Part shown: positions 1 to 40,533 of the stretch, piece after piece
Layout: every line of letters begins with the position of its first letter
How positions within the stretch are numbered: the stretch's first letter is position 1
DNA from: Bacteroidales bacterium
GTDB lineage: Bacteria; Bacteroidota; Bacteroidia; Bacteroidales; UBA932
Length of the DNA: 40,533 nt
Direction of reading: 5' to 3'
NCBI GenBank assembly: GCA_017428035.1
Contig: JAFRRR010000111.1
Span: forward strand, 1-40,533
The notes under the pieces: model-generated
What the model was told of the DNA's origin: nothing
Seen by the model: the letters and a program-made list of their open reading frames with translations, nothing else
Database searches by the model: none
Program-made: the position numbers and the translations under genes

Positions 1-152
1 ATGATGACGACGATGATGACGATGAGCCCCAGCCGGTGATTATGCGCACCGACGTAGAGAACAAGTTCACCACCGAGCCCGAGCCCGAACACAGTGCCGA
101 GGCACAGGACACCGTGGACCTGCGCTACGGAAAGCCGGAAGAGAAAAACTAA
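1..152 (+). CDS. C-terminal fragment of an unidentified protein with an acidic tail
   Basis: An open frame enters from the left edge and ends at TAA 150-152. The visible 49 residues begin with seven aspartates and a glutamate, followed by a Glu/Pro-rich stretch and a polar end (YGKPEEKN). No domain is recognisable. Its stop overlaps the stop of the convergent ispF by a few bases, so the two genes meet tail to tail without a spacer. The function cannot be assigned because the start lies outside the window. Codon choice (CCC, GAG, ACC) matches the neighbouring core genes. Confidence 0.6.
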   Translation, partial: DDDDDDDEPQPVIMRTDVENKFTTEPEPEHSAEAQDTVDLRYGKPEEKN

Positions 153-634
153 TCCCTGCAGACAAGCACCGAGGCATACGCCTCCACCCCTTCTTCACGG
201 CCGGTGAAACCGAGCCGCTCTGTGGTGGTGGCCTTTACCGACACGGCCTCTTCTGCCACGCCCATCACAGAGGCCAGGCAGGCACGCATCTGAGGCACAT
301 ACGGAGCTATTTTGGGAGCCTGAAGCAACAGGGTTATATCGGCATTGACCAGATGCCATCCCTTCTGCTGTACCATATCGCAGGTGCGGCGGAGCAGTAT
401 CTTGCTGTCGATACCCTTGAATTCGTCGCTCGTGTCGGGGAAGTGGCGGCCTATATCGCCCAAGGCCAGGGCACCCAGCAGGGCATCACACAGCGCGTGT
501 ATCATAACGTCGCCGTCAGAGTGAGCCACGCACCCTTTGGTGTGGGGGATTTCCACGCCGCCGAGGGTCAGTTTCAGCCCCGGCGCCAGCCGGTGGACAT
601 CATAGCCGTTTCCAATGCGAAAGTCACAATTCAT
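149..634 (-). CDS. ispF: 2-C-methyl-D-erythritol 2,4-cyclodiphosphate synthase
   Basis: IspF is a cytoplasmic trimeric metal enzyme of the MEP isoprenoid pathway. It cyclises CDP-methylerythritol 2-phosphate to methylerythritol cyclodiphosphate with release of CMP. The 161 residues match the usual IspF length. Family hallmarks are visible: GYDVHR near the start, giving metal ligands D12 and H14; HSDGDVMIHA, giving H46 as third ligand; DIGRHFPDT; and the C-terminal TTTERLGFTGREEG. The start at 634 is the only Met that keeps the DVH motif. A TAnnTTTG match lies 4 bases upstream of it on the minus strand, so the transcript may be almost leaderless. It is transcribed away from the mutL operon. 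Assignment is secure. Confidence 0.96.
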   Translation of the reverse strand: MNCDFRIGNGYDVHRLAPGLKLTLGGVEIPHTKGCVAHSDGDVMIHALCDALLGALALGDIGRHFPDTSDEFKGIDSKILLRRTCDMVQQKGWHLVNADITLLLQAPKIAPYVPQMRACLASVMGVAEEAVSVKATTTERLGFTGREEGVEAYASVLVCRD

Positions 635-638
635 ATGA

Positions 639-646
639 CAAATTTA
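639..646 (-). promoter_or_regulatory. -7 element (TAnnTTTG) candidate for ispF
   Basis: Read on the minus strand the bases are TAAATTTG, a full match to the Bacteroidota -7 consensus. It ends only 4 bases before the ispF ATG, so if used the 5' leader would be absent or nearly so. No clear -33 TTTG partner was found. It is back to back with the plus-strand box at 648-655. Confidence 0.4.
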
Positions 647-647
647 T

Positions 648-655
648 TATCTTTG
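648..655 (+). promoter_or_regulatory. -7 element (TAnnTTTG) for the mutL operon
   Basis: TATCTTTG matches the Bacteroidota -7 consensus and ends 20 bases before the ATG at 676. No convincing -33 TTTG was found upstream. It would drive the operon running from the small membrane protein through the threonylcarbamoyl-AMP synthase gene, and with the opposing box it makes a compact divergent promoter. Confidence 0.5.
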
Positions 656-675
656 TTTGATTAAACAAAACCGCT

Positions 676-1089
676 ATGGCCATCACTTTCTTCCCCAGAC
701 CCAAGCATAGGGTATTCAACTATACACCACGCTATTACGACGAGCGCAAAGAGCGTTTGAAAGAGCTGTATGCCAAGTATGGGAAGGAATATCCCGGCGA
801 CGACAAGGCCTCTGCGCAGCAGGCTGCGAAGGACCTTGAAGATCTGGCCGCTCCCGGTGAAGTAAGGGAGGTAATGGATATTGAAAACGGCAAGCGGCAG
901 AACCGCAGCGGGGCCGCCTATATTCCCGGGCAGTATATCCGCAGCGCCTACCGCAAGGATACCGCCACCCGCATCAGCGAAGAGAAAAACCATAGCCCGC
1001 TGCGCACCATCATAGTTCTGGTGACAATAGTGGCAGCCGTGCTGGTGGCATATTATTTAAGTCAGGGTCTTGTAGAGCTTTTCAGATAG
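676..1089 (+). CDS. Small single-pass membrane protein of unknown function
   Basis: The protein has 137 residues. The first ~105 are charged and Tyr/Lys/Glu-rich, starting with a short basic segment (FFPRPKHRVFNYTPRYYDERKERL). A single hydrophobic segment at about residues 110-130 (TIIVLVTIVAAVLVAYYLSQ) ends close to the C-terminus, so it looks like a tail-anchored cytoplasmic protein. I recall similar small proteins upstream of mutL in Bacteroidales, but no function is known to me. It is the first gene of an operon: mutL starts 4 bases after its stop. It follows a good -7 promoter box. Confidence 0.75.
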   Translation: MAITFFPRPKHRVFNYTPRYYDERKERLKELYAKYGKEYPGDDKASAQQAAKDLEDLAAPGEVREVMDIENGKRQNRSGAAYIPGQYIRSAYRKDTATRISEEKNHSPLRTIIVLVTIVAAVLVAYYLSQGLVELFR

Positions 1090-1093
1090 CGGT

Positions 1094-2878
1094 ATGATCA
1101 AGGTCCTTCCCAGCAACATAGCCAACCTTATCGCCGCCGGAGAGGTGGTGGGCCGCCCTGCATCGGTGGTCAAGGAGCTTATGGAAAACAGCATCGACGC
1201 CGGCGCCACTACGGTGAGCGTGAGCGTGCTGGATGCCGGAAGAACCCTTGTCCAGGTGATTGACGACGGCTGCGGAATGAGTGCAGAAGATGCCGCAATC
1301 TGTTTTGAAAGGCACGCCACCAGCAAAATCTCCACGGCAGAAGACCTGGAGAAAATCCTTACCTACGGCTTCCGCGGAGAGGCGCTCGCCTCCATTGCCG
1401 CGGTGGCGCAGGTCACCCTGAAAACCCGCCGTGAAGAAGATGAGGCCGGCATCCAGATAGAGGCGGCCGACAGCCGCATCTTATCTCAGAAGCCCGTTGC
1501 CACCCCGCGCGGCTGCAACATCGCCGTCAGCAACCTGTTCTACAATGTTCCCGCCCGCCGCAAATTCCTTAAGTCAGATGCGGCGGAGATGCGCCACATA
1601 GAGCAGGAGTTCCTGCGGGTGGCCATCTCAAACATAGACCGGGCGTTCGTACTGAAACACAACGGGCGCGACATCTACAACATCCGTCCTGCCACAAACC
1701 TCAAGCAGCGCATAACAGACTTATGTGGCCGCGACCTGGCAAACGAGCTGGTGGATGTAGCAACCGAAACCGATATCATAAAAATCAAAGGTTTCATTGG
1801 CAGCCCCGCCGATGCCCGCAAGACTCCCGGCAACCAGTTTTTCTTTATAAACGGCCGGTATTTCCGCAGCCCGTACCTGCACAAGGCCGTCTGCAAGCCC
1901 TATGAGAATCTGGTGCGGGAAGGCTACACACCGGCTTATTTCCTGTTCCTGGAGTGCGACCCCGGCGAGGTGGACGTCAACATCCACCCCCAGAAAACAG
2001 AGATCAAGTTCACTGAAGAGCACATCATATTCGAGATATTGTCGGCCTGCGTGCGCGAGGCCCTGGGCCGCGGAGCGTTTGGCCCTGCCATAGATTTTGA
2101 GTCGGGCGAAGTGCTGGACTTCCCTGTGATGGAGCGCGGCGGAGGCGAAAGCCACTCCTCTGGCAGCTCTGCCGGAGGCTTTATCCGGCCGCCTAAGATG
2201 GACTACAGCCCGCTGTTCAGGCAGTTTGAAGAGACCGGCGATGCCGAAAGCCCCTCCGGGGAACCGCGCTACACCACTCCCAACCCCGGATACGGGCCGC
2301 TGCTTGAAGAGGAGGCCGCTCCGGAGCACAATGTGCTGGTGCTGAACGGAAAGTTGATATTGGCGCCGGTGCGCGAAGGTCTGGCCGTCATCAGCATAAA
2401 AAAGGCCCAGGAAGCCATCCTGTACTATAAATATTACGAGTTCCTGTCGCAGGAGCGCTTCATTTCCCAGCGGTCGCTCTATCCACAGCAGGTGGTGCTG
2501 CCCGGCAATATCTATTCGGTGATACTTGAAAATATCGACCGTATCTCCCAGCTGGGCTTCGACATCCGGGATTTTGGCGACAACACAATAATTGTGTATG
2601 CCGTGCCGGACGGTTTCCCCACAGAAGAGGAGGCCCTGAAGGATGTTATGGACAATTTGGCAGCCTCGCTGGACAGGGAGATCACCGGCGAAGGGGTGGC
2701 GACCTACGCCCGCACCATCGCCGCCGCTGCGGTTAAAAAGCTGAACCACAACCTGAACGCCGTCCAGGCGGAGATGATTGCAAACCAGACTCTGGTGCTG
2801 CGCGCCACCTATGGCGCGGACCTTGCAACAAAGTGCATCACCATTATATCTAACGAAGAATTGGAGAGAAGACTATGA
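1094..2878 (+). CDS. mutL: DNA mismatch repair protein MutL, with a degenerate C-terminal domain
   Basis: MutL couples MutS mismatch recognition to strand removal. The N-terminal GHKL ATPase is intact: ENSIDAGAT, DDGCGM, ATSKI and GFRGEALASI lie in the first ~110 residues, and FFINGRY and the DVNIHPQKTE motif follow. A Pro/Gly/Ser-rich linker spans about 345-410. The C-terminal dimerisation domain (about 415-594) has lost the usual DQHAxHE-type motif; the equivalent position (~434-441) reads SIKKAQEA. The C-terminal CPHGRP-like motif is also absent, although the closing NEELERRL resembles the family end. Length (594) is normal. Its stop overlaps the rhomboid gene start (ATGA). The ATPase is expected to be active, but endonuclease activity seems unlikely. 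Confidence 0.93.
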   Translation: MIKVLPSNIANLIAAGEVVGRPASVVKELMENSIDAGATTVSVSVLDAGRTLVQVIDDGCGMSAEDAAICFERHATSKISTAEDLEKILTYGFRGEALASIAAVAQVTLKTRREEDEAGIQIEAADSRILSQKPVATPRGCNIAVSNLFYNVPARRKFLKSDAAEMRHIEQEFLRVAISNIDRAFVLKHNGRDIYNIRPATNLKQRITDLCGRDLANELVDVATETDIIKIKGFIGSPADARKTPGNQFFFINGRYFRSPYLHKAVCKPYENLVREGYTPAYFLFLECDPGEVDVNIHPQKTEIKFTEEHIIFEILSACVREALGRGAFGPAIDFESGEVLDFPVMERGGGESHSSGSSAGGFIRPPKMDYSPLFRQFEETGDAESPSGEPRYTTPNPGYGPLLEEEAAPEHNVLVLNGKLILAPVREGLAVISIKKAQEAILYYKYYEFLSQERFISQRSLYPQQVVLPGNIYSVILENIDRISQLGFDIRDFGDNTIIVYAVPDGFPTEEEALKDVMDNLAASLDREITGEGVATYARTIAAAAVKKLNHNLNAVQAEMIANQTLVLRATYGADLATKCITIISNEELERRL

Positions 2879-3549
2879 ACAGCTACGGATTCGGAGGCTT
2901 TGGAGGTTTCTGGCGCACAATCCCGCCGGTGACGCGCAACTTAATCATAATCAACACCATAGTGCTGATTTTTACAGCACTCACCGGGGACAGGATGTAC
3001 CAGATGTTCTCTCTGTTCGCATTTGAGTCGCCGCTTTTCAAGCCCTGGCAGGTTGTCACCCATATGTTTATGCACGGTGGTTTCTGGCACCTGTTCTTCA
3101 ATATGTACACGCTGATGATATTCGGCACGCAGCTGGAACGGGTTTGGGGCAGCAAAAAATTTCTGCTGTTCTATTTTGTGACGGGACTGGGGGCTGCGCT
3201 CTGCCACAATCTGGTGGTGCATCTGCAAATCAATCACTTTCTGGCGTCCGGCAATGCCGCTGCCGCACAGGCCGCTATGGCCACTCCCACCGTGGGTGCC
3301 TCCGGCGCTATATACGGCGTCCTTCTGGGCTACGGAATGCTCTGGCCCAACAGCGTGCTTCAGCTGATTTTCCCGCCCGTAAGGCTCACCGCCAAGTGGT
3401 TTGTGATAATATTCGGCGCAATTGAACTGGTCACCGGCCTCACCGGGATGGGCGGCAACATAGCCCACTTTGCCCATCTGGGCGGAATGATATTCGGCTT
3501 GATTCTGATTCTCTACTGGAAGAAGCGGGGCAAACTGTACAGCGACTGA
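2875..3549 (+). CDS. Rhomboid family intramembrane serine protease
   Basis: This 224-residue polytopic inner-membrane protein carries the rhomboid signature. HGGFWHLFFNMYTL (about 67-80) is the HxxxN-containing second helix. GASGAIYGVLLGYG holds the likely catalytic Ser143, and AHFAHLGGM near the end holds the likely catalytic His201. About six hydrophobic segments are visible, the first at 22-38. Rhomboids cleave transmembrane substrates inside the bilayer; the substrate cannot be read from the sequence. It overlaps mutL by 4 bases, and the next gene begins 2 bases after its stop, so it is cotranscribed with DNA repair and tRNA-modification genes with no obvious functional link. Confidence 0.92.
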   Translation: MNSYGFGGFGGFWRTIPPVTRNLIIINTIVLIFTALTGDRMYQMFSLFAFESPLFKPWQVVTHMFMHGGFWHLFFNMYTLMIFGTQLERVWGSKKFLLFYFVTGLGAALCHNLVVHLQINHFLASGNAAAAQAAMATPTVGASGAIYGVLLGYGMLWPNSVLQLIFPPVRLTAKWFVIIFGAIELVTGLTGMGGNIAHFAHLGGMIFGLILILYWKKRGKLYSD

Positions 3550-3550
3550 T

Positions 3551-4678
3551 ATGGCAAAGATTCACTATCCCAAAGAGTCCAAGCCCAAGCGCAACAAGAC
3601 TTGGTACAAGAAAAAGACGGAGCGGGGTCTGACCATCTGGCAGATTCTTTTCCGCGCTTTGGTGATTGTCAGCGCCCTGGCCCTGTGCATTTCTTATCTT
3701 TCGATATTCATTGACCCGTCTTTTTTGTCGCTGCCTTATTTCTTCGGGCTGTACTACATTCCCATTTTCGTGCTGAATGTGATACTGCTGATCATAGGGC
3801 TGGTGCGGATGAAGCGCTACCTGATTATCAGCCTGGTGGCGTTGCTGCCCACGCTGTTTTTCGCCGACCTTTTCGTGAAGTTCGGTGGAGAGGAAAAGAG
3901 CGTTTCTGGCGACGAGGTCAAGATTATGACCTATAACGTGGGCCGTATGGCGGCCTCTCCCAAGGGGATGAATAGCAGCCAGACGCTCAGCAAGATTTGC
4001 GAATTCGCCGCCCGCGAAGCACCGGACGTGCTGTGCCTGCAGGAATTCTATACCAGCGACACCTCTGCGGTGAGCAGAATCCTGAAATACCTCCCCTACC
4101 GCTGCCACTATTTCTACGGCGCCGGCAAGAATTTCTCCGGCAACATCACTTTCAGCCGCTATCCCATTGTGGACAAGGGCGTTATCACCTTCAAAGACAC
4201 CCATAACCTGTGCCTGTGGAGCGACGTACGCATAAACGACGTCACGGTGCGCCTATACAACTGCCACCTGCAGAGCAACCGCCTCTCCTTTACCAACACC
4301 ATCCGCCGGATGGCCAAGAAGGGGCAGTTTACAGACGAAGTCAAGAACGTCCACGAACGGCTGGCGCACAGCAACATACAGCGCGGAGAGCAGGTCGGCG
4401 CCATCCGCGACCACATCAAGTCCAGCACCATTCCCACTATGGTATGCGGCGACTTCAACGACACTCCGATGTCGTATACCTACCACACTCTGGCTTCGGA
4501 CCACAAAGACAGCTTTGCAGACGGCGGCAACGGCTTCGGCTCCACTTACTCGGTGCTCTGGCCTCTGCTGCGCATAGACTATATACTTGTTCCGGAGGAT
4601 GTTTCCTGCGACCGCACCCACATCACCCGCGTCCCCTACTCTGACCATTATCCCGTAAGCACTCTGATATATTTCTGA
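3551..4678 (+). CDS. Membrane-anchored endonuclease/exonuclease/phosphatase (EEP) family protein
   Basis: This protein has 375 residues. A basic N-terminus is followed by about three transmembrane segments between residues 30 and 115, then a soluble EEP domain. Visible catalytic motifs are KIMTYNVGR (~125), LCLQEFY, YNCHLQSNR, CGDFNDTP (~300) and the terminal SDHYP with D365/H366. The fold covers Mg-dependent phosphodiesterases acting on nucleic acids or phospholipid head groups. The membrane anchor places the domain outside the cytoplasm or at the membrane face, so a lipid or extracytoplasmic substrate is possible, but I cannot choose. The gene shares one base with the next start codon (TGATG), which implies translational coupling. 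Confidence 0.88.
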   Translation: MAKIHYPKESKPKRNKTWYKKKTERGLTIWQILFRALVIVSALALCISYLSIFIDPSFLSLPYFFGLYYIPIFVLNVILLIIGLVRMKRYLIISLVALLPTLFFADLFVKFGGEEKSVSGDEVKIMTYNVGRMAASPKGMNSSQTLSKICEFAAREAPDVLCLQEFYTSDTSAVSRILKYLPYRCHYFYGAGKNFSGNITFSRYPIVDKGVITFKDTHNLCLWSDVRINDVTVRLYNCHLQSNRLSFTNTIRRMAKKGQFTDEVKNVHERLAHSNIQRGEQVGAIRDHIKSSTIPTMVCGDFNDTPMSYTYHTLASDHKDSFADGGNGFGSTYSVLWPLLRIDYILVPEDVSCDRTHITRVPYSDHYPVSTLIYF

Positions 4679-5253
4679 TGGAAGAAGACCTCAAATACGA
4701 AATTGACGCCGCCGTGGCCGCCCTGCGCGCCGGCGACATCATACTCTACCCCACCGACACTGTGTGGGGTCTTGGCTGCGACGCCACCCGCGACGATGCG
4801 GTGCAGCGCATTTTTGACCTCAAGCAGCGTGACGACGCCAAATCTGTCATAATACTTGTCAGCGATTTGGATATGCTTGCAAAATATGTCCGCGAGATAC
4901 CTCAGATGGCCCTGCAGTTGCTCGAAATCAACGACAAGCCTATGACCGTTATTTATCCGGAAGGCGTGGGCCTGTCCTCAAAAGTGATTGCAGAGGACGG
5001 CAGCGTGGCCATCCGCATCCCCCAGAATGATTTCTGCGTGAATATGATCCGCCGCTTTGGCAAGCCGATAGTTTCTACCTCTGCCAACATCTCGGGCGAA
5101 GATACGCCCGGCTGCTTTGCAGAAATCAACGCACAGATTCTGGACGGCGCCGAACACATAGTGGAGCCGTCTCTGGAAGAGGGTTCCACCGGCCTCTCTT
5201 CGCAGATAATCAAGATAGGTCTGGACGGCCAGGTCAAGGTCATCCGCGAATAA
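4678..5253 (+). CDS. tsaC: L-threonylcarbamoyladenylate synthase (Sua5/YciO/YrdC family)
   Basis: The enzyme makes threonylcarbamoyl-AMP from threonine, bicarbonate and ATP, the first step of t6A37 tRNA modification. The 191 residues form a single YrdC domain without the Sua5 C-terminal extension. Motifs include LYPTDTVWGLGCDA, the basic KQRDDAKS loop, VAIRIPQN and PIVSTSANISGE. The gene is last in the operon that starts at 676 and lies just upstream of a tRNA-Met gene. The paralogue YciO has the same fold but uncertain activity and cannot be fully excluded. Confidence 0.88.
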   Translation: MEEDLKYEIDAAVAALRAGDIILYPTDTVWGLGCDATRDDAVQRIFDLKQRDDAKSVIILVSDLDMLAKYVREIPQMALQLLEINDKPMTVIYPEGVGLSSKVIAEDGSVAIRIPQNDFCVNMIRRFGKPIVSTSANISGEDTPGCFAEINAQILDGAEHIVEPSLEEGSTGLSSQIIKIGLDGQVKVIRE

Positions 5254-5255
5254 TT

Positions 5256-5286
5256 TTTGGTGTATCCGATTTTTCGTTTACCTTTG
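5256..5286 (+). promoter_or_regulatory. Promoter of the tRNA-Met gene
   Basis: TTTG (5256-5259) is followed after exactly 19 bases by TACCTTTG (5279-5286), a full match to the Bacteroidota sigma-factor pattern. It ends 10 bases before the mature tRNA 5' end. Confidence 0.75.
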
Positions 5287-5296
5287 CACTCCCAAC

Positions 5297-5370
5297 GGCG
5301 GGATAGCTCAGCTGGTTAGAGCGCATGATTCATAATCATGAGGTCCCCAGTTCAATCCTGGGTCCCGCTA
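5297..5370 (+). tRNA. tRNA-Met (anticodon CAT), probably the elongator
   Basis: The 74-nt cloverleaf is complete. The acceptor GGCGGGA pairs with TCCCGCT (5363-5369) with a G-T first pair, and the discriminator is A5370. The D arm is GCTC/GAGC, the anticodon stem CATGA/TCATG encloses loop TTCATAA (anticodon CAT), and the T arm is CCCAG-TTCAATC-CTGGG. CCA is not encoded. The G1-T72 pair and the lack of three G-C pairs below the anticodon loop argue against the initiator. A CAT anticodon could also be tRNA-Ile2 after lysidine modification, but the acceptor and anticodon stems resemble the elongator Met of Bacteroidales. Confidence 0.93.
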
Positions 5371-5380
5371 CTTATAATGA

Positions 5381-5410
5381 GGGGGGCTAACGCCCCCCAA
5401 TTTCATTTCC
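5381..5410 (+). terminator. Intrinsic terminator-like hairpin after tRNA-Met
   Basis: GGGGGGC (5381-5387), loop TAAC, GCCCCCC (5392-5398) form a perfect 7-bp GC stem. A modest T-containing tract (AATTTCATTT) follows. It lies 10 bases after the tRNA and is the expected end of that transcript. Confidence 0.7.
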
Positions 5411-5462
5411 CCCTATCGCTCTCGCGCTGGCCATTCTCAAGCCCACCCGCACGCGCTACGCT

Positions 5463-5509
5463 ATCGCCCGACGGCGATTGCTAATCTCGACCGAGATTTA
5501 CTATCTTTG
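5463..5509 (+). promoter_or_regulatory. abcF promoter with two inverted repeats
   Basis: TTG (5478-5480), 21 bases, then TATCTTTG (5502-5509) gives a Bacteroidota-type promoter. The -7 box ends only 8 bases before the abcF ATG. Between the two boxes lies the perfect inverted repeat AATCTCG-AC-CGAGATT (5483-5498). A second one, ATCGCC-CGAC-GGCGAT (5463-5478), abuts the -33 region. The first sits where a repressor would block RNA polymerase; either could be chance. Confidence 0.5.
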
Positions 5510-5517
5510 TCTTTGCT

Positions 5518-7317
5518 ATGCCCAGCTATCTGCAAGTAGAGAATATTTCCAAGTCTTACGGCCCCAAGGTGCTGTTCAAGGACATCTCCTTCAACATCAA
5601 CGAAGGGGACAAGATTGCGCTCATCGCCCCAAACGGCACGGGCAAGACCTCGCTGCTGAGCATTCTGGCGGGCAAGGATAGCAGCGACCGCGGCGGCGAA
5701 ATCAAGTTCCTGAAAAACATTGTGATAGCCTTTCTGGAGCAGGAGACTCTCCTGGACCCGGGCAAGACTGTGCTGGAGCAGGTGATAGCAGGCATCGCCC
5801 CCGGCGCCGTGCAGCGCGAGGCCTGGGATCTGGAGACGGAAGTCAAACAAATCTTAACCTCTCTGGGTCTGTCCGACTTTGACTGCCATTGCGCAAGCCT
5901 CTCCGGCGGCGAGGCAAAGCGGGTGGCAATCGCATCCGTGCTTGCCTCCAACGCCGATTTTGTAATCTTGGATGAGCCCACCAACCATCTGGACCTGGAC
6001 GCGATAGAATATCTTGAGGACTATCTCTCCAAGAGCCGCCGGACGCTGTTTATGGTGACCCACGACCGCTATTTCCTGGACCGGGTGTGCAACACTATCC
6101 TGGAGCTGGACGGCGGCAACTTATATACCTACAAGGGTAATTATCAGTACTATCTGGAAAAGCGTCAGGAGAGGCTGGCGGTGGCCAGCGCCCTGAACGA
6201 GAAATACCGCAACATATACCGGCGGGAGCTGGAATGGATGCGAAGCACCCCCTGCGCGCGCACCGGCAAGGCCCGCTACCGCGAAAACGCCTTCTACGAC
6301 CTGCAGGAAAAGGCTGCGCCGATACGCGAGACCAAGCAACTGTCCATCAATCTGGGCTCTTCCCGCCTGGGGCGCAAGATCGTGAACTGCCGCGGCGTGG
6401 ACTTCAGCTACGGCGACCGGCCCATAGTCAGGGACTTCACCTACAACTTCGCCCAGGGCGAAAAGATAGGCATTGTGGGGGCCAACGGCATTGGCAAGAG
6501 CACCTTCCTGAACCTGCTCACCGGCGCCCTGCAGCCCGACCGCGGAGAGATAGACCGCGGAGAGACCGTCCGTTTCGGCTATTACCGCCAGGAAGGTATG
6601 CAATTCAAAGAGAGCCAGACCGTGCTGGAGGCGGTGCAGGAGATAGCCGAGACGGTGCGCGACGCCACCGGCGCCCAGATTTCCGTGACGACCTTCCTGC
6701 AGCAGTTCCTCTTCCCGGTGGAGATGTTCAATACGCACATCTCGCGGCTCTCCGGCGGCGAAAAGCGGCGGCTGTATCTGCTCACAGTGCTGATGCAGCG
6801 CCCCAACGTGCTCATTCTGGACGAGCCTGCCAACGACCTGGACATAGTGACCCTGAATGTGCTGGAGAATTACCTCAAAGACTACGACGGCAGCGTGATT
6901 ATGGTTTCCCACGACCGGTTTTTCCTGGACAAGATTGTGGACCATCTGTTCGTGTTCACCGGCGAGGGCCATATCAAGGATTTTGTGGGGACCTACAGCG
7001 AATACCGGGAGTTTATGCAGGAAAAGCGCCGGGCCGCAGCCCGGGCCGCCCGGGCCGAAAAGCCCTCACCTTCTCCCCGCGAGAAACCCGCTCCTGCATC
7101 GGACAAAAAGAAACTTTCGTGGAAAGAGCAGCGCGAAAAAGAGCAGATAGAGGCCGACCTGCCGCTTCTGGAGGAGCGCAAGGCCGCCCTTGAAGCCGAG
7201 ATGAGTTCCGGCACCCTTGCCATAGAGCAGCTCACCGCCAAAAGCAAGGAAATCGAACAAATCATTGCCGACATCGACGCCAAGGAACTGCGCTGGATAG
7301 AACTGGCAGAAGTCTGA
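5518..7317 (+). CDS. ABC-F family ATPase (Uup-like, ribosome-associated type)
   Basis: The 599-residue protein has two tandem ABC domains and no transmembrane segments, as in ABC-F proteins, which bind ribosomes rather than transport. Domain 1 has Walker A APNGTGKTS (~38-45), signature LSGGEAKR (~127) and Walker B with DEPTNHLD (~152). Domain 2 has GANGIGKST (~322), LSGGEKRR (~411) and DEPANDLD (~435). A highly charged, Ala/Arg/Glu-rich linker leads to a C-terminal coiled coil (about 545-599), the Uup-type tail. It has its own promoter downstream of tRNA-Met. The last ~60 bases recur in diverged form at 33320-33385, beyond the accessory region. Antibiotic-resistance ABC-F proteins are an alternative, but nothing here favours that. 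Confidence 0.92.
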   Translation: MPSYLQVENISKSYGPKVLFKDISFNINEGDKIALIAPNGTGKTSLLSILAGKDSSDRGGEIKFLKNIVIAFLEQETLLDPGKTVLEQVIAGIAPGAVQREAWDLETEVKQILTSLGLSDFDCHCASLSGGEAKRVAIASVLASNADFVILDEPTNHLDLDAIEYLEDYLSKSRRTLFMVTHDRYFLDRVCNTILELDGGNLYTYKGNYQYYLEKRQERLAVASALNEKYRNIYRRELEWMRSTPCARTGKARYRENAFYDLQEKAAPIRETKQLSINLGSSRLGRKIVNCRGVDFSYGDRPIVRDFTYNFAQGEKIGIVGANGIGKSTFLNLLTGALQPDRGEIDRGETVRFGYYRQEGMQFKESQTVLEAVQEIAETVRDATGAQISVTTFLQQFLFPVEMFNTHISRLSGGEKRRLYLLTVLMQRPNVLILDEPANDLDIVTLNVLENYLKDYDGSVIMVSHDRFFLDKIVDHLFVFTGEGHIKDFVGTYSEYREFMQEKRRAAARAARAEKPSPSPREKPAPASDKKKLSWKEQREKEQIEADLPLLEERKAALEAEMSSGTLAIEQLTAKSKEIEQIIADIDAKELRWIELAEV

Positions 7318-7331
7318 GTTCTTCAAAGAGG

Positions 7332-7361
7332 TTGATACTTATTACTATTTTTCTACCTTTG
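7332..7361 (+). promoter_or_regulatory. Promoter of the iorAB-porin-SSS-paaK-ACT operon
   Basis: TTG (7332-7334), 19 bases, then TACCTTTG (7354-7361) is a full Bacteroidota promoter match. It leaves a leader of about 30 nt before the iorA ATG at 7398. This position argues against an upstream in-frame Met at 7332, which would lie inside the promoter. No comparable box was noticed in the short gaps between the next five genes, so one transcript is likely. Confidence 0.7.
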
Positions 7362-7397
7362 GATTTTCAACAGCTTCTAACACCAGTAAACAGGATT

Positions 7398-8984
7398 ATG
7401 ATAGAAAGAAAGCTTCTTTTGGGTGACGAGGCTATTGCCCTGGGAGCATTGCATGCCGGTCTCAGCGGTGTATATGCGTACCCTGGAACACCCTCCACCG
7501 AAATCACAGAGTATATCCAGAACAATGCGCCCCAGGTGCGCAGCCGATGGTGCACCAATGAAAAAACCGCTATGGAAGCGGCACTTGGAATGTCTTACGC
7601 CGGGAAACGGGCCCTTGTATGTATGAAGCACGTGGGTATGAACGTGGCGGCCGACGCCTTCGTGAACTCTGCAATAACCGGAGTCAACGGAGGCCTGGTC
7701 GTGCTGGCTGCCGACGATCCGTCCATGCACTCTTCCCAGAACGAGCAGGACTCCCGCTTCTATGGGAAATTCGCGATGATTCCGGTGCTGGAGCCATCTT
7801 CCCAACAGGAGGCCTACGATATGATAAAGTATGCCTACCAGCTTTCCGAGCAGATGAAGCTTCCCGTGCTCTTCCGTGTCGTCACAAGACTGGCCCATTC
7901 CCGAGCCGGAGTTGAGGTGGGAGAACCCCTGCCGCAGAACGCCCTGAACCCCGAGACGGACCGTACACACTGGGTGCTCCTTCCGGCCAATGCCCGCAGG
8001 CAGTACGCCTCTCTGGTGGAAAAGCAGGCGGAGATTCTCGCCTGCTCCGGAAACTCTCCTTTCAACAGGAGCCTTCCTGTGGAGGGCAAGGCGGCTCTTG
8101 GCGTTGTCGCCTGCGGTATCGCCTACAACTATGTAATGGAGAACGAGCCCGAAAAGCTGGGCATACCTGTTCTGAAGCTTTCCCAGTACCCCTTGCCCGG
8201 GGATGCCATAAAGGCTTTTGCTAAAAACTGCGATTCCATTCTTGTAGTGGAGGACGGGCAGCCCTTCGCAGAAGAACTTCTGGCGGGTATTCTTGGCTCT
8301 GACTACCCTGTCAGGGGACGCCTGACCGGAGATCTTCCCCGCACGGGAGAGCTTACTCCAGACAGCGTCGGAGCGGCCCTCGGTATTGCTGCTCCGCAGT
8401 CATTTTCCTCTGCCAGGAACCTTATGCCCCGACCGCCGGCACTTTGCCAGGGATGTGGCCACAGGGATGTATACAATGCCCTTAACAAGGTGGCCTCCGA
8501 GTACGATAACGCCCGTATCTTCGGGGATATCGGATGCTACACGCTTGGCGCCCTGCCTCCGTTCCGGGCCATCGACAGCTGCGTGGATATGGGTGCCTCC
8601 ATCACTATGGCAAAGGGCGCCGCTGATGCCGGTGTCTTTCCTTCGATAGCGGTTATCGGGGATTCTACTTTCACGCATTCCGGGATGACGGGCCTTCTCG
8701 ATGCTATAAACGACAATGCCAATATAACTGTCATCATATCCGACAACCTCACCACCGCAATGACGGGCGGACAGGACTCGGCAGGGACGAACAAGTTCGA
8801 GGCAATCTGCATAGGACTTGGCCTTTCCCCTGAACACGTGAGGGTGGTGGTTCCTGTGCCCAAAAATATGGACGAGATAACACGCATCATCCGCGAGGAA
8901 ATCGAGTACAAGGGAGTCTCCGTCATCATTCCCCGCCGTGAATGTATGCAGACCTTACAGCGCAAACTCAGAAACAAAAAGTAG
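7398..8984 (+). CDS. iorA: Indolepyruvate:ferredoxin oxidoreductase alpha subunit, without ferredoxin domain
   Basis: IOR interconverts aryl-2-oxoacids and aryl-acetyl-CoA using TPP, CoA and ferredoxin. The start at 7398 gives 528 residues beginning MIERKLLLGDEAIA. The N-terminal half holds the pyrimidine-domain motifs YAYPGTPSTEITEYI and NEKTAMEAALGMSYAGKRAL. The C-terminal half holds LCQGCGHRDVYNAL, GDIGCYTLGALPPF and the TPP-Mg motif GDSTFTHSG through SDNLTTAMTGGQ. The chain ends soon after VIIPRREC and lacks the C-terminal 2[4Fe-4S] ferredoxin-like domain of archaeal IorA. iorB follows after 3 bases. In Bacteroidales this system can also run reductively, carboxylating arylacetyl-CoA to make Phe or Trp precursors. 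Confidence 0.92.
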   Translation: MIERKLLLGDEAIALGALHAGLSGVYAYPGTPSTEITEYIQNNAPQVRSRWCTNEKTAMEAALGMSYAGKRALVCMKHVGMNVAADAFVNSAITGVNGGLVVLAADDPSMHSSQNEQDSRFYGKFAMIPVLEPSSQQEAYDMIKYAYQLSEQMKLPVLFRVVTRLAHSRAGVEVGEPLPQNALNPETDRTHWVLLPANARRQYASLVEKQAEILACSGNSPFNRSLPVEGKAALGVVACGIAYNYVMENEPEKLGIPVLKLSQYPLPGDAIKAFAKNCDSILVVEDGQPFAEELLAGILGSDYPVRGRLTGDLPRTGELTPDSVGAALGIAAPQSFSSARNLMPRPPALCQGCGHRDVYNALNKVASEYDNARIFGDIGCYTLGALPPFRAIDSCVDMGASITMAKGAADAGVFPSIAVIGDSTFTHSGMTGLLDAINDNANITVIISDNLTTAMTGGQDSAGTNKFEAICIGLGLSPEHVRVVVPVPKNMDEITRIIREEIEYKGVSVIIPRRECMQTLQRKLRNKK

Positions 8985-8987
8985 ATT

Positions 8988-9572
8988 ATGAAGAAGGACA
9001 TCATACTTGCTGGCGTCGGAGGACAGGGAATCCTCACAATCGCCACCATCATTGCAGACGCCGCAACGGCTGCCGGGCTCAAACTCAAGCAGGCCGAGGT
9101 GCACGGCATGAGCCAGAGAGGAGGGGACGTCCAGTCCAATCTCCGTCTCTCCACGGGAGATATTTATTCTGACCTTATAAAGAAGGGCGATGCGGACCTT
9201 ATCATCTCTATGGAGCCTATGGAGGCCCTTCGCTACCTGCCTTACCTGGCCGGGGACGGATGGATTGTAACCTCGTCGCATACTTTCAGAAACATTCCCG
9301 ACTATCCCGAAGAAGATGCTCTCTTCCAGGAACTTGGGGCACTACCTCACGTGGCCACTCTTCCCATCGAGGATGTGGCGAAAGACAACGGCCTTCCCAA
9401 GAGCGCCAACGTGGTCCTTCTCGGGATGGCGGCAAAATACATAGAGATTCTCTCTGTCGACCAGCTCAGGCAGAGCGTTGTCCGTATCTTCGGCGCCAAG
9501 AGCGAAAAGATGGTCGAGGCCAACCTCAAGGCCTTCGAGCTTGGTCTTGCAGCAGTTAATAGTCTCAGCTAA
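8988..9572 (+). CDS. iorB: Indolepyruvate:ferredoxin oxidoreductase beta subunit
   Basis: The 194-residue protein is the gamma-type oxidoreductase domain that pairs with IorA. It opens with KKDIILAGVGGQGILTIATIIADAA, the typical GGQG loop, followed by KQAEVHGMSQRGGDVQSNLR, diagnostic of IorB. The middle part (ADLIISMEPMEALRYLPYL) and the C-terminal segment with the conserved NVVLLGMAAK complete the family pattern. Length is usual. It lies 3 bases after iorA and 10 bases before the porin gene. Confidence 0.93.
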   Translation: MKKDIILAGVGGQGILTIATIIADAATAAGLKLKQAEVHGMSQRGGDVQSNLRLSTGDIYSDLIKKGDADLIISMEPMEALRYLPYLAGDGWIVTSSHTFRNIPDYPEEDALFQELGALPHVATLPIEDVAKDNGLPKSANVVLLGMAAKYIEILSVDQLRQSVVRIFGAKSEKMVEANLKAFELGLAAVNSLS

Positions 9573-9582
9573 CAATACAGAA

Positions 9583-10668
9583 ATGCGGAACAATTCATTT
9601 TTCAAAGTGACACTTGCGGTGTTTCTCGCAGTGTTCAGCAGCACCGCCGCGATGGGGCAATCCCCATCCGGGGAAGATCTCCCGGGGGAACTCTCCGGGC
9701 GTATCAAACTGCACGGCTATGCCCAGGGCGGCTACTCCTACAGCCAGAAGGGCGAGCAGATTATTTCCACTTTCGAACTCAAACGGGTTCTTTTCTGGGC
9801 CGATGCACAGATTACAGACCGATGGTCGTTTCTGTTTATGCACGACTTCTCAAGCGTAGTCCAGGAGTACTATACCGAATACCGTTTCACAAACAACAAG
9901 GCGCTGACCGTTCGCCTGGGCCAGTTCAAAAACGGTCTCTCCATTGAAAACCCCCTGTCTCCTACTTCTCTCGAGGCCATAGACGTCTGCTCTGAGGGCG
10001 TCGTATATCTCGCCGGCTGCGGGAGTGACCCCCTGTATGGCGTACAGTACGGCCGCGATCTGGGACTCTCCCTTTACGGAGAAACCTCCGATGCCAGGTT
10101 CGCCTACCGGGTGGATGTTCTCAACGGACAGGGAATCAACAAAAAAGACGGCAATAACGACAAGGATTTTATCGGAAGGCTGGAATATCGTCCGCTCCCG
10201 GGCCTGAGGTTCGTTGCGTCCGGCCAGCTTGGCCGTGGACACGCCATTGCCGCGTCTTTATACAATCCCGCTATCCTCCCGGGAGAAAACTACACCCGTA
10301 ACCGCCTGACTGCCGGCATCGAGTACAAGTCTTCAAAAGGCAATCTGCGGGCCGAATACCTGGAGGGAAAAGACGGTGACGCCGTTAGCCGCGGTGCCTA
10401 TCTTACAGGCAGCGTGCCGATCTGGCGTGGATTCGACCTGGTCGGATCCTACGATTTCTTCAACTACAATACTGCTCTGGGCCTTGACCAGCACAAGGTG
10501 ATAGCCGGGTTCCAGTATTGGTATTACAAAAAATGCCGCCTCCAGCTGCAGTACGTTTACAAGAGTGCCTATACCGATGCGGGCTGGTTCGTACACGGAG
10601 CTAGCCACGCCCTTATGCTGCAGATGCAGGTCCGATTCGACTATACCGGCCAGAAGAAAAACAGTTAA
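9583..10668 (+). CDS. Outer-membrane porin, phosphate-selective (OprO/OprP)-like family
   Basis: Start 9583 gives 361 residues with a clear signal peptide (FFKVTLAVFLAVFSSTAAMGQ, cleavage after about residue 26). The mature part alternates hydrophobic and polar residues with many aromatic strand ends (GRIKLHGYAQGGYSYS, VRLGQFKNGLSIENPLSP, FQYWYYKKCRLQLQYVYK), as in a 16-stranded porin. VRLGQFKxxxSxE is typical of OprO/OprP-like proteins; in Bacteroidota the solute is usually unknown. Sitting between iorAB and an SSS symporter suggests a channel for the organic acid this operon uses; phosphate specificity is not implied. Confidence 0.78.
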   Translation: MRNNSFFKVTLAVFLAVFSSTAAMGQSPSGEDLPGELSGRIKLHGYAQGGYSYSQKGEQIISTFELKRVLFWADAQITDRWSFLFMHDFSSVVQEYYTEYRFTNNKALTVRLGQFKNGLSIENPLSPTSLEAIDVCSEGVVYLAGCGSDPLYGVQYGRDLGLSLYGETSDARFAYRVDVLNGQGINKKDGNNDKDFIGRLEYRPLPGLRFVASGQLGRGHAIAASLYNPAILPGENYTRNRLTAGIEYKSSKGNLRAEYLEGKDGDAVSRGAYLTGSVPIWRGFDLVGSYDFFNYNTALGLDQHKVIAGFQYWYYKKCRLQLQYVYKSAYTDAGWFVHGASHALMLQMQVRFDYTGQKKNS

Positions 10669-10689
10669 CCGTCATACAAATTAGAAACA

Positions 10690-12219
10690 ATGCTACTCAG
10701 AATCATATTTACCCTGCTTTTCCTGCTGCTTATGGTGGCGGTGGGAATCTATTCACGCAAGCAGGCCGACAGCGTCGACGGCTTCGTCCTCGGCGGTCGT
10801 GCCGTAGGCCCCTGGCTCACTGCCTTCGCCTATGGAACCAGTTACTTTTCTGCGGTGGTCTTCATCGGCTACGCGGGACAGTTCGGGTGGAAATATGGAA
10901 TGTCTGCCACCTGGATCGGCATCGGGAACGCCCTCATCGGCTCCCTTCTCGCCTGGATCATCCTCGGGCGCCGCACGAGGGTTATGACCCGGCATCTACA
11001 GTCCAGGACTATGCCGGACTTCTTCGGCATACGCTACGACAGCGAAGGTCTCCGCGTAGTCGCCTCCATCATTGTCTTCGTCTTCCTGATTCCCTACACG
11101 GCCGGGGTTTACAAGGGCATTTCAACCCTTTTCGAGATGGGCTTCGGAATACCTTATATCTATTGTGCCGTCACGATGGCCCTGCTCACCGCCGTATATG
11201 TGATACTTGGCGGATACAAAGCTACGGCCATCAACGATTTTATCCAGGGCTGCATAATGATTTTCGGAATCGTCCTGATCGTGAGTGCCGTAGTCAAGAG
11301 CCAGGGCGGCCTTTCGGCGGCCATCGCCAAGCTCTCCGTTCTGCCTTCGGATGCGGATCCTGCGCAGAGCGGCAAGTTTACCAGCCTTTTCGGCCCGGAT
11401 CCCTGGAACCTCCTGGGCGTCGTGATTCTCACATCGCTTGGCACCTGGGGACTTCCCCAGATGGTTGGCAAGTTCTACTCCATCTCGGACGAGGCGGCAG
11501 TCCGCCGCGGAACTGTCATCTCCACGGTCTTCGCCCTTCTCGTTGCCGGCGGATGCTATTTCCTCGGAGGATTCAGCCGTCTTTATGACGACCCTTCGCT
11601 CTATGTAAACGGAAAGGTCGCCTACGATTCCATCGTGCCCTCGATGCTGGTGACCCTCAACGACGCCATCATAGGGCTTGTGGTCCTTCTCGTCCTGGCT
11701 GCTTCGATGTCCACCCTTGCGGGACTTGTGCTCACATCTTCCTCGACGATGACCCTCGACCTTATCTACCGTGACAAGAAGTCCGTGGACGGAGAGGTCA
11801 AAGACGGAAGCATCGTAGATGAGGTAGCGAAGAAGACAGAGAAACGGAAGGTAGTCGTAATGAGGGTGCTCATAGTCTTCTTCATTACGATATCCCTTCT
11901 TATCGCCCTCAACCCTCCGACCTTCATCGCCCAGCTGATGGGCATCTCCTGGGGAGCCCTCGCCGGTGCCTTCCTGGCTCCGTTCCTGCTGGGACTCTAC
12001 TGGAAGGGCGTTACTCCCGCCGCCGTCTGGGCCTGCTTTGCCTGGGGCGTCGGCCTCATCGTTTTCAATATGCTCACCGGGAACAGCATCGCCAATCCCA
12101 TTAACTGCGGAGCCATCGCGATGGTGGGCGGCTTCCCCGTGGTATGGCTTGTCAGCCTGTTTACAAAGAAGATGAGCCCGGAAAAAGTTGACAAAATTTT
12201 TGAATGTTACAAGAAATAA
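10690..12219 (+). CDS. Sodium:solute symporter (SSS family), probable aromatic acid importer
   Basis: The 509-residue inner-membrane protein has about 13 hydrophobic segments and SSS features: an N-terminal helix, GFVLGGRAVGPWLTAFAYGTSYFSAVVFIGYAG in the first Na+-site region, and VVLLVLAASMSTLAGLVLTSSSTMTLDLIYRD containing the conserved S-x-L-x-S-like segment of helix 8. A charged cytoplasmic loop (GEVKDGSIVDEVAKKTEKRK) follows. SSS proteins couple Na+ entry to uptake of sugars, amino acids or carboxylates. The flanking IOR and PaaK genes make phenylacetate, indoleacetate or an aromatic amino acid the likely solute, which is inference from context. The next gene starts 2 bases after its stop. 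Confidence 0.88.
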   Translation: MLLRIIFTLLFLLLMVAVGIYSRKQADSVDGFVLGGRAVGPWLTAFAYGTSYFSAVVFIGYAGQFGWKYGMSATWIGIGNALIGSLLAWIILGRRTRVMTRHLQSRTMPDFFGIRYDSEGLRVVASIIVFVFLIPYTAGVYKGISTLFEMGFGIPYIYCAVTMALLTAVYVILGGYKATAINDFIQGCIMIFGIVLIVSAVVKSQGGLSAAIAKLSVLPSDADPAQSGKFTSLFGPDPWNLLGVVILTSLGTWGLPQMVGKFYSISDEAAVRRGTVISTVFALLVAGGCYFLGGFSRLYDDPSLYVNGKVAYDSIVPSMLVTLNDAIIGLVVLLVLAASMSTLAGLVLTSSSTMTLDLIYRDKKSVDGEVKDGSIVDEVAKKTEKRKVVVMRVLIVFFITISLLIALNPPTFIAQLMGISWGALAGAFLAPFLLGLYWKGVTPAAVWACFAWGVGLIVFNMLTGNSIANPINCGAIAMVGGFPVVWLVSLFTKKMSPEKVDKIFECYKK

Positions 12220-12220
12220 T

Positions 12221-13534
12221 ATGAACGACCAGTCACCTTACCTTCACCCCGAATACGAAACGCTTTCCCGTGAGGAACTCGGACGCTTGCAGCTCGAACG
12301 CCTGCAGCAGACCTTGCGCCAGTGTATGAATTCCCCGTTCTACAAGAAGCGTTTCGACGAAATGGGGCTTAAACCCGAAGATATCCGAAGTCTCGAGGAT
12401 GTCCGCAAACTTCCTTTCACGACGAAGCAGGACCTTCGGGATACCTATCCTTTCGGCATGGCGTGCATCCCTCTGAGGCAGTGCGTCCGCCTGCATTCAT
12501 CCAGCGGAACCACCGGCACTCCCACCGTCATACTTCATTCCCAGAAGGACCTGGACGAATGGGCCAACCAGGTTGCCAGATGCCTCTGGATGGTGGGACT
12601 CCGTCCCGATGACGTCTTCCAGAACTCCAGCGGCTACGGGATGTTCACCGGTGGGCTTGGCTTCCAGTACGGAGCCGAGCGCCTGGGGATGCTCACCGTC
12701 CCCGCGGCTGCCGGAAACTCTCTTCGCCAGATAAAGTTCATCAGGGACTTCGGCACTACTGCCATCCACGCCGTTCCCTCGTATGTTACGAGGCTTCATT
12801 CTGTGATGGTGGAGCAGGGGGTGGACCCCCGCAAAGATACGAAGCTCCGAGTCCTTGCAATCGGTGCCGAGCCTCACTCCGAGGAGCAGAGGCGGAGAAT
12901 CGAGCAGATGATGGGTGTCAAGGCGTACAACTCATTCGGAATGAGTGAGATGTGCGGCCCGGGAGTGGGTTTCGAGTGCCAGGAGCAGAACGGCCTTCAC
13001 TTCTGGGAGGATTACTATATTGTAGAAATCGTGAATCCCGAGACCCTGGAGCCGGTGCCTGACGGCGAGATAGGGGAGCTTGTGCTCACTACACTCTGCC
13101 GTGAGGCGATGCCTTTGATCCGCTACCGTACCCGCGACCTCACCCGGGTTCTCGGCCGCAGCTGCCCCTGCGGGCGCAACCATATACGTCTCGACAGGAT
13201 GCGAGGCCGGAGCGACGATATGATCGTGCTTCGCGGCGTCAATATCTTCCCCATACAGATCGAGAAGATTCTTATGCAGTTCCCCGAACTTGGCAACAAT
13301 TATCTGATTACCCTCACCAGCGAAGAAGAGAACGACTTTATGATAGTGGAAGTGGAGGTCGCGAATCCGACCGACGACTTCCGCGCCCTTCAGAACCTGG
13401 AGAAGGAGGTTCGCCGTCGCATCAAGGACGAGATACTGCTGACGCCCATCGTGAAGCTGGTTCCCAAGGGAACACTTCCGGTGAGCGAGGGCAAGGCGGT
13501 ACGTGTAGTGGACAAGAGGACCGTTTACAAATAG
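12221..13534 (+). CDS. paaK: Phenylacetate-CoA ligase family protein
   Basis: This adenylate-forming enzyme activates phenylacetate or other arylacetates to CoA thioesters with ATP. Start 12221 gives 437 residues, the normal PaaK length; an earlier in-frame Met lies inside the symporter gene. Motifs: SSGTTGTPT P-loop (~93), SGYGMFTGGLGFQYGAERLG, FGMSEMCGPGVGFECQ, IRYRTRDLTRV, the CPCGRNHIRL cysteine pair and RGVNIFPIQIEKIL. The C-terminal lid includes GKAVRVVDKR. Adjacent IOR would produce or consume the same arylacetyl-CoA. Specificity between phenylacetate, hydroxyphenylacetate and indoleacetate is not readable. Confidence 0.93.
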   Translation: MNDQSPYLHPEYETLSREELGRLQLERLQQTLRQCMNSPFYKKRFDEMGLKPEDIRSLEDVRKLPFTTKQDLRDTYPFGMACIPLRQCVRLHSSSGTTGTPTVILHSQKDLDEWANQVARCLWMVGLRPDDVFQNSSGYGMFTGGLGFQYGAERLGMLTVPAAAGNSLRQIKFIRDFGTTAIHAVPSYVTRLHSVMVEQGVDPRKDTKLRVLAIGAEPHSEEQRRRIEQMMGVKAYNSFGMSEMCGPGVGFECQEQNGLHFWEDYYIVEIVNPETLEPVPDGEIGELVLTTLCREAMPLIRYRTRDLTRVLGRSCPCGRNHIRLDRMRGRSDDMIVLRGVNIFPIQIEKILMQFPELGNNYLITLTSEEENDFMIVEVEVANPTDDFRALQNLEKEVRRRIKDEILLTPIVKLVPKGTLPVSEGKAVRVVDKRTVYK

Positions 13535-13555
13535 AGAAACAAATCAACCGGAATT

Positions 13556-13984
13556 ATGACTATTTATCAATTATCCATCTTTATAGAGAACCGCACCGGA
13601 ACCCTCGTCAAGGTGCTGCGTATCCTGAAACAGGAGGGAATCCAGATTGTGGCGTCAACTGTCGCCGATACTGCTGATTATGGAATTTACCGCCTTATCT
13701 GCAGCGAGCCCAAGCGGGCCTGCGAAAAGCTGCGGGAGGGTGGAATCTCCGTCGCCCTGAGCGATGTATTCGCCCTGGAACTAGACAATGAACCCGGACG
13801 TGCTTCAGATGCCATCGAGGCCTTCGAGAAGGCGGGCATAAGTATCTCTTACCTTTACAGCTTCCTGCTGAAGGGCAAGGGCGTCCTTATCTTCCGAACC
13901 GACGATATCGAAAAGGCCAGGGAGGTTATCCTCGAGAACAAACTCCGCTGCATAGTCGAGCCCGACCTCTCGAAACTGGTCTAG
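13556..13984 (+). CDS. Tandem ACT-domain amino-acid-binding protein
   Basis: The 142 residues comprise two ACT domains (about 1-68 and 70-142) and no catalytic domain. The first starts YQLSIFIENRTGTLVKVLRILKQEGIQI, the second includes DNEPGRASDAIEAFEKAGISISYLYSF; both have the Gly/Arg turn before the first helix typical of ligand-binding ACT domains. Stand-alone tandem ACT proteins commonly sit beside paaK and IOR genes and are presumed to sense aromatic amino acids. It ends the operon and converges with the HTCS gene 33 bases away; no hairpin terminator was seen between them. Confidence 0.9.
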   Translation: MTIYQLSIFIENRTGTLVKVLRILKQEGIQIVASTVADTADYGIYRLICSEPKRACEKLREGGISVALSDVFALELDNEPGRASDAIEAFEKAGISISYLYSFLLKGKGVLIFRTDDIEKAREVILENKLRCIVEPDLSKLV

Positions 13985-14017
13985 CCGAGAAGCCCGCCGC
14001 ACCCCGCGAGAAACCAG

Positions 14018-17000
14018 TTAAGCTTTGTTTTTCTCGACATACTCGGCCGGGGTACAGCCGAATTCTTTCTTAAAGCGGGCGGAGAAATATGAACTGTTGT
14101 CGAATCCGACCATATACATAATATTCTTGATGGACGATCCATCCTGTAAAAGAAGTTGCGCCGCCCGTTTGATGCGGACTGAACGGATGAACGCCACAAC
14201 GGACAGGCCTGTAAGAGACTTTATCTTTTTATAAACCGTGGGACGGCTCATAGATAAGTCCTCACAGAGACGCTCAACATTATACGACGGTTCTGCTATA
14301 TTTTCTTCGACCAGATTAAGGCATTTCTGCATAAACTGTTCGTCTATCGGAGTGATCGTGACTTCTGAAGGAGCTATGTCGAGCCCCTTTCTGAAGGCAA
14401 CTTTAAGCGCATTCCTCTGGGCAATAAGATTCTCTATTCTTGAAATGAGTATCTTCATTTCAAATGGCTTGGTAATATAGTCATCTGCCCCGACTCCATA
14501 GCCCTCCAGTTTACTCTCTAAATTGTCTTTAGCCGTGAGTAGTATAATCGGAATGTGGGATAGCGTGATGTCAGTCTTTGCTTTTCGGCATAATTCAATT
14601 CCGTCTGTTCCCGGCATCATAACATCAGATACGATGCAGTCAAAGTCGTTTTGCTGAGCCAGGTTAAAAGCTTCTCCTCCGTCCTTACAAGCTGTAACAT
14701 TGAAATGCTGATCCAGGGATTCCTTGAGATACTCTCTCATATCCCGATTATCTTCTGCAAGAAGGACTCTATACATTGTATCGGCACCTTCATTCTCGCC
14801 ATATAAATCGTCATCGGCAAGTTCATTATCGCGAAGCACTGTAAATGATCGGATATCATTTCTTCTGTCTGGAGAAAAATGTTTCAGTTCTTCGGCATTA
14901 AAATGGGATGAACCAAACTTTAATGTAAAGAAGATAGATGTTCCTTTTCCAGGTTCAGACTCAGCCCAGATTTTCCCCCGATGCTGTTCAACGATCGCTT
15001 TAGCTAATGCCAGACCAATACCGGAACCATTCTCACTGCTGCTGTCATAATAGAACCGTTCAAAAATATGAGGAAGATCAGCTTGTTCTATACCAACGCC
15101 GCTATCTGACACACACACAAGGGTATCTTCGTTACGAGTATGACACCTTACGCTGATTGAGCCACCGTTTGGCGTAAACTTGAATGCGTTGCCAATGATG
15201 TTGAAAAGCAGTTTCTCTATACGGTCTCTATCAATTACCACAGGTATTTGAGGCACATCTGTTTGAAATCCAAAATCGATATCTTTTGCCTCCGCTTTAT
15301 CCTCAAAATAACTCATTGTTGTACGACAGACATTCACCAGGTCCTCCTCGGACAAACGCAGAGACATCGTATTGCTCTCAAACCTGTTGAAATCCATGAT
15401 CTGCTCAATAAGATCCGTCAGACGCCCAATATTTTTCCGAACCAGCTGAAGTCGCCTGCGTGTAAATGCATCCGTTTCTGGGTTATCTGCCAATTCAGCC
15501 ACAGGTGCTGATATCAAAGACAATGGTGTTTTGATCTCATGTGAGATATCTGTGAAGTATTTCAACTTCAACTCATTCATTCTCGCATCCTTTTCTACTC
15601 TACGCTTGTTCTTGTAATAACGCATCAATAAGTATATGCCTAAACCCAGAACAGCGAGATATAGAAGTATCATGGGAATACTCCAGGCAATTGGTCTTAG
15701 GACCCTCACCGTTAAATCTTTAGCGGTACTACTCCAAACAGAATCACTGTTACTGCCTTTAACGTGAAAAACATAGTTACCCGGCGGCAGATTAGTGTAG
15801 ACTGCCGTATGTTTGGCGCCAATGGCCGAATGCCAACTCTTGTCATAACCCTCAAGTTGATACTCTACCCTATTGTTTGCCGGTGACGTATAATCAAGGG
15901 TAACAAAAGAAATGGATATACTATTATATTTGTGCGGCAGAACTATGCTCTCGGTATGGTTTAGCGTCTTTGAAAGAATCTCCCTATTAGAATAAGTTTC
16001 GCCAACATTCACCTTTCGGCCCTGAATATACAAATCTTCTAGAGCAACGACAGGCGGGATATTACTGTGTGCCAACTGTTGAGGATTAAAAACACTGAAT
16101 CCATTGACTCCTCCGAATATCAATTCGTTTGAGGACAAGCGGGCCGATGACCATATCTTGAAAGAACGGTTCTGCAATCCGCTGCTTTCACCAAAGGCAT
16201 CAATGCTCCAATCATCAGGATTGAACCGCAGCATGGTCACTCCTCCTATCCAGAACATTCCATTATTATCCTCTTCTAAGGATTCCGATGTATATGATGT
16301 CTCGTCGGAATTGATGTCCAAACTTGAGAAAGTGGGTTCGCTATCGTCCTGCCGGCCTGTTTCCAATTTGTTGATGTAGCCGTCAAGTCCCAAAACCCAT
16401 AGCCTGTCGCGGGAATCACAGTACACCACAGAGATGAATTCACCCAAGAGGGAGCCACCGTGAATTACGTCACGCACCGGAATGACCAAGGGATCTTTAC
16501 CGTCACTGAACACCAGTTTATAAAGACCATGCTGCGTCCCACAGAAAACTATGATTTCATTATCATTAGGATAGTCAATCTGGAAATCTGTCGTTACTTC
16601 CGATGGCAGATATCTGATAATTTGGCCTGTTTGAGACCCTGGAGACGATGGGATGAAGCGCATCAACCCTTTGGTGGTGCTCATCCAGATTGTGCCATAG
16701 CGGTCTTTCTGAAGTTTGAAAAAAGTCGTTTCTTCAAGTTTATTGGCCTTACCGAAATCATATGCATTGGTTCGTTGTCCGTTGACGACTCGCTCGGCTT
16801 CTGATGGAGACAGTTTATACAGACTTCTCCATGTCCCAACCCACATTCCACCATCTTCTTCTTCCAAATAGCTTGATATCGTCTGTCCTTCTATCTCTGG
16901 CCAGCATTCTGCCGGATACTGTTTGATGCTTTTAGTGGAGTGATTGAACAACTTGAGTCCATAATGGTGCATTCCGACCCAGATAACACCTCGATGATCT

Positions 17001-18022
17001 TCAAAAAAGGTTGCAGTTCTATTGCCCGTCTTCACGTGTCCGGCCTCGTCAATATCCATGATGTCCCCATAAAACTCAAACGATTCTGCCCTTGTAGAGT
17101 ATTTAGCCGCACCGTTTTGAGTTCCGATCCATAAGTTGCCCGAGAAATCTCGATAGAAACTCTTTATTGTGTTGTTTTGAAGTCCGCGTCCATTCGCCTC
17201 TATCTGGTAAGCTTCAACCACATTAAGGTCATCATCAAAGCGCATAATGCCCCGGTCAATCGTTCCAACCCAATAATCATTCTCATCAAATCTGAACAAG
17301 CTCAAAATATCAGCTTTTTCTACACAAGCTATCTCCGAAGTTTTTGGATAGTATGTGAACAGCCCTGTCGATCCACCTATAAGATAACCTCCGTCATCCA
17401 TTGAAATGATGGATCTTTCATAACCATTAAGTATCGATACTGAACTATCCGAATTAAGATTGAAAACCTTGGCTCCTGCGCTGCTCGCCACAATTGCCGT
17501 TCGCTCATTTGGGAAAGCGAAGTCAAGCACCTGACCCAGATCTGAGCCATAGAAACGATACCCCCATTCCCCATCACTATTTTTTAAACAAACTAGCCCC
17601 CGCTCTGTGCCTAACCATACGTCGCCGTTATCATCTGCCTTTATACAATAGATAGTATTCGCCGGATACATCCGTTCTGTTATGCGCCCGACATTCAAAT
17701 CCATTATCTTCAAGCCATTCCCTTCCGTACCTATGAAAAGCAATTCTTTATCCCTGTCGCAGTAGAGGGAGATAACCCTCAGGCTCTTATCCTCGTCTTT
17801 TGTGATGGAAGCAAGGGAATAGCCATCGTAACGGGCAATTCCATTGTAGGTGCCAAACCATATGAAACCGTCGCGATCGGAGGTTATTGCATTAACCTCA
17901 CTGTGCGGCATACCGTCCTCAACCGTCAATGGATAAAAAACCTTCTGATCCTGCGCCACCAAAGAATGCGACAGGAGTACCGAGACACAGATGAAGCAAA
18001 TTGTGCGGTAGAGCATATTCAT
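14018..18022 (-). CDS. Hybrid two-component system sensor/regulator (HTCS) of the PUL
   Basis: Start at 18022 (MNMLYRTICF...) gives 1334 residues with a signal peptide ending near VAQDQ. The periplasmic sensor (to ~775) is a string of two-component propeller repeats (DGFIWFGTYNGIARYDG, GDVWLGTERGLVCL, GNLWIGTQNGAAKYS) followed by a Y_Y_Y domain (VEYQLEGYDKSWHS...LPPGNYVFHVKGSN). One transmembrane helix lies at ~780-800. Then come HisKA with FTDISHEIKTPL (phospho-His ~828), HATPase (NIIGNAFKFTPNGG, DSGVGI, GSGIGLALAK), a receiver (LLAEDN, SDVMMPG Asp ~1132, TAKD, KPFE) and an AraC HTH (about 1235-1334). All phosphorelay residues are visible. It is divergent from susC, as is usual for a regulator controlling the adjacent PUL. 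Confidence 0.95.
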   Translation of the reverse strand: MNMLYRTICFICVSVLLSHSLVAQDQKVFYPLTVEDGMPHSEVNAITSDRDGFIWFGTYNGIARYDGYSLASITKDEDKSLRVISLYCDRDKELLFIGTEGNGLKIMDLNVGRITERMYPANTIYCIKADDNGDVWLGTERGLVCLKNSDGEWGYRFYGSDLGQVLDFAFPNERTAIVASSAGAKVFNLNSDSSVSILNGYERSIISMDDGGYLIGGSTGLFTYYPKTSEIACVEKADILSLFRFDENDYWVGTIDRGIMRFDDDLNVVEAYQIEANGRGLQNNTIKSFYRDFSGNLWIGTQNGAAKYSTRAESFEFYGDIMDIDEAGHVKTGNRTATFFEDHRGVIWVGMHHYGLKLFNHSTKSIKQYPAECWPEIEGQTISSYLEEEDGGMWVGTWRSLYKLSPSEAERVVNGQRTNAYDFGKANKLEETTFFKLQKDRYGTIWMSTTKGLMRFIPSSPGSQTGQIIRYLPSEVTTDFQIDYPNDNEIIVFCGTQHGLYKLVFSDGKDPLVIPVRDVIHGGSLLGEFISVVYCDSRDRLWVLGLDGYINKLETGRQDDSEPTFSSLDINSDETSYTSESLEEDNNGMFWIGGVTMLRFNPDDWSIDAFGESSGLQNRSFKIWSSARLSSNELIFGGVNGFSVFNPQQLAHSNIPPVVALEDLYIQGRKVNVGETYSNREILSKTLNHTESIVLPHKYNSISISFVTLDYTSPANNRVEYQLEGYDKSWHSAIGAKHTAVYTNLPPGNYVFHVKGSNSDSVWSSTAKDLTVRVLRPIAWSIPMILLYLAVLGLGIYLLMRYYKNKRRVEKDARMNELKLKYFTDISHEIKTPLSLISAPVAELADNPETDAFTRRRLQLVRKNIGRLTDLIEQIMDFNRFESNTMSLRLSEEDLVNVCRTTMSYFEDKAEAKDIDFGFQTDVPQIPVVIDRDRIEKLLFNIIGNAFKFTPNGGSISVRCHTRNEDTLVCVSDSGVGIEQADLPHIFERFYYDSSSENGSGIGLALAKAIVEQHRGKIWAESEPGKGTSIFFTLKFGSSHFNAEELKHFSPDRRNDIRSFTVLRDNELADDDLYGENEGADTMYRVLLAEDNRDMREYLKESLDQHFNVTACKDGGEAFNLAQQNDFDCIVSDVMMPGTDGIELCRKAKTDITLSHIPIILLTAKDNLESKLEGYGVGADDYITKPFEMKILISRIENLIAQRNALKVAFRKGLDIAPSEVTITPIDEQFMQKCLNLVEENIAEPSYNVERLCEDLSMSRPTVYKKIKSLTGLSVVAFIRSVRIKRAAQLLLQDGSSIKNIMYMVGFDNSSYFSARFKKEFGCTPAEYVEKNKA

Positions 18023-18025
18023 ACC

Positions 18026-18033
18026 CAAAGTTA
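18026..18033 (-). promoter_or_regulatory. -7 element candidate for the HTCS gene
   Basis: The minus strand reads TAACTTTG, a full TAnnTTTG match ending 4 bases before the start codon at 18022. No -33 partner is at the right distance. If used, the mRNA would be leaderless or translation would begin at the next ATG (18016). Confidence 0.35.
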
Positions 18034-18066
18034 ACAAAATAGGCAACAAAAAAACGAGCGTTTTGT

Positions 18067-18103
18067 TTTGTGTCCTAAATCGAACGATTTGTGTCTTTAT
18101 GCG
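18067..18103 (+). promoter_or_regulatory. Direct repeat, probable HTCS binding site upstream of susC
   Basis: TTTGTGTC occurs at 18067-18074 and again at 18088-18095, a 21-bp period (two helical turns). The similarity extends to 12 of 16 positions in each half-site. AraC-type HTCS regulators bind as dimers to direct repeats upstream of susC. The second half-site ends at the -33 position of the weak susC promoter, an activator-type arrangement. A 6-bp inverted repeat AAATCG-AA-CGATTT (18077-18090) lies between the half-sites. Confidence 0.55.
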
Positions 18104-18126
18104 ATGCTCCGGCGTGAGTAACTTTA
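18096..18126 (+). promoter_or_regulatory. Weak susC promoter
   Basis: TTTA (18096-18099), 19 bases, then TAACTTTA (18119-18126) gives correct spacing but one mismatch in each element (A for the final G). It lies 28 bases before the susC ATG. A weak promoter next to a direct repeat fits dependence on the HTCS activator. Confidence 0.45.
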
Positions 18127-18154
18127 CAAAAAGAAATAGACAAAAGCATATCAA

Positions 18155-21100
18155 ATGACTAGAAACAAAAAGAAAATCGCCGCTATTGCGACGCTCTTTA
18201 TCTTGATGGCTCTGCCTTTGTTCTCGGTAACAGCACTGGCGAGGGACGTCCGGGGAACCGTGGTCGACGGCGGCAACAAGCCCATTCCCGGCGCGAGTGT
18301 TATCGAAAAAGGAACAAGCCACGGTACGGTAACAGATGTGGACGGACGGTTCTCAATTGATGCAAAGAATGGAACCGTACTAGAAATCATCAGCCTCGGC
18401 TTTGTTACCAGAACATACACTGTCGGCAGCGAGAGCGTCATCTACATTGTCCTGGAAGAAGACTCTATGCTGCTGGATGAGACTATTGTGGTTGGATACG
18501 GCACGCAGGTAAAAGCATCTATCACGGGTGCGGTTGCAAATGTTACCAACAAAGACCTTATAACCACAAAAGCGATCAGTGTCGCAAACACCGTGGTTGG
18601 TAAGCTCCCCGGCTTGAGGGCTGTCCAACGCTCTGGTGCTCCTGGAGAAGATATGCCGGAGATTGATATCCGCGGTTTCGGCAGTGCTTTAATTATTGTG
18701 GATGGTGTGGAACGAAGCTTTGCCAAGCTTGACCCCAACGATGTCGAATCCATCAGTATTTTGAAAGATGCTTCTGCTGCCGTGTATGGCAGTAAAGGAG
18801 CCAACGGTGTGATTCTGGTCACCACGAAAAAAGGCGCAGAAGGCCGCCCCGTTTTTGAATACAACGGATGGGCAGGTATTCAACAAATGACCAGATATCC
18901 TCATAGCTATAGCTCCTATCAGTATGCTTTCCTAAGCAATGAGGCTGCGAATAATATAGGTCTTCCGGATGTCTATAGCCCGGAGCAGATGGAGCGCTTT
19001 ATCAATGGTGATGGCGAATTCTACAAAAGTACCGACTGGCTTGATGCTGTTACTCGCAAAACGGCTCCTGTGACAGCCCACAATTTCAGCGTCAAAGGAG
19101 GCACCAAGGCTATCAACTACTTTGTTTCGTTTGGCGTGCAGGATCAGCAGTCTTATTTCCGGTCAAACGACTGGTACGACCGCCGTTACAATGTGCATGC
19201 AAATCTTTCTGCAGAGCTTTCTCCAGGTCTTGTTTTCAGCGTTAACACTACAGGTCGCCTGGATAGCCGCAACATTTCGGGAGGCACTGGTGTTTTTTAT
19301 AATATAATGACCTACAAGCCTTTCGGAAGCGCATGGTATTATGGAGAGCCCACCGGTCCGTTGCGGGACACATATTACAATTATGGACGGGCGGTAAATG
19401 ATGAAAGGGTGTTGGAATCATCTTTTAACATCAGATGGGATGTTCCGTGGGTTGAAGGTCTCTCGGCAGAGATTAAGGCCAGTTATGATATATATAATTA
19501 TCGCAATAAAAACTGGTCACCCAAAGACCCTTACCGCTGGGAGCCTGTGGAGTCAGGCGATGTGGTCCGCTCTGCTGTCGGAAGCACCTTTGGCCGCCTG
19601 AACGACCAGATGGGCACTAACACGACAAAAGATATCCAGGCTAATATCACCTATGCCCGCAAGTTCGGCCTTCACGATATAAAGGCCATTGCGCTTTATC
19701 ACGGAACTAACTCAACTTACGAGTGGCTGTCAGGATATCGGCAGTTTGCACTCAATCTTATACCTCTGATGAGTTATGGTGATGACGAGAACAAGACCAA
19801 CGGAGGCAGCGAAGGCTCTTCGCTGATGCATGCCGCCGTAGGCCGTCTAAACTATGCCTTTGCAGACAAATATCTGGCAGAGCTTGTTTTCCGTGCGGAT
19901 GCGTCTTATCTGTTCGCGGCCGACAAGCGCTGGGGGTTTTTCCCTTCCGCTTCGCTTGGCTGGCGCATCTCGGAAGAAGATTTTATCAAAGACTCTGTCC
20001 CTTGGATAAGCAACCTCAAACTGCGCGCCTCTTACGGCATCGTAGGTGACTGCAGTGGCTTCTCTGCTTTCCAATGGATGTCCGGGTATATCTTTCCCGG
20101 AGGAAAATTCCTATTTGACGAAGGCAAACCTACCATAGGCCTGTATTCCAGCGGACTTGCCAACGAAGACCTGACTTGGTATAAAGCCCGCACGGCAAAC
20201 ATAGGACTTGACGCCGGTTTCTTTGGTGGCAAACTTTACTTTGAAGCAGACGTTTTCCACCGCTACCGCAGCGGCTTGATGTCCTACCGTACGGCGACAA
20301 TTCCCTATGAGTATGGCGTTTCCCTTCCGCAGGAGAACCTCAACTCCGATCGCACTTTTGGTTTTGAAGCCGTGCTTGGACATTCCAACACCATTGGCGA
20401 CCTGTCGTATAACATTCGTGCCAATGTTTCTTTGACCAGAACCCGCAACGCGTTCATTGAACGAGCCATAGACCCTAACCGTTATGAGAATTGGCGCAAC
20501 AACGGCACAGAACGCTACAGCGGCATAGGCTGGGGCTATCGGATGATTGGTCAGTTCCAGAGTTTTGAAGAGATCCTGAATTCTCCCATTCAAGACGGCA
20601 GTGGCAACAAGAGCCTGCTGCCCGGTGACTTCAAATATGAAGATATTAATCAGGACGGCATCATCAACGGCTGGGACGAAGTGCCCATCAGCGTTGGAGC
20701 CACACCGTTCGCCTACTATGCCCTCAACGCCAGTATGCAGTGGAAGGGCCTTGATGCCACAATATTCTTGCAGGGCGCAGGAGGACACAAGATCCAACTG
20801 GGAATGGCCTTTGCCCAGCCTTTTATCAACGAGGGCAACTGCAGCGGCTTGACAATGTGGTATGACGAACGCTCTTATCGCACCGAAGACGGACAATGGG
20901 TTATCGGCAAACTCCCGCCTGTGCGCAAGGCCGGTTTTACCAACAATCAGGTGTCAAACACATATTACACGCTGGATGCTGATTACCTGCGGCTTAAAAC
21001 GCTCGAAATAGGTTACACCCTGCCGGCGCGATGGACTCAAACTTTGAATATCAGTCGTCTGAGAGTCTATGTCAACGGCAACAACCTGCTCACATTCACC

Positions 21101-21205
21101 AAGGGCTGGATGCTGAACTACATTGACCCCGAGAACAACAACCCCAATGCATGGTACTATCCTCAAGCCAAGACCTACAATTTGGGCATCACTTTAACAT
21201 TCTGA
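18155..21205 (+). CDS. SusC/RagA family TonB-dependent glycan transporter
   Basis: The 1016-residue outer-membrane protein has a signal peptide (about 1-30, ...FSVTALA), a carboxypeptidase-regulatory-like domain (~31-115: VRGTVVDGGNKPIPGASVIEKGTSHGTVTDVDGRFSI), the TonB-box-like stretch DETIVVGYGTQ, and a plug domain (~118-235) with IDIRGFGSALIIVDGVE and ISILKDASAAVYGSKGANGVILVTTKKG, the SusC signature. The rest forms the beta barrel, ending in aromatic YNLGITLTF as expected for outer-membrane insertion. It imports oligosaccharides with its SusD partner, using TonB energy. It is the first gene of the PUL operon; susD follows after 16 bases. Confidence 0.96.
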   Translation: MTRNKKKIAAIATLFILMALPLFSVTALARDVRGTVVDGGNKPIPGASVIEKGTSHGTVTDVDGRFSIDAKNGTVLEIISLGFVTRTYTVGSESVIYIVLEEDSMLLDETIVVGYGTQVKASITGAVANVTNKDLITTKAISVANTVVGKLPGLRAVQRSGAPGEDMPEIDIRGFGSALIIVDGVERSFAKLDPNDVESISILKDASAAVYGSKGANGVILVTTKKGAEGRPVFEYNGWAGIQQMTRYPHSYSSYQYAFLSNEAANNIGLPDVYSPEQMERFINGDGEFYKSTDWLDAVTRKTAPVTAHNFSVKGGTKAINYFVSFGVQDQQSYFRSNDWYDRRYNVHANLSAELSPGLVFSVNTTGRLDSRNISGGTGVFYNIMTYKPFGSAWYYGEPTGPLRDTYYNYGRAVNDERVLESSFNIRWDVPWVEGLSAEIKASYDIYNYRNKNWSPKDPYRWEPVESGDVVRSAVGSTFGRLNDQMGTNTTKDIQANITYARKFGLHDIKAIALYHGTNSTYEWLSGYRQFALNLIPLMSYGDDENKTNGGSEGSSLMHAAVGRLNYAFADKYLAELVFRADASYLFAADKRWGFFPSASLGWRISEEDFIKDSVPWISNLKLRASYGIVGDCSGFSAFQWMSGYIFPGGKFLFDEGKPTIGLYSSGLANEDLTWYKARTANIGLDAGFFGGKLYFEADVFHRYRSGLMSYRTATIPYEYGVSLPQENLNSDRTFGFEAVLGHSNTIGDLSYNIRANVSLTRTRNAFIERAIDPNRYENWRNNGTERYSGIGWGYRMIGQFQSFEEILNSPIQDGSGNKSLLPGDFKYEDINQDGIINGWDEVPISVGATPFAYYALNASMQWKGLDATIFLQGAGGHKIQLGMAFAQPFINEGNCSGLTMWYDERSYRTEDGQWVIGKLPPVRKAGFTNNQVSNTYYTLDADYLRLKTLEIGYTLPARWTQTLNISRLRVYVNGNNLLTFTKGWMLNYIDPENNNPNAWYYPQAKTYNLGITLTF

Positions 21206-21209
21206 TAAT

Positions 21210-21216
21210 GGAGGAG
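21210..21216 (+). promoter_or_regulatory. Strong Shine-Dalgarno-like site before susD
   Basis: GGAGGAG lies 5 bases before the ATG at 21222 and supports that start over the in-frame ATG at 21234. Such a strong site is unusual for Bacteroidota genes and may help balance SusD with SusC. Confidence 0.5.
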
Positions 21217-21221
21217 TTATT

Positions 21222-23108
21222 ATGAGAAATTATATGAAAATATATTTTACACTGATACTGGTCGCAGTTGTGACAAGCTCTTGCCTCCAGTCTTTCGACG
21301 ACATAAAGCCCACCAACAAGGTTTCAAGCGAAGATGTATGGAAAGATCCTGACGCCGTATCCGGAATCCTTGCGCATATGTACAATAGTTTGATATTTGA
21401 GGATTTCAGCTACTTCTGGGGCGATTACTCCTGGCGTAGTATGGACCTTGTGACCATGTCCGACGAGGGCACTGCCGGCTTCCAGAAAGAGCCTTGCTTC
21501 GACCAGGAAGGCGCCACCTGGGAGTATCCCGATGATTTTCTTGGTTATTATATTTACATCCAAGGCAATCAAGGTGGAGAAAACATTATCCGCGATGTTT
21601 ATCGCGAAAGTTATGTGCTCATCCGCCGATGCAACGAGTTCTTGGAGGACCTCAAGACCGCAACACTTGAATCCGACGACTTGGACAGCGTCAAAGGCGA
21701 AGCCAAGTTCCTGCGGGCTATGGCCTATTTCACTCTTGTAAAGCGCTTTGGCGGCGTTCCTTTAATCACCGAGGCAAAACCTTTCGAGGGCGATATTGTC
21801 TCTTTGCAGGAACCCCGAGCCACAGAAAAAGCCATCTGGGACTTTATTATTAACGAAGCCGAGGAAGCCTCTCAGTTGCTGCCGCTCATACGTAGTACTG
21901 GCGTCTTCCGGGCAACCAGCGGCGCCGCACTAGCCCTTGAATCCAGAGCCGCCCTGTATGCCGGTTCTATTGCCAAATATGGCACTGTAGGCTTTGGGAA
22001 ACTAACCGGTATAGACAAAGAGGCTGCGGAGGGTTATTTTGAAACTGCCTACAGAGCCTCGCAAGATGTTATCAACCTGCCTTACTACTCCCTCTTCAAA
22101 GCAGATGCCGATAAGACTGAGAATTATCGCAAGTTGTTCATTACCAAAAACAACGGCGAGTATATTTTTCAAAAAAGCTTCGATGTAGCATCAGACATCG
22201 GCAACAGCTACGACAAGAAACACCTGCCGTATTCCCTGTGCCGTTGGGGCGCAATAACGCCTACCTTTGAAATGGCTGAGGCCTATGAGTTTCTGGACGG
22301 GACTCCTGGCAGCTTTGACACCGAGAGTCAGTATGATGACATTAATACCATTTATCAAGGCCGCGACCCCCGCCTGATTGCCTCTATCTATGTCCCGGGA
22401 CAGGAAGTCAAGGACACCACCTATCAATTCCAGCGGGGCCTTATCAAGTCCGACGGCTCGTTTTATATTGCACAAAGTGCACCTGGCCCAACCTATGCCG
22501 ATGAATATTATACCGATTCCGGCACTGGCAAGACCTACCGCATCTACGGCAAGGACGGAGGAGCTTATACCGGAGATGCCAGCAAGACCGGCTTTAATGT
22601 ACGCAAGTTTGTGGACGAAGACTGCGAGACTGTTGCCCAGTGGGATTTCGGTAAGACCGAAACTCCATGGCCCGTTTTTCGACTTGGAGAAATGTATCTT
22701 AACCTGGCGGAAGCAGCCGTCGAGTTGAATAAGTACAACGGAGAGGCCCTTGCTGCAGTCAATGCAATTCGTTCCCGCGCCGGCATGCCTGATTACAAAA
22801 GCATTGACCTGGAGAAAGTGCGCCACGAACGTCGCGTAGAGCTTGCCTTCGAGAACCTTCGTTTCTGGGATCTCAAGCGCTGGCGCATTGCCCATCTGGA
22901 CGTTTCGCGTGGCGGCCTCAATGGTTTTCGCGGCCGGGCTCTGCACCCTTACTATGATGTACGCACCGACAAGTGGCAATTTGTGATAGCGGACGATATC
23001 CCTAAACGCCGAAGAATCTTCACGGAAAAAAATTACTATACCAAATTCTCCAACTCTATCATCAACGCCAATCCTCAAATTATTCAGAACCCGGGTTTTA
23101 TTAATTAA
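21222..23108 (+). CDS. SusD/RagB family surface glycan-binding lipoprotein
   Basis: The 628-residue lipoprotein has a signal ending VVTSSC (Cys21) followed by LQSFDDIKP, typical of SusD. N-terminal helices carry SusD landmarks (DVWKDPDAVSGILAHMYNSL; RRCNEFLEDL; GEAKFLRAMAYFTLVKRFGGVPLI). The C-terminal signature is strong: FRLGEMYLNLAEAAVELNK, ALAAVNAIRSRAGMP and ERRVELAFENLRFWDLKRWR. SusD caps the SusC barrel at the cell surface and captures the glycan. Six bases separate it from the DUF3823 gene. Length is at the high end of the family. Confidence 0.95.
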   Translation: MRNYMKIYFTLILVAVVTSSCLQSFDDIKPTNKVSSEDVWKDPDAVSGILAHMYNSLIFEDFSYFWGDYSWRSMDLVTMSDEGTAGFQKEPCFDQEGATWEYPDDFLGYYIYIQGNQGGENIIRDVYRESYVLIRRCNEFLEDLKTATLESDDLDSVKGEAKFLRAMAYFTLVKRFGGVPLITEAKPFEGDIVSLQEPRATEKAIWDFIINEAEEASQLLPLIRSTGVFRATSGAALALESRAALYAGSIAKYGTVGFGKLTGIDKEAAEGYFETAYRASQDVINLPYYSLFKADADKTENYRKLFITKNNGEYIFQKSFDVASDIGNSYDKKHLPYSLCRWGAITPTFEMAEAYEFLDGTPGSFDTESQYDDINTIYQGRDPRLIASIYVPGQEVKDTTYQFQRGLIKSDGSFYIAQSAPGPTYADEYYTDSGTGKTYRIYGKDGGAYTGDASKTGFNVRKFVDEDCETVAQWDFGKTETPWPVFRLGEMYLNLAEAAVELNKYNGEALAAVNAIRSRAGMPDYKSIDLEKVRHERRVELAFENLRFWDLKRWRIAHLDVSRGGLNGFRGRALHPYYDVRTDKWQFVIADDIPKRRRIFTEKNYYTKFSNSIINANPQIIQNPGFIN

Positions 23109-23114
23109 ACTGCA

Positions 23115-23816
23115 ATGAAAAGGATTTATTATATAACAGCCATCGCCCTTACGGCCCTTTGCGCCGTCTCTTGCGAACTTGACAACTATGTTGCCCCCGA
23201 AGGCTGCATCTACGGCGAGATTATCGATTCCGGAACCGGAGAAGCCATGCCGCTGCCGGTTGAAGGCAACAACGGTGCCGTTATAAACCTTATGGAAGTG
23301 GGCACCAAAGCGACTCTCGCTCAGAGTTTCTACGCCCGTCATGACGGTTCTTTCAGGGATGCGATGGTCTTCAAAGGCCTTTACAGTGTTACCGCCGACG
23401 GCCCCTTTGTGGCCGAAGGTCCCTACGAGGTGGAAGTGGGCGATCAGACCGAACTCAAGATTTACGCTCTTCCGTATTCCCGCATTGAGGCCTCGGCTTC
23501 GGCAGACGGGATGAAAGTGACAATCAATTATAAGGTTTCTCCTGTCGAAAGCGGAGCCAGAATCACAACCACCTATGTTTTGTGGAATTACCGTATGCAA
23601 ACTGATATCATCACCGGCAATTTCTGCTCCTCAAAGGCCGATTTTACTGGTAAGGCAGAAGGATCTGTCACCATTAATATCGCAAATGAAGTACAATACA
23701 ATGCCAACAAAGAAAAAATAATTGCCAATGGTGGGAAAGTCTATTTACGCGTTGCAGCAGACGTAGGCGGTCACATTAACTATAGCAAGGTTCAAGAAGT
23801 CATAATCAGTGAGTAA
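23115..23816 (+). CDS. DUF3823-family lipoprotein
   Basis: This 233-residue lipoprotein (…LCAVSC, Cys20, then ELDNYVAPEG) matches the DUF3823 pattern: GCIYGEIIDSGTGEAMPLPVEGNNGAVINLMEVG, then a second beta domain from ~110 with many hydrophobic/polar alternations (KVTINYKVSPVESGARITTTYVLWNY). DUF3823 proteins usually directly follow susD and are thought to be surface glycan-binding accessories; biochemical proof is scarce. The acidic residue after the lipid cysteine fits surface export. Its place between susD and the SUMF1-like lipoproteins fits a surface complex. Confidence 0.85.
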   Translation: MKRIYYITAIALTALCAVSCELDNYVAPEGCIYGEIIDSGTGEAMPLPVEGNNGAVINLMEVGTKATLAQSFYARHDGSFRDAMVFKGLYSVTADGPFVAEGPYEVEVGDQTELKIYALPYSRIEASASADGMKVTINYKVSPVESGARITTTYVLWNYRMQTDIITGNFCSSKADFTGKAEGSVTINIANEVQYNANKEKIIANGGKVYLRVAADVGGHINYSKVQEVIISE

Positions 23817-23838
23817 TATCAACAAATAACATCTATAT

Positions 23839-25677
23839 ATGAAGAAACTATCATTGCTTTTAAGCGCAGGTGTGCTTTTGCTAATCGGCACATCCTGCCA
23901 AGAGAAAGTGGATCCCAAGGATGACACAACAGCAAAACTGGCTACAGTGGTTACTGTAGAAGCTTCCAATGTATTGTCTTCCAGCTTTGTCGCTGGCGGC
24001 AACATCACAAACGACGGTGGTGCATCCGTAACAGAAAGGGGACTTTGTTATGGAACTTCCGCCGGAGTGTCGGTCGACAATGTCAAAGTACCTGCCGCAA
24101 GCGCTGGCAAAGGGGTCTTTGAGGTAACAGTATCCGGCCTGAACGCTGGGGCAACTTATTATTATCGTGCGTATGCCGTCAATTCAGCCGGTATAGCTTA
24201 TGGAAGCGAACTGAGCGCGACTACGCCAAGCGCACAGCCTGCAACAGTCACAACAGCTGAGGTTGTTGATGCAGTAGGCTCATCTGCGACATGCGGCGGA
24301 ACTGTAACAGACGACGGTCAATCTTTCGTAAGCGCCAGAGGGGTCTGCTGGTCAAAGAGTGAAAACCCGACCGTTTCAGATAATAAAACCGTTGACGGCT
24401 CGGGTCTTGGCGAGTTTACAAGCACACTGACCGACCTTGAAGTAGGCGTCACCTATTATGTGAGGGCTTATGCCACCAATGACACCGGCACAGTTTACGG
24501 AGAGCAGTTCAGTTTCACCACCATCGAGGCCAAGTTACCCACGATCAACACGTTTGAGGTTACCGAGAAAACAACTGTCGGCGCCAATTGTGGTGGCGAG
24601 ATAACATCTGACGGCGGCGCAAGAATCACGGCTAAGGGTGTTTGTTGGGCAACCCATAAGAATCCCACGATAGATGACAATAAAACAGAAGATGGAAGCG
24701 GCATAGACTCCTTTGTAAGCGCCATAACTGGGCTTACCGAAGGCACTGTATACTACTGTCGTGCTTATGCCATCAATGCGGTCGGCATCGCATACGGCAA
24801 TGAGCGGCCTTTTGCACCTTGGTATCTTGACAATGGCGAGAGTATGCTGCTTGTCAAGGGTGGGACCTTTACCGTAGGCAAAAACGCTGTTCACACCGAT
24901 TCCGGCCCCAATACATGGGAATGTACTCTTCCAGATTATTATATAGCCAAGACGGAAGTTACGCAACAGTTATGGGCCGAAATCATGGGTACAGATTATC
25001 TTGCAGACCAGCTGACCGATGCACAAAAGCCGGATGGTTATATCTGCTATCCTGTTGGAAGAGATGACTATAACCCACAGCCTTACATCAACTGGTTTGA
25101 CGCTATTATATTCTGCAATAAACTCAGCGCTGCTCGCGGCGCAGATCCTTGCTATTCTGTGAATGGCGAGACCAATCCTGACAAGTGGAACAAATCTGGC
25201 GAATGGGAGAAGAGTGTAGTTTGCGACTGGGGCAAAAATGGATTCCGCCTACCCTCCCTTCCCGAATGGGAATTTGCTGCCGGAGGCGGCGAGGAGCCCC
25301 TGCAGACCTACCCGGGCACAAATGATTTCAGCGAACTTCACTGGTATGGCCAGATAGAGGGTGCCCTGCCCGGCGGTGCAACAGAAGGTCTGTTTACCGT
25401 TGCCACCAAACTACCCAACAAGTTAGGTCTTTACGATATGGTAGGTAATGCCACTGAATGGGTGTGGGAACGATGGTTTGAATATCCCGGTGGGGCTCGT
25501 ACATACTACAACGATGTTATCACCTGGGATTACGGTGCAAGAAAAGCCATAAAACGCGGCGGCTCAATCTGGAACTGGGGACAGCAGGTTTATTACACCA
25601 CTTCCAACTGGACAGATCCTATTGACGATCATAACTGGCCCTGCGGTATGCGCCTGGCCCGCACTTGTGTGAAATAA
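23839..25677 (+). CDS. Surface lipoprotein: three Fn3-like repeats plus SUMF1/FGE-like domain
   Basis: The 612-residue lipoprotein (LLIGTSC, Cys20) has three repeats of ~95 residues (about 36-129, 133-228, 231-326), each with GG-x-I/V-T-x-DGG, a RGxCW/Y segment, then YYxRAYAxNxxGxxYG; these look like Fn3-type stalk modules. A C-terminal SUMF1-like domain (~335-612) follows: LLVKGGTFTVG, YYIAKTEVTQQLWAEIMG, NGFRLPSLPEWEFAAGGG, GLYDMVGNATEWVWE, KRGGS and GMRLAR. The region where true FGE carries its two catalytic cysteines reads QQVYYTTSNW, so formylglycine formation is not expected. The next gene has a very similar domain. A binding role on the surface is my inference. Confidence 0.87.
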   Translation: MKKLSLLLSAGVLLLIGTSCQEKVDPKDDTTAKLATVVTVEASNVLSSSFVAGGNITNDGGASVTERGLCYGTSAGVSVDNVKVPAASAGKGVFEVTVSGLNAGATYYYRAYAVNSAGIAYGSELSATTPSAQPATVTTAEVVDAVGSSATCGGTVTDDGQSFVSARGVCWSKSENPTVSDNKTVDGSGLGEFTSTLTDLEVGVTYYVRAYATNDTGTVYGEQFSFTTIEAKLPTINTFEVTEKTTVGANCGGEITSDGGARITAKGVCWATHKNPTIDDNKTEDGSGIDSFVSAITGLTEGTVYYCRAYAINAVGIAYGNERPFAPWYLDNGESMLLVKGGTFTVGKNAVHTDSGPNTWECTLPDYYIAKTEVTQQLWAEIMGTDYLADQLTDAQKPDGYICYPVGRDDYNPQPYINWFDAIIFCNKLSAARGADPCYSVNGETNPDKWNKSGEWEKSVVCDWGKNGFRLPSLPEWEFAAGGGEEPLQTYPGTNDFSELHWYGQIEGALPGGATEGLFTVATKLPNKLGLYDMVGNATEWVWERWFEYPGGARTYYNDVITWDYGARKAIKRGGSIWNWGQQVYYTTSNWTDPIDDHNWPCGMRLARTCVK

Positions 25678-25701
25678 TCCAACTACTAAACAATAATGCA
25701 T

Positions 25702-27174
25702 ATGAAAAAACTCTTATTCATTACAGTTCTGCTGGCATTTGTTTGTTCATGCCAGGATCATTATGCCGATTTAAAGAGTCAGGTTGACAAATTGCAACAC
25801 GATTATGACGAATTGAACAACACTCTTTCTACAGCTATCTCAAAATCAATGACCGTGACTGTAACAGATGTTGAAGGCGGACACAAACTTACATTTAGCG
25901 ATGGCTCTTCCTTTGTTGTGAAGGATGGAGAACCCGGTGGTCCCGGTGCTCCCGGACTGCCCGGTTCTGATGCTACCGTAGATATTAAAGAAACAGCCGA
26001 TGGCTATGTTTTCACAGTGGGCGATAAAACCTACACCATTCCTAAGACTACCGGTTTCTCTCTGATTCTTGATAAAGACGAGGCTGCTGTTTTCGGTGGA
26101 CAGAAAGTTACAGTCAACTATACTCTCACCGGTGCAGATGAGTCCACAAAAGTCTTTGTAGATGGTTCAAACGGCATCAAAGGCAGTGTTAACCCCGAGG
26201 CTGGAACTATTGTAATTACAGTGCCCATGAATGTTGCCAATGGTGACTTCGCTATCGTTACCGCTGTTTCCAACCAAACAGGTCAGAGTGCCAGCAAGTA
26301 CATCATTTTCAATGTTTCTGACACATTCACCGGAGAAGAGATGGTACTCGTTCCCGGTGGCACTTTCACAGTTGGCGAAGGTGCTGTTCATACCGATTCC
26401 GGTTCAAACACCTGGCAGTGCACTCTGCCTGACTACTATATAGCAAGGACTGAGGTTACACAGAAACTCTGGGCAGAAATAATGGGCGAAGCCTATCTGG
26501 CCGACCAGCTTTCTGACGGTCAGAAACCCGAAGGATATATTTGCTATCCTGTCGGTAAAGGCGACGATATAGCACAGCCCTACATCAACTGGTTCGATGC
26601 AATTATCTTCTCCAACAAACTCAGTATCGCTCGTGGATATGAACCCGTCTATACCGTTGATGGTGAAACCGATCCAGACAAATGGGACAAGTCCGGCAAC
26701 TGGGAGACCAAGGTTGTGTGCGACTGGAACAAAGATGGTTTCCGTCTTCCCGCACTCCCCGAATGGGAATTTGCAGCCGGCGGTGGTCAGGTTCCTCTGC
26801 AGAAATTCCCCGGTACCGATAACTTTGAAGAACTCGGCCAGTATGGCAATATAGAAGGCGCTCTGCCCGGTGGGGCAACCGAAGGCCTTTTCCCTGTTGC
26901 CAAGAAGAAACCCAACAAGCTTGGAATCTATGATATGGCCGGCAATGCAACCGAATGGGTATGGGAACTCTGGTTTGAATATCCGGGCGGCTCAAGGACT
27001 TATTATAACGATGTAATTACATGGAACTACGGAGCAAGACAGGCTGTCAAGAGAGGAGGAACCATCTGGAACTGGGGCGGTCAGGTTTACTACACCACTT
27101 CCAACTGGAGAGATCCTCTGAATGACCACAACTGGCCTTGCGGCATGCGTCTGGCCCGTACTTGCAAAGACTAA
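25702..27174 (+). CDS. Surface lipoprotein: coiled-coil/collagen-like stalk plus SUMF1/FGE-like domain
   Basis: Start 25702 gives 490 residues with a textbook lipoprotein signal (MKKLLFITVLLAFVCSC); an in-frame ATG at 25696 would add two residues. A short coiled coil (~20-50, DLKSQVDKLQHDYDELNNTL) is followed by a DUF4988-like beta segment and a collagen-like GPGAPGLPG stretch near 80-92. Next is a beta domain (~110-205), then a SUMF1-like domain (~210-490). That domain is nearly identical in pattern to the previous gene's (TLPDYYIARTEVTQKLWAEIMG, FRLPALPEWEFAAGGG, DHNWPCGMRLART). It also lacks the FGE cysteine pair. The acidic residue after the lipid Cys suggests surface exposure. It likely binds the PUL glycan or a partner. 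Confidence 0.85.
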   Translation: MKKLLFITVLLAFVCSCQDHYADLKSQVDKLQHDYDELNNTLSTAISKSMTVTVTDVEGGHKLTFSDGSSFVVKDGEPGGPGAPGLPGSDATVDIKETADGYVFTVGDKTYTIPKTTGFSLILDKDEAAVFGGQKVTVNYTLTGADESTKVFVDGSNGIKGSVNPEAGTIVITVPMNVANGDFAIVTAVSNQTGQSASKYIIFNVSDTFTGEEMVLVPGGTFTVGEGAVHTDSGSNTWQCTLPDYYIARTEVTQKLWAEIMGEAYLADQLSDGQKPEGYICYPVGKGDDIAQPYINWFDAIIFSNKLSIARGYEPVYTVDGETDPDKWDKSGNWETKVVCDWNKDGFRLPALPEWEFAAGGGQVPLQKFPGTDNFEELGQYGNIEGALPGGATEGLFPVAKKKPNKLGIYDMAGNATEWVWELWFEYPGGSRTYYNDVITWNYGARQAVKRGGTIWNWGGQVYYTTSNWRDPLNDHNWPCGMRLARTCKD

Positions 27175-27175
27175 T

Positions 27176-29119
27176 ATGAAACGGACACTTGCTTTCGCGG
27201 CTGTTGCACTGCTCTGCTGCTGTTGTTCAAAGACTTCTGTCCTTTCTCCGGACGGGACTGTCGAGGCTTGTTTCAAAAACTCCCAAGACGGTGGTGCTTC
27301 ATTGGAAATAACCGTAGATGGAGAGAAACTGCTTGACATCGCAGAGATAGGATTATATGGTGATAACTTGGAATCTACTCTGTCTCTCAGAGGGTCTTCT
27401 ACATTCAGCAAACACGAAACGCTACGCCCTGTAGTATGGCAAAAATCAGAGGTTATCAATAATGATTATAACGGCCTTCTGCTCAAGTTTAATTCGGGTA
27501 GAAAACTGGAAGTCAGAGCCTTTGACAACGGCATTGCATATAGATGGGTCGTAGAGTGCAACAACCGCTGGCAAGTTGATTCAGAAACAGCTAAATTCAT
27601 CTTCGGTGGGGATGCTATGATCTGGTATCCCCACGAAGATAGTTTCTACTCTGCAAACGAACAGAAATTCTCTTTGATGACTTTGGATGAACTTGGAGCC
27701 GGAAAACTGGCCAGTTTGCCGACCCTGTTCTCCCTAGGTGATACAAAGGTACTCATCACCGAATCCGATCTGCTTGACTACGCCGGAATGTGGCTTGAGA
27801 GCGCAGACGGAGGTGTGATGAGTGCAATTTTCCCCCACTATCCTAAAACTCTTGAAAAGAGCGGTGACCGGGATGAGTTTGTAAGAGAGCGGGAGAATTA
27901 TATCGCTCTATTTGACGGGAGCGTGTCTTTCCCCTGGAGAGTGATTGAAATAGCAAGAGAGGACAAGGATCTTCTGGCAAATACCTTGGTTTATCAACTT
28001 GCTACCCCGTCTCAAGGGGATTTCTCCTGGGTTAAGCCTGGCAAGGCCCAATGGGACTGGTGGAACGATTGGAATCTCACGGGAGTAGACTTTGCGCCCG
28101 GAGTAAATACTGAGACTTACCGATACTACATAGACTTTGCTTCGGCAAACGGGATTGAGTATGTAGTATTGGACGAGGGCTGGTCCCTACGGGACAGCCT
28201 GCTGAATATCAATCCCGATGTTGACGTCCCCTGGTTGATAGAATATGCTGCAGGGAAGAACGTAAAGATTGTTCTCTGGTGCACATGGTTAAGACTGGAC
28301 ACCTGTCTGGAGGAAGCATTTTCCCAGTTTGAACAATGGGGTGCAGCTGCTGCCAAGGTGGATTTCATGTCCAGAGACGATCAACCGATGATTCAATATT
28401 ACACACGGGTGGCAGAATGTGCCGCCAAACATCACTTACTGGTGGATTTTCACGGCTGCTGCAAGCCGGCCGGCCTCTATCACACATGGCCGAATGTCAT
28501 TTCCTTTGAGGGCGTATATGGCTTGGAGCAAAGCAAGGGAGATCAGAGCAAAACAATTGGACCGGATCACAATGTCATACTCCCCTTTACAAGAATGGTA
28601 GCAGGCCCGATGGATTATACGCCCGGTTCCGTACGCAACGCTCATAAAGAGCAGTGGGTGCCGGACTATCATTCTCCGATGGGCATGGGCACAAGATGCC
28701 ACCATCTGGCGATGTATGTCATTTATGAAAGCCCTCTCCAGATGATGTGTGACTCCCCCAGCCACTATTTGGAAGAGCCCGAGAGTCTTGAGGCCATTAA
28801 AGCCATCCCCACCGTATGGAGGCAATCTGTACCACTCGAGTCAAAGGTTGGGGAATATGTTATGATGGCTCGGGAAGCTGAAGACGGGACCTGGTTCATT
28901 GGCGGCATGACCAACTCAGATGCAAGAAAGAAAACCATCTCCCTTGCTTTCTTGCCTGAAGGAGAGTATCTTGCAACAGAATATGCCGACGGCCCCGAAT
29001 CTGACACTGATGCAAACGAATTCACCGTTAGAGAACAACTCGTGACTCGCGAGTCCTCTCTTGACATTGACATGCATTCGGAAGGCGGTTGTCTGATCAT
29101 CATAAAGGAAAAGAAATGA
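27176..29119 (+). CDS. GH97 glycoside hydrolase, retaining (alpha-galactosidase-like) subtype
   Basis: Start 27176, one base after the previous stop, gives 647 residues with signal LLCCCCSK. GH97 features: an N-terminal beta-sandwich (DGTVEACFKN...YNGLLLKFNSGRKLEVRAFDNGIAYRW), a (beta/alpha)8 barrel (WDWWNDWNLTGVDF, YVVLDEGWS, VKIVLWCTW) and a C-terminal beta domain. KVDF places Asp396 where retaining GH97 enzymes have their nucleophile. DFHGCCKPAG has Gly427 where inverting SusB-type alpha-glucosidases have the Glu base (HEAVRPTG). This points to a retaining alpha-galactosidase-like enzyme. The residues after the Cys are not acidic, so a periplasmic site is likely. It overlaps the GH92 gene (ATGA). 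Confidence 0.92.
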   Translation: MKRTLAFAAVALLCCCCSKTSVLSPDGTVEACFKNSQDGGASLEITVDGEKLLDIAEIGLYGDNLESTLSLRGSSTFSKHETLRPVVWQKSEVINNDYNGLLLKFNSGRKLEVRAFDNGIAYRWVVECNNRWQVDSETAKFIFGGDAMIWYPHEDSFYSANEQKFSLMTLDELGAGKLASLPTLFSLGDTKVLITESDLLDYAGMWLESADGGVMSAIFPHYPKTLEKSGDRDEFVRERENYIALFDGSVSFPWRVIEIAREDKDLLANTLVYQLATPSQGDFSWVKPGKAQWDWWNDWNLTGVDFAPGVNTETYRYYIDFASANGIEYVVLDEGWSLRDSLLNINPDVDVPWLIEYAAGKNVKIVLWCTWLRLDTCLEEAFSQFEQWGAAAAKVDFMSRDDQPMIQYYTRVAECAAKHHLLVDFHGCCKPAGLYHTWPNVISFEGVYGLEQSKGDQSKTIGPDHNVILPFTRMVAGPMDYTPGSVRNAHKEQWVPDYHSPMGMGTRCHHLAMYVIYESPLQMMCDSPSHYLEEPESLEAIKAIPTVWRQSVPLESKVGEYVMMAREAEDGTWFIGGMTNSDARKKTISLAFLPEGEYLATEYADGPESDTDANEFTVREQLVTRESSLDIDMHSEGGCLIIIKEKK

Positions 29120-31245
29120 AACGAATATTGTACACTTCATTGGCCATCCTTCTGCTGGCTGCTTGCAATGAGCAGGATTATACGAAATATGTTAATGTCT
29201 TTGCCGGAGCTGCCGATCTAGGACATTGTATGCCTTGTGCCTGTCGCTCCATGGGCATGATAAAGGTTGGCCCGGAGAGCGGAAACTGGAGTTGGGACTA
29301 TACCGGCGGATATCAATACAAGGATAGCACGTTAAATGGATTCTCTCAAAACAGAATAAACGGCACCGGGTGCCCCGACCTTGGTGACTTGCTGATGTTT
29401 CCATTCTGCGGTGATTGGAATGCCCCCGAATACAAAAGTCGATTTGGAAAAGCCAATGAAAAGGGAGAGCCTGGATACTATAGTGTTTATCTGGACGATT
29501 CTCGGGTCTTTGCTGAAATGACGGCAACACCTCATGTGTCAATACAGAGATATAGGTTTGATGACCCCGCACAAGCGAATCTGATGATAGATTTCCAAAG
29601 TGGCATCGTGGGCGATGAGAATACAATGCACCATAAAATCAAAGCATGTGAGCAAAACTTCATAGATCCCTATCATATCACCGGCAATGCACGTACCGTG
29701 ATGTGGGTGGACCGTTGGTATTATTATGAGATAGAATTTGATGCCCCCTACACCATTAAGGAGCAGTTACCCTTTAGGCGAGATGATGAATTGGCTCCTA
29801 GATATGTGCTGTCATTTGAGATTCCCAAGGGGAATACCCTGACTGTTAAAGCATCCATCTCACGCAACAGTATCGAAGCCGCACATAACAACATTGCTCT
29901 GGAACTTCCCGGCTGGAATCTAGATAGTCTGAGGACCGTTTCTCACGACGAATGGAATGAGATCCTCAGTCGTATTAAGGTTAAAGGAAACCGCGAGCAG
30001 AAGAATCTTTTCTACAGCTCTATGTATCGGCTGTTTGTCCATCCCGACAACGTTGGCGATGCCGGGCAGCCGGTTCGTTATTCAACCTTGTCACTCTGGG
30101 ATACTTACCGTGCGGCCCATCCCCTTTACACTTTGGTCGCACCTGAACGAGTCGATGATTTTGTAAACTCCATGATAGCTCAGTTTGACGATTATGGGCA
30201 ATTGCCGATATGGTCATTGTGGGGACAGGAGAACTGGTGCATGATCGGAAACCACTCCGTTCCTGTTATTGTAGATGCTTATCTCAAGGGCTTTCGGGGC
30301 TTTGATGTAGAAAAGGCGTACTATGCTATCAAGACCTCGCTTACCACGCCTCTTCCCAAATCTGACTGGACACAATATGACAAGTACGGCTATTTCCCTT
30401 TTGACATGACAGTTAACGAGAGTGTCTCCAGAACCCTTGAGTGCTGCTATGACGACTGGTGTGCCGCCCAGATGGCCAAGGCGTTGGGCAAAGAGGATGA
30501 TTACAACTTCTTTATCAACCGTTCCACCTTTTACAAAAACCTGTTCGACCCTTCGACCGGCCTGATGCGCGCCAAAGACTCCGAAGGGAATTGGCGGGAA
30601 CCTTTCGACGTCTTCACTCCCTCTCACGACAGCACCTGTGGAGGAGACTATACCGAAGGCAATGCTTGGCAATATACCTGGCATGTCCAACACGATGTAC
30701 AAGGGCTGATTGATCTTTATGGAGGAGCCGAGCCCTTCTTAACCAAACTTGATTCACTCTTCATCCTGGAACACGAAATGACCAATGAAGGGTTTGTCAA
30801 AGACGTCAGCGGACTCATAGGGCAATACGCTCATGGCAATGAGCCCAGCCACCATGTTGCCTATCTGTACACCCTGGCAGGTAAACCCCATCGGACAGAA
30901 GAGATGGTGAGCACAATCTGCAAGACTCAATACAAAGATGGCGTTGACGGCCTTTGTGGTAATGACGATTGTGGACAGATGTCCGCTTGGTACATTTTCT
31001 CCGTTATGGGATTCTATCCTGTAAACCCTTGCGGTGGAGAATTCATACTCGGTGCTCCTCAACTGCCTGAAGCGGAATTGCAGTTGCCGGACGGAAAGAC
31101 GTTCACGATTGTTGCCAAGAATTATTCTCCCAACAATATCCATGTCGACCATGTTGAATTAAACGGCGTTCGCCTTGATGCGCCAATCATTCATTACGAG
31201 GATATTATGTGTGGAGGTACCCTTACTTTCTACATGACGGAATAA
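29116..31245 (+). CDS. GH92 family exo-alpha-mannosidase-like enzyme
   Basis: Start 29116 gives 709 residues with lipoprotein signal LLLAAC (Cys17). GH92 enzymes are Ca2+-dependent inverting exo-alpha-mannosidases with an N-terminal beta-sandwich and an (alpha/alpha)6 barrel. Visible family motifs: WDYTGGYQYKDSTLNGFS, NGTGCPDLGD, YTEGNAWQYTW (E514, expected general acid region), GYAHGNEPSHH-like segment and GNDDCGQMSAWYIFSVMGFYPVNP (D617/D618, expected base and Ca2+ region). The opening motif is atypical: GHCMPCACRSMGM instead of the common GHTxPGAxxPFGM, so linkage preference may differ. It lies between GH97 and the beta-helix enzyme gene, 1 base before the latter. Confidence 0.9.
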   Translation: MKRILYTSLAILLLAACNEQDYTKYVNVFAGAADLGHCMPCACRSMGMIKVGPESGNWSWDYTGGYQYKDSTLNGFSQNRINGTGCPDLGDLLMFPFCGDWNAPEYKSRFGKANEKGEPGYYSVYLDDSRVFAEMTATPHVSIQRYRFDDPAQANLMIDFQSGIVGDENTMHHKIKACEQNFIDPYHITGNARTVMWVDRWYYYEIEFDAPYTIKEQLPFRRDDELAPRYVLSFEIPKGNTLTVKASISRNSIEAAHNNIALELPGWNLDSLRTVSHDEWNEILSRIKVKGNREQKNLFYSSMYRLFVHPDNVGDAGQPVRYSTLSLWDTYRAAHPLYTLVAPERVDDFVNSMIAQFDDYGQLPIWSLWGQENWCMIGNHSVPVIVDAYLKGFRGFDVEKAYYAIKTSLTTPLPKSDWTQYDKYGYFPFDMTVNESVSRTLECCYDDWCAAQMAKALGKEDDYNFFINRSTFYKNLFDPSTGLMRAKDSEGNWREPFDVFTPSHDSTCGGDYTEGNAWQYTWHVQHDVQGLIDLYGGAEPFLTKLDSLFILEHEMTNEGFVKDVSGLIGQYAHGNEPSHHVAYLYTLAGKPHRTEEMVSTICKTQYKDGVDGLCGNDDCGQMSAWYIFSVMGFYPVNPCGGEFILGAPQLPEAELQLPDGKTFTIVAKNYSPNNIHVDHVELNGVRLDAPIIHYEDIMCGGTLTFYMTE

Positions 31246-31246
31246 T

Positions 31247-33313
31247 ATGAAAAAGCTAAACATATTCTTTATTACAGTTCTCGCCTTACTGACTCTTCTC
31301 TCTGCTTCAAACTGCAACGGGAACAACACGAATCCTGACGATCCGGATGACCCCATAGACAACCCGGATCCGGTAAAGCCACCCGTTCCGGTCATTGAAG
31401 ACGGAACCGTGAAGCTTTACCCTGCTCCCACAAGTCTGCCGTCAAACGTTCAAGGAGTCAGACACAGTGTCTCTGTTGCTGGGCAAGATTGCTTTGTATA
31501 TCGCACAGAAGCGACTGGCGGAGGCAAGGAGTATGGTCAAGTTTTTCCTGAATATGTATACTTTGACTTTGAAAAAGAGGGCCGTATAACAATTGATGTT
31601 ACAGCCAACTACGATCTGTCTACAGTTGAAATCCTTCCATCCCGCTTCGGTATAACACCTGTTGTTTCCGGTAGGAAAATTTCATTTGAGATAAGCAAAC
31701 CCGGGCAGTATTTCGTCAAAACCAATGGCGACCACACTAACGGGAATACGTCAAACTTCAATTTGTACATATTTGCCAATCCCAAGGAAACCGATATCCC
31801 GGACAAGAACGATCCCAACGTAGTCTGGTTCTCTCCTGCCGTTTATTCCCACAAAGAGTATCACCTGGAAAGCGGCAAAACCTATTATCTTGAAGGCGGT
31901 GCATTCCTGTATGGACGATTTTATGCCAACGCGGCAAGCGATATCCGTATCTGCGGACGAGGCACGCTATGTGGTGAATTCCTCACCGATATGGGCGACC
32001 CCGGTCGTACAATCTGTTTCAAGAATGGCTGTAACCATATTACCTTGGAAGGTATCAATATAATGCACGCCAAGGTTTGGCAAGTGGCTTTCTACCAATC
32101 CACAAACATCCACGTAAACAACGTCCATACTATCTCCCATGGTCAAAGTTCAGACGGTTGCGACATTACCGGATGCCAGCATGTTTTGGTTGAGAATTCT
32201 TTCTTTAGAGGGCACGATGACATTCTGGCCGTGAAATCCATCGTATGGGGAGAGGGCACGCCTATGGATTGCCAGGATGTCACTTTCAAGAATTGCGTGA
32301 TATGGTCCGATTCATCGAACCCAATGACGATAGGTTACGAGACCGCACAGAATGTGAAGGATATAACATATGAAACAATTGACGTGCTTAGCATGTCAAT
32401 GCCTCCTGTCTGGCAGCTTGAGGCCGTGATGGCTATCGAGCCTCACGGTATGAACGGAACTGTGGGTAATGTGGATGACGTAACATACAAAGACATCAGA
32501 GTTGATTTGTCTGTTCCACAGAATTCTCTTTTCAGATTATCTGTAGATAATGGCGGAAACATCAGGAATATCCTTTTCGAAGATATTTTCGTCAATTATA
32601 GCGGAACCCTTGGTGGACTGCTGCAGGGTAGTGGTGATTATCTGGTATCCGATGTCACTTTCCGCAACGTACGAAACAGTGATGGGGCACAGCTGTCTCT
32701 GGATAAGATCTATAAAAACGAGAAGGTTGGCAAAGTAACGCTGGAGCCCAATGTGGCAGAAAGCACCATTGTTGGTGAGACCTGGGACTATTCTACAGAA
32801 TTCGGAGGATATGGCTTCAGACAGGGCACCAACAACTGGTACTATAAATGGATTGATGCCTCAGGCAATCTGAAAGATATGACTTACGGCAATGATTACA
32901 GATGGTATAAAGACGGCGAATGCTTTATCCTTATTGACCGCACTGATACACCGTCGTATGGGACCAAGTACTCCTACTGGCCCAAATGGTCAGCCGGATT
33001 GTTGTCATCATCTTCTGCAAAGGCCGCGTTGGTTTGGAAGGCACCAGCTTCAGGCAAGATATCGGTGAATATGACTGCTAGAAAGTGGCAGAATGGCGGA
33101 GACGGCGTCATTGTTAACGTATGCAAAAACACCCTGGGTCCTTTCGCTGCGCTTGGGGTAGCTTCAGATAATAATGCATTCACCACAATGCGCGAAGCAA
33201 CCCGCGATGTATCAAAAGGTGACGAAATTCGCTTTATTTTCGATCCCAAGGCAAACACCTCCTGCGACTTTACCCAGATTGTCCCTGTAATAAAATACCT
33301 GGAGGTTCGGTAA
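31247..33313 (+). CDS. Right-handed beta-helix glycoside hydrolase (GH28/GH49-like) with C-terminal binding module
   Basis: The 688-residue protein has a signal ending near SASNC, a Pro/Asp linker (NPDDPDDPIDNPDP), an N-terminal beta domain (~50-190) as in GH49 dextranases, a pectin-lyase-type beta-helix (~195-520), and a C-terminal beta-sandwich (~530-688; FRQGTNNWYYKW, KAALVWKAPASGKISVNMTARK). Beta-helix catalytic signatures are SSDGCDI (D303) and GHDDILAVKS (D324/D325), matching the NTDG and GDD sites of GH28, then NPMTIGYE in place of the GHG motif. Whether it belongs to GH28, GH49 or a new family cannot be decided by eye. It is the last PUL gene. An abcF relic begins directly after its stop. 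Confidence 0.8.
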   Translation: MKKLNIFFITVLALLTLLSASNCNGNNTNPDDPDDPIDNPDPVKPPVPVIEDGTVKLYPAPTSLPSNVQGVRHSVSVAGQDCFVYRTEATGGGKEYGQVFPEYVYFDFEKEGRITIDVTANYDLSTVEILPSRFGITPVVSGRKISFEISKPGQYFVKTNGDHTNGNTSNFNLYIFANPKETDIPDKNDPNVVWFSPAVYSHKEYHLESGKTYYLEGGAFLYGRFYANAASDIRICGRGTLCGEFLTDMGDPGRTICFKNGCNHITLEGINIMHAKVWQVAFYQSTNIHVNNVHTISHGQSSDGCDITGCQHVLVENSFFRGHDDILAVKSIVWGEGTPMDCQDVTFKNCVIWSDSSNPMTIGYETAQNVKDITYETIDVLSMSMPPVWQLEAVMAIEPHGMNGTVGNVDDVTYKDIRVDLSVPQNSLFRLSVDNGGNIRNILFEDIFVNYSGTLGGLLQGSGDYLVSDVTFRNVRNSDGAQLSLDKIYKNEKVGKVTLEPNVAESTIVGETWDYSTEFGGYGFRQGTNNWYYKWIDASGNLKDMTYGNDYRWYKDGECFILIDRTDTPSYGTKYSYWPKWSAGLLSSSSAKAALVWKAPASGKISVNMTARKWQNGGDGVIVNVCKNTLGPFAALGVASDNNAFTTMREATRDVSKGDEIRFIFDPKANTSCDFTQIVPVIKYLEVR

Positions 33314-33319
33314 ATAATC

Positions 33320-33385
33320 CGTATCGAACAAATCATAGCCGACATCGAAACCAAAAAACTCCACTGGCATGAACTGTCGGAATAA
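33320..33385 (+). pseudogene. Relic of the 3' end of an ABC-F gene
   Basis: This 66-base stretch encodes 21 residues and a stop. It is clearly homologous to the last residues of the intact ABC-F protein: relic RIEQIIADIETKKLHWHEL versus EIEQIIADIDAKELRWIEL. At DNA level about 48 of 60 aligned bases match (from ATCGAACAAATC on), with 23 of the first 24 identical. There is no start or upstream coding region: similarity begins 6 bases after the PUL stop codon. It marks a recombination junction or an old duplicate of abcF destroyed by arrival of the PUL. Confidence 0.8.
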
Positions 33386-33444
33386 TTTGCAAATACATTA
33401 TATTGTATTACATTTGCAAGCAAATGTTAGAAAATGTAATACAA
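33385..33444 (+). promoter_or_regulatory. Autoregulatory promoter/operator of the toxin-antitoxin pair
   Basis: A full promoter, TTTG (33386-33389), 19 bases, TACATTTG (33409-33416), is embedded in palindromes. ATTTGCAAAT (33385-33394) overlaps the -33 box. ACATTTGC-AA-GCAAATGT (33410-33427) overlaps the -7 box. A perfect 13-bp inverted repeat TTGTATTACATTT / AAATGTAATACAA (33403-33415, 33432-33444) reaches the start codon. Such nested palindromes over both boxes are what an antitoxin dimer would use to repress its own operon. Confidence 0.75.
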
Positions 33445-33445
33445 A

Positions 33446-33751
33446 ATGGCTACAATTACAGTACGTGTTGACGATCAACTGAAATCAAATTTTGATTTGC
33501 TTTGTGACATGTTTGGTCTCAGCAACAGTGCGGCGCTTAATCTTTTTATGAAAGCAGTGGTGCGCGAGCGGAGAATCCCTTTCGAAATTAAAGCTGAGTC
33601 TGATGCCGAGGCCCGCATCCGGGGCTGGGAAGCTTTTCAGCGGATGCGCGAGTCCGTTAAAAACACTGACGCAGCAGATATGACACTTGATGATATTAAC
33701 AAGTTGATAAAAGAGGCGAGAGATGAGAAATCGAGTGTACGCAGTAATTGA
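33446..33751 (+). CDS. RelB/DinJ-type antitoxin
   Basis: The 101-residue protein starts with a ribbon-helix-helix DNA-binding domain typical of RelB/DinJ: ATITVRVDDQLKSNFDLLCDMFGLSNSAALNLFMKAVVRERRIPFEI (described here by its landmarks TITVRVDD, GLSNSAALNLF and RIPFEI, residues 3-48). The C-terminal half is charged and probably wraps the toxin. It is expected to neutralise the PIN protein and repress the operon through the upstream palindromes. Its last 29 bases overlap the toxin gene, which suggests translational coupling. RelB/DinJ antitoxins usually pair with RelE/YafQ toxins, so the PIN partner is a shuffled pairing. Confidence 0.88.
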   Translation: MATITVRVDDQLKSNFDLLCDMFGLSNSAALNLFMKAVVRERRIPFEIKAESDAEARIRGWEAFQRMRESVKNTDAADMTLDDINKLIKEARDEKSSVRSN

Positions 33752-34139
33752 TACCAATGTGTTAGTATCGGCACTGATTGCTAAAGATCAGGAATCCTAC
33801 CCCCTCAAAGTTCTGGACTACGCTTATTCCGGCAGGATTGTACCCCTTTTCAATGACGAAATCCTTGAAGAATATCAAGTTGTTTTAAAGAGGGATAAAT
33901 TCAATTTGTCTGCTGAAGACATATCTCAAGCTATTTCTACATTGGCTCGACTGGGCGAGAGCGCCACGCGGATATCCATTCACGAAGATTTTTTCCCCGA
34001 CGAATCAGACAGGAAGTTTTACGAAGTAATGATGAGTAGGGAGAATGCTTTTCTTATTACAGGAAACTGCAAGCATTATCCACACCAGCAGAATGTGGTG
34101 ACACCAAGAGAAATGGTTGAGATACTTGGAGTCCTATAG
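33723..34139 (+). CDS. PIN-domain toxin (COG1569-like ribonuclease)
   Basis: The 138-residue protein is a single PIN domain of the 'putative toxin, PIN family' group. Metal-binding acidic positions are visible: VIDTNVLVSAL (D10), NDEILEEY (E49/E50) and PDESDRKFYEVM (D96), followed by LITGNCKHYP (N115) and the terminal VVTPREMVEIL. PIN toxins cleave RNA with Mg2+. The start inside the antitoxin gene is the only one that keeps the DTN motif. Its target cannot be read. The pair sits between the PUL and the structured element, a common place for a module that stabilises accessory DNA. Confidence 0.88.
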   Translation: MRNRVYAVIDTNVLVSALIAKDQESYPLKVLDYAYSGRIVPLFNDEILEEYQVVLKRDKFNLSAEDISQAISTLARLGESATRISIHEDFFPDESDRKFYEVMMSRENAFLITGNCKHYPHQQNVVTPREMVEILGVL

Positions 34140-34173
34140 AGGGAGGGGAAGTGACGTCTGAAAGCTAAATGAC

Positions 34174-34481
34174 AGGGGTGAGGGCATCCGGGAACATTGT
34201 GCTTTTTAGCGGCACGCCAGCTTCACAAGCTCCGGTTAGGGGCGGGAGCATTGCGAACGTCACTAATTGAGCCCGTCAACGACGTTACAGGTGCCGGTCA
34301 GGCGCCAATCGGCAGCAGCCGATAGCGGAAGCCGGGCAGGGTTGGCCTATGTGCGAGAAAGGCTGGAGCGACGGGTCTGGGCAGCGCCCAGCAACATAGA
34401 GGCGTCGCGGCGAAAAGGAGCTTTGAGGCGGTTAAGCGCGCAGCGTCAAGAAAAGCACCGTCCCCGGATGCCCTCACCCCT
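34174..34481. other. 308-bp GC-rich structured element bounded by a perfect 19-bp inverted repeat
   Basis: AGGGGTGAGGGCATCCGGG (34174-34192) returns as its exact reverse complement at 34463-34481. Inside are several further perfect or near-perfect stems: AGCTT-CAC-AAGCT (~34219-34231), AACGTC/GACGTT (34256-34261, 34281-34286), GGTGCC/GGCGCC (~34291-34306), ATCGGC-AGCA-GCCGAT (~34308-34323), CTATGT/ACATAG enclosing CTGGGC-AGC-GCCCAG. It fills a 422-base gap with no credible gene. It could be a structured non-coding RNA closed by a long terminal stem, or a non-autonomous (MITE-like) element; no obvious target duplication (GACA left, TTCA right) was seen. It does not match an RNase P, tmRNA, SRP, 6S or group II domain V pattern I recognise. 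The strand is undetermined. Confidence 0.6.
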
Positions 34482-34525
34482 TCAAGCCGGTCAAAAATTC
34501 GACAACCACATCCTCTATTTTGCAC

Positions 34526-34533
34526 TATATTTG
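34526..34533 (+). promoter_or_regulatory. -7 element for the DUF1460 gene
   Basis: TATATTTG fully matches TAnnTTTG and ends 28 bases before the ATG at 34562. A clear -33 TTTG was not found at 19-21 bases upstream. It shows that the gene does not depend on the toxin-antitoxin transcript. Confidence 0.5.
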
Positions 34534-34561
34534 TTGAACCGTTTGCAAAAACATCAATACA

Positions 34562-35419
34562 ATGATTAAACGTGTCGTCATTTCGTTATTTGCTGCATTC
34601 CTGACTCTGAGTGCCTTCGCGCAGGAAGATTTTATGTCCAATGTGCGCTTCAGCGCTGCTTCACCGGCCATTTTTGAGAAGGTAGCGGGGGCGCTGGAGC
34701 CGTATAAAGAAGAGCCCGCAGGCGAGCTGATTGTGCGCTGCGCCAAGCAGTTTCTGGGCACCGAATATGTGGCCGGCACCCTGGAAACAGAACCGGAGCA
34801 GCTCACCATCAATATGGACAAGACCGACTGCATCCTGTTTGTGGAGATGTGCCTGGCGATGGTGCAGACGGTGAAGGGCGACGAGGCCACATTCGAGAAT
34901 TTCTGCCGAAACACACAGGCCCTGCGCTATAGAGGCGGGGAAGTGGACGGCTACGCCTCCCGCAACCACTACACCAGCGGCTGGATACTGCAGGGCGAAA
35001 ATAACGGCATCTTCAAGGAAGTGACCAAATATCTGGGCGGCAGCCCCCTGGATCAGAAATTCAGCTTTATGAGCACCCATCCCGACTCATACAAGCAGCT
35101 GGCCGATAATCCCGGAGCCATTGTGGGCATCCTCAAGGTCGAGAAGGAACTGGAAGGCCACAACTACTGGTATCTGCCGCAGAGCCACATATCCGATCTG
35201 GCAAAAGGCATCAAAGAGGGCGACATCATCTGCTTTGTTACTCCCGTAGGCGGGCTGGACATAGGCCACGTGGCCATAGCCTGCGAGAAAAACGGCGAGA
35301 TGCACTTTATCCACGCCTCCACAAAAGCGATGAAGGTGGTGATTGATTCCCAGACCATCTCCGACTATATTCTGACCCATAAATCCACCAACGGCGCAAG
35401 GGTTGTAAGACTCAACTAA
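34562..35419 (+). CDS. DUF1460 family protein (N-acetylmuramoyl-L-alanine amidase-like)
   Basis: The 285-residue exported protein (signal ...AFLTLSAFAQ, cleaved near residue 21) belongs to DUF1460, a papain/NlpC-P60-like fold reported for amidases acting on peptidoglycan fragments. Family landmarks: AKQFLGTEYVAGTLE, the nucleophile segment KTDCILFVEMCLAM, RYRGGEVDGYASRNHYTSGWI, LPQSHISDLAKGIKEGDIICFVT and GLDIGHVAIACEKNGEMHFIHAS with the expected His. It would act in the periplasm on cell-wall muropeptides. It has its own -7 box and is followed by a separate promoter for the MMPL gene. Codon choice returns here to the GGC/CTG-rich style of the left flank. Confidence 0.88.
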   Translation: MIKRVVISLFAAFLTLSAFAQEDFMSNVRFSAASPAIFEKVAGALEPYKEEPAGELIVRCAKQFLGTEYVAGTLETEPEQLTINMDKTDCILFVEMCLAMVQTVKGDEATFENFCRNTQALRYRGGEVDGYASRNHYTSGWILQGENNGIFKEVTKYLGGSPLDQKFSFMSTHPDSYKQLADNPGAIVGILKVEKELEGHNYWYLPQSHISDLAKGIKEGDIICFVTPVGGLDIGHVAIACEKNGEMHFIHASTKAMKVVIDSQTISDYILTHKSTNGARVVRLN

Positions 35420-35453
35420 AATGGTTACCTTTGTAAGTTATTCAACTTACAAA
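35403..35453 (+). promoter_or_regulatory. Promoter of the MMPL-fak operon with an overlapping inverted repeat
   Basis: TTG (35403-35405), 20 bases, then TACCTTTG (35426-35433) forms the promoter. TTTGTAAGTT (35430-35439), ATTC, AACTTACAAA (35444-35453) is a perfect 10-bp inverted repeat. It starts inside the -7 box and ends at the A of the start codon, so it covers the expected transcription start. An operator is more likely than an RNA hairpin. Confidence 0.55.
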
Positions 35454-37939
35454 TGCACAGGATTTTTCTGCCCATTTACCACTTCTTCAGGAAACACAAA
35501 CCTCTGATGTGGATTCTGCTCGTGGCAACGAGCGTTTTGTTCTTGTTCTTCGGACTCAAAGTCAAATACGAAGAGGACATCTCCCGCCTGCTGCCCACCA
35601 GCAGCGTAGAGAGCGAACTGGCCTTTGGCTCCATAGGCCTAAAGGACAAGATATTCATCCAGGTCACCAGCGCCGGCGAGCGACTGGACGTCGCCACTCT
35701 GGCAGAGCGCACCGACGCCTTTATGGAGCTGCTGCAGAGCAAGGACACCGCAGGCAGATTCATAAACAATATCCTGTACCGGATGGAGACGGAGACGGCT
35801 CTGAACGGTCTGGATTTTGTGCTTGGGCATATCCCTTCTTTCATAGACACTTCTGCATATGCAGCCTTTGCCGAGGCCATAAAGCCCGACGCTATCAGCG
35901 CTCAGATGGCTCTGGATGCCGAAATCGTGCTGAACGACGAAACGGGCGACGAGACCCAGGCCGTGGGCTATGACCCGCTGAACCTGCGCGAGGCTGTGTT
36001 GGGCAACCTGCTTAGTGACGCCGCCGGCGGCTACAATATAATTGACGGCCACTTTTTCTGCCCCGACAGCACGGTAACCATCTCCTACCTGGCACCTGCC
36101 TTCAAGACTCTGGACAGCTGGGCCGCCCGCGACTTTAATAAACTGATTTCCAAAACGGTAAAGGCCTTCTGCCAGGACAATCCCGACGTAAAGATTCTTT
36201 ATCACGGAGAGCCTATCGGCAGCGTGTCCAACGCCGGCCGCATACGCGCCGACCTGGTGGTCACGGTGGGCATTTCCATATTCCTGATCTTGCTGGTGCT
36301 GGGCATCTGCTTCCGCAGCAAATCCTTTGTTCTTAAGCTTTTGGGACCAATAGTCTACGGCACGGCCATGGCCCTGGCCTGCATCTACTGGATCAAGGGC
36401 GGGATGTCGCTTATGGCGCTGGGCTTTGGCGCCATTGTGCTGGGCGTGGCCATCAGCTACTGCCTGCACGTGCTGATACATCTTTTCTATGTCGGCAGCG
36501 TAGAGCAGGTGCTGCGTGAAGAATCCACTCCGGTGTTCCTGGGCGCCCTGACCACGATAGGCGCCTTCTGCAGCCTTCTTTTCACAGAGAGCGACCTGCT
36601 GCGCGACTTTGGAATGTTCGCCTCCATAGCGCTGGCGGGCAGCACCCTGTTCGTGCTGATATTCCTCCCCCACTTCCTCCCGGACAAGAAAGGCAAGACC
36701 GAAAGCGCAACTTTCAGGGCCATCGAGCGCTTCAACAGCCTGCCGATGGACCGCAACAAATGGGTGCTGGGCGTCCTCGCCGCCTTGATAATAATCGGCC
36801 TGGCCTTCTCTCAAAAGGTCAAGTTTGACAGCGACCTGCGCAACCTGGACTACAACTCGGCACAGGAGCTGGAAAGCGAGGCGCTGTTCAACGCCAAAAA
36901 CAACGACGGCTTTGTGCACCAGTACTACGCCACAGTTTCTACGGTGCCCGACGAGGCGCTTGAGGCAAACGCTTCGCTGGCTTCAATTCTGGATTCGGTG
37001 AAGACTGCCGGCGGGCTGCACGACTACAGCGACCTGGTCTCCAAGGTCTTCATCACAGAAAAGACCCAGCAAGAGCGCATCCTCGCCTGGAATGCATTCT
37101 GGACGCCGGCGGTAAAGAAAAGCGTGCTGGGCAGCGTCTATTCCGAAGCCAAGAGGCAGGGCATATATCCCGAACTGTTCCAGGGTTTTGAATCGATGCT
37201 CTACACCGAATACGAACCCGCCTCCCTGCTGGAGAGCGGTGTGGTGCCCGAGAACCTGCTGAGCAACTTTTTGGAATGCAACGCCGACGGGCAGTATATG
37301 GTATTTACCGACGTCTCCATGACCCCTGAAGAGAAGGACAATGTCACATCAGAGATAGTCAAGAATCCCAAAACCTTCATTCTGGACCCCTTCTACTATT
37401 GCAAGGATATGGTGCAGCTGATTCACGACGACTTCAACATCGCCGTGTGGATTTCCGCCCTGTTCGTGCTGCTGATACTGATATTCTCTTATCGCAACAT
37501 TGTGACCGCGCTGCTCAGCTTCCTGCCTATGATTGTGAGCTGGTTTGTGGTGCAGGGCTATATGGCCATCATAGGGCTGGAGTTCAACCTGATAAACATT
37601 GTGATATCGACCTTCATATTCGGCGTGGGCGTGGACTACAGTATCTTCATCACAGAAGGCCTGCTGGAGCAGGCGCGCACCGGCAGCAACAATATGCTTG
37701 GCTTCCACAAGTCGGCCATATTCTTCTCTGCAGTGATACTGCTGATTGTGACCTGCTCGCTGCTGTTTGCAAAACACCCCGCCATCCGCTCCATAGGTCT
37801 CAGCACCTTGATTGGAATGGCCTCCACCATAATGTTTTCCTACTCTATACAGCCATTCCTCTTCCGTCAGCTGATGAAGATTCCGGCATACAAAAAAAGC
37901 GTAGTGAACAAGAAACCGTATGTCTCAAAAGATAAATAG
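35453..37939 (+). CDS. MMPL/RND superfamily transporter
   Basis: The 828-residue inner-membrane protein shows the RND duplication. TM1 (~18-37) is followed by a large periplasmic loop, then a block of five or so TMs (~265-410, including VTVGISIFLILLVLGICFRSKS and MALGFGAIVLGVAISYCLHVLIHL). TM7 (~435-455) and a second loop follow, then a second block (~660-810, including INIVISTFIFGVGVDYSIFITEGLLEQ). The GVGVDYSIF motif is typical of MMPL proteins, which export lipids or hydrophobic compounds. Its last 20 bases overlap the FakA-like gene, so the two are translationally coupled; this context suggests a lipid or fatty acid substrate. Confidence 0.9.
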   Translation: MHRIFLPIYHFFRKHKPLMWILLVATSVLFLFFGLKVKYEEDISRLLPTSSVESELAFGSIGLKDKIFIQVTSAGERLDVATLAERTDAFMELLQSKDTAGRFINNILYRMETETALNGLDFVLGHIPSFIDTSAYAAFAEAIKPDAISAQMALDAEIVLNDETGDETQAVGYDPLNLREAVLGNLLSDAAGGYNIIDGHFFCPDSTVTISYLAPAFKTLDSWAARDFNKLISKTVKAFCQDNPDVKILYHGEPIGSVSNAGRIRADLVVTVGISIFLILLVLGICFRSKSFVLKLLGPIVYGTAMALACIYWIKGGMSLMALGFGAIVLGVAISYCLHVLIHLFYVGSVEQVLREESTPVFLGALTTIGAFCSLLFTESDLLRDFGMFASIALAGSTLFVLIFLPHFLPDKKGKTESATFRAIERFNSLPMDRNKWVLGVLAALIIIGLAFSQKVKFDSDLRNLDYNSAQELESEALFNAKNNDGFVHQYYATVSTVPDEALEANASLASILDSVKTAGGLHDYSDLVSKVFITEKTQQERILAWNAFWTPAVKKSVLGSVYSEAKRQGIYPELFQGFESMLYTEYEPASLLESGVVPENLLSNFLECNADGQYMVFTDVSMTPEEKDNVTSEIVKNPKTFILDPFYYCKDMVQLIHDDFNIAVWISALFVLLILIFSYRNIVTALLSFLPMIVSWFVVQGYMAIIGLEFNLINIVISTFIFGVGVDYSIFITEGLLEQARTGSNNMLGFHKSAIFFSAVILLIVTCSLLFAKHPAIRSIGLSTLIGMASTIMFSYSIQPFLFRQLMKIPAYKKSVVNKKPYVSKDK

Positions 37940-39551
37940 CGTATTGTTTGCCGGGATGCTGCGCAGCGGCGCCGCCTCCCTGGCCAAAGATAAAACCCTG
38001 ATCAACGACCTCAACGTCTTTCCGATACCCGACGGGGATACGGGAGACAATATGTATATGACCATCAAGGCGGGCTGCGCCTCTGCCGACGGCGAGAGCG
38101 GCAGTCTGGCCGACATCGCCTCAGCCGCGGCCCAGGGAATGCTGCTGGGCGCCAGGGGCAATTCGGGCGTGATCCTTTCCCGCATCTTTTCCGGCCTGGC
38201 CAAAGGGCTTCAGAATACCGACGAAGCCGATTCGGCGGCGTTTGCTGCCGCTATGGCTTCTGCCGTGAAAGAGGCCTACGCAGCCATCCCCACCCCGGTG
38301 GAAGGCACCATAATCACGGTGCTGCGCGAAGGGGCCGAAGGCGCCAAGGGCGACACCCTGGAGAGCTATTTCGAGACCCTGCTGGCCGCTATGGACACCT
38401 CCCTGGAGCACACTCCCGACAAACTTGCGGTGCTTAAAGAGGCGGGCGTGGTGGACAGCGGCGGAGCCGGGCTTATCTGCATATTCCGCGGCATGAACGA
38501 CGCCCTGTGCGGCAACGTCGCCGGTGAAGAGGCCGCACCCCAGGCCGCAGCGCCGGCACCGGCGCTGGATCTGACCAAGTTCTCTGAAGACAGCACCCTG
38601 GAGTTTGGCTACTGCACCGAATTCCTGCTGCGCCTGACCCGGGCAAAATGCGATATAGAAAACTTTGACCTGCAGGGCTTCATAGACTGGCTCCAGAGCC
38701 ACGGCGAGAGCGTGGTGGCATTCCGCGAAGGGAGCATCGTGAAGGTGCACGTGCATACCTTCACCCCCGGCGAAATCCTGAACCACTGCCAGCAGTGGGG
38801 CGAATTCCTGACCCTGAAGATAGAGAATATGATGCTCCAGCATCATCAGGAGAGCAACCAGAACAACGCCAGCTTTCACCGTCCCAAAGAGAAATACGGC
38901 ATTGTGACGGTGGCCTCCGGCGAGGGTCTGACAGCCGCCCTTAAAGAGTGCGGCGCCGACGTGGTGATTCCCGGCGGCCAGACAATGAACCCCTCTACAC
39001 AAGATTTCATTGCGGCATTCGACTCTGTCAATGCCGACACGATACTGGTATTCCCCAACAACTCCAACATAATAATGGCGGCTCAGCAGGCAGCCGGAAT
39101 CTACAAGAAGGCCGACATCCGAGTGATACCTTCGAAGAGTGTCGGAGAAGGCTACTACGGCATTGCCTCGGCCGACCGCAGCTGCGAGCCCGACGAGGTG
39201 GTGGAGGCGGTCACCTCCGCCATGGAATCGGTGACCTGCGCTATGATTTCCCGCGCCATACGCGACGCCGCCGGCAGTGAGGGCGTGGTGGTCACAGAAG
39301 GTGACTATGTGGGCTATGTCGGGAAAAACATCCTGTGCGACAACTCCGACCGGGCAAAGGCCGCCGCAGAACTCTGCGAAAAACTGGGCGCCGGCAGTCA
39401 CGATGTGATGCTGGTCTTCTGGGGAGAAGCCGTCCCCGAAGAAGAGGCTTCCCGCCTGGAAGCCGGCCTTGCCGCCCGCTATCCTTCCCTTGAAATAATG
39501 TTTAACCGCGGCGACCAGCCGATATATGACTACATTTTTGTATTATGCTGA
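37920..39551 (+). CDS. fakA: DAK2-domain fatty acid kinase, FakA-like
   Basis: FakA phosphorylates FakB-bound fatty acids to acyl-phosphates for phospholipid synthesis. The 543 residues follow the family layout: an N-terminal DhaL/DAK2 ATP domain with NVFPIPDGDTGDNMYMT (Mg ligands D38, D40, D43) and GARGNSGVILSRIF; a linker with an Ala/Pro-rich stretch (~203-216); a middle domain with FGYCTEFLLR (C232) and VKVHVHT (H277, H279), equivalent to the catalytic Cys/His region; and a C-terminal DegV-like domain (MNPSTQDFI, VFPNNSNIIMAAQQAA). It overlaps the MMPL gene by 20 bases and the DegV gene by 7. Glycerone kinase-like activity is unlikely. Confidence 0.9.
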   Translation: MSQKINSVLFAGMLRSGAASLAKDKTLINDLNVFPIPDGDTGDNMYMTIKAGCASADGESGSLADIASAAAQGMLLGARGNSGVILSRIFSGLAKGLQNTDEADSAAFAAAMASAVKEAYAAIPTPVEGTIITVLREGAEGAKGDTLESYFETLLAAMDTSLEHTPDKLAVLKEAGVVDSGGAGLICIFRGMNDALCGNVAGEEAAPQAAAPAPALDLTKFSEDSTLEFGYCTEFLLRLTRAKCDIENFDLQGFIDWLQSHGESVVAFREGSIVKVHVHTFTPGEILNHCQQWGEFLTLKIENMMLQHHQESNQNNASFHRPKEKYGIVTVASGEGLTAALKECGADVVIPGGQTMNPSTQDFIAAFDSVNADTILVFPNNSNIIMAAQQAAGIYKKADIRVIPSKSVGEGYYGIASADRSCEPDEVVEAVTSAMESVTCAMISRAIRDAAGSEGVVVTEGDYVGYVGKNILCDNSDRAKAAAELCEKLGAGSHDVMLVFWGEAVPEEEASRLEAGLAARYPSLEIMFNRGDQPIYDYIFVLC

Positions 39552-40414
39552 CATTCTTTTCTGACACCGATTGCGACATTACCCCCAAAGAGTGCGCCGA
39601 GTATGGCATCAAAATGATTAGTATGCCCTACACAGTGGGCGACAAGGTGATACGTCCCTACGTGGATTTTGAAGAGTTTGACGCTCACGCTTTTTACGAT
39701 ATGCTCAGGCGCGGCACTATGCCCACCACCAGCGCGATGAGCGAAGACTTCTATGTAAAGACTTTTGAGCCCGAATTCGCCGCGGGCAATGACATACTCT
39801 ACGTCCACTTCTCCGCCGCCACTTCCAATACTTTCAACATTATGGAGATGGCAGTGAACAAGTTGCTGGAAAAGTATCCCGGACGCAAGTTCACCCATAT
39901 CGACACCAAGGGCATCACCGCCCTCTCATATAACATCGTGCTGGAGATTGCCGACCTTCTGAAGGCTGGCAAGACAGTGGAAGAGATTGTGGAATGGGCC
40001 ACGGTCGAAGTGCCCAAGTTCCCGATGTACTTCTTTGCCGACGACCTCAAATTCTTCCGCCGCAGCGGCCGTGTGAGCGGTCTGGCGGCCACTATGGGCG
40101 GCCTTATAGGCATCCGTCCCATCATCCATCTGGACGATACCGGCACAATGGTATCCATAGGCAAGGAGACCGGCCGCGCCAAGGCCATCGCCCGCCTGGT
40201 GAACTACGTGGTGGAGCTTGGTGACGATGTTAAAGGCCACCGCGTGCTCATAGGCCACACCGACGTTCCCGAAATCGCCGCCGAGGCCGAGCGCCAGCTC
40301 AAAGAGAAGTTCGGTGACGATTTGAATGTCATAATACACAACGTGAACCCCACCATCGGCAGCCATTGCGGCCCCAACGCACTGGGCATCTGCTTCCACG
40401 CAATACACCGCTAA
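39545..40414 (+). CDS. fakB: DegV family fatty-acid-binding protein, FakB-like
   Basis: The 289-residue protein is a DegV/FakB. It opens with TFFSDTDCDITPKECAEYGI, followed by PTTSAMSEDFYVKTF, LYVHFSAATSNTFNI (the Ser/Thr site that binds the fatty acid carboxylate), DLKFFRRSGRVSG and the closing TIGSHCGPNALGICF, whose His is the expected second carboxylate contact. FakB presents a fatty acid to FakA and carries the acyl-phosphate to acyltransferases. The direct 7-base overlap with the FakA-like gene strongly suggests a dedicated pair. The lipid chain preference cannot be inferred. Confidence 0.9.
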   Translation: MLTFFSDTDCDITPKECAEYGIKMISMPYTVGDKVIRPYVDFEEFDAHAFYDMLRRGTMPTTSAMSEDFYVKTFEPEFAAGNDILYVHFSAATSNTFNIMEMAVNKLLEKYPGRKFTHIDTKGITALSYNIVLEIADLLKAGKTVEEIVEWATVEVPKFPMYFFADDLKFFRRSGRVSGLAATMGGLIGIRPIIHLDDTGTMVSIGKETGRAKAIARLVNYVVELGDDVKGHRVLIGHTDVPEIAAEAERQLKEKFGDDLNVIIHNVNPTIGSHCGPNALGICFHAIHR

Positions 40415-40417
40415 GCT

Positions 40418-40533
40418 ATGATAACCGTAGAACAAGTCACCACCAAAAAGCAGCAGAAGGAGTTCATAGAGTTCCCGCTGAAGCTTTACAAGGGCAACAA
40501 GTGCTACACGCCGGCGCTCTATTCAGACGAGAA
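40418..40533 (+). CDS. Partial GNAT-like acyltransferase-family protein (5' end only)
   Basis: An ATG 3 bases after the fakB stop opens a frame that runs off the window. The visible 38 residues (beginning MITVEQVTTKKQQ, then KEFIEFPLKLYKGNKCYTPAL) resemble the start of a Bacteroidota family of about 370-400 residues with a GNAT-like fold. In that family a 'KEFIxFPxxLYKxNxxYxPxL' opening is typical. I cannot see the catalytic part. Its place after fakA-fakB would suit an acyl-transfer role, but this is inference. Confidence 0.6.
   Translation, partial: MITVEQVTTKKQQKEFIEFPLKLYKGNKCYTPALYSDE

Follow-up and report, generated by a model that had tools for sequence, protein, structure and literature searches.

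Our results suggest that the structured element at positions 34174 to 34481 of the window (the whole 40,533-nucleotide stretch of Bacteroidales DNA analysed here) is probably a non-autonomous extragenic palindrome dispersed in many copies, comparable in kind to REP, ERIC and BOX repeats but far larger than the REPs, with a selected single-strand fold, either as RNA or as single-stranded DNA. The element has approximately 230 to 310 bases, forms one long branched hairpin and is scattered through the intergenic DNA of ruminant-stomach bacteria. We observed many unlinked intergenic copies, their presence in some species and absence from others, a conserved branched fold, co-varying arms and motifs that reach other families. 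The original prediction had offered two readings, a large structured RNA or a MITE-like element whose folding is a by-product, and the present result combines them, in a repeat that is dispersed and whose fold is under selection. A single RNA gene is ruled out, the element being multicopy and dispersed, and the MITE half of the proposal fared poorly, no target duplication above chance being found.

Fold and sequence conservation

In the window copy (all window coordinates refer to the forward strand), the closing helix P1 is formed by a 5′ arm at 34174-34195 and a 3′ arm at 34460-34481, with 21 of its 22 bp paired; among the copies its sequence is free and its pairing is kept. The outer 19 bp are perfect, as had been predicted, and for a window of this size and composition the chance expectation of perfect 19-bp inverted repeats at most 400 nt apart is 6e-5. 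The RNA fold of 34174-34481 reached -150.7 kcal/mol, compared to -121.1 ± 6.2 for 100 shuffled sequences, none of which was as good (z = -4.8). The intergenic gap that contains the element spans 422 bases (34140-34561), with a PIN-domain gene on one side and an AmiA-like gene on the other. Note that the two listed open reading frames overlapping the element (100 and 75 aa) both cross 34307-34399, a segment missing from the short form. The proposed extent of 308 bp was correct for the arms, which are real at 34174 and 34481, but too narrow, since in many copies pairing continues outward into the flanks (131, compared to 106 ± 6; 3/20,000 permutations as high). From the fold of the window copy and this flank pairing above chance over 23 copies, the complete element, counting a weak outer stem, occupies 34164-34487, the outer pairs in that fold being GCT (34164-34166) with AGC (34485-34487) and TGA (34170-34172) with TCA (34482-34484).

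The comparison set comprised 23 full-span copies (18 short and 5 long) from eight genomes of one genus; G016:C42 (at a contig end), G006:C63, G007:C46, G007:C33, G016:C76 and G016:C131 were left out as cut or decayed. Across the set, the interior is conserved and the arms are variable. The summed alignment score of the copies' own arm pairs was 411, compared to 256 ± 12.5 when the 3′ arms were permuted among copies (0/20,000 as high), and 365, compared to 223 ± 12, when the second members of three orthologous pairs were removed (again with no permutation as high). The own 3′ arm was the best or tied-best partner in 14 of the 23 copies; in the other nine, one to seven foreign arms scored higher. 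RNAalifold predicted 63 pairs from all 23 copies, 22 of them with double changes. With 11 short copies, 73 pairs were predicted and 94.0% formed, and double compensatory changes were found in 21 of them, compared to 9.7 ± 2.0 after shuffling (0/500 as high) and to 4-7 for slid versions of the structure, over which the predicted one is favoured because it was derived from the same alignment; the copies are also related to each other. In the closing helix of the orthologues G016:C108 and G018:C129, an A-U pair in one is a G-C pair in the other (GGAGGAT/ATCCTCC vs GGGGGAT/ATCCCCC). Thus, compensatory changes in the stems, a check suggested alongside the original prediction and a property of structured ncRNAs, were found. 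Since the arms co-vary within copies and 21/73 pairs carry double changes, folding does not look like a mere by-product; these comparisons indicate that the fold itself is kept by evolution, with pairing maintained while the sequence drifts.

Inside P1, the nearly invariant TGTGCTTTTTAGC (34198-34210) provides the 5′ strands of helix P2 and of an A/GUUAA internal loop, and the conserved AGCGTCAAGAAAAGCACC (34442-34459) provides the 3′ strand of P2 with the internal-loop bases 34445-34449. The 3′ strand of a second internal loop, GGTTAA, maps to 34430-34435, this strand and AGCGTCAAGAAAAGCACC being placed by the copy comparison and the consensus fold. The apical motif has its 5′ half, GTCAACGACGTTAC, at 34275-34288, with similar motifs in other genera and families, and a 3′ remnant, GAGGCGTCG, identified by copy comparison at 34399-34407. 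Other parts of the predicted fold did not hold. A contact had been proposed between GTGACGT (34151-34157) and ACGTCAC (34257-34263), in competition with an AACGTC/GACGTT stem. The left partner of this contact lies in a flank that the copies do not share, its right partner reads ACGCCAC, CCGACAC or CCGACTC in other copies, and the AACGTC/GACGTT stem is not conserved, the conserved branches being other stems.

The evidence on the acting strand is mixed. The + strand is more stable than the - strand in 23/23 copies, by a mean of 17 kcal/mol, which largely reflects shared descent, and it folds better in 5 of 7 distant sequences. Arm mismatches are G-U in 15 cases and A-C in 6; in a strand-neutral set, consisting of the 43 pairs that both strands are predicted to form, the counts are 20 and 15.

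Copies, composite form and distant relatives

Homologues, whose existence the original prediction had left to be checked, are the 23 full-span copies in eight genomes of the genus and relatives in other families. The genome of the window (96% complete) has eight copies. Its long copies are those on contigs C94 (the window itself), C15, C33 and C75, with 88-91% identity to the window copy, and its short copies, on C111, C106, C87 and C120, are devoid of the segment equal to window 34307-34399. An initial search covered 60 genomes, this one included, and matched 17 of them. Of these, 16 belong to the genus, some matching by the inner module only, and the remaining one, from a different family, matched over 23 bases alone. 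A short copy used as query matched 9 of the 26 genus genomes, again including the window's, and had no match in the other 17; in G006, the match is limited to an 81-nt left end, leaving eight genomes with full-span copies. The named records that share a 20-base piece with the element are for the most part Bacteroidales MAGs, with goat, yak or water-buffalo rumen, reticulum or omasum given in several of the labels. The element had no match in the phage and plasmid collections. Pattern matches elsewhere were rejected: by eye, the element is absent from a viral contig matching a 20-base pattern and the hairpin from all six viral contigs matching a motif pattern, the stretch of a viral contig matching an inner-module pattern is unlike the element, and a Lachnospiraceae-labelled contig (L067) has the 20-base pattern, not the element. 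As a separate observation, six short copies (L044, L048, L055, L086, L093, L096) have an extra hairpin of approximately 30 nt, of the GAAATGNCC...GGNCATTTC type, at a fixed point of the second branch.

The window copy is a composite, second-generation element, with another repeat carried in its apical loop. This nested repeat of about 93 nt (34307-34399) is present in the five long copies and absent from the 18 short ones. It occupies one position, replacing approximately seven bases (TGTAAAA) of the short-form apical hairpin, and the apical motif of the window copy is therefore interrupted. Even so, the composite form is found at four places of its own genome. Of the 26 genomes of the genus, at least 13 have matches to segment 34307-34399 alone (covering about 167-260 of the query). 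The segment represents an independent repeat of approximately 85-93 nt, AATCGCC..GGCGATAGCGGAAGCC...GGGCAGCGCCCAG, which is dispersed in the genus; among the 13 inner-only loci scanned (L016-L023, L029, L032, L033, L035, L036), four adjoin tRNA genes. We also observed, on G007:C46 (L066 7301-7949), a MITE-like element of approximately 647 bp with inverted ends GGCTCACCGGGAAAACCCTGTG and GGACCACCTGCAAAACCCTGTG and an 8-bp duplication, CATATATG, that holds a decayed 5′ half of the hairpin element and an inner module. Its 5′ segment has further copies in L117, L118 and L120.

Other Bacteroidales genera and families hold divergent relatives, some of them multicopy, whose apical motif is similar. 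R1, a covariance model of the short form, matched 12 of 299 genomes of the family, the eight genus genomes at 189-255 bits and the rest weakly. Since weak matches (about 20-36 bits) also occurred on the reverse strand of true copies, they were accepted only with a visible motif, as in G014 (seven copies; same genus, without the main form) and in G128 and G289 (another genus), all of which share CGTTAC-stem-GTAAAAGG with similar surrounding bases. R2, a model of the apical motif with 17 pairs, was built from four groups (the main form, G014, G128 and G289); nine of its pairs carry double changes, compared to 4.2 ± 1.1 after shuffling (0/500 as high). Among 393 genomes of the order, R2 matched 10 at E ≤ 0.01, the window's own included. 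Judged by eye, G618 (seven copies) and G526 (one) were convincing, and the matches in G323, G449, G488, G549 and G563 were discarded. G371 has four copies (best E 5e-8) with a less exact apical motif, and G641 is a possible relative, its match being weak (E 0.0012 for one genome, with 393 searched). Outside the R2 region, G618 and G526 carry the GCGT(T/G)AAGAAAA...TTTTTAGC module of the window family with its two strands swapped; a module resembling the AGCGTCAAGAAAAGCACC strand of P2, likewise with strands swapped, is present in G618, G526 and G014. The G618 copies are embedded in mosaic repeats of greater length, and five of the seven lie close to the end of a contig.

Insertion sites, neighbours and transposase genes

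The joined flanks of four copies were searched across the genus for filled and empty sites. Between the EPSP-synthase and tRNA-Leu genes, the element is present in G018 and G016, G010 and G025 have nothing, and G000 has a solo outer stem, as a deletion of the hairpin would leave. The same site has a different CCCAATGG palindrome in G017, G021 and G023, and other foldable inserts in G006 and G007. Unlike palindromic inserts thus follow EPSP synthase in different species (L244 near 570-831; orthologous L234-L240 and L243), and this intergenic site is possibly a hotspot for extragenic palindromes. Searches with the flanks of G016:C207 and G000:C111 gave one-sided matches only. The flanks of the window copy are 30-75 bp apart in G016, G006, G017 and G021, compared to approximately 1.2 kb here, and are separated by approximately 1.7 kb of other DNA in G010. 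In those four relatives, only a short distance separates the AmiA-like gene (34562-35419 in the window; PF07313) from the gene end that the window has at 33323-33387. Both the element and the toxin-antitoxin pair are therefore accessory, in agreement with the predicted location at the edge of an accessory region beside such a pair. The pair consists of a RelB antitoxin gene (33446-33751; PF04221, E 9e-14) and a PIN_3 toxin gene (33723-34139; PF13470, E 1.5e-18) that ends 34 nt before the arm.

Toxin-antitoxin genes adjoin 4 of the 23 copies: RelB/PIN_3 in the window (33446-34139) and at G010:C101 (L062 5025-5729), YefM/YoeB at G018:C91 (L063 7161-7698) and HicA at G000:C33 (L003 2078-2260). 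For the other 19, none was seen among the neighbours examined. At G000:C36, an arm remnant is joined to the YefM flank also seen at G018:C91. The copies' flanks are otherwise unlike, except in three orthologous pairs and for a repeat common to G000:C111 and G007. Orientation to the nearest clear gene 3′ end, classified in 9 of the 23 copies from open reading frames read by eye, is mixed: the window copy, G016:C207, G018:C153 and G021:C9 have the same orientation, and G010:C4, G016:C175, G018:C91, G007:C190 and G018:C129 the opposite one. Copies may also have spread with neighbouring DNA by recombination.

Y1 (HUH) transposase matches were obtained in 13 of the 14 other carriers searched, 12 of them above the curated cut-off, and the window's own genome has one; in that search no Y1 match was found in G371, which holds relatives of the apical motif. 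Two copies, G010:C4 and G018:C153, adjoin a Y1 gene, and theirs are the 2 of the 30 fetched Y1 loci with the element. Four Y1 loci viewed closely, including both of these, have other palindromes (L103 and L210 by scan; L214 and L229 by eye). Since the element is in 2/30 loci and the closely viewed loci have other palindromes, these Y1 genes are probably not cognate; Y1/RAYT was rejected as a proven mobiliser, because the two adjacent genes have palindromes of their own. At L103 944-2001 (G000:C62), a RAYT-like Y1 gene is flanked on either side by a short palindrome of its own, GATGGAGCGATTA. A retroelement or retron RNA was likewise rejected, the one genome searched, that of the window (96% complete), having no reverse transcriptase match (PF00078).

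Competing readings and known systems

We consider it improbable that the element is a MITE, that is, a short DNA transposon on whose terminal inverted repeats a DDE transposase acts in trans to mobilise it, with the fold as a by-product. Such an origin would account for terminal inverted repeats on a multicopy, intergenic element, and the decayed 5′ half within the MITE-like element of G007:C46, with its 8-bp duplication, points the same way. However, the arms match within a copy and differ between copies, which is the reverse of transposase-recognised ends, and the ends are less conserved than the interior. Moreover, target duplications had been proposed, together with multiple copies, as a mark of a MITE; the own genome has its eight copies, but no duplication above chance was detected in 22 copies, whose longest direct repeats averaged 5.18 nt, compared to 5.40 when permuted (8886/10,000 permutations as high). 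We give very little credence to a cassette-type recombination site, an integron attC-like hairpin mobilising the neighbouring toxin-antitoxin genes. Its conserved bases lie in the interior and not at the arm ends, and among the neighbours examined, no such gene was seen for 19 copies, against the four copies with one, the four relatives whose flanking genes are close together without pair or element, and the arm remnant at G000:C36.

A multicopy family of structured ncRNAs, trans-acting or part of an RNP, with genes that disperse with neighbouring DNA and motifs that bind protein as RNA, is a rather unlikely reading. The double compensatory changes in the short copies and in the apical motif argue for it, as do the change between G016:C108 and G018:C129, the better folding of the + strand in 23/23 copies, the excess of G-U over A-C among arm mismatches (15 to 6) and the conservation of motifs across families. 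Against it, the copies lie in both orientations relative to their neighbours, with flanks mostly unlike, 17 of 26 genomes have no match yet the own genome has eight copies, and there is no Rfam relative. Rfam covariance models gave no match at E ≤ 5 to 33700-34800, and a tRNA at 5297-5370 was the sole match at gathering scores in the window. Two matches below the gathering scores emerged from 12 loci that hold copies or relatives, namely Flavo-1 (E 5.8e-5) and P9 (E 0.63, at another G618 locus). The Flavo-1 match, at L190 820-966 (G618:C307; 36.8 bits, gathering 42), is approximately 210 nt from that copy's apical motif, on the opposite strand.

The preferred reading, a dispersed palindrome with a selected fold, has several precedents. 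ERIC or IRU is a long imperfect intergenic palindrome, with internal insertions at fixed points in ERIC, and bcr1 combines a structured RNA with mobility and target duplication. These differ from the element in size, sequence and host, and the target duplication of bcr1 is absent here. BOX repeats of Streptococcus pneumoniae, described as interspersed, extensively structured and proliferated (PMC3049150), resemble it by description in dispersal and structure and belong to an unrelated phylum. With REP/BIME and their RAYT (TnpA-REP, HUH Y1), the element shares extragenic palindromes that are multicopy and intergenic, a single-strand fold and Y1 genes in the genomes, and it is itself a dispersed extragenic palindrome. 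However, REPs are described as 20-40 bp with a GTAG or CGTC tag (PMC3733652), whereas the element is a branched hairpin of 230-310 nt with no such tag common to the ends of the 23 copies by eye, and the Y1 loci viewed have other palindromes. A published survey describes, around the Bacteroidetes Y1 genes of subclass 2.6, "atypical secondary structures" that recur in the genome (PMC6006769). Flavo-1 (RF01705), likewise a Bacteroidetes motif, is reported indistinctly sense or antisense of transcribed regions (PMC2864571, PMC9723704), and matched neither the element nor its inner module. Palindromic candidate RNAs of Bacteroidetes are given as 80-132 bp (PMC8040213), and FopS, a multicopy Bacteroides sRNA (PMC11697453), is built otherwise, combining a 5′ stretch that is single-stranded with a terminator hairpin. 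In open-access papers on structured repeats, RAYT, bcr1, MITE, FopS and Flavo-1, no description of the element was found by title or abstract.

For a dispersed repeat of this kind, we infer a single-stranded DNA step, a recognising protein and effects on neighbouring transcripts. The fold would be under selection through protein recognition, most likely while the DNA is single-stranded, as lagging-strand template or excision intermediate. By analogy with HUH Y1 enzymes, which recognise REP and IS200/IS605 hairpins, the candidate mobiliser would be a single-strand (HUH) transposase, and single-strand insertion would leave no target duplication, matching the observation. A copy near a gene end may be co-transcribed as a 3′ hairpin. 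More tentatively, the element may belong to a set of mobile structured nucleic acids across Bacteroidales, RNA or single-stranded DNA, which would combine free co-varying arms with a protein-recognised conserved core of reusable modules and accept repeat cargo. The modules would be an apical motif near GUUYRACGACGUUA/UAAAAGGAGG(A/C)G and the A/GUUAA internal loop, which could be flipped between strands.

Large repeats with a selected fold stand between "junk palindrome" and "RNA gene", and this one raises the question of whether some palindromic Bacteroidetes "RNA motifs", such as Flavo-1, are dispersed repeats. Natural variation among the 23 copies, sites with and without the element, and conserved motifs in several families make the recognising protein and the acting strand directly searchable.
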